Shown here in pieces: positions 1 to 58,326 of a DNA stretch of 58,326 nucleotides. The first letter of the stretch is position 1; each line of letters opens with the position of its first letter. The DNA is from Chloroflexota bacterium (GTDB lineage Bacteria; Chloroflexota; Anaerolineae; B4-G1). The notes under the pieces are model-generated. The model did no database searches and was not told the DNA's origin. It saw only the letters and a list, made by a program, of their open reading frames with translations. The stretch lies in contig JAAEPW010001336.1 in the NCBI GenBank assembly GCA_024232355.1, positions 1 through 58,326 of the forward strand. The letters run 5' to 3'. The translations under genes were made by a program, and so were the position numbers.

Positions 1-63
1 CAGCACCGAGAGCGTTTCAAGGTGGTCTACAAAGGCCCGAAACAAGCCTCCGACGCTACCTGA
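1..63 (+). other. 3' end of an unidentified reading frame entering from the left edge
   Basis: Frame 1 is open from the window edge and closes with TGA at 61-63, giving about 20 residues ending in KQASDAT. It is too short to identify. It may be the end of a real gene or, given the decayed fragment that follows, of a mobile or degenerate element. Confidence 0.25.
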
Positions 64-72
64 AGCCACTTT

Positions 73-387
73 TTGCCCATTTTTGTTTCTTTTCAGCGAA
101 CCTCACTCGGTTCGCTCTGTTGCTGTTGTCCAAACTCCAATTTGGATGATACAATGACGTTTGGGGCTACGCTCACCCGCAGTAAAGGACTGACCATCAA
201 GTTGGTGCGACGAATGAAACACACCTATCCTCGTGCCATCCGTATGATACAGAAAGGTTTGGTGGACGTCCGAGCCTTGGCGACCCACACGTTTCCCCTG
301 GAGCGCATCGCAGAGGCGTTCGAGATGGTCGCCGCTTACGACGATGGTGTGTTACGGGCGATGGTTCAAGTCTCCACCGAAGGATGA
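73..387 (+). pseudogene. 3' fragment of a zinc-type (MDR) alcohol/threonine dehydrogenase
   Basis: From about position 142 the translation looks like the last 80 or so residues of a medium-chain zinc-dependent alcohol dehydrogenase. It has the blocks KGLTIKLVRRMKHTYPRAI and LVDVRALATHTFPLERIAEAF, followed by a short YDDGVLRAM tail typical of the family C-terminus. The first 25 or so codons (cysteine-rich, low quality) do not fit the family. The zinc ligands, the Rossmann glycine motif and about 260 N-terminal residues are absent. I read this as a remnant left by a deletion or insertion, not a functional gene. No ribosome binding site is visible before the ATG at 73-75. Confidence 0.6.
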
Positions 388-396
388 AAAAAGTTA

Positions 397-468
397 GGAC
401 ACGGATTTTACGGATTGCACGGATATAGTTGATTCAGAATCTGTGTTTTTCCGTGTTCATCCGTGTCC
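397..468. repeat. Imperfect palindrome made of CACGGAT-type units
   Basis: GGACACGGAT at 397-406 is the exact reverse complement of ATCCGTGTCC at 459-468. Between them are further CGGATTGCACGGAT and TTCCGTGTTC units, so the whole stretch can fold into a long imperfect hairpin. It lies between the decayed dehydrogenase fragment and the 3' end of the convergent aldo/keto reductase gene, so it could also end transcription from either side. It has no clear T-tract. Confidence 0.55.
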
Positions 469-509
469 AGAAGAAATAGCGGGATTGAGAGTGTCTTGCG
501 GCAGAGCAA

Positions 510-1559
510 TTATGCAGGAACGGATTTGAAAAGCTCCACTGCTTCCCGCATCTTGGGGATGACGTCCACCTCGAACGGACATCGCTCCACGCAGACACCA
601 CACTCGGTGCACGCCGACGCCTTGACCGAAAACTCGGAATACCAGTTCCTCAGGTCATCGGTGACGCCGTCCCGCGCGTGATCCACGATCCAGAGCAGCC
701 ATCCCACCTCTATGCCCTCAGGGCACGGCAGGCAGTGCTGGCAGTAGACGCACTGGCCCGCCAAATGGTCGTGGAGATTGGCGATGGCGCGGCCGTAATC
801 CTTTTCCTCGTCGGTCGCTTGCAAATAGCGCAGCGTGCCTTTAAACTCTTCCACGGTCTTGGGGCCGGGTACTGCCGTAGGCACTGGCAGCGAGAATACA
901 TACGACAAACACTGTGACGGTGTGATCCCCGATGGTTTTCCACCCACAGAGAGGAGTGTCCCGCCGTGATAGGCCTTCATCGCCACCAGCCCCACGCCCT
1001 GATCCACACAGGCTTTGTAGAGCGCGTGGTTCTTTTCGTCGTCGTGCCCAATCATGTTGACGGGGAACATGATCACGTCGAGCACGCCGCTCTCGACCAA
1101 TTTGATCGCCTGTGTCACGTCGTGGGCGCTCCCGCCGATGTAACCGACGTGTCCTTGTTCCTGGTAACGGCGCAGGTGTTCCAATGATTTGTCCAACCAC
1201 TCTCCCTGCCGGTCATCTTCGTCGATCATTGTCATCATGGCGACCTCGACATAGTCATTGCCCACGCTGGCAAGAATGTTGGCAAAAGTGCTCTGGCAAA
1301 AGTCGAGATCGCAGTTTGGGCCGCTAGCCCAGTGAGCAGCCAGGACGAGCTTGTCCCGGTAGGAGCGGTAGATGGGACCAAACTCGTCCCAATAATCCGT
1401 CTCGACGTAGAGCAGGTCCACGTAATTGACACCTGCTTCGGTGGCGAGGCGCAGGACGGTGTCCAGTGTCTCTGGCTTGCGTTCCAGGTGCTCTGTGCCC
1501 AATCCGATAACGCCGACATCCAGGTCGGTTCTTCCCAACTTGCGTTTTTCCATAATCAT
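510..1559 (-). CDS. Aldo/keto reductase with C-terminal ferredoxin-like 4Fe-4S motifs
   Basis: This 349-residue protein begins with the aldo/keto reductase signature KLGRTDLDVGVIGLGTEH. It continues as a TIM barrel with the usual Asp and Lys region (NYVDLLY, then YRDKLVLAAHW). The C-terminal 90 or so residues carry two cysteine clusters: CVYCQHCLPCP, and CTECGVCVERCP near the end. These are as expected for the ferredoxin-fused aldo/keto reductase family, whose physiological substrates are mostly unknown. The start can be the ATG at 1559 or the one at 1553; an AAGGAGA box lies 4 nt before the first and 10 nt before the second. The second gives the common family N-terminus MEKRKLGRT. It is a soluble cytoplasmic oxidoreductase and probably a single transcription unit, since 285 bp separate it from the next gene upstream. 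Confidence 0.88.
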   Translation of the reverse strand: MIMEKRKLGRTDLDVGVIGLGTEHLERKPETLDTVLRLATEAGVNYVDLLYVETDYWDEFGPIYRSYRDKLVLAAHWASGPNCDLDFCQSTFANILASVGNDYVEVAMMTMIDEDDRQGEWLDKSLEHLRRYQEQGHVGYIGGSAHDVTQAIKLVESGVLDVIMFPVNMIGHDDEKNHALYKACVDQGVGLVAMKAYHGGTLLSVGGKPSGITPSQCLSYVFSLPVPTAVPGPKTVEEFKGTLRYLQATDEEKDYGRAIANLHDHLAGQCVYCQHCLPCPEGIEVGWLLWIVDHARDGVTDDLRNWYSEFSVKASACTECGVCVERCPFEVDVIPKMREAVELFKSVPA

Positions 1560-1844
1560 TTATCTCCTTGGTAGAATAAAATGGCTGCGAATTTCATCGC
1601 AACAAGTTGCGCACTATGCCCTATTTCAGTCATTCACTCATCCGCTCTTGGCGGCAGGCGTTTCCAAAACCCTGGGGCGGCAGGCTCGTTGGGCAAGTGG
1701 GCCTTGTACTTGGTCATACCAACAGGATCTTTCAGTCCAAACGAGTGCCGCACCCCCCGCTTGCCCCCTGACCCACCTTTCTTTTGACCTCACTACTGTG
1801 CTTCTGTACGTTTTGGGGTGTCCGGGCCAAGACCAAAGCGGCTT

Positions 1845-2849
1845 CTATGACGCTTCAAGCGTGATGACCTGATACTCGTTCTCACACGGCCTCCCGTGAG
1901 CGACGTGAATTTCACCTGTACCTAACTCAGTGACCCAAGAATAGATGGTGCCAAAGGGCTCAGACTTTGTTTCGCCGTGATCGCAAAGACCGATCTCGTG
2001 GTCGCTGCATAGTCTCTTTGCAGCATTTAAATCAATCTCGCCTCTGCTGTCATCATACCAGGCTTTGATGCGTTTTTTGTGTCTAGCGACAAGATATTCC
2101 TTGTCAGGAACGCGTTCAAGGTGCTGCATCTGTTCCGATTCGAACATGTTGATGGCTGACAGTATGCCATCATCTGCAAAGACGACAGCTACACCTTCAG
2201 GCGCGGCCTCCACGCGAGCGATCCGCCCCTCCTTGTCTGCAATCAGGAACGATATGGCCTCGATATGTGGAATTCGCTTGAGATAGTCTACCGCATCCCG
2301 TGTGTCTGAGTATGTGTCTAGTACCCAACGTTGAACGAGGTGAAACCGCAGGCCAGGTTTTGGCTTGTTCAGATACCAAATCGCGGCGCTAGCGATGGTA
2401 AGCCCCTCTTTATTGACGCCACCATATCGTCCCACATCTGCGAATCCAAATCCGATATGCGGTATGCCGGTACTTGCATGCGTTCTGAAAAGGGTCACCC
2501 ACTCTTGATCCTCATCAAGCCAGTCATGATTGCTTGCAAAGATCGTCTTGCTATTTCGACATTGATTTCCAGAGACAGCAATTACGCTACAGCCAGACAG
2601 ATAAGAGTAGCTCACCGTCATATTGGCCAGGACCAGGCTATATTCACACTCACACGCGTCAGCGATTCCCTTGATTTCTTCGAGTAATCCTGGAGCGTGG
2701 ACCGCGATCTCACGCTCACATTCCTTGATAAACGCGAGCTTGGGTTCAGTTGGCTGTATCCACCACCAGTTGAGCTTGTTCTCAGACACGATTCGCCCGT
2801 ATTCCAGACCTTGCTCATAGTATGAACCTGCTATTTCAACGTGTAGCAT
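1845..2849 (-). CDS. C45-type acyl-CoA:6-aminopenicillanate acyltransferase-like hydrolase
   Basis: A 334-residue Ntn-hydrolase-fold protein of the peptidase C45 / penicillin acyltransferase-like group. The expected nucleophile Cys follows Gly in SYLSGCSVIAVSG, where family members cleave themselves to free an N-terminal Cys. Downstream blocks SNHDWLDEDQE and GRYGGVNKEGLTIA match the conserved core. Known members hydrolyse or transfer acyl groups on amide-containing small molecules; the substrate here cannot be told. I start at the ATG at 2849 because AGGAGG lies 5 nt upstream; the longer frame from 2885 has no such site. It lies 39 bp after the SDR gene on the same strand and is probably co-transcribed with it and with the transglutaminase-like gene. 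There is no signal peptide, so it should be cytoplasmic. Confidence 0.8.
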   Translation of the reverse strand: MLHVEIAGSYYEQGLEYGRIVSENKLNWWWIQPTEPKLAFIKECEREIAVHAPGLLEEIKGIADACECEYSLVLANMTVSYSYLSGCSVIAVSGNQCRNSKTIFASNHDWLDEDQEWVTLFRTHASTGIPHIGFGFADVGRYGGVNKEGLTIASAAIWYLNKPKPGLRFHLVQRWVLDTYSDTRDAVDYLKRIPHIEAISFLIADKEGRIARVEAAPEGVAVVFADDGILSAINMFESEQMQHLERVPDKEYLVARHKKRIKAWYDDSRGEIDLNAAKRLCSDHEIGLCDHGETKSEPFGTIYSWVTELGTGEIHVAHGRPCENEYQVITLEAS

Positions 2850-2888
2850 AAAATCCTCCTGTAGGCATGTTGGATCTCCGATCAAGTA

Positions 2889-3803
2889 TCAGTCTTCCAG
2901 ATGTACAAAACCGCCGTTCTTGAACACGCCTTCTCTACAATACCCTGGAGGCTGGCTGCCATCAACGTCGGTAAAACCATATTCACGGGCCAGGTATCCT
3001 GCGCTCAACGCGTGTCCCGTTCTCTCCATCACATTTGGATCGGTTGCCAAAGCCACCACTGCCCGCCCGATGTAAAAGGGCGTTTCAGACTTGGCAAAGT
3101 CGGGCGCTATTTTGAGCGCGTCTTGCCAGTTCTCTTCGGTGACCCCAAAACCATCAAGCATGTTCTCCGACCGCAGCCAACCAGGGGTGAGAGAGACCAC
3201 GGTGACGTTGTGCTCTTTTAGCTCTTCTGACATAAAATATGCCAAGAGGACGGCAGAGGTTTTCGAGAGGCTATAATACACCCCACAACCGTTATATTCC
3301 AGGTGATTGCCATCATTAACTTCTATAATCAGCCCTTGACGATGCTCTATCATAAGCGGTGTGGCATAGTAGCTGGTTATCATGTGCGTGTGAACCCCGT
3401 TCCGCTGCGTCGCCAATCCCTTTTCGATTGGATAATTCCAAAAGGATATAGGCTCCTTGCCAGAGAGCATCCCCTTGGTCAGGTGTTGGTCTCCCGACAT
3501 GTTGTTTACCAGGATGTCCAATCGCCCTTGTTCTCGCCTGACCCGCCCGAACAAAGATTCGACCTGATCCAACGCATTGTGATCTACTTGTGCCCATATT
3601 CCTATCCCGCCGCGAGCGGTCACCATTTCGGCGGTTTCCTCGATCGTTTCGGGCCGGTTGATGTCGGATGGGTTTTCCCTCACGCTGCGTCCGGTGCAAT
3701 AGACCGTTGCCCCGGCCTCTCCCAGCATACAGGCGATGCCACGTCCTGCTCCACGGGTGGCTCCGGCAACTAGTGCTACTTTTCCCGCAAGTTGTTTGGA
3801 CAT
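2889..3803 (-). CDS. Short-chain dehydrogenase/reductase (SDR)
   Basis: A 304-residue SDR oxidoreductase. The N-terminal Rossmann glycine motif is AGATRGAGRGIA, the NNMSG block matches the NNAG position, and the catalytic YxxxK is YSLSK. The usual catalytic Ser about 13 residues before that Tyr is replaced: the local sequence is EVNDGNHLEYNGCGVYYSLSK with Asp or Asn at that place. Relatives of the DHRS1-like group show a similar change, so this need not mean inactivity. I chose the ATG at 3803 because AAGGAGA lies 7 nt upstream. The gene is 27 bp downstream of the transglutaminase-like gene and 39 bp upstream of the C45 hydrolase gene. Substrate and exact pathway are not evident. Confidence 0.82.
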   Translation of the reverse strand: MSKQLAGKVALVAGATRGAGRGIACMLGEAGATVYCTGRSVRENPSDINRPETIEETAEMVTARGGIGIWAQVDHNALDQVESLFGRVRREQGRLDILVNNMSGDQHLTKGMLSGKEPISFWNYPIEKGLATQRNGVHTHMITSYYATPLMIEHRQGLIIEVNDGNHLEYNGCGVYYSLSKTSAVLLAYFMSEELKEHNVTVVSLTPGWLRSENMLDGFGVTEENWQDALKIAPDFAKSETPFYIGRAVVALATDPNVMERTGHALSAGYLAREYGFTDVDGSQPPGYCREGVFKNGGFVHLED

Positions 3804-3830
3804 TTCAGGATCTCCTTGTGTTTGCATTGC

Positions 3831-4658
3831 TCAAAGCTCTGGTGGCGTACCACGGATGTTCTGCAATAGATCATGCTCGACTGTCAGTCTCATCAACTCG
3901 TCGAGGTTGTCTTCGGGACACTTGAGCAGATGCGCGAGTCTGTCCACAAACGCCGTCTCCTCGGACGTTAACTCTTTTGCTTCTTTGTAAAACAGGTTTG
4001 GACCTTGCCAATAGATTATCTCGTTGTTCAAGTTTGCGAACAGGTCGTGACACATGTTGCCCACGATGTAATCCATCCCCCACCAGATGTGAAAACCATA
4101 TTTCTGAGGATCGATCTCCCCCGCTCTGGCACGCTGCCAGACGTCCCACGCTAACTCAAACTCGTCAAAATCAATCCGTTGTACGTCTGGATCGACAGAC
4201 ATCCACCGGGCTTCTTGATCATTCCATATTTCCGATATCCAATGGTCATAGTGTTTCCCACTCTCTGGTGCCAGGTATCCGCCAAAGCCAACGCGCACAC
4301 GCGCCGGGATGCCTTGGGATTTCACCATTGAGACCAGGAGCATGGCGTGGAACCGGCAGGAGAGGACCAGTCTTTCTGCTGGCTCTCTCTCCATCGTCAA
4401 ACCCTGTGGGTTCCTGGCTACCAACTCATTCAACATGTCGTTGACTGAATAAAAGTCGGCATCTTCTCTGGTCCTGCCCTCTGGCAAGACGTCGGTGTAC
4501 TGTTTTACTTCTACCGGATGGATCAGTTGTGTCTTGACGAGCTTGCACAGATCCTCAAGGGACTCGGGTAGCTCGGCGTACAAGTACGCAAACTCGCCGG
4601 GGTCCGTGTTCTTGCCGTACTGTTGATAATGATTCATCGCCTCACTTTTTGCCAGCAT
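3831..4658 (-). CDS. Transglutaminase-like (papain-fold) domain protein
   Basis: A 275-residue protein whose central part has the transglutaminase-like Cys-His-Asp triad: Cys in RLVLSCRFHAML, His in GKHYDHWISEIW and Asp in WMSVDPDVQ. The spacing and the Trp-rich His motif fit the family (also called transglut_core), whose bacterial members often act as proteases or amidases and not as cross-linkers. No signal peptide is visible. GAGGAGG lies 4-5 nt before the ATG at 4658, so the start is well supported. It is the first gene of a minus-strand run with the SDR and the C45 hydrolase, which suggests a shared small-molecule or peptide modification task; this is inference. Confidence 0.78.
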   Translation of the reverse strand: MLAKSEAMNHYQQYGKNTDPGEFAYLYAELPESLEDLCKLVKTQLIHPVEVKQYTDVLPEGRTREDADFYSVNDMLNELVARNPQGLTMEREPAERLVLSCRFHAMLLVSMVKSQGIPARVRVGFGGYLAPESGKHYDHWISEIWNDQEARWMSVDPDVQRIDFDEFELAWDVWQRARAGEIDPQKYGFHIWWGMDYIVGNMCHDLFANLNNEIIYWQGPNLFYKEAKELTSEETAFVDRLAHLLKCPEDNLDELMRLTVEHDLLQNIRGTPPEL

Positions 4659-4716
4659 GTTACCTCCTCAATGAATTACTTTTCTTTTGAGACATTGCAA
4701 GTATACACCATCTCAC

Positions 4717-4744
4717 TTGACACCTTGTGTCATATTCGTATACT
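4717..4744 (+). promoter_or_regulatory. Sigma70-type promoter for the small membrane protein gene
   Basis: TTGACA at 4717-4722 and TATACT at 4739-4744 are separated by 16 bp, close to the consensus arrangement. The nearest good start codon is the ATG at 4848, about 100 nt downstream. The element lies in the divergent intergenic region between the transglutaminase-like gene and the membrane protein gene. Confidence 0.6.
4718..4732. promoter_or_regulatory. Palindromic candidate operator overlapping the promoter
   Basis: TGACAC at 4718-4723 and GTGTCA at 4727-4732 form a perfect 6-bp inverted repeat around CTT. It overlaps the -35 box and spacer of the promoter at 4717-4744, and lies 60-75 bp upstream of the divergent transglutaminase-like gene. 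That is where a dimeric repressor would block both directions. The binding protein is unknown. Confidence 0.4.
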
Positions 4745-4847
4745 GTAAAAAGGTTTTCCGTTTTTCTTGGGACACTGATTCTGGGAACTGTCGGGTTGTA
4801 CCAGACAAACATAGTTGGGCAGCGTGTTGAGCGTTGTTAATAAGATT

Positions 4848-5543
4848 ATGCCAAGCAAAAAATATCGCCTTGACATTGATGGTCCCAAACGTTTAGATGT
4901 TTCTTGGTCAAAGGGATTTGGGGTCTATTACGGAAGCGACTTTATCATCAAACTAGATGAAGAGACAATTGCTACGTTCCCTACTGCAAAAGAGTTAAGA
5001 ACGGGACAAGTTTTTCATTTGCCTGATGACTCGTCGTTTGAAATAAAAGTCAAAGTTGACTCCGATTATCCGCAAGTTATTCGACAGGGTGTGCAAATTT
5101 GTGCAGTGTCTGAGGCAATAGATGTGCTTGAAGAAAATTCCAAGAGCCATTTTTCCTTTGGTGGTGTCATCCTATTTGTGTTTGTACTTGCTGTTGGCTA
5201 TCACTTGATCAAAGGTGGAATAGGATTGGAAGGCTTGGTGACAAAGCTGGTGATGGCGTTTATAACTGGTCTAGCATATCTGGCTGTTGGGTATCTAATC
5301 AAAAGACGATCAGCATTTGCTGCTGGACTAGGCATTGCAATCTCTATAGCAGTTTTTATATTGATTTCTGTTGAGTCAGTTACAAAAGCTCTACAGGAAA
5401 GTGATGACCTGTTTGTATTGTGTTGTGGGGACGCTTGGGTTTGGTTTGCGACTGTGTCTTGGGTGATCAACTTGATGGTATTAGAGATTCGGGCTATTAG
5501 AGCCTTGAGAGCATTGAGCAAACTTTTGCCAAAAAAGTCCTAG
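4848..5543 (+). CDS. Small integral membrane protein of unknown function
   Basis: About 232 residues. The N-terminal 110 or so form a soluble beta-rich stretch starting MPSKKYRLDIDGPKR. Then come four probable membrane segments: around FGGVILFVFVLAVGY, VMAFITGLAYLAVGY, LGIAISIAVFILISV and WFATVSWVINLMVL. The C-terminus is basic (LSKLLPKKS). The frame can be extended to a TTG at 4815, but the ATG at 4848 is the first ATG and gives the cleaner N-terminus; no strong ribosome binding site favours either. I do not recognise a named family. It is a single plus-strand gene with its own promoter, and its base composition is more A/T-rich than that of its neighbours. Confidence 0.62.
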   Translation: MPSKKYRLDIDGPKRLDVSWSKGFGVYYGSDFIIKLDEETIATFPTAKELRTGQVFHLPDDSSFEIKVKVDSDYPQVIRQGVQICAVSEAIDVLEENSKSHFSFGGVILFVFVLAVGYHLIKGGIGLEGLVTKLVMAFITGLAYLAVGYLIKRRSAFAAGLGIAISIAVFILISVESVTKALQESDDLFVLCCGDAWVWFATVSWVINLMVLEIRAIRALRALSKLLPKKS

Positions 5544-5647
5544 TTTTTGTACTTGAGAGCATTGTCCAACCTAGAACCAACCGCGCTCCACTGGAGTAAG
5601 AGAAATGTGTTTAGTCCCAACCCAAGAAACACAAAGCGAGGAACCCT

Positions 5648-6631
5648 ATGCGTGCTGATCGCTTACTTTCCATCCTATTGCTCCTCCAAGTCCGCCAACG
5701 AGTGACGGCGGGTGAGTTGGCCCAGCGGCTAGAAGTGTCTGAACGGACCATCTACCGCGATATGGACGCCCTGAGCAGCGCGGGGATTCCGGTGTTTGCC
5801 GAGCGCGGCCACGGCGGTGGCTGGGGGCTGGTAGACCGATATCGAACGGATCTGACGGGGCTCAACAAGCTCGAGATCGAGGCGCTCTTTCTCCAGCCCT
5901 CCGGCCTTCTGGCCGACCTGGGGCTAGACAAAGCCTCCACCACGGCCCTCATCAAGCTCCTGGCGGCGCTGCCCTCCACGCGCCGCCGTGACGCCGAGCA
6001 TGTGCGCCAGCGTATCCACGTGGACGGTGCTGGCTGGTTCCAGGCCAAGGAGAGCGTGCCCTTTTTGTCCACTCTGCAAGAGGCGGTCTGGCAGGAGCGC
6101 AAGCTGCAATTTTCCTACCAGCGCAGCGACGCCAAGGTCGTGGAGCGCCTGGTGGACCCCCTGGGTCTGGTGGTCAAGGGGAGCGTATGGTACCTGATCG
6201 CCGCCATCGAGGACGGGATGCGCACCTACCGCGTCTCTCGGATGCAAGAGGCACAGGTGACCGAGCAGCCATGCGTTCGCCCCAAGGGCTTTGACCTGGC
6301 GGCGCACTGGGAGGCGTCGGTCGTTCAATTCAAGGCCGATCTGCCCCGTTATCCCGCGACGCTGCGCATGACGTCAGACGTCGTTCCCCACATACACCGA
6401 TTGAGGTATACACAGGTCGAGGACGTGAGCGAGTCAGACGCGGACGGACGGGTGACCGTCTCCGTGCTGTTTGAGATGGAGGACAAGGCGTGCGAGTACG
6501 TACTCGGTTTTGGGTCGCAGATCGAGGTCATCGACCCGCCAGCGCTGCGCCAGCGGGTCATAGACATCGCGGAGAGCATTGTTGCCCTCTACACAAGACT
6601 TTCGAGGCTTTCTGAAACCTCGAAAGTCTGA
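5648..6631 (+). CDS. YafY-type transcriptional regulator (HTH_11 + WYL domain)
   Basis: A 327-residue regulator. Residues 1-60 form a DeoR-like winged helix with the recognition stretch LEVSERTIYRDMDAL. A GGWGL hairpin follows, as usual in this family. The middle and C-terminal part contain a WYL domain (VDPLGLVVKGSVWYLIAA, with the partner YRVSRMQ stretch) that binds ligands or nucleic acid ends. Family members regulate stress, DNA-damage and defence genes. GAGGA lies 5 nt before the ATG. The gene converges on the UvrA-fusion gene, with only 7 bp between stop codons. A hairpin repeat is embedded in its last codons. It might regulate the neighbouring repair-like operon, but nothing in the sequence proves this. 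Confidence 0.86.
   Translation: MRADRLLSILLLLQVRQRVTAGELAQRLEVSERTIYRDMDALSSAGIPVFAERGHGGGWGLVDRYRTDLTGLNKLEIEALFLQPSGLLADLGLDKASTTALIKLLAALPSTRRRDAEHVRQRIHVDGAGWFQAKESVPFLSTLQEAVWQERKLQFSYQRSDAKVVERLVDPLGLVVKGSVWYLIAAIEDGMRTYRVSRMQEAQVTEQPCVRPKGFDLAAHWEASVVQFKADLPRYPATLRMTSDVVPHIHRLRYTQVEDVSESDADGRVTVSVLFEMEDKACEYVLGFGSQIEVIDPPALRQRVIDIAESIVALYTRLSRLSETSKV
6596..6629. repeat. Variable-arm palindrome with TTTCTGAAA core (copy 1)
   Basis: AGACTTTCGAGG at 6596-6607 pairs perfectly with CCTCGAAAGTCT at 6618-6629, around the loop CTTTCTGAAA. It falls in the last codons of the WYL regulator, between two convergent genes, so it could act as a shared terminator or mRNA end-protecting hairpin. Related palindromes with other arms occur at 28537-28568 and 27658-27694. 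Confidence 0.6.
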
Positions 6632-6638
6632 ACGTCTG

Positions 6639-9600
6639 TTATAGTACCGACTGCAAGAACTGCCCTGTATAACTCTTTGTCACCTGCGCCACTTGCTCCG
6701 GTGTTCCCTGGGCGACGATGTGCCCGCCCGCGTCGCCGCCCTCCGGACCTATGTCGATAATCCAATCCGCCGTCTTGATCACGTCCAGATTGTGCTCGAT
6801 GATGATGACGGTGTTGCCTGCATCGGTCAGGCGATGGAGCACGTCCAGCAGTTTTTGGATGTCAGCAAAGTGCAGGCCGGTGGTCGGCTCGTCGAGGATA
6901 TAGACCGTGCGGCCCGTATCCGGGCGGCATAGTTCCTTGGCCAACTTGACGCGCTGGGCCTCGCCGCCGGAAAGTGTCAGCGCGCTTTGCCCCAACTTGA
7001 GGTAACCCAGGCCGACGTCGTGTAATGTCTGTAAGATGCGCGTGATCTTGTCGTGGTCGGCAAAGAACGTGCGCGCTTCTTCAATGTCCATATCCAGCAC
7101 GTCGGCTATGGATTTTTCTCGGTATTCGATCTCTAGCGTCTGGCGATTAAAGCGCTTGCCCTCGCAGTCGGAGCACGTTACCCAGACGTCGGGTAAAAAG
7201 TGCATCTCTATGCGCTTCCGGCCGTGCCCCTGGCAAGCCCCACATTGCCCTACCTTGGCATTAAAGCTGAATCGGTTCGCCTTGAACTTGCGGTCCTTGG
7301 CCTCGGGAGTGCTGGCAAACACCTTGCGAATCTCATCAAAGGCGCCGACGTACGTCCCCGGATTGGAGCGCGGTGTGCGCCCGATGGGGACTTGGTCGAT
7401 ATTGATCACCTTGTTCACCTGGTTCAATCCCTCAATGCTGCTGTGCGGCCCCGGCGTGCTCTCCGCGCCGTGTAGTGCGCGGGCCAGCGCAGGCGACAGA
7501 GTCTGGGCCACCAAGCTGCTCTTGCCCGAGCCACTGACGCCAGTGACGCACGTCATCAGGCCCAGAGGGAAGCGTGCGTCTACCTCCTTCAGGTTGTGCA
7601 GCCTTGCTCCGGTGAGCGTTAACCAGCTCTGTGGTTCCCGCCGTTCCTTCCCATTAGGGGATGCGACGTGCAGATTGCCGCTCAGGTACTGCCCGGTCAG
7701 TGATGCGGGGTCTGCCATCACCTCCTCTGGCGTCCCGGCAGCGATGATCTCACCGCCCAGCGTCCCCGCACCGGGCCCCAGGTCGATCAGCCAATCGGCG
7801 GCCCGCATTGTATCCGTGTCGTGCTCGACGACGACGACGGTGTTACCCTCGTCCCGCAGTTGGGTCAACGTGTTCAACAACGCCTTGTGGTCGCGCGGGT
7901 GCAGGCCGATGGACGGCTCGTCGAGCACGTAGAGCAGCCCTGTCAAGCCGCAGCCCAGTTGGGTAGCCAGCCGGATACGCTGCCCCTCGCCGCCAGAGAG
8001 CGTCGGCGCGGGCCGGTCGAGGGCCAAATAGTGCAGCCCCACGTTGAGCAGGGATGCCAGGCGGTGGTCAAGCTCTACGACGACCTCGTGGGCGATCTGG
8101 CGCTGCTCGGGCGTCAGCCTGTGGGACAAGCTGGTGATCCATTGGTGTACTCGGGCCAACGTCATCGATGCGACCTCGGGAAAGCGTGTGCCGCCAACAG
8201 TGATGAAGCGAGCATCGGCGCACAGCCGTTCGCCGCCGCAGGTGGGGCACGGCCGCTTCCTCATGAACCCCATCAGACCCTCGCGTGCTCTCTCCGAGTC
8301 TGTCCGTTGCAGGAGACGCTTGATGTTGTTCACCGCCCCCTGGGCCGGGCGCTCAAAGCTGATGGAACGGCCTCGCTTTTTCATATCATAGGTCCAACTG
8401 ATGATTTCGTCACCAGTGCCGTAGAGGGCCGCGTCCCGGAACGCCTGAGGAAGCTCGCGCCATGGTAGTTCGAGGTCCACATGCATTACGTCCGCCAAGG
8501 CGAACAGTTCGCTCCGCATCCAATTCCCCGAGGGCTTTACCTTGCGCAGTTCACCGTACCAGGGCGATGCCCCGTCGAGCAAGGAGAGGTCTGGATCGGT
8601 GACGATCAACTCGGGATCGACGCTGAGCTTGACCCCCAGCCCGTTGCAATCGGAACACATCCCGTCGGGATTGTTAAAGCTGAACAGCGCTGGCGATAGC
8701 TCGAAAAAGAAAATGTTGCAATGGGGGCAGACTGTGTGCTGGCTGAGCAGCACCTCTTCCTCACCCTCTAACACGACGGTGAGATAGCCGCCGCCAGCCT
8801 GAAGGCCGGTCTCGGCGGCGTCAAAGATGCGATTGTGAAATTCGGTTTGCCCATTTTCGGGAACGATCAAATTCTCGACGATCCATTCGATGGTGTGCGG
8901 CTCTGTTTCTGCCAGCGAGACACTGGTGGTACTTGGATCGAGTATTTCGCCATCGATACGAACTTTGTGGTTGTTGCGCCGTGCTTGCTCCAGGACGTCT
9001 TTGTGGGTTCCCTCACGGGCACGCACGATGGGCGCTAATAGTTGGAAGCGTGTGCCTGGTACTAGAGCAGACAGTTGATCGGCAATGCGCCGCGCCGTCT
9101 GCGGCTTGATACCACGTCCGCATTGGGGGCAGTGGCGGGTACCGACGCGGGCAAAGAGCACGCGCAGATAATCTTGAACCTCGGTGACCGTGCCCACCGT
9201 CGAGCGTGGATTGCGGCTGACGCTGCCCTGTTCGATGGCGATGGTGGGCACCAACCCCAGAATGTGATCGACCTGCGGTTTTTCCATCTGCCCCACTAGC
9301 CGGCGAGCCAAGGTCGAGAGGCTGCCCACGTAGCGCCGCCGCCCTTCAGCGTAGAGGGTGTCAAAAGCCAGGGATGATTTGCCGCTGCCGCTGACGCCGG
9401 TGATGACGGTAAACTTGTCTTGGGGGATCGTCACGTCGACGTTCTTTAGATTGTGCTGCCGCGCGCCGCGAATGAGGATGGCATCGGCATATTCTTCCTT
9501 CAGCCCTCCATGTTCGTGAGATGGACGTTCCGAGGGGGTGGGGAGGACTGGTTGTGCGGCTTGAAAAGCGGCCAACCGGTCACTGTCGGCGGGGCGTAGG

Positions 9601-10556
9601 TTTTCGGCGTCGACGGTCTCTGTTTCCTCAAATCCTTGATGCCACGCTGACCAGTGAGCGATCCACTCTGGAACGCGGAACTGTTTCACCCGATCGTTGG
9701 ATGGGATATAAGGTTTCAGATCCAAGATCGGCGTTTCATTGAACGCATCCACACCGGCAAGTTCGACGATTCCGTGCTCATGATCTACGCTCACGATTCG
9801 GGCCGTGGTCAATCCAATCGGATTGGGCCGTACGGGCGAGCGGGAGGCAAACACCCCCGTCACTGGCGCGTTTTCATAAGGCGGTTTGTTGTGGGTTGCT
9901 CGTCGGAAACGGTCGCCGTCGAGACGATGAAACCACCACAGCACCCGCGCGTGGCTGAAATGCTCCAGGTTTTTCAGGGCCGGGATATAAGGTTCTTGAA
10001 TGTGCAACAGTACCCCACCATCCCCACGCCGGACGTATCCTACCGGGAGGATTTCGAACGAATTCGCCTCACCACCTATGGGAATAGATCGATTCTCTTC
10101 CAACCGGTGCCTTTCCTCGGGAACCCATTCGGGCCAATCGGCCATCCATTCGGGGATTCGGGCGTCCTTGACCCGATCCTCAACCGGCATATGCGCTTTC
10201 AAGTCCAGAATCGGTGTGCCATCGAATGCGTCAATGTTGGTGATCTCGACGATTCCACGCTTGTGATCCACGTTCAACACCTCTGCGGTGGTCAGCCCAA
10301 TCGGGTTGGGCCGCATCGGCGCGCGCAAGGCAAACACTCCCGAGATTGGCGCCTCGTCGTAGGGCGGCTGGGTTTGGGTCGTCGCGCGGTGTTCGTCTCC
10401 CTGAAACTCGCTAAACCACCAAAAAACCTGCACGTGGCTAAAATGCTCCAATTGTTTCAGTGCCGGAATACAAGATTCGCTAATTTCCAAAAAGGTCTTT
10501 TCACCGTCTCGCCGCAAATATCCCACCGGCGACACCTCGAATGTTTTGTTAGTCAT
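6639..10556 (-). CDS. Tandem TsaA (TrmO-like) domains fused to an UvrA excinuclease ATPase
   Basis: A 1305-residue fusion. Residues 1-150 and 165-310 are two TsaA/TrmO-like domains, each keeping RPNPIGLTT (82-90 and 243-251) and TPILDLK (114-120 and about 275-281). From about residue 356 comes a full-length UvrA of 950 residues. It has Walker [10 protein letters not shown] at 387-395, a zinc-finger pair CPHC/CSDC before and after FSFNNPDGM, signature LSGGEGQR with Walker [10 protein letters not shown], a second Walker [12 protein letters not shown], a second zinc pair CGAC/CSDC, and LSGGEAQR with YILDEPTTG. UvrA scans DNA for bulky lesions in nucleotide excision repair; TrmO uses SAM to methylate t6A37 of tRNA. 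The UvrA part is divergent ([13 protein letters not shown]), so it may be a specialised paralogue. AGGAGA precedes the ATG, which overlaps the upstream hydrolase stop by 4 nt (ATGA). Confidence 0.9.
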
Positions 10557-11362
10557 AAATTCTCCTGGACAAAGAATGATCTGACGACCGGGAATACGCG
10601 GTCGATTTGGGTAAATTCTTGGTCGTGAGTCAAGTCTTGAACGATTTCAATTTTTACGTTGGCTGCGTCCAAAGCGTCGCGGTTGGCTTTTATCCAATCT
10701 ACGACATGTTTGTTCCTGGTTCCTGCCAACAGCAGGGTGGGGCAGCCGACCTCGCCAGGCTCGATGCTGGGCCAATCGCGCATGGCCCGGAGGCAAGTGA
10801 CCAACGAGGGGATTTGTCCCTTGATCTTGCCATTTTTCTTCAAAGGGACGGTGCCCTCCTGGGCCGCCTGTATCACGGGTGCCCACCGTTTCAGGAAATC
10901 GTCGATGAACTTGTCGAACGCCTCATCCACCGCCGGGCCAAACGGAACGCCGATCATGGCAATGGCGGTCACTCGATCTGACCAAGCGCCCAGGTACCGG
11001 GCAATGTTGCCCCCTAGGCTAAAACCCCACACCGCGAATCGCTCCACGGCGCAGGCATCTGCTACGTTGTTCACGTCCTGGCAGATCATTTCGATGGCAT
11101 AATCGGCGACGTCAACCGAGTGGTCACTATCGCCAGTTCCACAAAGATCGACCGCAATGACCGTGAAATTGTTCTGCAGCTGCTCGACGTAGCCTGCCTT
11201 GTGCCAGTCCTGCCGTGTCTTTCCGGCACCGTGCAATAATATCAGCGCCGGGCCACTGCCGGTGACGTCGTAGGCGATGCGCGCACCATTTGTTGACGTG
11301 CCAAAGTGTGTGCTTTTATCTTTTGATCTCAATACTCTATCACTCTGGGAAGCTTTTTCCAT
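10553..11362 (-). CDS. Alpha/beta hydrolase
   Basis: An alpha/beta-hydrolase of up to 269 residues. The oxyanion block is LILLHGAGKTRQDW, the strand-turn is VIAVDLCGTGDSD, and the nucleophile elbow is GFSLGG. A likely acid is in the LLLAGTRNKHVVD region, and the His is in DLTHDQEF. It should be a cytoplasmic esterase, amidase or epoxide-hydrolase-like enzyme; the substrate is unknown. The ATG at 11362 lies inside the end of the DUF4332 gene and has no clear ribosome binding site. A TTG at 11332 overlaps that gene's stop as TTGA and may be the true start. Its own stop overlaps the UvrA-fusion start, so the three genes are translationally linked. Confidence 0.8.
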   Translation of the reverse strand: MEKASQSDRVLRSKDKSTHFGTSTNGARIAYDVTGSGPALILLHGAGKTRQDWHKAGYVEQLQNNFTVIAVDLCGTGDSDHSVDVADYAIEMICQDVNNVADACAVERFAVWGFSLGGNIARYLGAWSDRVTAIAMIGVPFGPAVDEAFDKFIDDFLKRWAPVIQAAQEGTVPLKKNGKIKGQIPSLVTCLRAMRDWPSIEPGEVGCPTLLLAGTRNKHVVDWIKANRDALDAANVKIEIVQDLTHDQEFTQIDRVFPVVRSFFVQENL

Positions 11363-12012
11363 ATTTCAGCACTAGCGGCAATATCTTCCGCTGTGGGCAT
11401 GGCTGCCTTTGTGATTTTTTGTTCCTCGTTGACCTCACGCAGATTTGCACATAATTCTTCTGGCGAACAGTCGGCTAGTTTTCCAAGGGTATCAGTCCCT
11501 GCCTCATAGATAACACGTGCAAAAGTCGGACCAACATAACTTGCCCTTGACAAATCGGCTAGTTTCACCAATTCTAGCAGTGCGTCATCGGCTACACCCG
11601 TCAATGCGGATAACTCGGCTCGATTTTGCTTGGATTTTGCTCGTTCGAAGAGTTGCTTGGTTTGCTTGATGCCCACCGCCGCTAACCGCTCGACGTGTTC
11701 AGTGTCAACGTTGGGGAACTTGACGAGGGGGACCGGTTTCGGCGTATAAACGTTTATCCGCCGTCTCAATATGGTGAGATATTCTTGAGGTATTCCTGAT
11801 TCCTGTGCAAGCTGTTCGAGCTTTTTCTTGGACTTGGACCGGTTCGCCAAGTTTTGGAGATTTGTAATTCCTATAGCCTCCAGTATTGCAAATCGCTCGG
11901 ACGTTTTTTCGCCCAATACCTTTTCACTCGGTAAAAGCCTGCCGGTTTCTAGAATATGTTTAAATTCTGCAAGGCTGAATTGTTCCAGATCAACGTGGTA
12001 TTGTTCCGACAT
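11329..12012 (-). CDS. DUF4332 (helix-hairpin-helix) protein
   Basis: A 227-residue cytoplasmic protein with repeated helix-hairpin-helix-like units, such as EAIGITNLQNLANRSKSK, AAVGIKQTKQLFERAKSK and GTDTLGKLADCSPEEL. This is the pattern of DUF4332 proteins, which are usually taken to bind nucleic acids non-specifically. Its exact role is unknown. AGGAG lies 5 nt before the ATG at 12012. It sits between a ClbS-like protein and an alpha/beta hydrolase in a tight minus-strand operon, 8 bp after the former and overlapping the latter, so a DNA-binding helper role in a repair or protection system is plausible. Confidence 0.75.
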   Translation of the reverse strand: MSEQYHVDLEQFSLAEFKHILETGRLLPSEKVLGEKTSERFAILEAIGITNLQNLANRSKSKKKLEQLAQESGIPQEYLTILRRRINVYTPKPVPLVKFPNVDTEHVERLAAVGIKQTKQLFERAKSKQNRAELSALTGVADDALLELVKLADLSRASYVGPTFARVIYEAGTDTLGKLADCSPEELCANLREVNEEQKITKAAMPTAEDIAASAEIWKKLPRVIEY

Positions 12013-12020
12013 ATTTACTC

Positions 12021-12533
12021 CTATGCTGATTTTTCCTTGACCCTGAACCCCTTGCGGATTTCCTTCCTGGCCCAGAGATAATGGCTGCTAGTGGCAGAAA
12101 CAAAGTAGGTGCCCAGTGTGTTCTTTTTTGTCCACACAAATTGACCCGCCGTGAACATCTCTTCGCTGGACAGTCCCTGGATGACGCCCATAATCTCACA
12201 GTGCGACGCCTGGAACTGCTCCAATATCTCGTCCAGCGGCCGGTCACGGTGCTTTTCATAGATGTGTTGGTTGAGCTGCGGTGTCTGGTTCCACTTGAAC
12301 CCTGGCGCTGGAAGTTCGGGGGTTTCTCCGCGCAGCCCGGTCGCGTGCCATCCCAATACCATCTGTTCCCATTCAACCAGGTGGGCCAACATGTCCTTGG
12401 TGGACCATTCGCCGACTATTCCCGGCTCGGTCATTTGTTCAGGCGTCAAGGTTTCCAGAAACGTCTCCAACGCTCCCCGTTCCTTCTCGATTGCGGCTAA
12501 AAGATCAGATTTGCTCGTAGGTCTAGGCATCAT
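12021..12533 (-). CDS. ClbS/DfsB-family (DUF1706) four-helix-bundle protein
   Basis: A 170-residue protein that matches the ClbS/DfsB family in length and motifs. It has an N-terminal KSDLLAAIEKERGALETFL helix, then VGEWSTKDMLAHLVEWEQM, then LPAPGFKWNQTPQLNQHIYE, then a final SHYLWARKEIRKG helix. ClbS from colibactin producers protects DNA by hydrolysing the electrophilic cyclopropane of the toxin; other family members lie in the wider DinB superfamily and have unknown tasks. AGGAGA precedes two consecutive ATG codons (12533 and 12530), and the second has the better spacing. It is 11 bp from the TsaA gene and 8 bp from the DUF4332 gene, inside the operon that ends with the UvrA fusion. Confidence 0.82.
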   Translation of the reverse strand: MMPRPTSKSDLLAAIEKERGALETFLETLTPEQMTEPGIVGEWSTKDMLAHLVEWEQMVLGWHATGLRGETPELPAPGFKWNQTPQLNQHIYEKHRDRPLDEILEQFQASHCEIMGVIQGLSSEEMFTAGQFVWTKKNTLGTYFVSATSSHYLWARKEIRKGFRVKEKSA

Positions 12534-12544
12534 TCATCTCCTAA

Positions 12545-13045
12545 TCATTGTGCACTTGTATCTTGGTCTTCTAATTTCGGACCCTCGTCCGGTGCCCACT
12601 CTGGCCAATCCGACGCCCAATCGGGGACGTTCACATTTTGCAACCGGTCGCAAACCGGGATGTACGGCTTGAGGTCGAGCACGGGCGTGTCGTCAAAGGT
12701 GTCGATGCTGGTGATTTCGACCTCCCCGGCGTCGTGGTCGACGTTCAGCACCTTGGTCGTGCTCAGCCCAATGGGATTCGGGCGGACGGGTGAGCGGCAA
12801 GCAAACATGCCGAGGGTCGGAGCATCATAAGGCGCGTGCTCGCTTTGGGTGATCCCACGATACACGTCATCCTGATACTCGCTGAACCACCAGAATACCT
12901 GCACGTGGCTGAACTGTTCCAACTCTTTCAGCGCGGGCGCGTATGCTTTGAGGATTTCTATGTACGTTCTTCCGTTATCTCGTCTGACATGTCCGACCGG
13001 GAAAATCTCAAAAGCTGTATTTCGTTTCAATGTTTGATTACTCAC
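12545..13045 (-). CDS. Stand-alone TsaA/TrmO-like protein
   Basis: A 166-residue single TsaA domain, clearly paralogous to both domains at the front of the UvrA fusion. It shares [40 protein letters not shown] and the WPEW ending. TrmO enzymes use SAM to form m6t6A37 in tRNA-Thr and work as dimers. This short version lacks the extra C-terminal domain seen in E. coli TrmO. Translation starts at a GTG (13045) with AAGGAGA 9 nt before it. The gene is 14 bp after the AraC regulator gene and 11 bp before the ClbS-like gene. Whether it methylates tRNA or uses the fold on another substrate cannot be decided from sequence. Confidence 0.85.
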   Translation of the reverse strand: MSNQTLKRNTAFEIFPVGHVRRDNGRTYIEILKAYAPALKELEQFSHVQVFWWFSEYQDDVYRGITQSEHAPYDAPTLGMFACRSPVRPNPIGLSTTKVLNVDHDAGEVEITSIDTFDDTPVLDLKPYIPVCDRLQNVNVPDWASDWPEWAPDEGPKLEDQDTSAQ

Positions 13046-13059
13046 TTGATCTGTCTCCT

Positions 13060-13977
13060 TTACTGTTTATCATGTGCTTGGGATTTTACGGCAAGAGCAG
13101 GGATTTTGGACGCGCGCTCAATTTCGTCAATCGGAATCAGTATCTCGCTCTCAGAATCTGGATCGTCTGGACCTTTGTACCGCTCGCCGTAAAATTCGAT
13201 CTGCAATGGAGCGGCTGTCGAGTGGTCCGACTTTGGCAGCCAGGTCTGGTAGACATAATCGAGCGTCATACCTACATCCTTTGATGGTCCTTTGTGGATA
13301 AACTTGGCATATTTTAGCGGCTGAATCGTTTTTCCCACCAGTGTTGGTGGTATGGCGTCGAGCGAATCGACCGCCACACCGATCATGAAAAAGATGCTCT
13401 GTGGGTCTCCCGCAAGGGTAAAGAACGATACACCGTAATATTGTTGTGGTTTCAGTTGCTTTGGTATAGATTCGATCTCACTGCTGAGTTGTTCCCACAG
13501 TTCCGTTACGATGTCTGTTTCCCCCTTGACGCGGGAGGCCAGCCCGACGAGATGGATTTTGTCCAACTCGACCAACTCGGGTTTCAGATAATCACCTTTG
13601 TTTATGTGTTTGATGTATTCGAGCGTGGCTTCCAACTTGACTAACTGGGGCAAGATTTTGCTCTTTTTCACCTGGTTGGGAAGCATCCCAAACATCCTTC
13701 GGAACGCCCGCGAGTATGTTTCGGGATTGTTGAACTGGTACTCGAATGCAACGTCAATGATGCGCTTTCCTGATTCTACCAGTTCCCTGGCGGATTCTGA
13801 CAGTCGCCTGCGCATAATATAGTCATAAGGGCTGTGGCCAATGACGCGGTTGAACGTGCGAGAAAAGTGGTACACGGAATAGCCTACTGCGTCGGCGACA
13901 TCTTGAATAGAAATGGGCGCTTTCAAGTGTTGCTCGATAAATTGCACAGCCTGGTATACGCTTTCTAGATTCGACAT
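13060..13977 (-). CDS. AraC-family regulator with GyrI-like ligand-binding domain
   Basis: About 305 residues. The N-terminal 105 or so are an AraC/XylS double helix-turn-helix (ISIQDVADAVGYSVYHFSR, then IIDVAFEYQFNNPETYSRAF). Residues 150-300 are a GyrI-like / multidrug-effector-binding fold (KIHLVGLASRVKGET, with a repeated beta-alpha-beta pattern ending SEILIPI), like Rob or the BmrR ligand domain. Such regulators activate drug or stress genes when they bind a small hydrophobic compound. I start at the ATG at 13977. A GTG at 14007 overlaps the upstream stop as GTGA and would add 10 residues. It is the second gene of the operon that ends with the UvrA fusion and is its best candidate regulator. 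Confidence 0.87.
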   Translation of the reverse strand: MSNLESVYQAVQFIEQHLKAPISIQDVADAVGYSVYHFSRTFNRVIGHSPYDYIMRRRLSESARELVESGKRIIDVAFEYQFNNPETYSRAFRRMFGMLPNQVKKSKILPQLVKLEATLEYIKHINKGDYLKPELVELDKIHLVGLASRVKGETDIVTELWEQLSSEIESIPKQLKPQQYYGVSFFTLAGDPQSIFFMIGVAVDSLDAIPPTLVGKTIQPLKYAKFIHKGPSKDVGMTLDYVYQTWLPKSDHSTAAPLQIEFYGERYKGPDDPDSESEILIPIDEIERASKIPALAVKSQAHDKQ

Positions 13978-14003
13978 AAAGGTGTCCGCCTGACTGGTAC
14001 GTA

Positions 14004-14516
14004 TCACTCGGATTTTTCGATCGGAACATAAACATCAAGCATAGATTCCTCGATTTTATCCAGTCCCTTGAATCTATGGTCATAGTATTGGATGCCATAT
14101 TGGTGGGACACGTAGTATCCCGATGCCGGTATCCAATCGAAATAGATCAACTTGCTCCAGTCGGAAGTAATTTCTTCAGCTTGCAAAGTGAATACTGCAT
14201 ATTGTGTAGCTGGCAGAATTTTGACCACACATTCGATAGGCACATCCTCCAGTTTTTCAACCCGCACCCCGATGAACACCTCAAAAAGACCTTTTTCTGG
14301 GGTTTCTTCGGTTTCAATGTGAATTTCCAAGAGCGCGTTGGACTCTGCGATGTGCTTTATGGCATCGGCATTCTGGCCGTGAAAGGCAAAGAACCTCTTC
14401 CACAAAAGACCGATTTCATTGTCCTCGCTCCAGCCAGTGGTCTGACTGAATGGATCGCCATAAAAACTCATACCTACCACCAGCCATTCCTTTGCAGTCA
14501 CTATTTTGGGGTCCAT
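14004..14516 (-). CDS. GyrI-like small-molecule-binding protein
   Basis: A 170-residue stand-alone GyrI-like domain (KIVTAKEWLVVGMSF, internal FEVFIGVRVEK and a VYVPIEK ending). The overall beta-alpha-beta-beta pattern is seen twice. It resembles the ligand domain of the AraC regulator encoded next. Stand-alone GyrI-like proteins include the gyrase-protecting SbmC and enzymes that hydrolyse cyclopropanoid genotoxins of the yatakemycin/CC-1065 type; many have no known ligand. I start at the ATG at 14516 because AAGGGAG lies 7 nt upstream; the longer frame from 14552 has none. It is the first gene of the seven-gene run, 26 bp before the regulator. Confidence 0.75.
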   Translation of the reverse strand: MDPKIVTAKEWLVVGMSFYGDPFSQTTGWSEDNEIGLLWKRFFAFHGQNADAIKHIAESNALLEIHIETEETPEKGLFEVFIGVRVEKLEDVPIECVVKILPATQYAVFTLQAEEITSDWSKLIYFDWIPASGYYVSHQYGIQYYDHRFKGLDKIEESMLDVYVPIEKSE

Positions 14517-14562
14517 AAACTTGCTCCCTTTATGCAAATGCACGTTATCCATTGATGCGTTG

Positions 14563-14568
14563 ATTATA
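14563..14568 (-). promoter_or_regulatory. -10 box of the probable GyrI/AraC/UvrA operon promoter
   Basis: On the minus strand TATAAT occupies 14568-14563, about 47 nt before the ATG at 14516. No good TTGACA-like box lies 16-18 bp upstream, which would fit an activator-dependent promoter such as one driven by the AraC protein of this operon. Confidence 0.45.
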
Positions 14569-15347
14569 TCAGAATGGTGATGCTTGTGCTTGATTCTGCT
14601 TGCTCAATTTGGGCCGAATTTGATCCGGTTCTTGGCTCAAACTGACGATTCTTGCAGTGTCCAAAGTACTATAATCGGAATGCAGGTTTTGTCAAAATGT
14701 TCGAATAGAATTAAAAGTGAGATTCTTTCGACCTGTGCAATTAAAACTTGGACTTGGCAGTTGCAGGCTTGTGGTATTATGTCCGGCAAAACGTGCGGGA
14801 GAAAAAGGGCGGGTTAACAACTACAAGGCCAAGGTACGAGTTGAGATCGCAGCATGCGAGGATGACAATGGATGATGTCCTGTGAACTGAAACCATATCG
14901 GGTAATGAAAAGGGGGATAGGCTCTTGGGCCATCCTCCTTTTAACACCTCAATCTCAGAATTTACTTGAAACCAACTCGCCATCGCGCAGTCCATAAACG
15001 CAGTCGGCTTGTGCTCCTTGCTTTGACAGCGTCAAAGATGTTAGGTCCACTCGTTCTTCCAATTGGGCCAGATTGGTGATCGTGAATGGTACGGCTCAAG
15101 TGGCGGGTGATGGCATCGTTGGAAATGACTACAGGCAGCACATTGGGTTGGGCGAGTCTGGTTCCAGAACGCGCATAATGTCGTGCATAGTAAAGGGGTT
15201 GATACCTGGTGAACAAGATGCTACTTTACTTGGGAAAAGGTTGTTGGATTACACGGTGCCTGTCAGGAAAAAGAGAGGCGCGCACAATGTTGACTTTGGT
15301 GGCAAAAGTGTCCAGTAGATCGCTGTTCGATTTGGGATGTTGGTGCT
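14569..15347. other. 780-bp intergenic region with a decayed coding remnant
   Basis: No intact gene is supported here. On the minus strand, between about 15310 and 14960, short coding-like pieces in three different frames follow each other: PFTMHDIMRVLEPDSPNP, then VLPVVISNDAITRHL, then TITNLAQLEERVDLTSL and a CVYGLRDGEL tail ending at a stop near 14965. This pattern suggests a frameshifted, decayed gene of unidentified family. The part from 14569 to 14950 shows nothing I can name. Confidence 0.35.
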
Positions 15348-15656
15348 CTACCCCCAACCTTTGTCGCTGGGAAAAATATTGTCATACTTGACGCTGCTGC
15401 GCGGCTCGGCCATCATATCGGCGACAGTGTCGCGCCAGGTCTGGTAGTGGGCCGTCTTTTTGTGCTCTGCCGGGTCGTCGAGGGTGCGGTAAACTTCGAC
15501 CAGAACGAAACGGGAGGGATCATCTTTTTGCTGGATCACGTCAAAGCGGGCGATGCCCGGCTCCTGCACGCTGTTGCGGGCATTCTCTATCGTTGCCTGC
15601 TTAAAGGCTTGGACACACTCTGGTTTGACGTGTACGCATACGTGTACAATAAACAT
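15348..15656 (-). CDS. Antibiotic-biosynthesis-monooxygenase (ABM) domain protein
   Basis: A 102-residue single-domain protein of the dimeric alpha/beta-barrel ABM type: [18 protein letters not shown], then [12 protein letters not shown], then [12 protein letters not shown] and HYQTWRD. Relatives include LsrG and YgiN-like quinol monooxygenases, and many family members have no known substrate. I place the start at the ATG at 15656 because GGAGGT lies 7 nt upstream; the longer frame would overlap the upstream gene. It follows the Tex stop by 14 bp and so is probably the last gene of that transcript. Confidence 0.82.
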
Positions 15657-15670
15657 TTTGGAACCTCCGT

Positions 15671-17836
15671 TTATTTTTGATTGCCCTGTCCGGGCCATCC
15701 TAGTGAGATCCTGCCGCGCTCAGGTTCCACTCGCAAAATCTCTATGTCAATCACATCGCCCACTTGCAATCGTGTGCCACGTGGTATCTGGCTGCGGTGC
15801 AACAGACCATCGTTCTTGACGCCAACGTCCACGAACGCGCCAAAATCTACAACGTTGCGTACGGTACCCTTTAGCCGCATACCGGTTCGCAGGTCGTCCA
15901 TCGTCAGCACGTCGCTGCGCAGGATGGGAGCGGGAAGGTCTTGACGGGGGTCGCGGCCGGGGCGGATCAACTGTTCGAGAATATCGGTTAGGGTGGGGAT
16001 GCCGGTTTCTAGTTCATCTGCCAGCGCGCTCAGGCGGTTCTGCAACTTGAGCAGGGCAGCTTCTCGTTGGGTGGGTTTCGTTTGCATGGCTAACCCGGCG
16101 TGCTCCAGCACGGTCTGGGCGATAGTATAACTCTCTGGATGGATGGCACTGGTGTCCAGCGGGTTGTCGCCATCTCGGATGCGTAAAAAGCCTGCCGCTT
16201 GCTCAAAGGTTTTTGGTCCCAGGCCAGACACCTTTTTGAGTGCCGCCCGGCTGCGGAACGGCCCGTTGGCATCCCGATGGGCCACGATGCGATCCGCCAG
16301 CTTGGGGCCGATGCCAGACACGTGCGCCAACAGCGCGGGCGACGCGGTGTTCACGTCTACGCCGACCCGGTTGACCACACTCTCCACCACGCCGGCCAAC
16401 GCCTCATCGAGTTGAGATTGATCCACATCGTGCTGATACATCCCGACACCGATGGACTTGGGGTTGATTTTCACCAACTCGGCCAGCGGGTCCTGCACGC
16501 GCCGGGCAATAGAGACCGCGCCCCGCATACTGACGTCCATATCGGGCAACTCGGCGCGGGCCAACGGGCTGGCGCTGTAGACGCTGGCTCCAGCCTCGCT
16601 GGCGATGAGATACTTGAGACCGATGACTGGTGATTTGGGATGGGAGAACTTGGTGCGGATCAGTTCGGCGACGAGTTGTTCAGTCTCGCGAGAGGCGGTG
16701 CCATTGCCGATAGTGATCAGCGTGACACCGTGCTCGACGGCGAGGGCGACGAGGGTTTTCTGTGCTGCGTCCTGCTGTCTTTGTGGTGGATGGGGATAGA
16801 TGGTGGCCGTATCCAGCACCTTGCCGGTGGGATCCACGACGGTAACTTTACAGCCGGTGCGAAATCCTGGGTCGATGCCCATCATGGTGTGTCCGGCCAA
16901 CGGCGGTTGGTTGAGCAGTGCGCGCAGGTTGTCGGCAAAAACAGAGATGGCGTGGTTCTCGGATTGTTCGGCCAGGATGCGGCGCACGTCGCGCTCGATG
17001 GCGGGGAGCAAGAGCCGCTGGGCGGCATCGTCCGCGGCCAAGACGAGTTGGTCGGCCAGCGGCGAGTTCCGGTCGGGGCGAAAGTGGATGTTGATGGCCG
17101 TTTGCCAGTCCCGTTCGGGGACGTCGACGTGTACCCGCAAGACCTTGTCAGCTTCGCCACGGCTGATCGCCATCGCCTGGTGAGGGCGCAATCGGTTGAC
17201 TCGCTGCTCAAAATCGTAATATATTTCATAGACGCTGCGTGGATCGTCAGCCTTGTCTATTTTTTTGGCTCGGAGCGTGCCCCATTGGAGTGCCTTTTCG
17301 CGCGTGGTCTGCCGGACTTGGGCGTGGTCACTGATGGTCTCGGCCACGATGTCGCGTGCCCCAGTCCATGCGTCTTCCACGGTTGGGACGTCTGCCGTGA
17401 GAAAGGGTGCGGCGATTTGGGCGAGACTTTGTGGGACGAAATCTTGTTCTAGGATGAGGTCTGCAAGGTCCTGCAAGCCCTTTTTGCGGGCGATGCTGGC
17501 GCGGGTGCGACGCTTGGGCTTGTACGGCTGGTACAAGTCTTCCAGTGCCGTGCGGGTCTCGGCGGCGAGTAATTGTTGGTGTAGTTCTGGTGTGAGCTTG
17601 CCCTGCGATTCAATGGTGCTGATGATGGTCTGGCGCCGCTCGTCCATCGCCCTCAGCTTGGTCAGCAGCGCCTTTAGTTGGCGGATTTGTTCCTCGTCCA
17701 GCCCGCCGGTGACCTCTTTGCGGTAGCGGGCGATAAAGGGCAGCGTGTTGTCATCGTCGAGTAGTTCGATGGTGGCTGTGACCTGATCGGGGCGTATGTT
17801 TAATTGTTTGGTGATCTGTTGTGCATGATTGTTCAT
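15671..17836 (-). CDS. tex: Tex-family RNA-binding transcription accessory protein
   Basis: A 721-residue protein with the complete Tex layout. It has an N-terminal helical part with [15 protein letters not shown], a YqgF/RNase H-like domain starting at [14 protein letters not shown], helix-hairpin-helix motifs ([18 protein letters not shown] and [19 protein letters not shown]), and a C-terminal S1 domain ([17 protein letters not shown]). Tex binds nucleic acids, associates with RNA polymerase and affects transcription and toxin expression in some bacteria. It is cytoplasmic. The ATG at 17836 has only a weak upstream AGG. The gene follows the helicase-associated cluster by about 20 bp on the same strand, so it may be co-transcribed with XPB and partners. 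Confidence 0.93.
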
Positions 17837-17855
17837 TTTGGGTTAAACCTGCCTT

Positions 17856-18215
17856 TTATTTTGACGTTGGAGAACTCTTGGGGTGTTTGAGGCCATTTGT
17901 GACGCGCACACCAAATTGTTCCAGAATTTCTTTCACTCGGGCCAACTCTTGGGCCGGAACGATGGCCAATGCCCGATCTTGGGTTGGAAAGGGCGTGAAA
18001 TGTACTTGTAACTCGGGATGGTTTGCCAGTTCGTCCATGGTGGCTTGATCGCGGAACTCGATCAACGTGAGTGTTTCGGCGGCGGCGTGACCGTAATAGC
18101 CGCCCCAAGCTTTGATCTGTTCGACCAATTCGCTTGGTAAAGTCCCCCGGTGCAGTTTGCCCAATTCCTTTAACATGCGGACGGTTTTTTTCTTGCTTCC
18201 ACCTGCCTGCCCCAC
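17856..18215 (-). CDS. C-terminal part of a helicase-associated protein, out of frame with its N-terminal part
   Basis: This frame (119 residues from a GTG at 18215) has the shared C-terminal domain of helicase-associated proteins: LPSELVEQIKAWGGYYGHAAAETLTLIEF, then LAIVPAQELARVKEILEQFGV. The same pattern ends the neighbouring SWIM protein (IRDQLTSWWTNYGQVRIYENLTVIEF). Reading the frame upstream of the GTG gives KKWLLTPASVGQAGG, a block expected in the middle of such a protein. It is therefore best seen as the end of the gene at 18170-20227, displaced by one frame at the A7 run at 18237-18243 (T on the plus strand). As a separate protein it is unlikely. Confidence 0.7.
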   Translation of the reverse strand: MGQAGGSKKKTVRMLKELGKLHRGTLPSELVEQIKAWGGYYGHAAAETLTLIEFRDQATMDELANHPELQVHFTPFPTQDRALAIVPAQELARVKEILEQFGVRVTNGLKHPKSSPTSK

Positions 18216-20227
18216 TGATGCCGGCGTGAGCAGCCATTTTTTTCTTTGCCCGGTATTTCTTTTGCCAGCCGCGAGAGCCGTTCGCGCAAATGCAGACTGG
18301 GGACGGCGTGGATCGGGCGCACGTTTCCATCTTTTTGGACGATGACACTATCGTCAGCGGCCTTGGGATGCGCGTCCGAGACAGCGGGAAAAGTGTCCTG
18401 TTCGATCAGTGCGAGGGTCAGAGGTTTTTGTTGCTCGCTGTTGAGCAGCGCGACCTCGGGCGCGACGGTTCGGGCCAAGTGTTTGCCGGTGCGTGAGTCG
18501 TCTATCAGCGTCGCCAGTAGATCTGCGTCGGCTGCTTGCAACAGACTAACACCGGTGCGAAAGATGATCCGCTCGTGATGGGCGGCCCACTCGTCCAGTG
18601 AGCGGCGCACGTTTTGTGGCAGTTCGGTGTCACAGTTTTCTTCCAAAAAGCCGATCACCTTGGTCACGTCAATGCCCAATTGTTGCGCCTGGTAGACCGA
18701 GTCTCGTGACACACGGTATTCAAACACGCCCAGGTCGGCACGTTCTCTCTCGGCGAACATGTCTAATCGAGCCAGCACTGCTGTGCTTATCGGGCCCATT
18801 GCCATCAGTTGAAAGTTGGGCTGGATGATGAGTTTGCCTGCTTTATCTTGATCTGTAGATTTGTTTTGCTGTTCCAATGTTTTCAGACCCAACATCACCT
18901 GGCCTGCCGAGGTCAGCCGCAGTCCTCGTAACCGCTTTTCGCTATAGCCCAATTCCACTGCTCCGACTTGGTACAGAAAGCCGGTCAGGCAATTTTCCAC
19001 AAACTCGATTTCGAGCCTCTCTAGTTTTTCGAGCAGCGATTTGGTGTCTCCATAGTAGCGGCCATAGGAGTAGCTATAGTAGCGATGACCGCGATATCTC
19101 TCAATTTCGCTGTGTTCGGGGAACAGGAAATTCATCTCTTGTATCTGAATATCTTCCGCGAGTTCCTCAGGATCCGACCAGGTATCGGCAGGTAGTGCTT
19201 TCAGGGCAGAAAGAAGCGTTTGCCGGGCGTGGGAGAGACGTGGGCTATACTTTGCGATTGCGTTTGGTACTTTTCCTATCGCGTCAAAGCGTGCCCAGGA
19301 TTCCAGGCAGACGCTGGCCTGCTCGATCTGGCTCCGACTCCAGAAATCGGGTATGCGTGCAGCGTCTTGTTCAGTCAGGCGCAGCATACCCCGATCTCTG
19401 TGTATCAGCCCGCACGTTTCCAGCAGCTTGCACAACATGTCGAGGTGTCCGGTTTCGCGCTCGTTCGCTGCGCTTTTTAAAAGCGGGTCGGGTCTCAACA
19501 GGGCGTTGTTGACCGCTTTGAGCCAGCGCTTGGCGACGAGGCCGTTCTGGATGAGGCTCACCTCGTTGCGCCGCACAAAGTCCCAATACAGGTATAAATC
19601 TCGCAATAGCAGCGTGGGCGAACCGGCATCAATCTGGTCAGGCTGCCAATCGGAGCATCTGGGTGGGATTGGCTCCGGTTCTGGCAGATAACGCCGGATA
19701 AAGTCGGGAACATGCAAGATCTGGGCTGGATGGAATTGTATTTTGAAGGGTTGTTTCCCCGAGTTCATAGCCACTCCCCGGCTAAAGACCAACCCGTGAT
19801 AGGTTAGGCGAGCGACGGTATCTTCAAAGACGAGAGATTGGGCGCGTTGCGGGTCTCCGTTGTACACGCCTCTGTCGTACGCGACGCCGGGGGTGTAATA
19901 GCGGTAGAGAGGCTCCTCTGGTTTTTCCTGTTCTGTGGCCTCTGTGGCCAGTCCAGCCCGGATGATTTCGCGTTTAAAGCTCCTGGTGGCGACGGGACCA
20001 CTGTGCAACAAGAGTCGATTCAGGATGACCTGTTCTCCCTCGTTCAATTGCTCCCAGGAGGCCTGGATACGCGCCTCTGTAAAAAACTCGGCCTGAAGTT
20101 TGGGCAGCAGGTCCTTTTTGTACAGCAGCTTGCGACCTGTCGTGACCTGGATACCAGCGACTTGCGCCATTTCTCCCAGTGTTTTATAGTGATAGGATTC
20201 GAGCAGCTCTTTGATCTTGTCCGTCAT
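18170..20227 (-). CDS. Helicase-associated (XPB/Ssl2-like, Helicase_C_3) protein, frameshifted near its 3' end
   Basis: About 685 residues in this frame. The region AGKLIIQPNFQLMAMGPIS through LGVFEYRVSRDSVYQAQ and NVRRSLDEWAAHHERI is the XPB/Ssl2-like helicase-associated domain. The N-terminal half is a helical region with winged-helix-like stretches (KTLGEMAQVAGIQVTTGRK). The last 14 or so residues (NGCSRRHQWGR) do not fit, because the true C-terminus lies in another frame (17856-18215). I start at the ATG at 20227, one nt after the stop of the SWIM gene, with GAGGT before it. It probably works with the XPB helicase encoded two genes upstream. Whether the break is real, a homopolymer sequencing error or a programmed shift is open. 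Confidence 0.8.
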   Translation of the reverse strand: MTDKIKELLESYHYKTLGEMAQVAGIQVTTGRKLLYKKDLLPKLQAEFFTEARIQASWEQLNEGEQVILNRLLLHSGPVATRSFKREIIRAGLATEATEQEKPEEPLYRYYTPGVAYDRGVYNGDPQRAQSLVFEDTVARLTYHGLVFSRGVAMNSGKQPFKIQFHPAQILHVPDFIRRYLPEPEPIPPRCSDWQPDQIDAGSPTLLLRDLYLYWDFVRRNEVSLIQNGLVAKRWLKAVNNALLRPDPLLKSAANERETGHLDMLCKLLETCGLIHRDRGMLRLTEQDAARIPDFWSRSQIEQASVCLESWARFDAIGKVPNAIAKYSPRLSHARQTLLSALKALPADTWSDPEELAEDIQIQEMNFLFPEHSEIERYRGHRYYSYSYGRYYGDTKSLLEKLERLEIEFVENCLTGFLYQVGAVELGYSEKRLRGLRLTSAGQVMLGLKTLEQQNKSTDQDKAGKLIIQPNFQLMAMGPISTAVLARLDMFAERERADLGVFEYRVSRDSVYQAQQLGIDVTKVIGFLEENCDTELPQNVRRSLDEWAAHHERIIFRTGVSLLQAADADLLATLIDDSRTGKHLARTVAPEVALLNSEQQKPLTLALIEQDTFPAVSDAHPKAADDSVIVQKDGNVRPIHAVPSLHLRERLSRLAKEIPGKEKNGCSRRHQWGRQVEARKKPSAC

Positions 20228-20228
20228 C

Positions 20229-22535
20229 TCAGACCTCATCCGTGTGTTTGGGCGTATAGCCCGCCTTTTCCAGCATCTCTGTCAAGGGGGCAACGCTTTC
20301 CTCTCGAACGATCACCAGGCGAGGGGAGATTTCGGCGACGAGGAACTCGTCCAGAGGGGTGACGGCTCGCATTTCGGTCAACGCATAGTCGTCGCCAAAT
20401 TCAATGACGGTAAGGTTCTCATAGATGCGTACCTGACCATAATTCGTCCACCAAGAGGTCAGTTGGTCGCGGATCGCGTCCGGCATAGGGATAGGCAATA
20501 GGTGTTCCCAATTGTCCAAGAGTTCGGATAACGCGGCACCGGCTTCAAAGGTTTCATAGACGACCTGGGAATCCAACTGGTACGTAAAGCGTTCGGCGGT
20601 GGCTGTCTCCAGACGTGCGATTTTGTTCAACAGGTTATGCGCCTCGGCCGGAATCGCGGAGGGAGCGACGTTGATGGCGTGCGCGTCCGTTTTTATGGCT
20701 TTTTCTGGGGATATGGTGTGGGCCTGTTGGGTCGCGTGAGGGGGCGCGTCTGGAACGTCTACGCGATCCCAAAATAGATCGGCCAGGCCGTGGAATCGGA
20801 CTGCGGCTAGTTCGCCGTTCTCGAAACCCAGGTCGGCCAGCCCCAGCCCGTGCAGTGGTCCGGCGATGATTTGTTGGACAAAGTGCCCTTGCGCCGAGTT
20901 CCAATCTTTTGCATCCGTGGGGGACAGGGGTTGTCCATCGCTGGCAGAAGCCATGTACCAGCTTCCGATACCATTGTGGTCCCGGTACTTGCTCCACACT
21001 GTTTGATTGAACTGGGGCCAGATGGCGCGTAGTGGATGGAATAGGTCTTGCAACGCTATCCATTTGCCATCAGGTAGAGAGGACAGGGCGTGCAGGGCCA
21101 ACCGGCGAAAACGGGTCAGGTCGGCACGCAGGTTCTCTGGTTTGTGGTAACGCCGGAGCATACGCCGGAGTTGTAAGCGGTGGTTGGTTCGCAATACTTC
21201 CCACAGCGCACTCCAATTTTCCATCTGGAAGAACGTCCGGGCCAGGATGGCGCGTTGGGTGAGTTTGTTCAGGCGTAGGAATTGATCCTTTGTCTCTGTC
21301 CAAACCGTCACAGGGTTGCCGGGTTGAAATATGCCGGCAGCTGTCAGCAGGGAAAAGATGAATTCGATCTGTCCCTCGTCACCAGCCACGGGAGCCAGCC
21401 GTTCAATCGCTTCGTTGGGCAAGGATCGGGTGGGTGGTGGAACGATGAGGGCCAGGTCTGATGAATATCGTTGCAAGAGACCTTGTTTCTTGGCGAGTGC
21501 GAGTTCTTCCGGGACATAGTCCCATTTTTCTAGCTCGCTGTGGAACTTTTCCAGCCGAGGGCGTGGCATAGGAGGGCGTAGTGGTGTGGCGGATTGTTCC
21601 AGCAGCAGAACGATTTGGATGGCAGCCTGGATGAACGGATAGGGATCGGCCAGCCGGATATCGCTGACGCTCGGCTGTGGGTGTGCGGCGGCCGGGATGA
21701 CGGTTCCCAAGATGGGCGGGAGGGACCGCAAAATGGCGCGGGGCACGAAATCGCTCTGGGGTGGGTAATCGCCTTCGTTGCCTGGCAGCGCGAGACCCGC
21801 TTTCCACAGGTGACTCGCGTAGGTGCCAACTTTTCGGTAGCTTTTGAGATCGCCCCACGCACTCGCGGCTCTTTCCAGTTCATCTTCTGGGATGTCGTCC
21901 TTTTCTCCCATCAGGACCATTGCCCGGAGTACGTTTTGATGTTCTGCGTCCAGTTGGCGGATCGCTTGGAGGACATCGCGGGGGGCGGTGATGTGCGTGG
22001 CGATCTGTTGGGCAATGTCCGCTTTGCGGTTTCCCTTGATCTTCCAACCGCGTTTCTTGGCCATCTGGCGCAAATCTTGGAGTTTGATCTCTTGCAACCC
22101 TTTCCACAATTCTTGCTCGTCTGCTTGATGGCGGTCTGCAAAAGAGAACGTTAGCCAGTGTGGGAGTTGCTCTGGCTGGTTCGTGGGGGGAGGGGCAACG
22201 GGTATGACCTCAATGGGATATTCTTTGCTGGGGGGCAAGGGTGTATTTTCGATGGCGAAATCGCCGGGCGATTGGATCCACTTGAGTAGTACCGCGCCGA
22301 CGTGTTTGCAGTAGCCGCCCCAGTTGTAGGGGCAGCTACATTGGGCGTGGATGCCGTCCGGTTCGACGTCAATTTCCACATAGTATACCCGCGAGCCATT
22401 TATTTGGGCTGTGAGTGTTTTACCAGCGCGAACGGGGTTCTCTATCGCGTTGACGTATCCGCGTGCGCGACGCATACTCTTGGCTTTGAGCGCACCTCGC
22501 AAATCATCTTGTGTAAGGGTTTCCAAAGTTGGCAT
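20229..22535 (-). CDS. SWIM zinc-finger protein with SAP-like and helicase-associated regions
   Basis: A 768-residue protein. Residues 66-78 are a SWIM zinc finger (CSCPYNWGGYCKH: C66, C68, C76, H78), predicted to bind DNA or protein. Around residues 125-165 a SAP-like helix pair appears (LQDLRQMAKKRGWKIKGNRK). A long helical middle follows, and the last 110 residues match the helicase-associated C-terminal domain (IPMPDAIRDQLTSWWTNYG, TVIEFGDDYALTE). It starts 3 bp after the XPB stop and ends 1 nt before the next gene's ATG, so it is surely co-transcribed with XPB. It is likely a DNA-engaging partner of XPB; the biochemical task is unknown. Confidence 0.8.
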   Translation of the reverse strand: MPTLETLTQDDLRGALKAKSMRRARGYVNAIENPVRAGKTLTAQINGSRVYYVEIDVEPDGIHAQCSCPYNWGGYCKHVGAVLLKWIQSPGDFAIENTPLPPSKEYPIEVIPVAPPPTNQPEQLPHWLTFSFADRHQADEQELWKGLQEIKLQDLRQMAKKRGWKIKGNRKADIAQQIATHITAPRDVLQAIRQLDAEHQNVLRAMVLMGEKDDIPEDELERAASAWGDLKSYRKVGTYASHLWKAGLALPGNEGDYPPQSDFVPRAILRSLPPILGTVIPAAAHPQPSVSDIRLADPYPFIQAAIQIVLLLEQSATPLRPPMPRPRLEKFHSELEKWDYVPEELALAKKQGLLQRYSSDLALIVPPPTRSLPNEAIERLAPVAGDEGQIEFIFSLLTAAGIFQPGNPVTVWTETKDQFLRLNKLTQRAILARTFFQMENWSALWEVLRTNHRLQLRRMLRRYHKPENLRADLTRFRRLALHALSSLPDGKWIALQDLFHPLRAIWPQFNQTVWSKYRDHNGIGSWYMASASDGQPLSPTDAKDWNSAQGHFVQQIIAGPLHGLGLADLGFENGELAAVRFHGLADLFWDRVDVPDAPPHATQQAHTISPEKAIKTDAHAINVAPSAIPAEAHNLLNKIARLETATAERFTYQLDSQVVYETFEAGAALSELLDNWEHLLPIPMPDAIRDQLTSWWTNYGQVRIYENLTVIEFGDDYALTEMRAVTPLDEFLVAEISPRLVIVREESVAPLTEMLEKAGYTPKHTDEV

Positions 22536-22538
22536 AAG

Positions 22539-24275
22539 CTACTCGGTAGTTGTCGTTCTTGTGGGTTCGTGGTCCGCCACTTCATCGTCGTAGAGGATGG
22601 TATAGCGATAGCCCTGCTCGGTGAGGAACAGTTGGCGATTGATGCTGAAATCCTGGTCCCGGGTGTCCTTGCTGGTCAGCGTGTAAAAGTGGGCCATTGA
22701 TCCATCTTGTTTGGGCCGCAGGATGCGGCCCATCCGTTGTGCCTCTTCCTGCCGGCTGCCGAATGTGCCACTGATCTGGATCATCACACTGGCGTCGGGC
22801 AGGTCGATGGCAAAGTTTCCCACTTTGGAGAGGATGAGCCTTTGAACCTCCTCATCCTTGAACTGTTGAAAGAGTTTGCGCCGCTCTCGTACCGGCGTTT
22901 TGCCGGTAATCAGAGGATACCCATACCGTTCTTTTACCCGATCCAACTGGTCCAGATACATACCGATGATGAGTAACTGTTCATCCGGGTGTTTGTCTAT
23001 TAATTGATCAAGCACGTCGAATTTGCGCGGATTCTCGGCGGCGATGCGGTACTTTTGACGTTGGTCGGCAACGGCATATTCCAGCCGCAGGTCGGGCGGC
23101 ATAGGAATGCGTACCTCGGTCACCTCGACGGTGGCGATCCAGCCTTGTTTTTCCAGGTCTTTCCAGGGCACGTCGTACTTTTTGGGGCCAATGAGAGAAA
23201 AGACGTGATCTTCCTTCCCATCTTCGCGTACCAGTGTGGCGGTCAGGCCCAAGCGGCGACGGGCTTGTAGTTCGGCAGTGACGCGAAACACGGGTGCTGG
23301 TAACAGGTGAACCTCGTCGTAGACGATCAGCCCCCAATCACGTTTGTCGAATAGTTGAAAGTGGGGGAACTCTTCGTTCATTGGCAGGTTGCGATTTTTC
23401 GTTCCACGCTTGCGATAGGTCATCGTCTGGTACGTAGATATCGTCACGGGGCGGATCTCTTTGCGCTGGCCCGAGTATTCGCCGATCTGTTCCTCGTTCA
23501 ATGTGGTCTTGTCCAACAGTTCGTCGATCCACTGGCGCACGGCGACGGTGCTGGGTGTGAGGATCAGCGTGTTGCACTGCATCTGCTCCATTGCCGCCAT
23601 ACCGACCATCGTTTTGCCCGCCCCACAGGGGAGCACGATGACGCCCGACCCGCCGCGAGCCGCGCCGCGAGCATAAAAAATGTCGGCGGCCTCCTGCTGA
23701 TAGTCCCGCAGCTCAAAGGGCGTGCCACCGGACGTCATCAGCCGCAGGTGAATCTCTAGCGCCTCACCGTCTACATAGCCGACCAGATCTTCTGCCGGAT
23801 AGCCGATATTGACCAACGCTTGCTTGACGTGCCCGCGCCGGGTGGGGTCCACTTGCAGGGTGTTGGGATCGATCTGCGTGGCGACGTAGGGGGAGAGCAG
23901 TTTGTGACGAGACAACTCGATGATCAGTGCGACGTCCTGTGAGGTAAGCAGTAGGTCCCCGTTGCTCCGGACCAGCTTGACCCGTCCGTAACGGGAGATA
24001 TAGTCCCCAATGTCCACCTCGACGTTGCCGGGAATGGGATATTTGCTGTAGCGGGTCAGGCCTTGCAGGATTGCTTCAGCGCTCAGTCCGGTAGAGGCGG
24101 CGTTCCAGAGCGACAGCGGAGTGATGCGGTAAGTGTGGACGTATTCGGGGCTTTTTTCCAGTTCAGCAAAGCGGGCCAGCAAGTCCCGTGCATCTTGGTA
24201 AAATTCATTGTCTACTTCTAGGAGAACGCTCTTGTCTCCTTGGATGATAATTGGGTTTTGTGGGTTGTAGCTCAT
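22539..24275 (-). CDS. XPB/Ssl2-type DNA repair helicase
   Basis: A 578-residue superfamily 2 helicase. It has an N-terminal damage-recognition-like region (FELRDYQQEAADIF marks the Q/ATPase start), Walker A LPCGAGKT at 215-222, DEVH at 320-323, the XPB-specific RED motif R350-E351-D352 in TATLVREDGKEDHVF, and motif VI-like QEEAQRMGRILRPKQDG. Eukaryotic XPB opens DNA in transcription and nucleotide excision repair; bacterial members are 3'-5' helicases whose pathway is poorly known. Helicase-associated proteins flank it on both sides. The ATG at 24275 has a weak ribosome binding site, and a MITE-like element lies just upstream (24341-24490). Confidence 0.93.
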   Translation of the reverse strand: MSYNPQNPIIIQGDKSVLLEVDNEFYQDARDLLARFAELEKSPEYVHTYRITPLSLWNAASTGLSAEAILQGLTRYSKYPIPGNVEVDIGDYISRYGRVKLVRSNGDLLLTSQDVALIIELSRHKLLSPYVATQIDPNTLQVDPTRRGHVKQALVNIGYPAEDLVGYVDGEALEIHLRLMTSGGTPFELRDYQQEAADIFYARGAARGGSGVIVLPCGAGKTMVGMAAMEQMQCNTLILTPSTVAVRQWIDELLDKTTLNEEQIGEYSGQRKEIRPVTISTYQTMTYRKRGTKNRNLPMNEEFPHFQLFDKRDWGLIVYDEVHLLPAPVFRVTAELQARRRLGLTATLVREDGKEDHVFSLIGPKKYDVPWKDLEKQGWIATVEVTEVRIPMPPDLRLEYAVADQRQKYRIAAENPRKFDVLDQLIDKHPDEQLLIIGMYLDQLDRVKERYGYPLITGKTPVRERRKLFQQFKDEEVQRLILSKVGNFAIDLPDASVMIQISGTFGSRQEEAQRMGRILRPKQDGSMAHFYTLTSKDTRDQDFSINRQLFLTEQGYRYTILYDDEVADHEPTRTTTTE

Positions 24276-24340
24276 ACTAATACTCGTTCTAGTGATAGCG
24301 TGCCAATCCTAATGCAAAACTGCTTTTATGGCAAGGTGTT

Positions 24341-24490
24341 AGGGCAATTGCATTTATCTTGTACGAGACACTTTGCTCATAGCCCCCGTCTCGGGGGCGG
24401 CTCACGCGAGACAGTTTCGTCCCTAATACGCCCCCGGGACAGGAGCTGGGAGCCTTTCCGGGCAAATCTGAATACAAGTGCAATTGCCCT
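24341..24490. mobile_element. MITE-like 150-bp element
   Basis: AGGGCAATTGCA at 24341-24352 and TGCAATTGCCCT at 24479-24490 are perfect 12-bp terminal inverted repeats. They are flanked by a near-identical 11-bp direct repeat (GGCAAGGTGTT at 24330-24340, GGCAAGGGGTT at 24491-24501) that looks like a target-site duplication with one change. The interior holds further small palindromes (GTCTCG...CGAGAC and a CCCCCG-rich hairpin) and no gene. It separates the helicase-associated gene from XPB on the same strand, so it may affect their co-transcription. Confidence 0.5.
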
Positions 24491-24515
24491 GGCAAGGGGT
24501 TGTTCGGAAAAAGCA

Positions 24516-26225
24516 TCATTGAATATCCTCGATGTGAATCTCGTATTCTTTTTCTTTCTTTAACGTCTCGATGACTTGCATTACCCGTGGCTCGTACCGT
24601 TCGGCAAAGGTGATGGTGTGGTTTTTCTGATCCACCTCGACGGGACACCTATCGTCCAAAAGCGCCTGCCGAAATCTTTCCAGCCATTCGGCGGTGGGAA
24701 AGTGGAGCGTGATGGTGGCGTGACGCATCAGGATCACCGATTCTGTTTGCGGTTCGGGTTCGACCACCGGTGATTCGACGGCAAAGACAGTGCGTGCCTT
24801 TTCTGGCAAGGGGTTGAGTTGGGATTCGGGATGTTGTACGCGTAGCGGAACCAGTTCCGCTTTCTTTAGTTGGGCATATACGGTCTCTGGTGAACTGATG
24901 ATGCGGATGGTGGGCGATATTTGTTCGACCGTCACTTTGTCAATGAACGGGGCAGCCGTGGATAGGTCTGCATCCCCTTCCAATAAACCGAATCCTGCGT
25001 ACAGGGTAAACTTTTCGGAATGTTCGGCCCACTCGGCAAGTTCTCGCGCGACGTTGGCGGGCAATTCCCGGCCGGTCAAACGGGTCAGCAGCGCGGCGAC
25101 GTCCAGGCTCTCGTCCTCGGCCAGTTGGGCGGCGACCTTTTCCTTTTGCAGTTTCAGAATGGTCGAGACATCTTCCGAGACGACGCTGGTCAGGGGCGTC
25201 AGTTGAGACAGCGCGTATGCTGGATAAAACTCGGATTCCACGAGAATCTCAAAGTTGGGTTGTAGGGTCACTCTGGGGGCGGGAATGTTCCCTGACAATA
25301 CGTGCTGCAGACGATTGTTGACGCGGAATGCCTGGAGAACGTTGAGTGATGGATATATGCCTTGGTGCGGCTCGCGGCTGTAAGCCACGTCTACATAATC
25401 CAGGATGAGGGGGATGCCTTCTAGGAATCTTTCCACGTATCTTCCCTCTACACGCTCAAAAGCATCCGGGTCTTGTTCCGAGATCTCTATCTCGCGCTCC
25501 CAATAGTTTTTTTTGCTCTCGTGAAAATTGCCATAGCGTCCCTTTTCTTTTCCCCAGCGATCCTTGTACTTTGGGTTCTGGGGGATCAAAAAGAAGGGGT
25601 GATTGGCTTTTAGGTATTGCACCAGAGATGATGTGCTGTACCAGACGCCGACCAGGCAGGTTTGCAAGATCTCGAGTAAAAAGCGCCTGATTTGTGGAAA
25701 ATCGAGCATTGGCACGACGGCGGTGGCGCATCCCCGACTGGTAAATACGCCCAAACGACTCGTAATGTTGCTTCGAAAGAACTCGCTTCTGCAACCATCC
25801 TGATCTCTTACCAGAATGTCGAGCAGCGACTTTTCCTGCTTGGCTAGCGGCGACTCGATAAACTGGTGATATTTCTGGTCGTTGAACTCGATATAGTTGT
25901 CGGGGAAAGAGGGAGAAGAACTAGAGTACCCCGCATAGATTCCCTTGGCATCATAGGTGACAAAACCCATTTCGCGGGCCTTCCAGTCTACATAGTCCAC
26001 CCACCCTGAACTGCCATGCTCTTTCACATCGGCCACGGCTTCCGAGTCTGATACGATTTTGGCCAATCGTTTATAATCAGACTTGGGCAAGTTGTTGTCG
26101 CGATGTCGTCTTTTGACCTCTCGTTCCTGGATGTAGCGGACGAATACGTGCATGTCCCGTCGCAGGTCGCAAGGGTTGCTAAAAACGTCTAAATTGGTGA
26201 CGTCAATGGTGGTGAATTCAGTCAT
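24516..26225 (-). CDS. Helicase-associated (XPB/Ssl2-like domain) protein
   Basis: A 569-residue protein. The middle has the helicase-associated domain: APRVTLQPNFEILVESEFY, then LTSVVSEDVSTILKLQKEKV, then LPANVARELAEWAEHSEKFTLY. The N-terminal half is helical, and the C-terminal 75 residues form a small alpha/beta unit (ATITLHFPTAEWLERFRQAL). It is a second member of the family also found at 18170-20227, with its own N-terminal part. Its start overlaps the end of the upstream gene by 8 nt, and a 240-bp gap with the MITE-like element separates it from XPB. It is inferred to be part of a multi-protein XPB assembly; no catalytic motif is visible. Confidence 0.75.
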   Translation of the reverse strand: MTEFTTIDVTNLDVFSNPCDLRRDMHVFVRYIQEREVKRRHRDNNLPKSDYKRLAKIVSDSEAVADVKEHGSSGWVDYVDWKAREMGFVTYDAKGIYAGYSSSSPSFPDNYIEFNDQKYHQFIESPLAKQEKSLLDILVRDQDGCRSEFFRSNITSRLGVFTSRGCATAVVPMLDFPQIRRFLLEILQTCLVGVWYSTSSLVQYLKANHPFFLIPQNPKYKDRWGKEKGRYGNFHESKKNYWEREIEISEQDPDAFERVEGRYVERFLEGIPLILDYVDVAYSREPHQGIYPSLNVLQAFRVNNRLQHVLSGNIPAPRVTLQPNFEILVESEFYPAYALSQLTPLTSVVSEDVSTILKLQKEKVAAQLAEDESLDVAALLTRLTGRELPANVARELAEWAEHSEKFTLYAGFGLLEGDADLSTAAPFIDKVTVEQISPTIRIISSPETVYAQLKKAELVPLRVQHPESQLNPLPEKARTVFAVESPVVEPEPQTESVILMRHATITLHFPTAEWLERFRQALLDDRCPVEVDQKNHTITFAERYEPRVMQVIETLKKEKEYEIHIEDIQ

Positions 26226-27633
26226 TTTGCATCACCGTCCTGATCACGTGGCCCGATTTGGTGATCACTTTTTCAACCGCCGTCAGCAGGTGGTTTGGGA
26301 AGGCAATATAGTCGTTGGGCAAAAAGACGACGTCTGTCGGGTTTGGGAATGCCTTTTCCAGTTGCACTTTGAGGACCAGATCATCCACGTGGGCGATCAA
26401 GAGGTTCTCGTGGACGATCTGTTTGCCCCATCGTTGCTCCACTGTCTCTAGCGCCTGGCGAAAATCGGGTGCGTTTTCATAGAGCCATTGCGTGAGGGGA
26501 TGGTGTCGGATGGATTCCTGAACGTTACCTATCTTGATCAGGTCGGGCGAAATCACCAAGTGGGGTTGTCCCGAGTCCGCTGCTTGTACATTGGAAATCT
26601 GGGCCAAAAGTTCTAGACTGTCGTACGGCACTGTCTCAAGATTCAAGACTATAGGATGATCGGGAGCGGTGTGTAGATAGTGTTCGGGACTTGTGTCGGC
26701 TTGTATTTCTTCGGGCAAACGATAGTAAGTGTTACCGTCCGCTTCTTGTTTTGCCAAGATGCCCCATTGCCAGCCATATTTGCAGATTACGTCACCACTC
26801 CAGTGTATGTTGCAGAATATCTGGAGTGGCATATTCAACTGATCGGGGCGAATCCATTCATTATCTTCCAATTGGGAGAAAACATAGATGGTGGCTTTGG
26901 TGAGAGATAGGCTTTTTTCTGGCCCACTTGTTCGTGTTCTCTGTTTTTTCTCTGGTGGGGGTGCGGAAGCTTCCCAACAAGCCTGCTGCCATTCCGACAA
27001 GCGCTCGGCGTAAAACGCATCGCTCCCGATTTGCAAATTCCCTTTAACTATTTTGAGGCGGTATTGCTCGTCTGATTTGGCCGGGGATAGTTGCTTTGCT
27101 CCAACAATCTCTGCCAGCTTTTGCCTGAGGACGCTTGATTGGATATCTCCGCTATCCTCGAACGTTCTGGTTGATTTGATCAAGGGGGGAAGAAAACGTT
27201 CAAATTCCCGGGGAAACCGAAAGCGCCACCGTTCCATCTTGGTATCGCCCTGCCAGGCGTTGGCTTCGGCGATGAGCAATATGCCCTTGCGGACGAGTGA
27301 TGTCTTGACTCTTTTGAATACGTCTTTATAGCGTTGGGTAAAGGTCGGGTAATAGTACCGGCTCTGTATTTTTTCATCGGTATAGATGCGCGCAAAGAAC
27401 GAGACGTCTACCTCCTCGCCCATAAATTGGAGCAGGCGCAAACACACGGTCTCTTCTTTTGTCAGGGAAGCAATCGCGGATTCCATGCCAATGTCGCAGA
27501 GAAAAAAGTTCTCAAAGAGCGCGCGGGAAGCGGCTTCCTTGGCGGAAAATCCCCGACTTTTGCAGATCGCCTTGATGTCGGCGTTGCTCAAAACCTCGTG
27601 ACACATTTTGTTCAGCATCTGGGAAGCGTTCAT
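26218..27633 (-). CDS. Conserved-type protein of unknown function, first gene of the XPB cluster
   Basis: A 471-residue soluble protein that I do not recognise. The N-terminus (AICKSRGFSAKEAASRALFENFF) and the region KRVKTSLVRKGILLIAEA look like winged-helix or helical DNA-binding stretches, as in other helicase-associated proteins. The C-terminal 100 residues (VVFLPNDYIAFPNHLLTAVEK) have no clear match. It overlaps the next gene by 8 nt, so it is translated together with a helicase-associated protein. A strong promoter precedes it at 27697-27725, which makes it the first gene of the cluster. It is likely another subunit of the same system. Confidence 0.7.
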   Translation of the reverse strand: MNASQMLNKMCHEVLSNADIKAICKSRGFSAKEAASRALFENFFLCDIGMESAIASLTKEETVCLRLLQFMGEEVDVSFFARIYTDEKIQSRYYYPTFTQRYKDVFKRVKTSLVRKGILLIAEANAWQGDTKMERWRFRFPREFERFLPPLIKSTRTFEDSGDIQSSVLRQKLAEIVGAKQLSPAKSDEQYRLKIVKGNLQIGSDAFYAERLSEWQQACWEASAPPPEKKQRTRTSGPEKSLSLTKATIYVFSQLEDNEWIRPDQLNMPLQIFCNIHWSGDVICKYGWQWGILAKQEADGNTYYRLPEEIQADTSPEHYLHTAPDHPIVLNLETVPYDSLELLAQISNVQAADSGQPHLVISPDLIKIGNVQESIRHHPLTQWLYENAPDFRQALETVEQRWGKQIVHENLLIAHVDDLVLKVQLEKAFPNPTDVVFLPNDYIAFPNHLLTAVEKVITKSGHVIRTVMQND

Positions 27634-27657
27634 ACAGGGTCCTTTTCTGTTAGCTTG

Positions 27658-27694
27658 CTAGACCCCAAAGGTTTCAAAAACCTTTGGGGTCTAG
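27658..27694. repeat. 17-bp perfect palindrome (variable-arm family, copy 2)
   Basis: CTAGACCCCAAAGGTTT at 27658-27674 pairs perfectly with AAACCTTTGGGGTCTAG at 27678-27694, leaving a 3-nt loop. It lies downstream of the membrane protein gene ending at 27729, and exactly where the transcript of the gene starting at 27633 should begin. It lacks a T-tract. It may act as a terminator of the upstream operon, as an operator, or as a 5' leader hairpin. Confidence 0.65.
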
Positions 27695-27696
27695 GA

Positions 27697-27725
27697 ATTT
27701 TAACACAAAGTCCTGATGTGTCCAA
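27697..27725 (-). promoter_or_regulatory. Sigma70-type promoter of the XPB/helicase-associated cluster
   Basis: On the minus strand TTGGAC (27725-27720) and TAAAAT (27702-27697) are separated by exactly 17 bp. Transcription would start near 27690, inside the palindrome at 27658-27694, and give a leader of about 55 nt before the ATG at 27633. Confidence 0.6.
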
Positions 27726-27728
27726 TGC

Positions 27729-28592
27729 TCAGGGAGCTTGAGGGGATGTTTCGAGCAGCTTGGCCCACATTTGCTTGAACAACAGCGCCGTTCGCCAGAA
27801 AGCGACCGCCGCCATCCCGTGGGCTAGCACGGCAAACAGGGGAGGCGTCTGGCGGGTATAGTAGGTCCAGCAGAGGCGGGTGGTGCCCCACAGTTCCAAA
27901 AAATATCCCAGGCCCGCCCCAGCGACGAACGTCAGTACCGCCATCCGGTGATCGGTCGGGGTCAGGGTCAGTAGGGTGCATAGGAGTAGAGCCATTAGGG
28001 TGAGGGATTTGTCCATTGTCGGCCAGACAAAAATCAGCATCAATGCGTAAAACGTGGCAAAGATCGCCCAGTACAGGACGCGAAACATGGCAGCGTGGGG
28101 GGCGGGCGACCGGCGTTGGACCAAGCGGTGTAGCAACCGCGTCAAGCGGTCAATAGACAAGCTGGCGATGGGCCAGGCGGGGATGATCCAAAAGGGAGGG
28201 CGCTCGTGGGTGTAATAGACCCACAACTCGGTTTGGGTACCCCAGCTTTCGATCACCAGCCCGCCAGCTAATCCCACAAAGACGATGAGAGCGTCGGCCT
28301 TTAGGTCGGCGCCGGCCATAATGAGCAGTGACATGACGGCAAAATCGAAAATCAGCAGCCAGTCTATCTGGAGCCACAGGGGACGTCTCCAGTCCATATA
28401 GGCCAGCGCATCCCTGGCCAACGGCCACCAGACCACGCCGATCATGAATAGGGTGGCTACAAAGCCGCTCATCAAGACGTAACTCGATTTCGTCCAGCCC
28501 AAGGCGGTGGAGAGGCGTTGCCAAATACTCGTTAGAGAAACCAGGGGGTTTCTGAAACCCCTGGTTTCTTTCGTCATCTGCTTATTTGTCAT
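27729..28592 (-). CDS. Multi-pass membrane protein with an internal duplication
   Basis: A 287-residue polytopic membrane protein, about eight membrane segments. Two copies of the motif E-x-W-G-T-x4-W-x-Y-Y-T-x3-P-P occur at residues 115-133 and 233-251, exactly 118 residues apart, so the protein looks like a tandem duplication of a four-helix unit. I cannot name a family with confidence; it resembles small uncharacterised integral proteins. The ATG overlaps the subtilase stop as ATGA. The first 20 or so codons are made of repeat DNA (an ATGACAA-type unit and the palindrome at 28537-28568), so the functional start may lie further in. It is the last gene of the kinase/subtilase operon. Confidence 0.7.
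   Translation of the reverse strand: MTNKQMTKETRGFRNPLVSLTSIWQRLSTALGWTKSSYVLMSGFVATLFMIGVVWWPLARDALAYMDWRRPLWLQIDWLLIFDFAVMSLLIMAGADLKADALIVFVGLAGGLVIESWGTQTELWVYYTHERPPFWIIPAWPIASLSIDRLTRLLHRLVQRRSPAPHAAMFRVLYWAIFATFYALMLIFVWPTMDKSLTLMALLLCTLLTLTPTDHRMAVLTFVAGAGLGYFLELWGTTRLCWTYYTRQTPPLFAVLAHGMAAVAFWRTALLFKQMWAKLLETSPQAP
28537..28568. repeat. Variable-arm palindrome with GTTTCTGAAAC core (copy 3)
   Basis: GAAACCAGGGGGTTTC pairs with GAAACCCCTGGTTTC (one bulged base) around a 1-2 nt loop. It is inside the reading frame of the membrane protein (about residues 9-19). The core matches the palindrome at 6596-6629 while the arms differ, which suggests a dispersed hairpin family. Confidence 0.55.
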
Positions 28593-30841
28593 TTTCCTGT
28601 CGTCGCGCCACAGTTAGGGCAGAATCGGGCCCCCTTGCGTAACTCGTTGTCACAGTGTTGGCAGCGATGGGGCTGTTGCTCCTGCACGAAAGAATGACCG
28701 CATTCGGGGCAAAAGCGAGCGCTGGGGCGTACGTGGACTGCACAAGATGGACAGCGTTCGACTTGAGGCGGTATGTGTGGACGTGGTGTGGAAGCTGTAG
28801 GCGATGGTGGTGTGCGCGGACGTGGCGGAGCAGAGGCCTTGGGGCGTCGGGGCGGTGGCGGAGTGGATCGGACGCGTTTGCTGCGTCGCCTCAACACGAT
28901 CACGCCGACAAGTCCAATGAGCAGCAATCCCCCTCCTGCACAACACAGCCCCCCAGCGACCAAGCCCAGGCCAGTTACCGCCAGCAGGCCAGCCCCGGTA
29001 CCTGATGTCGGAGGTATTGGCGGCGGGGTGGCGTAGGCTACTTGGGTGGGTGTGGGTAGTGGTGCGGGAGTAGGCTCTGCGCCCGACTCTGGTACCGGCG
29101 TGGGCCGGGGGGATGGGTTGTTGGCGGACGGCGACGGCAACTGTAATCGTCCATACCCGTGACCAGTATCTGGCCCAGAAGGCGCCAGGTCTATGGCGTT
29201 GCTCAGTATAAAATCGACCACTTCCTGGCGCGTGAACTGGGGATTGGCTTGCCAGACCAACGCAGCTGCCCCGGCAACGTGGGGGCAAGAGGACGATGTG
29301 CCGGTGAATTCCTCCGCGCCGTAGGTGGCCCCAGAGACACCGGTGGGGGCGGAAACCTCTGGTTTGAGCCGCCCGTCGGTCGTCGGGCCTTGTGAACTGT
29401 AATCGGCCAGGGAATCGTCCTGCCAGTTGGCGGCGCCCACCGTCAGTGAGCCGACAGCATCACCAGGAGGGCAGACACTATAGTCGGGTGATGGATAGGC
29501 GACGTCGGCGCCGTTTACAAAGATGTCAAAGGTCACGGCCTGGTCCACCTCGTAGGCGGTGACGGCGGCATAGACGGTGTCTCCGTCGGTGACATATGAT
29601 ATCCACTCGACCGGCTCCTGGCCCGACTCGCCGCTTTGAGATTCTTGGGAGGATGCTAGTTCGTTGCCTGCCGCGTCATAGAGAAACAGCTCATAGTCCT
29701 GCGTGGCCTGTTCCCAATCGTCATCCCACGTGAGGGCGACGTCTACATAGCCATAGTTGTAGAGGGCGAGCGACTCTTCACCCGCCGCAAACTCGTGTAG
29801 GTTGTCGCCGTCCTCGTCGGTAAAGACAGCCCGGTAGTGGGAGAGGGCCGAGTTGCCGGAAGAGTTGACCCACAGGATGCCCTGGGCGGCCAAGTCATCT
29901 ACCAATTGGGCGTCCCACTCGCTGCCGTCGCGCGGGCCGACGATACTGCTGGCCGAGTGGGAGATGATGTCGACGTTGTGGCTCAGCAGCCAGTCCACCG
30001 CTTCACCCATGGCGGCGTCACTGCCATCATACCAGGCAAAAAAAAGCTCGGCGTCGGGGGCGACTTCGTGGACGATCTCGGCGCAAGCGGTGCCGTGGAT
30101 TTCGTCTTCATCGTACCAACCAAAGGTGGCCATTGGCACATCGTTGGGCAGTTCTTCACCCAACAGATCCTCGTAATTGCTAAAGCCCAGGTCGAGGACG
30201 CCGACGCGCAGCCCCGCGCCGGTGATGCCCGCCTCGTGCCAGGTGTTGGAGCCGATAACGGCCACGCCCTCGCCAGGGATGGAGCTGCCGTCGTGGATGC
30301 GCTGCTCGGGCAGTTGCACGCCGATGACGTGTTCCAGTTCGGTGAGTTGGTCAAAGATCGCGCCTGGTTCGTTGGTCTGTAACTGGGCCTCGATCAACAC
30401 GATGGGCACGGCGACGTTGACCCGATCCCGATAGGCGCTGACGACGACGGCACCGACGGTCTCCAATTGGCTCACCAAGGTGGTATGGTCGTCGGTGTCG
30501 AGGATGAGAGTGATGGCGACGTCACCTTGTGGAGTCAGCATTTCGCGCTGACGGGCCAGTTCCAACGCTGCGTCGTGGCCGCCTTCCTCGTAGGCCACCA
30601 GGAACTCTTTGTAGACCGAGTCGAGTTCGGGGTCTGTGAGGATGGATTCAAGGGCTGGGTATTGTTCGGCCAACTCGATCAAAGATTGGGGTGGGGCGAT
30701 TTCGGGCGGTGGTGGGGAGGTGTCCCGGACGTAGAAAAAAAAGACGGCGCCCGCCGCGACGACCAACAGAGTGCCCAGGATGAGCAGGATGATTACGGTT
30801 GTGCTGTTTAGTAGCAGATTTAGGTTTCTTTTCGAGATCAT
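28589..30841 (-). CDS. Membrane-anchored subtilisin-like (S8) serine protease with zinc-ribbon tail
   Basis: A 750-residue protease. An N-terminal membrane segment (about 13-38) is followed by a Pro-rich spacer and a likely propeptide (about 50-190), then the S8 catalytic domain with D217 in RVGVLDLGF, H249 in EIHGTACAE, oxyanion N330 in SSGN and S516 in GTSSSCPHVAGAA. After a Pro/Thr-rich linker comes a second hydrophobic segment (GLLLIGLVGVIVLRRRSKR). Last are two double-CxxC zinc ribbons (CPSC..CPEC and CQHC..CPNC). The catalytic domain should lie outside and the zinc ribbons inside the cell. The ATG overlaps the stop of the zinc-ribbon gene as ATGA, with GAGGAGG 6 nt before it. The substrate is unknown; the context with kinases suggests signalling. 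Confidence 0.9.
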   Translation of the reverse strand: MISKRNLNLLLNSTTVIILLILGTLLVVAAGAVFFFYVRDTSPPPPEIAPPQSLIELAEQYPALESILTDPELDSVYKEFLVAYEEGGHDAALELARQREMLTPQGDVAITLILDTDDHTTLVSQLETVGAVVVSAYRDRVNVAVPIVLIEAQLQTNEPGAIFDQLTELEHVIGVQLPEQRIHDGSSIPGEGVAVIGSNTWHEAGITGAGLRVGVLDLGFSNYEDLLGEELPNDVPMATFGWYDEDEIHGTACAEIVHEVAPDAELFFAWYDGSDAAMGEAVDWLLSHNVDIISHSASSIVGPRDGSEWDAQLVDDLAAQGILWVNSSGNSALSHYRAVFTDEDGDNLHEFAAGEESLALYNYGYVDVALTWDDDWEQATQDYELFLYDAAGNELASSQESQSGESGQEPVEWISYVTDGDTVYAAVTAYEVDQAVTFDIFVNGADVAYPSPDYSVCPPGDAVGSLTVGAANWQDDSLADYSSQGPTTDGRLKPEVSAPTGVSGATYGAEEFTGTSSSCPHVAGAAALVWQANPQFTRQEVVDFILSNAIDLAPSGPDTGHGYGRLQLPSPSANNPSPRPTPVPESGAEPTPAPLPTPTQVAYATPPPIPPTSGTGAGLLAVTGLGLVAGGLCCAGGGLLLIGLVGVIVLRRRSKRVRSTPPPPRRPKASAPPRPRTPPSPTASTPRPHIPPQVERCPSCAVHVRPSARFCPECGHSFVQEQQPHRCQHCDNELRKGARFCPNCGATTGK

Positions 30842-31440
30842 TGGATTCCTCCTCTTGCTATCGATACCTCTACACCGTGCTCTGAAGAAACGGTCATCGT
30901 GGCAGGTGAATTCTCTTGCATGTCTAGGGGCGCGTTGGCACGAGTGTGGGACTTGGGCGTCGGCGTCTCAGCAGGCTCCAACTTGTTCCCGGTGAGTTTG
31001 GGGCCAAAAGTGATGACCGCCACAATGAGGGCGGCGACACATATAAAGACGGTGATAATGGCTATCCATATTACCCAGCGTGGGAAAGAATGCTCTGAGG
31101 TGACCGGTGCGGGTGGGCGCGGCGGGGGGACCCACGGTTGTGTATGGTTGGAAGGCACTATGGGAGGCGGTGGTGATGGTGGGGTGGCGTAAGGCTGGGT
31201 GATGGATGACGGGGTAGGTGCGGTATCTGTCACTGAGAACGATGGTTGAGTCAGATCGGATGCAAGTGGCTTGCCGCATCGCGGGCAGAAGCGAGCTTTG
31301 GGTTTGGTAGTGACCCCACAAGCGGGGCAGATGTTGACTGGGATGGCTGGTGGAACGGCCTGTTGCGCCAATGCTTGTCCACACTGTTTGCAGAAACGGG
31401 CGTCGGGACGATTTTCTAGGCCGCATTTCGGACATTTCAT
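30838..31440 (-). CDS. Zinc-ribbon protein with one membrane segment
   Basis: About 200 residues. The N-terminus has two zinc ribbons (CPKCGLENRPDARFCKQCG and CPACG...FCPRCG), followed by a long Pro/Ser/Thr-rich linker. A single membrane segment (WVIWIAIITVFICVAALIVAV) and a short outer tail follow. The same N-in topology and zinc ribbons occur in the subtilase encoded next. I start at the ATG at 31440 because GAGG lies 6 nt upstream; an ATG at 31455 would add five residues. It overlaps the subtilase ATG by 4 nt. Proteins of this layout are common next to Ser/Thr kinases in Chloroflexota and may be their substrates or adaptors; this is inference. Confidence 0.75.
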   Translation of the reverse strand: MKCPKCGLENRPDARFCKQCGQALAQQAVPPAIPVNICPACGVTTKPKARFCPRCGKPLASDLTQPSFSVTDTAPTPSSITQPYATPPSPPPPIVPSNHTQPWVPPPRPPAPVTSEHSFPRWVIWIAIITVFICVAALIVAVITFGPKLTGNKLEPAETPTPKSHTRANAPLDMQENSPATMTVSSEHGVEVSIARGGIQ

Positions 31441-31495
31441 TGGGGGCCTCAACATGAGTCTCGATATAATGACAGATTATGACAGTAGTGGATTG

Positions 31496-33337
31496 TTATG
31501 GCGCGCGCATTTCAAGGTTATCGAATTCAAAAATGGCTGTATCCTTAGCCTCGACGAGTTCTATCACCATCCCGGCTTGTCCCTGACTCAATCGATCGTC
31601 TTGCGCCTCGCCAACGTATTGGTCGTTGACGTAAAAAGTGTAGCTGGCACCTTGTGCGATAACGGTAACCCGATTGACTTTGTTTGGGCGGGCTGCTGAG
31701 GTTTCGGTCCAATCAATCACAGTGTCCCATTCGCCCTCGTGCCGTAGTGAAAACTTGAAACTTGAATCATCCTGTAGTTTAAAGATCGCATAGTTGTCCT
31801 TGTCGCTCTTGCGGAATATCAGACCGTATTGGCCGTTCTCAACGCCGCTGATCCGTCTAGCCTTTACTGTCAGATAAAAATCATTGTCCAAGGTAACATC
31901 GGGGATGCTCCACCATATTGCGTCCTCATTAACGGTCGCGTCCCAACGGTACTTGCCGTCGGTGATGAGTTTTTCTCCCGAGATCAGGTCACCGTCGTAT
32001 TCGCCCGTGTACCAGTCGTTTTCGTTGCTATTAAAGGTGTCGCAAAAGATAATGGGCCAATCGGTGGGGGCTAGGGGGCTATCGTGGATGCACGCTTGCA
32101 CGGTTGCGGTCGCTGGGTCTTGTGGCGGGACGGTTGCTTGAGCTTGCGCCGCGGCCGTCGCTGTCGATTTTGCCTTGGTAGTTGCCTGGGCCTGTACTGT
32201 GCTGGCTGCTTCCACAGCTTGCGTGGTTGACGTCGCCTGTGCCTGGGCTGTGGCTGTTCCTTGGGCTTGATGCATGATTACTTCTGACTGGGCTGTGGAT
32301 GTCTGGATGATCCGGCCCTGGCGGGCTAGTCCCCGGAGCACCTGCATAGAGCCAAAACAGAAAAGGATCATGAATAGGGTGCTGCATCCCAGCAACCACG
32401 CCCACGGCACCCGGCGGCGGGCCGGGGCAGCAGCCTGGACGCTAGGTGTCGCTTTGACCTCGTCGCGTTTGGGGGTGGCGGGTGTCACACGTCCGGGTGT
32501 TGGAGTAGGGGGAGCACCAATCTTTAGCGCCGATGCCATTTCGTTGGCGCTCTGCCAGCGTTTGGATTGGTTCAGTTCCAGCGCGCGGAGCACTACTGCT
32601 TCCGTGGTTGATCTCACGCCGGGATTGAACTTGCGCATCGGTACGAATCGCTCTGGGGATGCCATACGCAACGTTGCCGTCAGTGGCGCCTGACCTGCCA
32701 CCGCGTGGTACATAGTGGCGCCCATGCTGTAGATGTCACTGCGGGGATCAGTGTGGGCTGTGTCGGCCTCGTATTGCTCTGGCGGGGAATACTCTGGTGT
32801 GCCTACCCCCCGCATCACGGTTTTGGTGCGGGGGTCGTTGGGGTCCCACAGTTTCACCAGTCCAAAGTCGACCAATACCGCTTGCCCATCGGGCCGGATG
32901 ACGACATTTTGGGGTTTGATGTCCCGGTGAATGATTCCCTGGTCGTGACAATAGGTCAGCGCGCTTAACAACTGTTTGGCCCAGGCCAGCACCTCGGATT
33001 CCGGTAGCGGACCACGTTGGGTGATGCGGTCGGCCAGGCTTTTCCCTTCTACAAAATCCATCACCAAGTAGGCGTTGTCCGCCTCTTCGAAAAAGTCAGT
33101 GACGCGGACCAGGTGGGGGTGATGGAGACGGGCCAGCACCGTGGCCTCTTGCTGAAACTGCTGGCGTAGTTGACCCAGAGTTTGATCGCCAAGCCCTGGC
33201 TGGGACGTCATCTCTTTGAGCGCGACGGGGACGCTGAGACGCATATCCCAGGCACGATAGACTGAGCCCATTCCTCCTTGCCCCAAGAGGGAGACAATAC
33301 GATAGCGATTTTGAAGAACGGAACCAGTTGTCAGCAT
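31496..33337 (-). CDS. Transmembrane Ser/Thr protein kinase with C-terminal jelly-roll sensor-like domain
   Basis: A 613-residue protein. The Hanks-type kinase domain (1-275) has the glycine loop GQGGMG (19-24), K41, HRD at 137-139 and DFG at 157-159. One membrane segment follows near residues 313-335 (WLLGCSTLFMILFCF), then an Ala/Gln/Thr-rich low-complexity linker, then a C-terminal beta-sandwich resembling LamG or DUF1080 domains (YGLIFRKSDKDNYAIFKL, VTVIAQGASYTFYVND). The last part should be outside the cell, where it could bind sugars or other ligands and control the kinase. AGGAAAGG precedes the ATG. It begins 7 bp after the FHA kinase gene, in the same operon. Confidence 0.9.
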   Translation of the reverse strand: MLTTGSVLQNRYRIVSLLGQGGMGSVYRAWDMRLSVPVALKEMTSQPGLGDQTLGQLRQQFQQEATVLARLHHPHLVRVTDFFEEADNAYLVMDFVEGKSLADRITQRGPLPESEVLAWAKQLLSALTYCHDQGIIHRDIKPQNVVIRPDGQAVLVDFGLVKLWDPNDPRTKTVMRGVGTPEYSPPEQYEADTAHTDPRSDIYSMGATMYHAVAGQAPLTATLRMASPERFVPMRKFNPGVRSTTEAVVLRALELNQSKRWQSANEMASALKIGAPPTPTPGRVTPATPKRDEVKATPSVQAAAPARRRVPWAWLLGCSTLFMILFCFGSMQVLRGLARQGRIIQTSTAQSEVIMHQAQGTATAQAQATSTTQAVEAASTVQAQATTKAKSTATAAAQAQATVPPQDPATATVQACIHDSPLAPTDWPIIFCDTFNSNENDWYTGEYDGDLISGEKLITDGKYRWDATVNEDAIWWSIPDVTLDNDFYLTVKARRISGVENGQYGLIFRKSDKDNYAIFKLQDDSSFKFSLRHEGEWDTVIDWTETSAARPNKVNRVTVIAQGASYTFYVNDQYVGEAQDDRLSQGQAGMVIELVEAKDTAIFEFDNLEMRAP

Positions 33338-33344
33338 GCCTTTC

Positions 33345-34565
33345 CTAATCCTCGTAGAATATCAGTGTCACTTGACTGCACCGCAGGATATCACCAGTAC
33401 GTATTTGGACCGGTTGTCCTGGATGCACGGGCACACTGTTGAGAAAGGTGCCGTTGGTGCTGTTCAAGTCTTCTAGCATCCAACTCCCAGGGCTGTACAG
33501 CAGTCGGGCGTGACGGCGTGAAACACCTGCCTGGCCTCCGCCGTGCGGTCCCAGGTCTACGTCAGGCCGAGAGGTGGCTTGGGGATCGCCCCGACCGATC
33601 AGCACCTCTCCTTGTTGGGGGAGGATGAGGGTTGCTCCGGTGCCTGCGACGACCAAGCGGGGACCCGCCACCGGAGAGAGCGCGCCGAGGCGGGCTGTAG
33701 CCGATGGTGTGACGGGAGTGGCAGACAGAGCGGCTCGTCCTGTGGCACCTGGCAGACGGGAGAGATCGTTGATCAGTGCTTCCATTGTAGCATGACGCGC
33801 ATCTGGCTCGCGGGCCAAAGCCTGTAGAATGATGGCTTCCAGTTGCGGTGTGATGCGCGAGTTGAATCGGCGTGGTGGGGTGGGGGACTCGTGCAGTCGC
33901 CTGAGCATCAGTTCGACGGGTGAGGTGGCTTCAAAAGGTAGCCGTCCGGTTAACAACTGGTAGATGACGATAGCCAAGCTGTAGATATCGCTGCGATGAT
34001 CCACATCGTCGCCCGCGGCTTGTTCAGGCGAAAAGTAAGCTGGGGTGCCGATGCTGACACCAGGTCTGGTGATGCCGCGTTTGCCGCCCACTAGTTTGAC
34101 CAGACCGAAATCTGCCAGCATGGGCCAATCGGGGCGGGCCAGCAGGATGTTGGCCGGTTTGACATCGCGATGCACGATCTTCTTCGAGTGAGCATAAGCC
34201 AGGGCACGGGCTACGGGAACGACCAATGATGCTGTGTCAGGCCATTCCAGAGGCTGTCCGGTTAGGTGAGCCTTGAGTGTACCACCAGGGACGTATTCCA
34301 TGACAATGTAGGCGGTGCCGTGTTCTTCTCCATAGTCATAAATGTTTAGGATGTTGGGATGACGCAGCTTGGCGATGGCACGGGCCTCGCGGCGGAATCG
34401 AGCCAGAAATTCTTTATCACTGGCCCCCTTGGCGTGCATAATTTTGACCGCTACCCAGCGTTCCAGTTGGGTTTGGTAGGCGCGATAGACGATCGCCATA
34501 CCTCCCTGCCCAACTTGTTCAGCGATTTGATAGCCGCCGATGGTTTGTCCTTTCCAAGAATTCAT
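33345..34565 (-). CDS. Ser/Thr protein kinase with C-terminal FHA domain
   Basis: A 406-residue soluble kinase. It has a glycine loop GQGGMA, K41, HRD at 132-134, DFG at 152-154 and the APE-like TPAYFSPEQAA. After a short linker the last 100 residues form an FHA phosphothreonine-binding domain (VLIGRGDP, SRRHARL, DLNSTNGTFLN). FHA-linked kinases usually dock on phosphorylated partners or on themselves, so it may act together with the membrane kinase encoded next. A well-spaced promoter lies just upstream (34601-34629), and GGAG lies 8 nt before the ATG. It heads a five-gene run that also has two zinc-ribbon proteins, one of them a subtilase. Confidence 0.92.
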   Translation of the reverse strand: MNSWKGQTIGGYQIAEQVGQGGMAIVYRAYQTQLERWVAVKIMHAKGASDKEFLARFRREARAIAKLRHPNILNIYDYGEEHGTAYIVMEYVPGGTLKAHLTGQPLEWPDTASLVVPVARALAYAHSKKIVHRDVKPANILLARPDWPMLADFGLVKLVGGKRGITRPGVSIGTPAYFSPEQAAGDDVDHRSDIYSLAIVIYQLLTGRLPFEATSPVELMLRRLHESPTPPRRFNSRITPQLEAIILQALAREPDARHATMEALINDLSRLPGATGRAALSATPVTPSATARLGALSPVAGPRLVVAGTGATLILPQQGEVLIGRGDPQATSRPDVDLGPHGGGQAGVSRRHARLLYSPGSWMLEDLNSTNGTFLNSVPVHPGQPVQIRTGDILRCSQVTLIFYED

Positions 34566-34600
34566 TTTACAGGCTCCAGATCAATTGTCAGTCTGTTATA

Positions 34601-34629
34601 TTTTACGGTGATAGAGGTAATTTGTAAAG
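34601..34629 (-). promoter_or_regulatory. Sigma70-type promoter of the kinase/subtilase operon
   Basis: On the minus strand TTTACA (34629-34624) and TAAAAT (34606-34601) are separated by 17 bp. Transcription would begin near 34594, about 30 nt before the ATG at 34565. Confidence 0.6.
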
Positions 34630-35151
34630 GTGAGCCTTGCCAAGATTTTTGAACTCCTCTGTTGATGCCCGCCGAAACGATCGTTCCAAGACGATAGGGG
34701 GATCATCAGCCAGTAGAGAAGAACAAAGAACGGCCATGTGGTCAAATTGAGACTCATCATGGCCCAGTCGCGTGTCTGTTCTTTGAGACTTTTCCAGAAT
34801 ATCTTTAGAATTCTCATTTCTAGTACTGCTGTTGGGGTCACAAGGCAAACGACCGAGGGTTGCCACGGCCTTGTGGTCGTGAGGACCTTGACAACCGTGT
34901 GTTTATCTAAAGAGATGATAGCACAAATTGTGCGAAACATCAACTCCCCCTGCTACCCAATGTCATAAAGTTAAGGCTTGCAAAGACCTGCCAGGTTTTC
35001 GTCAGAGCTTTTGTGAACAAGATTTGACCTGATTAGCAGTGTATTCTCGGTCGAAAGTGCCTTACAAAACCTGGCATGGCTAGTTTTCGTCTCTTCGCTT
35101 CATGATGGTGCCTTGCTATCCAAATGGATGCTGGGGAGAATGAGACAGCCA
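34630..35151. other. Intergenic region with an 11-bp inverted repeat
   Basis: No gene is supported between the divergent kinase operon and the flippase-like gene. TGCCAGGTTTT at 34989-34999 is the exact reverse complement of AAAACCTGGCA at 35066-35076, with 66 bp between. A short minus-strand frame from 34866 to 34603 is open but lacks a ribosome binding site and family resemblance. Confidence 0.4.
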
Positions 35152-35180
35152 TTGCGGGACTTGGCTCCCGATGGTATAAT
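35152..35180 (+). promoter_or_regulatory. Promoter of the glycosylation locus, close enough to give a leaderless mRNA
   Basis: TTGCGG at 35152-35157 and TATAAT at 35175-35180 are separated by 17 bp. The ATG of the next gene is at 35189, only 8 nt after the -10 box, so transcription would start at or within 1-3 nt of the start codon. No ribosome binding site is present. Confidence 0.65.
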
Positions 35181-35188
35181 CCTCTACC

Positions 35189-36226
35189 ATGAAATCAAAA
35201 CGACAATGGCAGTTATGGGGTAGTTTATTTATTAGTAGTGTGGCTCTGGTGTTGGCTGTGCGGCAGGTCAACCTGGGTGATGTGGCGGAGACGCTGGCTC
35301 AGGCAGAGTATGTGTATTTGATTCCGGCTATCGTGACTCCAGTGCTTGGTCTGGCCGCCCGTGCCGTTCGATGGCGGGTGTTGTTGGGCCCTGAAGTGAG
35401 CTTGGCTCGGTCTTTTTGGGTGACCGACATCGGTTATCTAGTCAGCAATGTGTTGCCCTTCCGGCTGGGAGATCCTGCCCGAGCAGTGGTGATTGCGCGG
35501 GGAGGGAAGATCTCTACCGCAACCGCACTTTCTACCGTTGTGGTCGAGCGGGTGTTGGATATGCTTACTGTAATGGTCCTTCTGGCGGTGTTGACTCCTT
35601 TTGTGAGTGGGGCTGGGACTGCGATGAATGCCGGTTTGTTTGCAGGAGGAGCCGCGTTGGCAGCTTTGGCTGTGTTGTTGCTGTTCGCTTTTCGGCCGGA
35701 CTGGGGACGCCGGATGGCACAATGGGGGCTGGGATTGCTTTCCAAATTGGGGCTAAAGCTGGATAGCGAGCGTTGGCTTGGAATGCTGGACGGTTTGCTC
35801 GAGGGGCTTGCCCCGCTCCGTTCTGGGTGGCGCGGGGTAGCGTTGCTGGTTTGGTCGGTGATCACTTGGGCATTTATTGTTGCCTTTTATTGGGCTGTAC
35901 TGCGTGCTTTTCTGCCGCAGCCTCCGGCACTGGCCGCTCCGTTTCTCGTCTGCATTGCGGCTTTGGGGATGGCGGTCCCTGCTTCCCCAGGTGCGGTGGG
36001 GATTTTCCAGGCCGCTATTCGTTATGGATTGACAGAAGCATTTGGCGTACCAGTGGACCAGGCAATTACGGTCGCTTTTGGTATTCACATTATACAATAT
36101 GTGCTGGGATGTTTGTTGGGTCTGATTGGGTTAGGGCGGGAGAGTCTCTCGTTGAGTTGGTTGCGGACTCGAGCGGCGACTCAAAAGGGTGTCGGCGGAG
36201 AATCACAAGCAGAGGAGATTGAATGA
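35189..36226 (+). CDS. Flippase-like / LPG-synthase-type transmembrane protein
   Basis: A 345-residue polytopic membrane protein of the lysylphosphatidylglycerol synthase transmembrane (UPF0104, AglD-like) group. It has the conserved region LAARAVRWRVLLGPEVSL, LVSNVLPFRLGDPARA, VVVERVLDML and the late VPASPGAVGIFQ motif. Members lack the aminoacyl-transfer domain and are thought to move or modify lipid-linked sugars in cell-surface glycosylation. The 4-nt overlap ATGA with the epimerase gene and the strong promoter immediately upstream show that it heads this transcript. It likely acts in the cytoplasmic membrane with the glycosyltransferases encoded downstream. Confidence 0.87.
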   Translation: MKSKRQWQLWGSLFISSVALVLAVRQVNLGDVAETLAQAEYVYLIPAIVTPVLGLAARAVRWRVLLGPEVSLARSFWVTDIGYLVSNVLPFRLGDPARAVVIARGGKISTATALSTVVVERVLDMLTVMVLLAVLTPFVSGAGTAMNAGLFAGGAALAALAVLLLFAFRPDWGRRMAQWGLGLLSKLGLKLDSERWLGMLDGLLEGLAPLRSGWRGVALLVWSVITWAFIVAFYWAVLRAFLPQPPALAAPFLVCIAALGMAVPASPGAVGIFQAAIRYGLTEAFGVPVDQAITVAFGIHIIQYVLGCLLGLIGLGRESLSLSWLRTRAATQKGVGGESQAEEIE

Positions 36227-37254
36227 CTAGACGATATTTGATCACTGGTGGTGCTGGTTTCATTGGTTGCAATTATGCTCATCACTTGCTAAGCCGGGGC
36301 GAGCGTGTAGTAGTATACGACAATCTGTCGCGCAAGGGAGCAGATGCTAACGCAGCCTGGCTGCGCGAGCAACACGGAACAGATTCTTTTCAACTGGTCG
36401 TGAGCGACTTGCGCGATTACGACGTGCTGGCTGCTACGATGCAAGGGATCGATGTTGTCGTGCATTTAGCTGGACAGACAGCTGTTACCACTTCAGTGAC
36501 AGACCCCCGGTCGGATTTCGAGGACAATGCGCTGGGCACTTTTAACGCGTTGGAAGCGGCACGGCACGCCGGCACCAATCCTATTTTTCTCTATTCCTCC
36601 ACTAACAAGGTTTATGGCGGGATGGAGGAGGTAACTGTGGTTGAACAAGAGACTCGTTACGCATACGAGGATCTCCCGTTCGGTGTCCCCGAAACACAAC
36701 CGATTGATTTCCATTCTCCTTACGGCTGTTCCAAGGGGGCTGGCGACCAGTACGTGCGTGACTATGCTCGCATTTATGATCTTCCGACCGTGGTGTTGCG
36801 TCAATCGTGCATTTATGGTCCCCGGCAAATGGGGGTAGAGGATCAGGGATGGGTTGCCTGGTTCATCATTGCCATTCTTACAGGGCAATCGATCAACATT
36901 TTCGGCGACGGCAAGCAAGTGCGTGATGTGCTCTTTGTGGATGATCTATTGAGCGCCTATGATGCTGCCATTGATCAGATTGATGTCGCAGCTGGACAAG
37001 TGTACAACATCGGTGGCGGGCCAGAGAACGTTATGTCTATATGGGCCGAGTTTGGCCCTATTCTGGATCGTTTGATAGAGCGCCCAATTTCTGTGTCCTA
37101 CGATTCCAATTGGCGCCCAGGTGACCAGCGTGTTGTTGTGTGCGATATTCGCAAGGCCGAGCGTGAGTTAGGATGGCGTCCCAGTGTGGGGGTAGAGGAA
37201 GGTATTCAACGACTTTATCAGTGGGTTGCTGCCAACCGTTCTCTGTTCTCTTAG
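36223..37254 (+). CDS. NAD-dependent sugar epimerase, CDP-paratose 2-epimerase-like
   Basis: A 343-residue extended SDR. It has the glycine motif GGAGFIG, the YxxxK pair YGCSK, and blocks typical of the CDP-paratose 2-epimerase (tyvelose) subgroup: IFLYSSTNKVYGG, IDFHSPYGCSKGAGDQYV, RQSCIYGPRQMGVEDQGW and a late RPGDQRVVVCD. It should interconvert nucleotide sugars in the cytoplasm for a surface glycan. The exact sugar cannot be settled from sequence, and other 4- or 2-epimerases of the extended SDR group remain possible. Its ATG overlaps the flippase-like gene stop by 4 nt. A small hairpin follows its stop codon directly. Confidence 0.87.
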   Translation: MTRRYLITGGAGFIGCNYAHHLLSRGERVVVYDNLSRKGADANAAWLREQHGTDSFQLVVSDLRDYDVLAATMQGIDVVVHLAGQTAVTTSVTDPRSDFEDNALGTFNALEAARHAGTNPIFLYSSTNKVYGGMEEVTVVEQETRYAYEDLPFGVPETQPIDFHSPYGCSKGAGDQYVRDYARIYDLPTVVLRQSCIYGPRQMGVEDQGWVAWFIIAILTGQSINIFGDGKQVRDVLFVDDLLSAYDAAIDQIDVAAGQVYNIGGGPENVMSIWAEFGPILDRLIERPISVSYDSNWRPGDQRVVVCDIRKAERELGWRPSVGVEEGIQRLYQWVAANRSLFS

Positions 37255-37255
37255 G

Positions 37256-37273
37256 CGTTGTTCAGAAACAGCG
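37256..37273 (+). repeat. Intercistronic hairpin after the epimerase stop
   Basis: CGTTGTT at 37256-37262 and AACAGCG at 37267-37273 form a 7-bp stem (one G-T pair) with the 4-nt loop CAGA. It starts 2 nt after the TAG stop. A near-identical hairpin follows the next gene at 38479-38496. Confidence 0.45.
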
Positions 37274-37310
37274 TCGCACTTGCCAAAAAAAACTGTTTAA
37301 GGAGTTTTTG

Positions 37311-38474
37311 TTGCGTGTACTAGTCGTTCTTACTTATTATCGTCCCCATACCAGCGGTTTGACCATCTATGCCGAACGTTTGGCGCAAGGATTGGTGGCG
37401 CGAGGGCATCAGGTTACTGTACTGACCTCTCACGCTGATCCTTCCTGTCCTCTCGATACAGTGGATAATGGTGTGCGCATCGTGCGCGCGCCGGTACTCT
37501 TTCGCATCAGCAAAGGCGTCATTATGCCAACGATCGGCTTTTTGGCGACGCGCTTGGTGCGGGAGCACGACGTCATCAGTTTGCACCTGCCACAGTTCGA
37601 TGCAGCGGGCGTGGCGCTTCGGGGCCGTCTGATGGGTAAACCATCGTTGTTGACATACCACTGTGATCTAAAGCTCCCGCCTGGATTATTCAATGTGACG
37701 GTCAACCAGGTGGTACACATGATGAATCGGTTGGCGGGACTGTTGACCGACCGTGTGGTTGCCTACACACAGGATTTTGCCGATCATTCGCCTTTTCTGT
37801 CCACCTTTCGTCAAAAATTGAAGGTTATCCCGCCGCCAGTGGAACTTCCGGATGTAGAGTCTGGAGCAACGACAGAATTCGCCAAACAGCACAATCTAAA
37901 TGGCAGTGGCCCAGTGATCGGGATGGCGGCGAGGTTGGCGTCCGAAAAGGGCGTCGAGGTTCTGTTGAACGCGTTGCCGCGCATATTACAGGCTTGCCCA
38001 GATGCGCGGGTGTTGTTTGCTGGGCAATACCAAGATGTGTTGGGCGAGGAGGCGTATGCCCGGCGGCTGGAGCCGTTATTCCGACAGTACGGGAATCGTT
38101 GGAAATTCTTGGGAGTACTCACACCATCGCAGATGGCGGCCTTTTATCCCAACTTGGACGTCGTTGTTGTGCCCAGTCTCAACTCGACCGAGTCGTTCGG
38201 ATTGGTGCAGGTGGAGGCAATGTTGTGCGGAACGCCTTCCGTTGCCAGTAACTTGCCCGGGGTGCGCCAGCCGGTGGCGCAAACGGGGATGGGTGAGGTG
38301 GTGGAGATAGGTGATAGTGGGGATTTGGCCGAGGCTATCATCTGCATAACCAAGGACAAAGATAGATACATCCGTCCGCGAGCGGAAATCGCCGCTCGCT
38401 TTAGTACCGAGCGCACGGCGGCGGGCTATGAAGCATTGTTTGAGAGATTGCTGGAAGAAAAGAGACAAAAGTAG
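37311..38474 (+). CDS. GT4-family glycosyltransferase
   Basis: About 387 residues with the two-Rossmann GT-B layout of family 4. The N-terminal acceptor part begins VLVVLTYYRPHTSGLTIYAE. The C-terminal donor part has IGMAARLASEKGVEVLLNAL, RVLFAGQYQ, and the E-x7-E-like STESFGLVQVEAMLCGTPSVAS. It transfers a sugar from a nucleotide donor at the inner face of the membrane. The long open frame starts at 37173 inside the epimerase gene, but AAGGAG at 37299-37304 points to a TTG start at 37311 (or 37308), which also gives the expected family N-terminus. Confidence 0.88.
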   Translation: MRVLVVLTYYRPHTSGLTIYAERLAQGLVARGHQVTVLTSHADPSCPLDTVDNGVRIVRAPVLFRISKGVIMPTIGFLATRLVREHDVISLHLPQFDAAGVALRGRLMGKPSLLTYHCDLKLPPGLFNVTVNQVVHMMNRLAGLLTDRVVAYTQDFADHSPFLSTFRQKLKVIPPPVELPDVESGATTEFAKQHNLNGSGPVIGMAARLASEKGVEVLLNALPRILQACPDARVLFAGQYQDVLGEEAYARRLEPLFRQYGNRWKFLGVLTPSQMAAFYPNLDVVVVPSLNSTESFGLVQVEAMLCGTPSVASNLPGVRQPVAQTGMGEVVEIGDSGDLAEAIICITKDKDRYIRPRAEIAARFSTERTAAGYEALFERLLEEKRQK

Positions 38475-38478
38475 CAAG

Positions 38479-38496
38479 CGTTGTTCGGAAACAACG
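38479..38496 (+). repeat. Intercistronic hairpin after the GT4 stop
   Basis: CGTTGTT at 38479-38485 pairs perfectly with AACAACG at 38490-38496 around the loop CGGA, 4 nt after the TAG stop. There is no T-tract, so transcript protection or pausing is more likely than termination. Confidence 0.5.
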
Positions 38497-38571
38497 TTAG
38501 GGAATTCCAGGGAAATAAATCTTCCAAACGGATTTTGTGATGCAGTCAACGACACTTTGAAAAGATATATT

Positions 38572-38700
38572 ATGACGGAATTCCTCGAGCTTTTCCAATT
38601 GTTTTGTAACTCGCGTGCGATTTATGAGCTTTTCCGCTGCGTATTTTGGGAAGAGTTAAAAACTGGAAAAGCCTTAAAAGAGGCAAGAGAAGCAACGTGA
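38572..38700 (+). CDS. Possible 42-residue small protein coupled to the GT39 gene
   Basis: An ATG at 38572 opens a 42-codon frame (MTEFLELFQLF at the start, AREAT at the end). Its TGA at 38698-38700 overlaps the GTG start of the GT39-type gene (38697-38699) as GTGA, the same coupling seen elsewhere in this operon. The peptide has an amphipathic first half and a charged tail. There is no strong ribosome binding site and no known family, so it may be a real small gene or a leader frame. Confidence 0.35.
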   Translation: MTEFLELFQLFCNSRAIYELFRCVFWEELKTGKALKEAREAT

Positions 38701-40604
38701 AGCAAAAACATCATTGGACCTCTGGCTTGCTCCTGCTCATCGGGTTGACATTTGCCATCTTGGGTTGGTTCTACTTTGCCTATCGGCAGGAGTACGGGTG
38801 GGACGGTTTCCTTTTTTGGGGCATCGCCGTTTGCTCGTTTGGATTGCTGTTGTGGCAGATGGCAGGTCGGGGGCTGCGTGCGATGGGCGCGGTTAGCGGC
38901 TTGTGGATTGTGGTGCTGACCGGGGTTATGACGCGCCAATCCAGCAGGGTCAACTTTGGAATACCCTTCTGGGTGTGGTTGATCGGCGTGTGTTGGTTTT
39001 TGCTCGCTTTTGCTTTACCCTTGTCGTTCAAAGGGTGGCGGCAGCGCCTGGTTGATTGGCTCCGCCGTCATTGGCGGGAAGTAGTAGCGTTGGCGGTGCT
39101 GTTGTTGGCAGCGTTGGCCGTGAGAGCTTTTGATCTGGAACACATCCCGACAAATCTGGGCGGTGATGAGGGAACTCAGGGTGTGGCGGCCCAAAATCTT
39201 TTGGGGCCTCCCTTGGGTAATCCCTTTTCGACCGGATGGTATAGTGTGCCTACGATGTCGTTCTTGGCATATGGCGTTTCAATGCGGATTTTTGGAGAGA
39301 GCGTGACTGGGCTGCGCGCACTTTCGGCGTTGGTGGGAACAGTTACAGTGCTGACCACCTTTTTACTGGCGCGAGAATTGTGGGGGCGGAAGGTAGCATG
39401 GCTGGCAACAATTGCGCTTGCTTGCGCTCACACTCACGTTCACTTTAGCCGGTTGGGATCTAACCAAATCTTTGACGGCCTCTTTATGACTCTCTCCTTG
39501 TGGTTGTTGGTGCGCGCGTTCCGTTCCAAGCGCGCGATTTACTTTGCATTGGCAGGCACAGCGATAGGGATGGGCTGGTACGGTTACTTTGGGGCACGAT
39601 TGTTGGGAATCGTCATAGTCTGTGTCCTGGCCTGGCGAGTGGCAACCGAGCATGATTTTCTGCATCGTTATGGGCAATTGCTGGTGATCTTGTTCACAGC
39701 AGCCCTGATAGCTGTTGTTCCACTTGCACTGCACTATGCTAGTCACCCCGACGCATTGATGTCTCGCGCCCGGCAGGTCAGCATCTTTACTCCAGGCCTC
39801 TGGCTGGATCAAGCGCGAGAACTCACCGGACGCAGTACTGCCAGTCTGTTGCTTGAGCAGTTTGCTAAATCTATCTCGGCCTTTAACCATACAACCGACC
39901 CGACTTTTTGGTATTATGCCACCATCCCCACGCTTGATTTTGTCAGTGGTGTGTTGTTTGTTGTGGGCTTGGTGTGGGCGATGGTTCGCTGCCGTCAGCC
40001 TAACGAAGGCTTGCTTTTGGGATGGTTCTGGCTGGCCCTGGTGTTGGGATGGGTGATCACAGAGAATCCGCCCAGTAGCCAACGAATGACCGTCCTGTTA
40101 CCGGCGTTGGCGATGTTGGTGGGCTTGGGATTGGACTGGTTGCTCAAATTGGGGCAGCGGGCGACAGGATCAAATTGGGATTGGCTGGCAGGTGTGATGC
40201 TTTGTGTTATCGTCGTTGTCAACCTGCGGTACTATTTTTTCGTGTATACTCCGACAGGCGTTTATGGGAATCAGAATGCTGAGGTTGCTACTGAACTGAG
40301 TCGCTATTTGATAGCGCAAGAGGACAATTACGTGGTGCATTTTCACGCGCCGCCGTTCATGTATTGGAACTTTGGGACGCTGACCTTTATGGCACGGGGT
40401 GTTGAGGGAGTAGATGTCCCGTCAGTGGGAGAATGGCCTGATCCGGACTTGAATCAGGGTGTGCGGTTCATCTTTTTGGCAGAACGGCTGGAGGAATTGA
40501 ACATCATCCGTGAGCGATATCCGGATGGTCGAGAGATATCTGCTTACTCGAATATCAATGGCCGATTGCTGTACGTATTGTACCAAGTGGACAAACAACA
40601 ATGA
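38697..40604 (+). CDS. GT39-type (PMT/ArnT-like) integral membrane glycosyltransferase
   Basis: About 635 residues with 12 or more membrane segments. The GT-C fold is recognised from the acidic loop motif in GGDEGTQGVAAQNLL after the first segments, the conserved LGRKVAWLATIALA-like helix (WGRKVAWLATIALA here) and the SRLGSNQIFDGLF region. Such enzymes use polyprenyl-phosphate sugars and transfer them to proteins or lipids on the outer face of the membrane. The GTG start at 38697 is preferred to the TTG at 38646, because it overlaps the stop of the small frame upstream. Its own stop overlaps the next gene's ATG by 4 nt. Confidence 0.85.
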   Translation: MKQKHHWTSGLLLLIGLTFAILGWFYFAYRQEYGWDGFLFWGIAVCSFGLLLWQMAGRGLRAMGAVSGLWIVVLTGVMTRQSSRVNFGIPFWVWLIGVCWFLLAFALPLSFKGWRQRLVDWLRRHWREVVALAVLLLAALAVRAFDLEHIPTNLGGDEGTQGVAAQNLLGPPLGNPFSTGWYSVPTMSFLAYGVSMRIFGESVTGLRALSALVGTVTVLTTFLLARELWGRKVAWLATIALACAHTHVHFSRLGSNQIFDGLFMTLSLWLLVRAFRSKRAIYFALAGTAIGMGWYGYFGARLLGIVIVCVLAWRVATEHDFLHRYGQLLVILFTAALIAVVPLALHYASHPDALMSRARQVSIFTPGLWLDQARELTGRSTASLLLEQFAKSISAFNHTTDPTFWYYATIPTLDFVSGVLFVVGLVWAMVRCRQPNEGLLLGWFWLALVLGWVITENPPSSQRMTVLLPALAMLVGLGLDWLLKLGQRATGSNWDWLAGVMLCVIVVVNLRYYFFVYTPTGVYGNQNAEVATELSRYLIAQEDNYVVHFHAPPFMYWNFGTLTFMARGVEGVDVPSVGEWPDPDLNQGVRFIFLAERLEELNIIRERYPDGREISAYSNINGRLLYVLYQVDKQQ

Positions 40605-40635
40605 CAAATGAAAAGTCGCAAATGACAAATGCTCA
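40601..40635 (+). repeat. Heptad repeat forming a gene start
   Basis: Five consecutive 7-mers (ATGACAA, ATGAAAA, GTCGCAA, ATGACAA, ATGCTCA) make up the first codons of the GT39-DUF2298 fusion, including its start codon. A similar ATGACAA/ATAAGCA run begins the membrane protein gene that starts at 28592 on the minus strand. Confidence 0.45.
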
Positions 40636-43600
40636 GTCTGGCATAACTCGTAACTTGTTTCTCATTGCTATTCTGTTGGTAGGCGCTTATCTGCGCTTTA
40701 CTGGCTTGAACTGGGATGAGGGGCAGTGGATCCATCCGGACGAGGGCCATATGAGGATCATTACGTCACAGATCAAAATGCCAGACAGCCTCTCCCTATA
40801 TTTTGATACGCATAACTCACCCCTGAACTGTCGCAACAGCGGCCACCGGTATAGTTATGGTACGTTGCCGCTTTTTGCGACTCGTATGACGGCCGAGTGG
40901 CTCGATCGTTCGTGTGACGAAGACCCTAATCCACTGAGTTCTGTCGCAGCGTTACTTTTGGTAGGGCCTTCCGACGACACAACATGCCGCCCCGGCACTT
41001 TTACGGGATCCCGCAGTGCCCAAGTTGGACGGGCGCTATCGGCGCTGGCTGAGCTAGGAACTGTGTTTCTTGTCTATCTGGTTGGGCGGAGACTGTATGG
41101 TGGGAATGTAGGCGTATTGGCCGCCGCGCTGTACGCATTGACGGCGTTCGCCATTCAACAAGCTCATTTCTTTACCGTGGACAGTATGGCTTGCTTTTTC
41201 ACTACACTGACTATCTATTTCTCGGTGCGTGCAGGCCAATGTGGATCAGACCGATCCATCGAAAGTTGGGTCAGTTTCGGATTGGCGGGATTGGCGACCG
41301 GTTTTGCTGCGGCCTGCAAGGTCAGTGCAGTCTTTGTAGCTCTCTGCGTCGTGCTGGCAGCAATGTGGCGATGGTTGCAAACTCGCGGGCCTAAATCCGA
41401 GATATCAGATTCCTACCTGGTTTCCAATCCTCATTCTCTGACCTCGCTTTTTTTGTCCCTTGTTCTGGCTGGTTTATTGTCGTTGGTTGCTTTTCGTGTT
41501 GCTCAGCCGTATGCTTTTGAGGGCCCCGGCTTTTTCGGGGTTCAGCCCAGCCCCGAGTGGCTCGATCGATTGGGTCAGATCCGCGTCGAGCAGAGCGGTG
41601 AGGTAGACGTGCCTTATGGCCGGCAGTGGACGGATCGAGCGCCAATCCTCTTTCCTTGGAAAGATATGGTCTTTTGGGGAATGGGAGTCCCCCTGGGGGT
41701 GGCTGCCTGGGCCGCTTGGGTGGTTGCGGGTTTAGAGTTGTTCGGCTGGGCTGGTGCGGCCCAGCGCAAGTATAGCCACCTGATCCTGTGGGGTTGGGGA
41801 AGTTTGATGTTCCTCTATCTGGGCACTGGTTGGGTCAAGACCATGCGTTATTTTTATGCCCTCTATCCCGTGTTTGTGATTCTGGCTGCTTATTTGTTGG
41901 TTCGTTTGTGCCAAATATCTGCTCAACGATGGCGGCGCGTAGGCTTTGTTATCACGTCTGTTGCCATCGCTGGGACTGCTCTGTGGGCTGTTGCATTCTT
42001 TTCTATCTATTTGCGGACCAACACCCGGGTGGCCGCGTCACGTTGGATATTCGCCAACATAGACGCTGGTGAGGGGCTGACGCTAGCTAACGAACACTAT
42101 GATTGGGGGCTGCCGCTGCGGGTAGATGGGAACGATCCCTTTGGCGGAATGTACAATGGGATCGAGATGCAGCATTACAATGAGGATACACCGGAGAAAC
42201 GGACACAGTTGTACGACTGGTTAGACCGGTCAGATTACGTGATCATGGCCAGCAACCGGCTCTATGCCTCTATCCCACGTCTGCCCCCTCGCTATCCCTT
42301 GACAATTGAATATTATCGAGCGCTCTTTGCCGGCGAGTTGGGTTTTGAGTTGGTGGCTGATTTTACATCCCGCCCATCCTTGTGGCCGTTTCAGTTTCCT
42401 GATCAAGAGAACCCCTTTCCTTTGATTGAAGCGGAATACGTATACCAGACCGAGCCAATCAAGGTGCCATTTCCTCCGGCTGACGAAGCATTCAGCGTAT
42501 ACGATCACCCACGTGTGCTCATCTTTCACAAGACGGATGCCTATTCCCGTGAACTGGTAGAAAAGGTATTGGGGAAAATTGACTTGGAGCGAGTGATACA
42601 GGGTTTCAGTCCCAAGCAAGCTACCACCGCTCCCAACCTTTTGCGGTTTGACTCGGAGACTTGGAGCGATCAGAAAGCGGGTGGCACGTGGTCCGAGATG
42701 TTCAATCGCGACAGCCTCTTTAATCGCTACCCGGCGTTGGCCTCAATCGCTTGGTGGGTTGGCGTGACGGTGTTGGGTTGGTTAGCCTTTCCTCTCTTGT
42801 TCGTCGCGCTTCCTCGCTTGACTGACCGGGGATACGGTTTGGCTCGTGTGCTGGGTTTACTCTTTGTCGCATATTCCACCTGGCTGGTTGCCAGCCTCAA
42901 AATTCTGCCGAATACACGTGGAACCATCATGCGAATGGTCATACTTTTGGCGTTGGTTGGTGCTGGGGTGGGGTGGTCCAAGAAGGAAGAGTTGCGCCGT
43001 TTCTTGCGCAAACAGCTCCGCATGATCCTATTGATCGAAGGGCTGTTTATCCTGCTGTACCTGGCGTGGGTTGGCGTGCGGCTTTTGCAGCCCGATTTGT
43101 GGCATCCCAGCTTGGGAGGCGAAAAGCCAATGGATTTCGCCTATCTTAACGCGGTGATGAAATCTACCTGGTTCCCGCCTTACAATCCGTGGTTCTCTGG
43201 ATCGGTCATCAATTATTACTATTTTGGATTTGTCATCGTTGGCACCCTAATAAAGTTGATGGGCACCGTGCCGGCAATCGGTTATAATCTGGCGGTGCCA
43301 CTTTTATTCGCGTTAACCGGTGTCGGGGCATTTTCCGTTGCATACAATCTCTTTGGCACACGTCGGCGGGGTGCAGTGTTGGCAGGGGTGATGGCACTGG
43401 TATTTGTCGTGGTGCTTGGCAATCTGGGTGTGGTGCAACTTGTCCACAAATCTTTCATAAAGTTGGGTGGCGAGTCACCTCCCAGCACGATTCCGGTCTT
43501 TGCGAAAACGGTGTCCGCCTTCCGGGGGTTGTGGGAGGTGATTGCCCATGGCGCCAAACTTCCACTGCGTAACGAGTCGTGGTATTGGTATCCGACTCGG

Positions 43601-45094
43601 ATCATTCCTTCCGACACTGGGAATCCAATAGCCGAATTCCCATCTTTTACTTTTCTTTACGGTGATCTGCACGCCCATATGATTGCTTTCTCGCTGACGC
43701 TGCTGGCGTTAACCTTGGTGATTTCTTGGGTACGCGATTCGCGTCCGCGTTGGTCCAGTATACTCATCGGCGGATTGGTCATTGGTGCGCTTTGGCCAAC
43801 TAACGGATGGGACTATCCCACTTATTTGGCGTTGGGGCTGGTCTCCTTGGCAATGGGGATGTGGGGGGTGAAGAAACGGCCCTCTGTTTCTGGGAGTCAC
43901 AGAGGGTGGATCAAGGGCTTTGTCTTGCGAGCGGGTTTGCTCATTGGATCAAGTCTCTTGCTTTACCAACCCTACTTTCAGAATTATGCCGCAGGCTACA
44001 CGTCGGTTGAAAAGTGGAATGGTTTGCATACGGGCGTTAATATTTACCTCTGGATTCATGGTATATTGCTCTTTCCAATAGTAACTCGTATGCTGATCGA
44101 AGTGATCCGGGTAGGCGCACAAGTGCAGATAGGGCCAAAAGCGCGATTTGGTCTTGGGCTATTTGCCGTGGGTCTGTTGGTTATTCTACTGGTATGGTTT
44201 CTTTTAGGATATCAAGTGGCTGTAGTGACGATACCTGTGGGACTTTTGGCTGCGTATCTGGTCCTCGTGCCCGGAATGCCCATCAGGCGACGTTTATTGT
44301 GGTTTTTGGTGGGGACAAGTATGGCGCTCGGTCTGGCTGTTGAGATTTTTGTGATCAAGGGCGATATAGGGCGTCAGAATACTGTGTTCAAGTTTTATTT
44401 GCAAGTTTGGACACTTCTTTCTACCATTGCCGGGGTTAGCCTGGCGTGGATTTACGAGCGCGCGCGGCGCTGGCGGCCCGAGTGGCGGCAACTCTGGTGG
44501 ACTGTGATGGGGGTGCTCATTTTTGGTGGGGCATTGTTTCTTCCCTATGGGATTCGCGCCCGTGCAGCCGATCGTATGTCGCCGCAACCAACCCTGACCT
44601 TGGACGGTATGGCCTTTATGGAGCACAGCACGGTATGGGATGGCGACCCCAATCGCGAAACGTTGGAAATCCCATTGGATGGTGACTATTTCGCCATTCA
44701 ATGGATGCAGGACGAGATTGAGGGTTCACCAGTGATCTTGGAGGGACTTGGTTACCGGGAATACTTGTGGAGCAATCGTGTATCCATCTATACCGGTTTA
44801 CCTACGGTGGTGGGGTGGCGTTGGCACGAGGTGCAACAATATGCCGCTCTGCCCGACTATCTTGTAAATTGGCGGCGCGACGATGTGCGTGACTGCTACA
44901 ATACGCTCAGTATCCCTCACGCGCAGGAAATACTGACGCGCTATGGTGTGCGCTATATCTATGTGGGTGGGTACGAGTGGGCTTATTACGATCCGGTAGG
45001 TTTGGCCAAATTTGACCAGATGGTGGATCAGGGTCTGCTCCGCGTGGCCTATGACAAGCGTGGTGTAAAAATCTACGAGATAACGGGAGATTGA
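40601..45094 (+). CDS. Fusion of a GT39-like membrane domain with a DUF2298 (YYY) domain
   Basis: A 1497-residue membrane protein with about 25 membrane segments. Residues 20-640 or so are GT-C/GT39-like, with IHPDEGHMR as the acidic loop and AIQQAHFFTVDSMACFF in the core. A connecting membrane region follows. From about 840 comes the DUF2298 / Chlor_Arch_YYY domain, with DFAYLNAVMKSTWFPP and the signature INYYYFG near 870, and a late soluble part with SPVILEGLGYREYLW. The second DUF2298 protein at 46339 lacks the front half. The first 12 codons consist of ATGACAA-type heptads. The ATG overlaps the upstream stop as ATGA. It is probably a surface glycosylation enzyme or partner of the Agl23-like proteins. 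Confidence 0.85.
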   Translation: MTNEKSQMTNAQSGITRNLFLIAILLVGAYLRFTGLNWDEGQWIHPDEGHMRIITSQIKMPDSLSLYFDTHNSPLNCRNSGHRYSYGTLPLFATRMTAEWLDRSCDEDPNPLSSVAALLLVGPSDDTTCRPGTFTGSRSAQVGRALSALAELGTVFLVYLVGRRLYGGNVGVLAAALYALTAFAIQQAHFFTVDSMACFFTTLTIYFSVRAGQCGSDRSIESWVSFGLAGLATGFAAACKVSAVFVALCVVLAAMWRWLQTRGPKSEISDSYLVSNPHSLTSLFLSLVLAGLLSLVAFRVAQPYAFEGPGFFGVQPSPEWLDRLGQIRVEQSGEVDVPYGRQWTDRAPILFPWKDMVFWGMGVPLGVAAWAAWVVAGLELFGWAGAAQRKYSHLILWGWGSLMFLYLGTGWVKTMRYFYALYPVFVILAAYLLVRLCQISAQRWRRVGFVITSVAIAGTALWAVAFFSIYLRTNTRVAASRWIFANIDAGEGLTLANEHYDWGLPLRVDGNDPFGGMYNGIEMQHYNEDTPEKRTQLYDWLDRSDYVIMASNRLYASIPRLPPRYPLTIEYYRALFAGELGFELVADFTSRPSLWPFQFPDQENPFPLIEAEYVYQTEPIKVPFPPADEAFSVYDHPRVLIFHKTDAYSRELVEKVLGKIDLERVIQGFSPKQATTAPNLLRFDSETWSDQKAGGTWSEMFNRDSLFNRYPALASIAWWVGVTVLGWLAFPLLFVALPRLTDRGYGLARVLGLLFVAYSTWLVASLKILPNTRGTIMRMVILLALVGAGVGWSKKEELRRFLRKQLRMILLIEGLFILLYLAWVGVRLLQPDLWHPSLGGEKPMDFAYLNAVMKSTWFPPYNPWFSGSVINYYYFGFVIVGTLIKLMGTVPAIGYNLAVPLLFALTGVGAFSVAYNLFGTRRRGAVLAGVMALVFVVVLGNLGVVQLVHKSFIKLGGESPPSTIPVFAKTVSAFRGLWEVIAHGAKLPLRNESWYWYPTRIIPSDTGNPIAEFPSFTFLYGDLHAHMIAFSLTLLALTLVISWVRDSRPRWSSILIGGLVIGALWPTNGWDYPTYLALGLVSLAMGMWGVKKRPSVSGSHRGWIKGFVLRAGLLIGSSLLLYQPYFQNYAAGYTSVEKWNGLHTGVNIYLWIHGILLFPIVTRMLIEVIRVGAQVQIGPKARFGLGLFAVGLLVILLVWFLLGYQVAVVTIPVGLLAAYLVLVPGMPIRRRLLWFLVGTSMALGLAVEIFVIKGDIGRQNTVFKFYLQVWTLLSTIAGVSLAWIYERARRWRPEWRQLWWTVMGVLIFGGALFLPYGIRARAADRMSPQPTLTLDGMAFMEHSTVWDGDPNRETLEIPLDGDYFAIQWMQDEIEGSPVILEGLGYREYLWSNRVSIYTGLPTVVGWRWHEVQQYAALPDYLVNWRRDDVRDCYNTLSIPHAQEILTRYGVRYIYVGGYEWAYYDPVGLAKFDQMVDQGLLRVAYDKRGVKIYEITGD

Positions 45095-45145
45095 ATGCAC
45101 GATTAGAGATCGTGTTGTTTTCTCACAAATTTCGCGTTTGGTGTG

Positions 45146-45151
45146 TATAAT
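45146..45151 (+). promoter_or_regulatory. -10 box upstream of the ECF sigma gene
   Basis: TATAAT lies 36 nt before the ATG at 45187, in the 92-bp gap after the DUF2298 fusion. The region 16-18 bp upstream (around TTCTCACAAA) is a poor -35 box, so activity may depend on another factor. Confidence 0.4.
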
Positions 45152-45186
45152 AGAGTAAATGTAGCACATGTATCAGTGAGTAGAAA

Positions 45187-45792
45187 ATGACAGACGCTGA
45201 AACCATCAAACACGCTATCAACGGAGACCAGGCCGCTCAACGGACGCTTTACGAGACCCATCACGCGCCCGCTTTTCGGCTGGCTTATTTGCTTCTCCAG
45301 GATGCGCGTGATGCCGAGGAAGTGATACAAGATGCATTTGTCTATGTGTTTCGCAATCTGCGTCGTTACGATGCTGGGCGAGGCACCTTCTGGGCCTGGC
45401 TGCGCGTGACCCTGGTGAGCCGCTGTCGCAACAAACGCCGTCGGCGGCAGTTGCAGATCGTCTCGTTGGAACTGCTTGAAACAGCCGGACATACTATGCC
45501 CGACGTTGCACCCACCAATGATCCGGTGAACGCGCTGGAGACGTTGGGTATGCGTCGGGCGGTCTGGGATGCGTTGCAGCAAGTCAGCTCTGGGGCGCGG
45601 GACGCTTTGGTCTTGCGCTACTATGAAGGTTTGTCATACGCCGAAATCGCAAAGGCCCTTGGTTGTTCGAATGATGCGGCCCGTGCGCGGGTAGCCTATG
45701 GCAAAACACAGTTGCGCGCTTTGCTCGTTACATCAGGAGAAGAAGCATTGTGCAGCGTAAAGGGCGTCGTGCATACAGCAAAGGCGGGTTGA
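45187..45792 (+). CDS. ECF-type RNA polymerase sigma factor
   Basis: A 201-residue ECF sigma factor. Region 2 is around LAYLLLQDARDAEEVIQDAFVYVF with the -10-reading FWAWLRVTLVSRCRNKRRRR. Region 4 ends in DALVLRYYEGLSYAEIAKALGCSNDAARARVAYGKTQL, which is the -35-reading helix-turn-helix. The length is usual for the family apart from a 20-residue tail. A probable anti-sigma factor starts 3 bp after its stop. The pair interrupts the glycosylation gene series, so it may regulate that surface pathway, but no cognate promoter was identified. Confidence 0.92.
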   Translation: MTDAETIKHAINGDQAAQRTLYETHHAPAFRLAYLLLQDARDAEEVIQDAFVYVFRNLRRYDAGRGTFWAWLRVTLVSRCRNKRRRRQLQIVSLELLETAGHTMPDVAPTNDPVNALETLGMRRAVWDALQQVSSGARDALVLRYYEGLSYAEIAKALGCSNDAARARVAYGKTQLRALLVTSGEEALCSVKGVVHTAKAG

Positions 45793-45795
45793 AAA

Positions 45796-46332
45796 ATGCG
45801 CAACATCCATCTGAATGAATTTGACTTAGCCTGGTTGGGCGAGTTAGATAACAATGATCTGGGGAATGAGATACCAGATGCTGAGATGGTAGAGCATCTA
45901 CGCTGGTGTGCTGACTGTCGCAGCGCTATCGCCGATCACCAATGGTTGCAAGAGACAATCACGACAACACTAGCGATTGCAGTCGATGCAGTGTCCGTAC
46001 CGCGGCCCAAGTGGTGGGCTGTACAAGAGGCTTTGCTTTTCGGTCGGCAGCGACAGGTTGCAAGCTGGCGAGGATCCACTATCGCTAGTGTTGTGTTGGC
46101 CGTTTGTTTGATGCTTTCAGCTTCTCCTCTGTTGGGGACGGCGGCTATGGTGGCACAAATGGTGCAGGCATCTCCTGAGGCTGTCATTGCCACCGTACCA
46201 GACATGAAAACAGACACTGTCTTGTCCCCCTCGGTGGCGACACCGACACCAGCTATTCAAGTGCAAAGTGATACACCGGCCCTGACTCCAGTCTTGGTGC
46301 TCCCGCCTACTCCAGATCAGTCTGGCATCTGA
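45796..46332 (+). CDS. Probable membrane anti-sigma factor (zinc-binding-like)
   Basis: A 178-residue protein. The N-terminal 60 residues contain EHLRWCADCRS, an HxxxCxxC motif of zinc-type anti-sigma domains. One membrane segment is near residues 97-120 (IASVVLAVCLMLSASPLLGTAA), followed by a Pro/Thr-rich outer tail. It should hold the adjacent ECF factor at the inner membrane until an outside signal arrives. No metalloprotease gene is next to it. It is recognised mainly by position and layout and has low overall similarity to a named family. Confidence 0.78.
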   Translation: MRNIHLNEFDLAWLGELDNNDLGNEIPDAEMVEHLRWCADCRSAIADHQWLQETITTTLAIAVDAVSVPRPKWWAVQEALLFGRQRQVASWRGSTIASVVLAVCLMLSASPLLGTAAMVAQMVQASPEAVIATVPDMKTDTVLSPSVATPTPAIQVQSDTPALTPVLVLPPTPDQSGI

Positions 46333-46338
46333 GATTAA

Positions 46339-48894
46339 ATGAACCAGATTTTCCTCGCGTTTCGTTGGTATATGGCTGTCCAGGTTTTTGGCTTGGCTGC
46401 TCTGCCACTCTGTTTGCGTCTCTTTCGCCACCTCCCAGACCGTGGATATGGCGTGTCCAAGCCTTTTGGGCTTCTTCTGACCGGATGGGCTTTTTGGATT
46501 TTAACAACCTTTGGCTGGACGCAGAACACGTCTGGTGGTATTCTGGTCGTTCTACTTTTGTTGGTGGTTACGGGCCTTATTCTAAAGGTCAATCACTCGC
46601 TAGCTAAACCCTCTTTGCGAACGGTTCTGTTAACAGAGATGGTGTTCGCAGTCGCTTTTGTTTCCTGGTGCTTGGTACGCGCGGGTATGCCTCAAATTCA
46701 GACTGCTGGTGGGGAAAAATGGATGGAGATCGCTTTTCTGCGTGCTATCTTGCGTTCTGACACCTTTCCTCCCCATGACCCTTGGCTTTCTGGTTTTGCT
46801 ATCTCTTACTATTACTTTGGTTACGTTATTATCGCCATGGTCACTCGCTTGGCATCCGTTCCGCCGTCTATTGCCTTTAACCTTGGCGTTGCTACTCTTT
46901 TTGCACTCGTTTGTACAGCTTCCTACAGTTTGGTTCATAACCTGGTCGCAGCGGAATCCAAATCTAGAATCTCGGATATCAAATCTCAAATCGCCGGATT
47001 GGTAGGGCCACTGTTAGTGGCTGTGATGGGAAACCTGGAAGGTTTGCTGGAGGTCTTGCACGCGCGAGGTATTGGGCCAAGCGTTTTCTGGGCCTGGCTC
47101 GACATTCGCAGCATTGACGGACCACCTCCGTTCTTTACCGACGGTAATTGGATGCCTCAGCGTTTCTTTTGGTGGTGGCAAGCCTCACGCGTACTGCAAG
47201 ACTATACACCTTGGGGTACGGAACAAGAAGTCATTGATGAGTTTCCGGCCTTTAGCTTCCTATTGGGCGATATGCACCCTCACGTCTTGGCACTGCCCTT
47301 TGTTCTCCTCGCTCTTACTCTAGCCCTAAATATCTATCTTCGCATAGTCAATAGGAGTGGTCAAAACACATCAAATGATAGTCACATTGTCGATGATGTA
47401 AAGTTTGAGACTCGTAGCCTTTTTATAATTCGCAATTTTCAATCTTTTATTGCCAATTTCCCCTGCGAGGCTTGGGAGTTTGTTATCTATGCACTTTGCC
47501 TTGGTGCTTTAGGTTTTCTCAATACCTGGGATTTTCCCGTTTACCTCTTTGTCATTACCGCCGCTTACGCTCTGGCGCTTTTACAGATGAATAATGCTCC
47601 TCCCAGTGCGTCACAGATTGCGGATTTAGTATTTCGGGCTGTTATTCTTTTCGTCTGTCTTTTACTGATGGGCGTTTTTCTCTACCTTCCTTTCTGGATA
47701 GGATTCCGGTCTCAGGCTGGAGGGGTTTTGATCAATTTGTTTAACGGCACTCGTCTGCCGCAGTTTTTGGTCATGTTCGGCCCGCTTGTCTTTATTGCCG
47801 CCGTCTTTATTTTTGATCACGCGCAGCGCGGAGGCGTAAAGGTGCGAGAGGTAGGTGAATGGACAATGTTTGTGGCACTGTCTATTCTTGTGATCCTGCT
47901 ACTTGTTTTGGGCTTTGTCATCCTGCTGATTCGGATGAACGTGATCCCGGCGCAAGGAGCGGCGGCTTATGTGGCAGCCTGGGTGCGGGGTGAACCTATC
48001 CCTCATCTAGAAGGTGTGGCGAATGCACGTGCTCTTATCGTTAAGAGATTGTTGTCCCGTGTACTTTATCCTTGGACCTCACTTATCCTTATCGCTTGTC
48101 TGGTTACTATTGTTTTCCTTTTTGTAAAGCAAGTGAAAAATGTGCTTGGTGATAGGTCTCCAGTATCTCTGGTCCGCAATTTTATTTTCCTTCTCTTGGC
48201 TACTGGTGTTCTCCTTACGCTCAGCGTCGAATATGTTTTCCTGCGTGACGTTTTTTCGGCCCGTATGAACACAGTTTTCAAGTTTTACTTTCAGGCCTGG
48301 GTGATGTGGGCAATTGCTGCTGCCTATGCCTTGGCGTACTTTTTCCGTCAAGGTAAGGGAATAGCGATAGTTGTCGCTGCACTCTTAATTGCTGCCGGGT
48401 TGATTTATCCTACACTGGCCATTCCAGCTCGATCTGGTGAGCAGGGTGGGCCTCTCACACTTGACGGTGCTGCTTACCTGGCTGAGATGTACGCAGATGA
48501 TTATGCGGCCATTGCGTGGCTCAACGAGAATGTCAGTGGTGCCCCCGTCATCTTGGAAGCTCCGGGCGGGGCTTATGAGTACGAGGGGCGAATCTCTGCT
48601 CATACGGGTCTCCCCACACTTCTTGGCTGGGCAGGACACGAGCATCAATGGCGTGGCAATTATGATGAGCAGGCTCTGCGCGAACCGGATATTGATACGC
48701 TTTACACCAGTGTGGATCTAGGTGAGGTGCAAAGCTTGCTGGAAAAGTATCATACAAGTTACGTTTATGTGGGCCCGCTTGAGCGTGGACGCTATCCTTC
48801 TGCTGGCCTGGCAAAGTTTGCCGGATTGATGGAAACAGTCTATGAAACTGATGCTGTGACCATCTACCGCTATCATCCTAATACGGACGATTAA
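46339..48894 (+). CDS. DUF2298 (Chlor_Arch_YYY) multi-pass membrane protein
   Basis: An 851-residue membrane protein with about 17 segments. It has the family blocks MEIAFLRAILRSDTFPPHDPW and the YYY signature ISYYYFGYV near residue 155, GDMHPHVLALPF, GFLNTWDFPVYLF, and a late outer part with SGAPVILEAPGGAYEYEGR that parallels the fusion at 40601. The function is unproven; in Chloroflexota and archaea it occurs with Agl23-like genes and is presumed to act in glycan transfer. Two heptad-type repeats are built into loops (46955-46996 and 47427-47461). It starts 6 bp after the anti-sigma gene. Confidence 0.85.
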   Translation: MNQIFLAFRWYMAVQVFGLAALPLCLRLFRHLPDRGYGVSKPFGLLLTGWAFWILTTFGWTQNTSGGILVVLLLLVVTGLILKVNHSLAKPSLRTVLLTEMVFAVAFVSWCLVRAGMPQIQTAGGEKWMEIAFLRAILRSDTFPPHDPWLSGFAISYYYFGYVIIAMVTRLASVPPSIAFNLGVATLFALVCTASYSLVHNLVAAESKSRISDIKSQIAGLVGPLLVAVMGNLEGLLEVLHARGIGPSVFWAWLDIRSIDGPPPFFTDGNWMPQRFFWWWQASRVLQDYTPWGTEQEVIDEFPAFSFLLGDMHPHVLALPFVLLALTLALNIYLRIVNRSGQNTSNDSHIVDDVKFETRSLFIIRNFQSFIANFPCEAWEFVIYALCLGALGFLNTWDFPVYLFVITAAYALALLQMNNAPPSASQIADLVFRAVILFVCLLLMGVFLYLPFWIGFRSQAGGVLINLFNGTRLPQFLVMFGPLVFIAAVFIFDHAQRGGVKVREVGEWTMFVALSILVILLLVLGFVILLIRMNVIPAQGAAAYVAAWVRGEPIPHLEGVANARALIVKRLLSRVLYPWTSLILIACLVTIVFLFVKQVKNVLGDRSPVSLVRNFIFLLLATGVLLTLSVEYVFLRDVFSARMNTVFKFYFQAWVMWAIAAAYALAYFFRQGKGIAIVVAALLIAAGLIYPTLAIPARSGEQGGPLTLDGAAYLAEMYADDYAAIAWLNENVSGAPVILEAPGGAYEYEGRISAHTGLPTLLGWAGHEHQWRGNYDEQALREPDIDTLYTSVDLGEVQSLLEKYHTSYVYVGPLERGRYPSAGLAKFAGLMETVYETDAVTIYRYHPNTDD
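46955..46996 (+). repeat. In-frame heptad repeat array (six units)
   Basis: Six successive 7-mers (AATCCAA, ATCTAGA, ATCTCGG, ATATCAA, ATCTCAA, ATCGCCG) fill 42 nt, exactly 14 codons, inside the DUF2298 gene. They encode the loop residues around SRISDIKSQI. Confidence 0.5.
47427..47461 (+). repeat. In-frame heptad repeat array (five units)
   Basis: Five successive 7-mers (AATTCGC, AATTTTC, AATCTTT, TATTGCC, AATTTCC) lie in a loop of the same DUF2298 gene, encoding residues around IRNFQSFIANF. The composition is unlike the flanking codons. Confidence 0.5.
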
Positions 48895-48896
48895 CC

Positions 48897-50654
48897 ATGA
48901 ATCAACGCAAAATACACAAACCATTCACTGTCGAGGCAGCTTTGTGGGTTCTCATTGCTATCATTGCGCTCGCATTGCGCCTGGCTCGCCTCGATGCAGC
49001 TCCACTCAGCAGTCGCGAGGCCCGCGAGGCAATTCTGGCCTGGCGAGCCGTAACTGGGCAGGGAATGCCAACAACGGGTTACAGCCCGTTACTTTTTGGC
49101 CTCAACGCTCTGATTTTCGCTCTGTGTGGCACAAGCGATGGGTTGGCCCGTCTGTGGCCGGCTCTCTGCGGCAGCGCTCTGACTTTGACACCATTTCTGC
49201 TCCGAAAGCACATTGGGCGGATGGGGGCTTTGGTGGCTGGGTTCTGCTTGACCTTTTCGCCCACATGGCTCTTTGCCTCTCGTCAATTGGATGGTGCAAT
49301 AGTCGCCGCATTGGGCGGAATGGCAGTCCTAGGTGGGTTGATTCACTTCTTTGGTACAAGGGAAAATAACACTGCAGACCGGTCCTGGCTTGCTCTCGTG
49401 GCAAGTGGTCTTGTCTTGGCGGTGACGAGCAGTTCGTCGGCTTTTGGGTTATTATTGACTTTGAGCTTGGCCTCGTCAAGTTTCATGTGGGCCTGGTCTA
49501 CTGATGCAATGCGACGTGGGTTGGGGATGCTAAAATCGCATCAAAGATATGTGCTCGCAATCTCTTTGTTTACAGGCTTGGCACTCTCGACCTCATTCGG
49601 GTGGAACTTGTCTGGGGTGGGGGCATTGGGCGATTTGCTGTCAGATTGGATTGCCCGTTTTAGCCCGTCACCAAACTTCATCGCATCTCCCATCACCTTT
49701 TTGACCGTTTACGAGTTATTCATTCTGTTCTTTGGTATTGGCGGATTCGTGTGGGCCATTCGACGGGGTCATCGATTTGGCATGTTGATGGGGATGTGGG
49801 CTGGCGTGAGTATTCTGCTGCTATTGCTAATGCCGAGTAGAAAAGTGTTGGACATACTATGGCCACTTTTGCCTTTGACAATGCTTGTCGGTGTCGCGAT
49901 AGAACAACTTGTAACCAGTCTGCGAAAACGAGGAGATTGGCTCAGCGAGGGATTGCACATCCCCGTAGTAACGTTCTTGTGGATTCATTTTTACTTGATG
50001 CTTGCGCGCTATGCTGTGTCAAGCTACTCAGCCGATCAGAATGCCTCCCTGATTTTGGCATTGCTGACGGTGGCCTTGCAAGTTCTGCTGACCATAATCT
50101 TTGCATTGGGCCTGAGACTTGATGCCGCGTTGCGTTCTGTTGCTGTAGGCACAGGACTTGTGCTCCTGGCGATGATGCTTTCAACGGGGTGGGGGGTTGC
50201 GTACGTACGCCCTACCGATCCGCGCGAGATTTTAGTGGGTCAGGCCAGTGCTATCGAGATACACGACTTGGTTGAGACTCTACGCGACGTCTCGTGGCGT
50301 GAGACAGGATTGCCACAAACACTACCCTTTACACTCAAAGGCGAGTCAGACTCGGTTCTGGTTTGGTATTTACGTGATTTCACAGCCAGAAAAGATAGCA
50401 CAGAAGAAGACATGGGAGATGCATCAATAGTGGTGACTGTACAACAAGGTGCGGGTGTCTCTTCACGCGATGGGTATGTGGGGCAGGATTTTGTATTGCG
50501 CCGCAGTTGGGATTTTTCCAGTGTGGCTTGTGTGTGGGAACAACCACCTCAGTGTTTTTCTTTTATTGGTTGGTTGCTTTATCGAACTGCTCCTGCCTCT
50601 CCTACAGTCACAGTTGATCAAACCACTGTGCTCTGGTTAGACCAAGACGAATAA
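48897..50654 (+). CDS. GT-C-like multi-pass membrane protein
   Basis: A 585-residue membrane protein with about 13 segments. The N-terminus (ALALRLARLDAAPLSSREAREAILAWR) matches the start of GT39/Agl23-type proteins, where an acidic loop follows the first helix; here the loop reads SSREAREA, with Glu but no Asp-Glu pair. The rest is a long hydrophobic repeat of helices and a short outer C-terminal domain with WYLRDF and QDFVLRRSW. It follows the DUF2298 gene by 2 bp. It is probably a membrane glycosyltransferase or a non-catalytic relative acting with it. Confidence 0.75.
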   Translation: MNQRKIHKPFTVEAALWVLIAIIALALRLARLDAAPLSSREAREAILAWRAVTGQGMPTTGYSPLLFGLNALIFALCGTSDGLARLWPALCGSALTLTPFLLRKHIGRMGALVAGFCLTFSPTWLFASRQLDGAIVAALGGMAVLGGLIHFFGTRENNTADRSWLALVASGLVLAVTSSSSAFGLLLTLSLASSSFMWAWSTDAMRRGLGMLKSHQRYVLAISLFTGLALSTSFGWNLSGVGALGDLLSDWIARFSPSPNFIASPITFLTVYELFILFFGIGGFVWAIRRGHRFGMLMGMWAGVSILLLLLMPSRKVLDILWPLLPLTMLVGVAIEQLVTSLRKRGDWLSEGLHIPVVTFLWIHFYLMLARYAVSSYSADQNASLILALLTVALQVLLTIIFALGLRLDAALRSVAVGTGLVLLAMMLSTGWGVAYVRPTDPREILVGQASAIEIHDLVETLRDVSWRETGLPQTLPFTLKGESDSVLVWYLRDFTARKDSTEEDMGDASIVVTVQQGAGVSSRDGYVGQDFVLRRSWDFSSVACVWEQPPQCFSFIGWLLYRTAPASPTVTVDQTTVLWLDQDE

Positions 50655-50669
50655 TAGTATGATCGAAGC

Positions 50670-50747
50670 TTCGCATAGTCATTAGGGCGCCTTTATTATA
50701 CCTTTTGTCCAGCCAAACTGCTGGGAAAGAAACCCAGCCTATGCGAA
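50670..50747 (+). promoter_or_regulatory. Structured intergenic leader (nested inverted repeats)
   Basis: TTCGCATAG at 50670-50678 and CTATGCGAA at 50739-50747 form a 9-bp outer stem. Inside, GCTGGG at 50720-50725 and CCCAGC at 50733-50738 form a hairpin directly abutting the outer right arm. It lies 24 nt before the first Agl23-NHL gene and might be a leader RNA or a terminator remnant. It matches no riboswitch class I know. Confidence 0.4.
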
Positions 50748-50770
50748 TAACGAGTCAATGATGGAGAACA

Positions 50771-53700
50771 ATGAAACAAATGTCGCTTGATAAACCCGTG
50801 ATAAACTGGACTAGATTGGATTGGGAAAAAGTGCTTTACATTCTGATCATCCTCGTGGCCCTAACTACTCGGTTGGGGGGGGTGGGTGACCGGGTACAGA
50901 GCCATGACGAAAGTATACATACACAATATTCATGGAACCTGTATACTGGCCGCGGTTTTCAACATCAACCATTGATGCACGGACCTTTTCTCTTTCACGC
51001 TACAGCTTTGTCGTATTTCTTTTTTGGTGACAATGATTTTAGTGCGCGATTACCGGTTGCCTTAATGGGCGTCCTGGTTGTGGTGTTTCCATGGCTGCTG
51101 CGCCGTTGGATGGGACGAACTGGAGCCCTCGTCGCTTCATTCTTTCTGCTCATCTCTCCCTCCATCGCCTACTACTCGCGCTACATTCGCCATGACATCC
51201 CCATTATCCTCTGGTCTCTCATCGTCATCTGGGCTATTTTCTCCTACTTGAGTGATGGTCGTGAGCGTTGGCTATACTTGATGGCAGCCGGTGTTTCATT
51301 GATGTTTGCCACCAAAGAAGTTTCTTTTATCTATAATGCTATTTTTGGCTTTTTTCTCGTTGGCTTGTTCACAATTCAGGCGGTTAGGCAAGAATGGTCA
51401 AGTGAACAACTCAAACCCTTGTTCTTGGCTGCACTGACAGTTATAGTGATTGGGCTCCTGGTCCTGGGACTTGGTGTGTCTTTGAGATCAGAAGAGCAAC
51501 CAATATTGGTTTGGTGGGCCATATCTGGCGGTTTACTGGCCGGGATAGCACTGCTGATCGCAGTGATTTTTTTGCTCATTGGTGTATGGAACAATCTCTT
51601 CAAGTATCGGACCTTTGATCTTGTCATTCTCTTGGGCACTCTTTGTCTCCCGTTTCTTTCACCCATCTTGATTCAGGTCGCGAATTTTGACCCACTGGAT
51701 TACAGTCCACCCACACTCTATTACTCTGGTGCTATCACGGGCATAGTGATGATAGTTTCAAGCGGTATCGGCTTGTTTTGGAGCTGGCGGCGATGGGGTA
51801 TTGCGGCCATAGTTTACTATGCGATTTTTGCTATCCTATTCACAACTATTTTCACCAATGGTACTGGCATCGCCAGTGGGTTAGTCGGATCGTTGGGCTA
51901 TTGGTTAGCCCAGCAAGCGGTCGAGCGTGGCAGTCAGCCCAAATACTATTACATAGTTATGACAATGTTGTACGAATATCTGCCATTAATATTGACTCTT
52001 ATCGCACCTATTTACTTGTTCATTCGGGAGGGGGTCTTGTCTCGGTCTCGCATCTCTAATTCTCAGTCCGAAACTGAACAAACTTTCCCAGAGTCAAAAG
52101 CGACCTATCCTATATTGTCACACCAATCTTTGTTTGTTGTTTTTCTCTTGTGGTGGACTGGAACAGCTTGGCTTGGATACTCTCTTGCTGGCGAGAGAAT
52201 GCCTTGGCTCACTGTCCACTTGGCACTGCCAATGATTTTGCTCTCTGGTTGGTTAATCGGACAATTTATCAAGGGAATCCACTGGCAACGGTTACGCAAT
52301 CATCGCCACATCTGGCTGATGATACTCATTGTTCTCCCATTTATTGTAGCGATGGTAATGCTAATCAAAGCAACCATAGCAGGTCCTTTCCAGGGATCTG
52401 AACTCGAACAATTAAACATCACCGAACAATTTCTAGCTGGGTTGGCAGGCACATTGATTCTCGGTAGTGGATTAGGGTATCTAGTACATCGCAGTGGATG
52501 GCGTATAGCTGCACGTATCTTGTTACTCATGATGCTGTTGACGACGGTCTTCCTCACAATTCGCACTGCCTGGCGCTTTTGCTACGTTAACTATGATTAT
52601 CCAACCGAGTTTTTGGTTTATGCTCACTCCGCTCCTGCTGTTCATGAAACGATGCGCCAGATAGACGAGTTATCGCGTCGCACCGTTGGCGGTCCCAATC
52701 TCATCAAGGTTGCTTATGGTGCGGAGGCATCCACATTGTTTTACTGGCAACTGCGCAACTATCCCAACGCCACTTTTTATGGTGAAACCCCCTCGCGAGA
52801 ACAGATGGAGGCCCCCGTTGTCATCGCGGGACGAGAACAGTGGGATATGGTAGATCCCTATCTGGCCAACGATTACGTCTTTGATACCTATACGTATCTG
52901 TGGTGGCCATCAGAAGACTACCGTAATTTGACTTGGGGACGCATTACCCATGCCATTACCGACACACAAACTCGTACTGCACTGTGGGACATTTGGTACA
53001 ATCGTGACTTTGCTCGTTACGATCAAGTGACAGGCAAAACACATACCCTTGATAAATGGCCATTACGCAGTGACTATCGCCTTTACATTCGTCGCGATTT
53101 GGCCGCGCAGGTATGGGAAGGGAACATGTCAGAGCCAACCGATGGCTTGCAACTCGGCCCCGTCGACCCCTATGCCGAAAGTTGGCAAGAATTGAGCGCA
53201 CGGCTGGTATTTGGAAGTCAAGGCGCAGAATTAGGCCAATTTGAGAGGCCCAACGGCATCGCCATTGACCCCAACGGTCGTTTCGTTTACGTGGCCGATA
53301 CAGGAAACCACCGCATTCAAAAATTCACTACCGATGGCCAGTTTGTTGCTGCCTGGGGACAAAACTCCACCGTCGAGACCGAGAGAGGAGTAGCCAAAGG
53401 TTTTAATGAGCCTTGGGATATTACCCTATCACCCACAGGAGATATTTACATAGCCGACACCTGGAACCATCGCATTCAAAAACTAGATGATGATGGCAAT
53501 CCAATCGCCGCTTGGGGCTTGTTCGGCCAATACGGACTTGGGGATGGTGCAATCGGCCAGAGTGCATTTTATGGCCCGCGCGGCATTGCCATTGATTCCA
53601 GTGGGCAAATCTATGTGGCTGACACGGGCAATAAGCGCATTCAAGTCTTTGATTCCAGTAATCACTTTGCCTTCCAGTGGGGTGGGGGTGGTATTGTGGA

Positions 53701-54133
53701 AGGGTATCTAGATGAGCCAGTCGGTATCGCTGCCGCACCCGACCACGTACCAGCATCTGCCGCCGGTATATATGTTGCTGACACGTGGAACCGGCGCGTA
53801 CAGGTCTTTGACTCAAGCGGAACATACCTACGGCAATGGTCTATCGCTGGGTGGGATGTAGGGTTACCCGACGAAAAACCCTACCTGGCAATAGATGCAA
53901 ATGGCTATGTGTATGTAACTGATCCAGGTCATTATCGAGTGTTGGTATTCGATCACTTGGGCAACTATATTCTCTCCTTCGGCCAATACGGCTTTGATGA
54001 ACAGTCTTTCGCACTCCCCATGGGTATTGCTATAGCTGATGATGGATCTATCTACATAGTAGACAGCCAGGCTGCGCGAGTGCTTGTTTTTGATCCACCG
54101 AATCTCTTTGATCCGGCGAGTGTGGAACCATAG
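50771..54133 (+). CDS. Agl23-type (TIGR03663) membrane protein with C-terminal NHL propeller, copy 1
   Basis: An 1120-residue protein. Residues 15-600 or so are a GT-C-like membrane part, with about 14 segments and the acidic loop VQSHDESIHTQYSW; a short outer domain follows (about 600-815). Residues 820-1115 hold six NHL repeats, each with a pattern like VADTGNHRIQKF (for example IYIADTWNHRIQKL and IYVADTGNKRIQVF), which should close a six-bladed propeller outside the cell. Relatives (Agl23) accompany flippases in archaeal-type protein glycosylation; the NHL part suggests binding to surface polymers. A loop near 52042-52065 has heptad-like sequence encoding SRISNSQ. Confidence 0.88.
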   Translation: MKQMSLDKPVINWTRLDWEKVLYILIILVALTTRLGGVGDRVQSHDESIHTQYSWNLYTGRGFQHQPLMHGPFLFHATALSYFFFGDNDFSARLPVALMGVLVVVFPWLLRRWMGRTGALVASFFLLISPSIAYYSRYIRHDIPIILWSLIVIWAIFSYLSDGRERWLYLMAAGVSLMFATKEVSFIYNAIFGFFLVGLFTIQAVRQEWSSEQLKPLFLAALTVIVIGLLVLGLGVSLRSEEQPILVWWAISGGLLAGIALLIAVIFLLIGVWNNLFKYRTFDLVILLGTLCLPFLSPILIQVANFDPLDYSPPTLYYSGAITGIVMIVSSGIGLFWSWRRWGIAAIVYYAIFAILFTTIFTNGTGIASGLVGSLGYWLAQQAVERGSQPKYYYIVMTMLYEYLPLILTLIAPIYLFIREGVLSRSRISNSQSETEQTFPESKATYPILSHQSLFVVFLLWWTGTAWLGYSLAGERMPWLTVHLALPMILLSGWLIGQFIKGIHWQRLRNHRHIWLMILIVLPFIVAMVMLIKATIAGPFQGSELEQLNITEQFLAGLAGTLILGSGLGYLVHRSGWRIAARILLLMMLLTTVFLTIRTAWRFCYVNYDYPTEFLVYAHSAPAVHETMRQIDELSRRTVGGPNLIKVAYGAEASTLFYWQLRNYPNATFYGETPSREQMEAPVVIAGREQWDMVDPYLANDYVFDTYTYLWWPSEDYRNLTWGRITHAITDTQTRTALWDIWYNRDFARYDQVTGKTHTLDKWPLRSDYRLYIRRDLAAQVWEGNMSEPTDGLQLGPVDPYAESWQELSARLVFGSQGAELGQFERPNGIAIDPNGRFVYVADTGNHRIQKFTTDGQFVAAWGQNSTVETERGVAKGFNEPWDITLSPTGDIYIADTWNHRIQKLDDDGNPIAAWGLFGQYGLGDGAIGQSAFYGPRGIAIDSSGQIYVADTGNKRIQVFDSSNHFAFQWGGGGIVEGYLDEPVGIAAAPDHVPASAAGIYVADTWNRRVQVFDSSGTYLRQWSIAGWDVGLPDEKPYLAIDANGYVYVTDPGHYRVLVFDHLGNYILSFGQYGFDEQSFALPMGIAIADDGSIYIVDSQAARVLVFDPPNLFDPASVEP

Positions 54134-54161
54134 GCAAACAGAAATGCAACAGAGGAAATAC

Positions 54162-57100
54162 ATGGAACAAACATTATTAGATAAACCCCTGAACAGCCTT
54201 GTCAAACTAGATTGGGAAAAGACCCTTTATATTTTGATCATTATCCTCGCTCTCGCTACCCGGTTGTGGGGTCTAGGCGACCGGGTGCAGAGCCATGATG
54301 AGAGCCTGCATACAAAGTTCTCATGGGATCTATACACCGGCCGTGGTTTCAGCCACACGCCGTTGATGCATGGCCCTTTTTTATTTCATATCACGGCTTT
54401 CTCATACTTTCTTTTCGGCGATAATGACTTTAGCGCACGACTACCAGTTGCGTTGATGGGCGTCCTAGTCGTGGTATTTCCGTGGCTGCTGCGTCGTTGG
54501 TTGGGACGAATCGGTGCCCTCATTGCTTCGTTCTTTCTACTAATTTCTCCCTCTATCACCTATTACTCGCGCTACATCCGTCACGACATTCCCATTATTC
54601 TTTGGTCTCTCATTGTCCTCTGGGCTATTTTCTCCTATCGACGTGATGGTCGCGAGCGTTGGCTTTACCTGATGGCAGCTGGTGTTTCGCTGATGTTTGC
54701 CACCAAAGAAGTTGCCTTTATTTACAACGCTATTTTTGGCTTTTTTCTCGTTGGCCTATTCGTGATTCAGACATTCAGACAAGAATGGTCCAACGAACAA
54801 CTTAAGCCCTTGTTTATGGCAGCACTGGTAGCTGTAGTAATTGGGGTCATAGTCCTGGGATTTGGTGTACGTCTAAAACAAAAAGATCAGCCAGTTTTGG
54901 TGTGGTGGGCCATCGCTAGCGGGGTGCTGGCGGGATTGGGATTATTGGCGGCCGCGACATTTTTGCTGACTGGTACATGGCACAGCCTGCGTGACTACCG
55001 GGAGTTTGATCTCATCATTATTCTGGGCACGCTTTGTTTGCCGTTCCTTCTCTCTCCGTTCTTGGTCCAATTTGCCGGGATAGAACCAATGGATCACAGC
55101 ACACCCAATCTTTATTACTCGTTTGGTATCGCCGGCATTGCAGTGATGATTTCGGCAGGTATTGGACTGTTCTGGAACTGGCGACGGTGGAGTATTGCGG
55201 CTGCAACTCACTATTCCATTTTTGCTATTTTGTTTACCACTGTCTTTACCAACCGTCTTGGTATTTCCACTGGTCTGATTGGCTCGTTGGGATATTGGTT
55301 GGCTCAGCAAAAAGTTGAACGAGGCGGACAACCTTGGTACTATTATTTGCTCACAGTGCCTATTTACGAGTATCTGCCCTTGTTGCTCACTCTTGTTACT
55401 CCCATTTACTTGGTTATTCGTGCCATTCGCAAGCGGTTCCTGTCCCAATCACACATTTCCAATTCGCAAGAAAAAGAGCCCCTCCAAGTGTTATCTCAAG
55501 CATCAAGCAATGTGGCATTTATCCCCTTTCTCCTATGGTGGATTGTCATAGCATGGATTGGATACTCTTATGCAGGCGAAAAGATGCCTTGGCTCACTGT
55601 CCATCTGGCATTGCCTATGATTTTGCTCTCTGCTTGGCTGGTCGGTCTGCTTATCGAGGGGGTTGACTGGCAGCGAGTGCTCCAACATCGGATTTGGTTG
55701 ATGATACTCGTCGTCCCTCCATTCGCTACCGCTTTGTTAATGCTGATCAGAGCACTTGTGAAAACTCCTTTCCAAGGGCACGAATTGGAACAATTGAACG
55801 TTACCGGTCAATTTGTAGGTGGGTTGGCAGGCACGTTATCATTTGCCACTGGGATAGGATACTTGATTTATCGTGCTGGGTGGAGATTGGCTGTGCGGGT
55901 TCTATTGTTGGTCGTATTGTTGCTACCAGTTGTTCTTACTATTCGCACAACCTGGCGCTTTTGTTACGTCAATTACGATTATCCAACAGAATACTTGGTC
56001 TACGCCCACGCCAGTCAAGCGGTCAAAGAGACAATGCATCAAATAGACGAGTTGTCGCGTCGCACCGCCGGCGGATCTAAACTCATCAAGGTTGCCTATG
56101 GTGCTGACGGTTCCTGGCCGTACCATTGGTACCTACGCGATTATCCGAATGCAGTTTTTTATAGCAGCACGCCTTCGAGAGAGCAGATGAAAGCTCCGGT
56201 CGTCATCGCGGGCCGGGACGAGTGGGATGAAGTGACCCCCTATATGGGCAATGACTATGTCGTCAATACCTATACATTCCTGTGGTGGCCAATGGAGGAC
56301 TATCGCGACTTGACCTGGTCACGCGTCACCCACGCCATCACTGATACGCAAACCCGTGCTGCGTTGTGGGATATTTGGTACAACCGCGACTATCGCCGTT
56401 ACGACGAACTGACAGGAAAGACACACACGCTTGATGCGTGGCCGCTGCGCAGCGACTACCGCCTCTACATCCGTCGTGATCTGGCATCTCAAGTATGGGA
56501 TATCGGTGCAACCGAATCGGTGGAAACAGAAACAATCTTGGCAGATCCCTATGCTGAAGGCTGGCAAACTCTAACCGCGCGGCTGGTGTTTGGCAGCCAA
56601 GGAGCAGAGCCAGGTCAATTTGAAAAACCGAATGGCATCACAATTGACCCCAATGGCCGCTTTGTCTACGTGGCCGACACGGGAAACCATCGTATTCAAA
56701 AGTTCACCACCGGTGGCCAGTTTGTCGCGGCTTGGGATCAGATTTTTGCTATCGAGACTGACAGCGGCCCAGTCGAACAATTTAACGAACCATGGTCTAT
56801 CGCCGTCTCCGAGGACGGTACCATTTTTGTGGCTGATACTTGGAATCACCGTGTCCAGAAACTAGACTCTAATGGTCACCCGGTCACAGCATGGGGATTG
56901 TTCGGTCAGTACGGGGTTGCAGATGGCCGAGTTGGACAGGGTGCATTCTACGGCCCTCGCGGCATCACCATTGGATTCGACGGACAAGTCTATGTGACAG
57001 ACACAGGGAACAAACGCATCCAGGTCTTTGATCCCAACGGTCAATTTGTTTTCCAATGGGGTGGGGGTGGTATCTTGGATGGATATCTCGATGAACCTGT

Positions 57101-57467
57101 CGGTATTGCACGTGGTTTGGATGGAGCCATATATGTGGCCGACATGTGGAACCAACGTGTGCAAATCTTTGATGCTAACGGGATCTATCTACGGCAATGG
57201 CCCATCGTTGGGTGGGACGCTGGATTACCAGACGAAAAGCCTTACCTGGCCGTAGATACCAGAGGATATGTTTATGTGACTGATCCAGGTTATTACCGAG
57301 TACTTGTGTTCGATGATCAGGGTAACTATGTGACTTCCTTTGGTCAATATGGCTTTGATGAACAATCGTTTGCGCTTCCTACCGGCATAGCCATAGGCGA
57401 TGATGGATCTATCTATGTAGTAGACAGTCATAGTGCCCGGGTGCTCGTTTTCGATCCACTAGATTAG
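54162..57467 (+). CDS. Agl23-type (TIGR03663) membrane protein with C-terminal NHL propeller, copy 2
   Basis: An 1101-residue close paralogue of the preceding protein, with the same order of parts: acidic loop VQSHDESLHTKFSW, about 14 membrane segments, an outer domain with WRFCYVNYDYPTEYLVYAH, and six NHL repeats ending VVDSHSARVLVFDP. The frame extends upstream to 54084, but GAGGA lies 6 nt before the ATG at 54162, which also matches the first gene's N-terminus. It follows copy 1 by 28 bp, so the two arose by tandem duplication. The loop that differs most between them (SHISNSQEKEP here) includes a heptad-like repeat. Confidence 0.88.
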   Translation: MEQTLLDKPLNSLVKLDWEKTLYILIIILALATRLWGLGDRVQSHDESLHTKFSWDLYTGRGFSHTPLMHGPFLFHITAFSYFLFGDNDFSARLPVALMGVLVVVFPWLLRRWLGRIGALIASFFLLISPSITYYSRYIRHDIPIILWSLIVLWAIFSYRRDGRERWLYLMAAGVSLMFATKEVAFIYNAIFGFFLVGLFVIQTFRQEWSNEQLKPLFMAALVAVVIGVIVLGFGVRLKQKDQPVLVWWAIASGVLAGLGLLAAATFLLTGTWHSLRDYREFDLIIILGTLCLPFLLSPFLVQFAGIEPMDHSTPNLYYSFGIAGIAVMISAGIGLFWNWRRWSIAAATHYSIFAILFTTVFTNRLGISTGLIGSLGYWLAQQKVERGGQPWYYYLLTVPIYEYLPLLLTLVTPIYLVIRAIRKRFLSQSHISNSQEKEPLQVLSQASSNVAFIPFLLWWIVIAWIGYSYAGEKMPWLTVHLALPMILLSAWLVGLLIEGVDWQRVLQHRIWLMILVVPPFATALLMLIRALVKTPFQGHELEQLNVTGQFVGGLAGTLSFATGIGYLIYRAGWRLAVRVLLLVVLLLPVVLTIRTTWRFCYVNYDYPTEYLVYAHASQAVKETMHQIDELSRRTAGGSKLIKVAYGADGSWPYHWYLRDYPNAVFYSSTPSREQMKAPVVIAGRDEWDEVTPYMGNDYVVNTYTFLWWPMEDYRDLTWSRVTHAITDTQTRAALWDIWYNRDYRRYDELTGKTHTLDAWPLRSDYRLYIRRDLASQVWDIGATESVETETILADPYAEGWQTLTARLVFGSQGAEPGQFEKPNGITIDPNGRFVYVADTGNHRIQKFTTGGQFVAAWDQIFAIETDSGPVEQFNEPWSIAVSEDGTIFVADTWNHRVQKLDSNGHPVTAWGLFGQYGVADGRVGQGAFYGPRGITIGFDGQVYVTDTGNKRIQVFDPNGQFVFQWGGGGILDGYLDEPVGIARGLDGAIYVADMWNQRVQIFDANGIYLRQWPIVGWDAGLPDEKPYLAVDTRGYVYVTDPGYYRVLVFDDQGNYVTSFGQYGFDEQSFALPTGIAIGDDGSIYVVDSHSARVLVFDPLD

Positions 57468-57639
57468 AAAGATTCGGATCCCGATGAAACTGGCTGGCGG
57501 GTCGACGCAGTCGGGGTAGTGACCCATTGCAATCAGCAATGAAGAATACCCAATTTTTCGCAAAGCACACTCTGCACCAACCCAGGCTCTTACCCGAAAT
57601 GATATCAGGGACTCGGTCTTGAAAACCTCAATTACATAT

Positions 57640-58326
57640 TCAGATATGCCCAGGCGACGAACAGATGGAGAACTTGAGGAAGCGACCATCGGGCGTGGTG
57701 AAGCGTTGTGCATTGCAACGCGCAACTATTTCGACGAGGTCACGCTGTTTGGCCGATTGCCAGAAGCCGTCGAAGAATATCCCGATGTGATCAATGACAA
57801 AGCCATCCATTTGCATGAAAGGTAACAATGTTTTGTAGGTTGACTGGGCATAAGATTCGGGGAAGACGGTGTCCCGCAACAGTTGCAGGACGTTGACCAA
57901 GCACAAGCGCAAAGAACTGACGAGTTGATCTTTACGGTTGTCCAGTTCGTACATCGGATGGTCCGTCATCCGCCGAGTGACCTTTGCCAAGGTCTGCACC
58001 TTTTCTTCTCGTTCAGCATGGTAGCGAGCCAACTTTTCTTCCTCGTGTTCAACCGCTGCGGTAGCAATTTCTCTGGAGGCTTGTAGCAGTGGTATGTGTC
58101 AATGACTTTGACACAACTCGGGCACTAATTTAGGGAAGAAAATGCTCAGTTCGTCGGCTGGGACCAGAGGCTGTTCCATGGTAGCCAGGTGTTCGTTCAG
58201 GTCAAGTGTCAAGGGACGATTCGCTCTTCACCCTTGACCCGGTCTGCGTGCTTGACACCATGTCGCTTGTCTCTGGCCCAGCCAAATGGCTACAGTCATC
58301 ATGTTCTTTCTTTGGTTGATTGATCC
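57640..58326 (-). pseudogene. Degenerate transposase running off the right edge
   Basis: On the minus strand three blocks of one transposase-like protein lie in different frames or past stop codons. They are HADRVKGEERIVP (about 58265-58215), then LTLDLNEHLATMEQPLVPAD to FFPKLVPEL (about 58210-58115), then after a short out-of-frame piece with a TGA the long block from ASREIATAAVEHEEEKLARYHAE to the stop at 57640, including MTDHPMYELDNRKDQLV and LRDTVFPESYA. The order and continuity of the blocks fit a single gene with at least two indels. The exact insertion sequence family is not identified, and I saw no terminal inverted repeat on the left side. Confidence 0.6.

What the first reader, a model, noticed from the sequence alone, without database searches (positions are those of the whole stretch)
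6639..10556. Two TsaA/TrmO-like domains fused in front of a full-length UvrA
The frame is continuous for 1305 codons, and each TsaA domain keeps RPNPIGL and TPILDLK. I know of no described UvrA with a tandem SAM-using tRNA-methylase-type front. It could join lesion recognition with a SAM-dependent reaction, or use the fold as a ligand or dimer module: TrmO is a dimer, and two linked copies would make an internal one.
Basis: partly seen in the sequence, partly recalled or inferred. Interest (0 to 1): 0.75.

Follow-up and report, generated by a model that had tools for sequence, protein, structure and literature searches.

The report
DNA-repair ATPase with built-in methyltransferase pair
This gene joins two copies of a methyl-donor-binding type of domain to a complete bacterial DNA-damage sensor (UvrA); relatives from many bacterial groups keep the residues needed for one shared site between the two copies and often sit next to drug-sensing regulators, so it may be an undescribed, inducible defence against DNA-binding chemicals.

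Summary
It lies on the minus strand (10556 to 6639): 1305 aa, two TrmO_N (TsaA) domains before a full-length UvrA. It is no assembly join: 242 proteins matched the N-terminal 350 residues, and the architecture recurs in isolate genomes. I found no paper describing it. It is an extra paralogue: 25 of 27 carrier genomes also hold a full ordinary uvrA.

New here: in TrmO the AdoMet pocket takes Arg and Asp from one subunit and Lys from the other. In 103 of 103 non-redundant tandem proteins, domain 2 keeps Arg and Asp/Glu and domain 1 keeps Lys. The mirror site is complete in 18 of 103. The tandem is therefore most likely an internal pseudo-dimer with one selected composite site.

Multidrug-sensor-type MerR/AraC-GyrI regulators lie near 20 of 33 fusion loci and 0 of 20 ordinary uvrA loci. 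In 118 of 137 fused UvrA parts the UvrB-binding segment is shortened. A reverse-order fusion (short UvrA, C-terminal TsaA) seems to have arisen separately.

Best reading: an inducible UvrA-type ATPase with a built-in class VIII methyltransferase site, protecting against DNA-binding or DNA-damaging chemicals. AdoMet use and substrate are inferred, not shown.

The parts
6639..10556 (-). TsaA-TsaA-UvrA fusion gene, 1305 aa
10077..10556 (-). TsaA/TrmO_N domain 1 (about residues 1-160); donates Lys120 to the family-wide composite site
   Evidence: AlphaFold model
9612..10076 (-). [not shown]
9489..9611 (-). linker (about residues 316-356), low confidence in the model up to residue 353
6639..9488 (-). 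full-length UvrA (residues 357-1305) with both ATPase sites and the zinc cysteines
8772..9101 (-). UvrB-interaction domain (PF17760, residues 486-595), full length here, shortened in most relatives; keeps the residues aligned with E. coli R216 and E222
8274..8618 (-). UvrA DNA-binding/insertion domain (PF17755, residues 647-761)
10197..10199 (-). codon of Lys120 (aligned with AF0241 Lys122 / E. coli TrmO Lys136, the residue from the other subunit)
9840..9842 (-). codon of Arg239 (aligned with AF0241 Arg82 / E. coli TrmO Arg92)
9747..9749 (-). codon of Asp270 (aligned with AF0241 Asp111 / E. coli TrmO Asp125)
10553..11362 (-). alpha/beta hydrolase, overlaps the fusion start by 4 bases (ATGA)
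11329..12012 (-). DUF4332 protein (helix-hairpin-helix match), same putative operon
12021..12533 (-). DUF1706 / DinB-superfamily protein, same putative operon
12545..13045 (-). stand-alone TsaA protein of the same subfamily (58% identical to the aligned fusion part), same putative operon
13060..14007 (-). AraC-type regulator with GyrI-like effector-binding domain, same putative operon
14004..14552 (-). GyrI-like/Cass2 small-molecule-binding protein, first gene of the putative operon
14668..14695 (-). sigma-70-type promoter-like match, 11 of 12, ahead of the putative operon (consensus match only)

Best explanation
A chemically inducible UvrA paralogue with an internal TrmO-type (class VIII) pseudo-dimer. 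(1) The two TsaA domains pair as the two subunits of TrmO do, so that Arg239 and Asp270 of domain 2 and Lys120 of domain 1 make one AdoMet-type site; only this composite site is kept across the family (in this protein the mirror site R78/D109 + K281 is intact too). (2) A GyrI-domain regulator senses a small molecule and turns the operon on. (3) The UvrA part finds DNA that carries a bound or covalently attached compound, and its ATPase cycle brings the TsaA pair onto it. (4) The TsaA pair uses AdoMet to methylate the DNA-bound compound or the lesion, and UvrA then releases it, largely without UvrB. Status: the fusion and the conservation pattern are shown; pairing, AdoMet binding and induction are inferred with good support; DNA targeting follows from the UvrA family; methyl transfer and its substrate are the least certain step.
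Against: Gln25, which in TrmO also contacts AdoMet, lies in a loop missing from both domains, and Q25A strongly lowers TrmO function, so the ligand could differ. The AlphaFold models (pLDDT 79, pTM 0.78) were not tested for domain pairing or ligand, and no fold-search row covers domain 1 alone convincingly. The window protein keeps both sites, so the selection argument comes from relatives. It also keeps a full UvrB domain with R576 and E582 (aligned with R216 and E222), and the E222 equivalent is kept in 14 of 15 fused proteins inspected, so UvrB dependence is not excluded. Leaving out the four fusion loci with under 0.9 kb upstream, 9 of 29 show no GyrI regulator; L029 has a Fpg-like glycosylase instead.
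Confidence: 0.42

Rival explanations
1. AdoMet sensor: the TsaA pair binds AdoMet without transferring a methyl group and gates the UvrA ATPase or DNA binding by methyl-donor state.
For: The conserved residues (Arg, Asp, Lys) bind the amino and carboxy groups of AdoMet, so they speak for binding, not for catalysis. The Gln loop is lost. A single site per chain suits a sensor.
Against: The PPYE and RPNP motifs around the pocket are kept almost without change in domain 2 (109 tandem proteins), more than a bare binding site might need; the same subfamily exists as stand-alone proteins beside GyrI regulators, where there is no ATPase in the same chain to gate.
Confidence: 0.22
2. Drug-removal UvrA like Ecm16/DrrC, with the TsaA pair as a ligand- or target-recognition module that binds the drug rather than AdoMet.
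For: Closest functional precedent: the UvrA-like self-resistance protein Ecm16 acts without UvrA, B, C or D (PMC10192343). GyrI regulators nearby. UvrB segment shortened in 118 of 137 fused parts.
Against: The TrmO residues for the amino-acid end of AdoMet are invariant or nearly so in proteins of many hosts, although drugs would be expected to differ between hosts.
Confidence: 0.17
3. Two-function protein: a real tRNA t6A methyltransferase (TrmO) that happens to be tied to UvrA.
For: In 14 of 27 carrier genomes the fusion holds the only TrmO_N matches found (some carriers are MAGs and may be incomplete). The two stretches together score 174.4 bits against the TIGR00104 cut-off of 93.25.
Against: The Gln25 loop is absent; the other 13 of 27 have a further TrmO_N match outside the fusion; an inducible regulator and repeated joining to UvrA would be odd for a housekeeping tRNA step.
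Confidence: 0.1
4. Lesion repair with UvrB: an ordinary NER front end for a special lesion class, TsaA only widening recognition.
For: The window protein keeps a full UvrB-interaction domain with R576/E582 and scores above the UvrA equivalog cut-off. The E222 equivalent is kept in 14 of 15 fused proteins inspected.
Against: The R216 equivalent is lost in 8 of the same 15, while 20 of 20 ordinary UvrA of carriers keep both; the segment is shortened in 118 of 137 and skipped in two more.
Confidence: 0.08
5. Assembly or annotation artefact.
For: None found.
Against: The same architecture occurs in many of the 242 matched proteins and in isolate genomes such as Clostridium tetanomorphum and the complete genome CP118523.
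Confidence: 0.01

Closest known systems
UvrA of nucleotide excision repair (PRK00349/TIGR00630)
   Same: Full-length UvrA: both ATPase sites, zinc cysteines, DNA-binding domain; this member also keeps the UvrB-interaction domain
   Different: Two TsaA domains in front; in relatives an extra paralogue beside ordinary uvrA; GyrI-regulator context; UvrB interface worn or shortened in most relatives
UvrA2 / Ecm16 / DrrC UvrA-like proteins
   Same: UvrA paralogue, probable defence against DNA-binding chemicals, tendency to lose UvrB contact (PMC10192343)
   Different: Ecm16 and UvrA2 lack the UvrB-binding domain altogether; the fused group is separate from the short UvrA paralogues sampled. No TsaA domain is mentioned in the passages I read.
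TrmO/YaeB, class VIII AdoMet methyltransferase
   Same: Beta-barrel TrmO_N fold and the Arg/Asp + partner-Lys composite pocket residues
   Different: Two copies in one chain with one family-wide site; no Gln25 loop; fused to a DNA-binding ATPase
GyrI-like small-molecule-binding proteins (BmrR, Rob, SbmC, YtkR7)
   Same: Neighbouring regulators and the first gene of the putative operon carry this domain; some family members hydrolyse DNA-alkylating antibiotics (PMC5684135)
   Different: Neighbours, not part of the fusion

Membership tests
UvrA (NER damage sensor) | score above the UvrA equivalog cut-off | tested here: met
   PRK00349 1288 bits, cut-off 1147
UvrA (NER damage sensor) | two ATPase sites, signature motifs, zinc cysteines | tested here: met
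   Both Walker A (GVSGSGKSS), both LSGGE and LDEP and six CxxC pairs present; the twelve cysteines kept in 136-137 of 137 fused parts (the 137 were picked by an intact Walker A)
UvrA (NER damage sensor) | UvrB-interaction domain with R216 and E222 (E. coli numbering) | tested here: met
   Met in the window protein (R576, E582); in relatives R lost in 8 of 15 and segment shortened in 118 of 137
UvrA (NER damage sensor) | works with UvrB and UvrC in excision | not testable with these tools
   needs biochemistry or genetics
UvrA2 / Ecm16 type | no UvrB-binding domain and no zinc module 1 | tested here: not met
   Window protein has PF17760 and Cys476/479/610/613; the relatives in G301 and G171 do skip that part of the profile
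TrmO (class VIII methyltransferase) | TrmO_N beta-barrel fold | tested here: met
   [not shown]
TrmO (class VIII methyltransferase) | Arg92, Asp125 and the partner subunit's Lys136 | tested here: met
   residues present as R239, D270, K120; that Lys120 really comes from the paired domain was not seen
TrmO (class VIII methyltransferase) | Gln25 in the PRQ-type loop | tested here: not met
   loop absent in both domains and in the stand-alone operon copy; a Gln is there in 6 of 7 ordinary TrmO of carriers
TrmO (class VIII methyltransferase) | methylates t6A37 of tRNA | not testable with these tools
   needs biochemistry

The most novel reading that the evidence does not exclude
A UvrA-guided methyltransferase: the ATPase locates a drug- or lesion-bearing site on DNA and an internal class VIII pseudo-dimer methylates the DNA-bound compound or lesion, a resistance or repair chemistry that I know of for no UvrA-type protein, induced by GyrI-type drug sensors and evolved at least twice (N-terminal tandem; C-terminal single domain).
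Probability: 0.33. Interest if true: 0.9.

Novelty: new variant of a known kind. Interest (0 to 1): 0.74.

Why it matters
UvrA-like proteins are known as DNA-damage sensors and as antibiotic self-resistance factors, and TrmO as a tRNA enzyme. A scattered family that welds the two together, with one selected composite AdoMet-type site and drug-sensor-type regulators next door, suggests a form of chemical defence on DNA that sits in databases under names such as 'excinuclease ABC subunit A'. It also gives a natural test of the inter-subunit pocket of class VIII methyltransferases, because evolution has taken apart one of the two mirror sites repeatedly and spared the other. Carriers include cultured bacteria.

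Tried and rejected

Rows dropped: one search left out fronts of 290 residues or less and near copies at 80% identity or more (142 to 115; of the 120 listed proteins the eight single-TsaA ones fall out, and 103 remain after the identity filter). Only 120 of the 242 matches were available. Residues at R78 and D109 are uncertain where the domain 1 loop is deleted. Locus proteins were picked by a domain 2 motif; the 103 were not. Four of 14 members of the AraC-type cluster, lying away from the fusion, were left out. The regulator HMMs were built from the neighbours themselves; flanks were up to 8 kb for fusion loci and up to 5 kb for ordinary uvrA; L001, L003, L012 and L014 have under 0.9 kb upstream. 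The 33 fusion loci include L024 (a 332-aa frame without UvrA), L002 (frame broken inside UvrA) and L025 (single TsaA).

Full report
What is there. The reported stretch holds one gene on the minus strand, 10556 to 6639, 1305 aa. About residues 1-160 and 161-315 are TrmO_N (TsaA) domains, and residues 357-1305 are a full UvrA by the NCBIfam equivalog model, 1288 bits against a cut-off of 1147. UvrA chains of the PDB match the same part. The ATG follows AGGAG and overlaps the stop of the gene before it.

Surroundings. Seven genes run in the same direction with overlaps or short gaps. In order of transcription they are: a GyrI-like/Cass2 protein (14004-14552), an AraC regulator with a GyrI domain (13060-14007), a stand-alone TsaA protein (12545-13045), a DUF1706/DinB protein (12021-12533), a DUF4332 protein (11329-12012), an alpha/beta hydrolase (10553-11362) and the fusion. 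A promoter-like match of 11 of 12 lies at 14695-14668 (9 such sites found in the region against 5.8 expected, so weak evidence). A WYL-domain regulator (5648-6631, plus strand) converges on the fusion's end.

It is a family. A search with residues 1-350 against about 5.8 billion proteins gave 242 matches, 120 of them listed. A scan of the genome collection with a seven-sequence alignment gave 80 loci. In 32 of them an ORF holds the domain 2 motif used: 31 of these ORFs also hold a UvrA Walker A, one of them (L025) with a single TsaA domain and one (L002) broken later on; L024 is a 332-aa frame without UvrA. One further locus, L032, holds the fusion in a 1233-aa frame. Named carriers include Anaerolineae, Spirochaetes, Clostridium tetanomorphum, C. 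drakei, C. mobile, Natronincola, Robinsoniella, Eisenbergiella and Breznakia. It is scattered: counting the centre genome, tandem fusions were seen in 1 of 120 genomes of one class and 3 of 291 of another at the limits used.

It is an extra UvrA. Of 27 carrier genomes searched (one more was not held), 25 also hold a separate full-length ordinary uvrA of about 930-980 aa and at least 1346 bits; G003's best other match is cut by its contig's end and G018's is a 443-aa piece. In a quick tree of 79 UvrA parts, the 33 tandem and 7 single-TsaA fusions sampled fall in one group with full SH-aLRT support, with L106 inside on a long branch. The nearest outside row is an unfused UvrA of an Anaerolineae genome (L112); the other ordinary UvrA lie further out.

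The composite site. PMC4132733 (passages read) reports that AdoMet in TrmO-type proteins is held by Gln22, Arg82 and Asp111 of one subunit and Lys122 of the other (AF0241 numbering), and that R92A and K136A of E. coli TrmO do not restore m6t6A. The alignment with AF0241 (positions counted by hand from the printed alignment) places the last three at R78, D109, K120 in domain 1 and R239, D270, K281 in domain 2. Among 103 non-redundant tandem proteins out of the 120 listed, K120 is kept in 103, R239 in 103, and position 270 is D in 100 and E in 3. R78 is kept in 31, D109 in 29 (E in 11) and K281 in 34. The site of domain 2 Arg and Asp/Glu plus domain 1 Lys is complete in 103 of 103; the mirror site in 18; a site within domain 2 alone in 34; within domain 1 alone in 22. 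With locus proteins added (115 in all) the picture is the same. On the tree, R78, D109 and K281 need 4, 7 and 6 changes among 33 rows and the site A residues none. Domain 1 is otherwise the less conserved one (mean top-residue frequency 0.39 against 0.62), so its invariant Lys stands out. The eight single-TsaA proteins among the 120 keep all these residues, and so does the separate TsaA protein encoded just before one of them (P0033, which is the L025 protein); some of the eight may be cut short at the front. This pattern is what an internal pseudo-dimer with one selected site predicts. The window protein keeps both sites.

What speaks against a plain TrmO. The loop with Gln25 is missing in both domains and in the stand-alone operon copy. 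Of seven ordinary TrmO fetched from carrier genomes, six have a Gln there, in PRQ, PSQ or PIQ-like settings, and one (L143) does not. So AdoMet is the likeliest ligand, but not certain. In 14 of 27 carriers the fusion holds the only TrmO_N matches found, so a tRNA role is not excluded.

Context across the family. The flanking regulators group into MerR-GyrI (11 of 11 picked members confirmed by Pfam) and AraC-GyrI (10 of 10, the window's own included) types. With profiles of these, 20 of 33 fusion loci and 0 of 20 ordinary uvrA loci from carrier genomes have such a regulator; by coordinates 16 lie directly upstream on the same strand. Among stand-alone TsaA loci, 31 of the 45 without a UvrA fusion could be read by the motif used, and 9 of these 31 have such a regulator within three ORFs, for example in Holdemania, Paenibacillus and Blautia. 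GyrI-like proteins bind xenobiotics and some destroy DNA-alkylating antibiotics (PMC5684135, passages). One fusion (L029) follows a Fpg-like DNA glycosylase gene.

UvrB. The window protein has a full UvrB-interaction domain and keeps residues aligned with R216 and E222 (mutated as the UvrB interaction surface in PMC3025350, passages). Of 137 fused UvrA parts, 118 have only 60-109 residues where the window protein has 131, and 17 have 130 or more. In G301 and G171 the UvrB part of the profile is skipped altogether. All 20 ordinary UvrA of carriers keep R216 and E222; of 15 fused proteins inspected, 7 keep the Arg and 14 the Glu. The drift is towards independence from UvrB, as in Ecm16, which acts without UvrA, B, C or D (PMC10192343, abstract and passages), but the kept Glu speaks for caution.

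Second origin. L050 and L072 encode a short UvrA with one TsaA domain at the C-terminus. Their UvrA parts lie nearest to short UvrA paralogues (L114, L115), not to the fused group, whereas the short tandem fusions of G301 and G171 lie nearest to other tandem fusions. Joining TsaA to a UvrA-type ATPase thus probably happened at least twice, in opposite order.

Interpretation. I conclude that this is a new variant of UvrA-like protein: an inducible UvrA paralogue with a built-in class VIII pseudo-dimer, most likely serving defence against DNA-binding or DNA-damaging chemicals. The fusion, its family and the composite-site conservation are shown. Pairing, AdoMet binding and induction are inferred. 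Methyl transfer to a DNA-bound target is my preferred but unproven mechanism; AdoMet sensing and drug binding are the main rivals.

Noticed in passing
L050:5673-8540 and L072:2841-5648: Short UvrA (no UvrB-binding domain match) with a single TsaA domain at the C-terminus: apparently a separate fusion in reverse order.
   Followed up: yes
L106 (G023:C110:9000-13200): A 1143-aa UvrA with an N-terminal extension of about 325 aa that looks transglutaminase-like by eye (not scanned); its UvrA part branches inside the TsaA-UvrA group on a long branch.
   Followed up: partly
L116 (G003:C309) and L117 (G001:C471): Open frames of 1563 and 1699 aa that seem to hold two UvrA units in one chain.
   Followed up: no
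L025:7116-11122: A separate TsaA gene overlapping the start of a single-TsaA-UvrA gene: a split form of the tandem.
   Followed up: partly
L029:7035-7970: A Fpg/H2TH-type DNA glycosylase-like gene directly upstream of a TsaA-TsaA-UvrA fusion.
   Followed up: no
window 3831-4658, minus strand: Transglutaminase-like protein near the fusion operon; a transglutaminase-like front also seems present on the UvrA of L106. Possibly chance.
   Followed up: no
window 12545-13045, minus strand: Stand-alone TsaA protein lacking the Gln25 loop of TrmO, in the same putative operon as the fusion; may partner it or share its substrate.
   Followed up: partly
window 18170-20239 and 20229-22535, minus strand: Two neighbouring large proteins with Helicase_C_3 domains, the second with a SWIM zinc finger match.
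   Followed up: no
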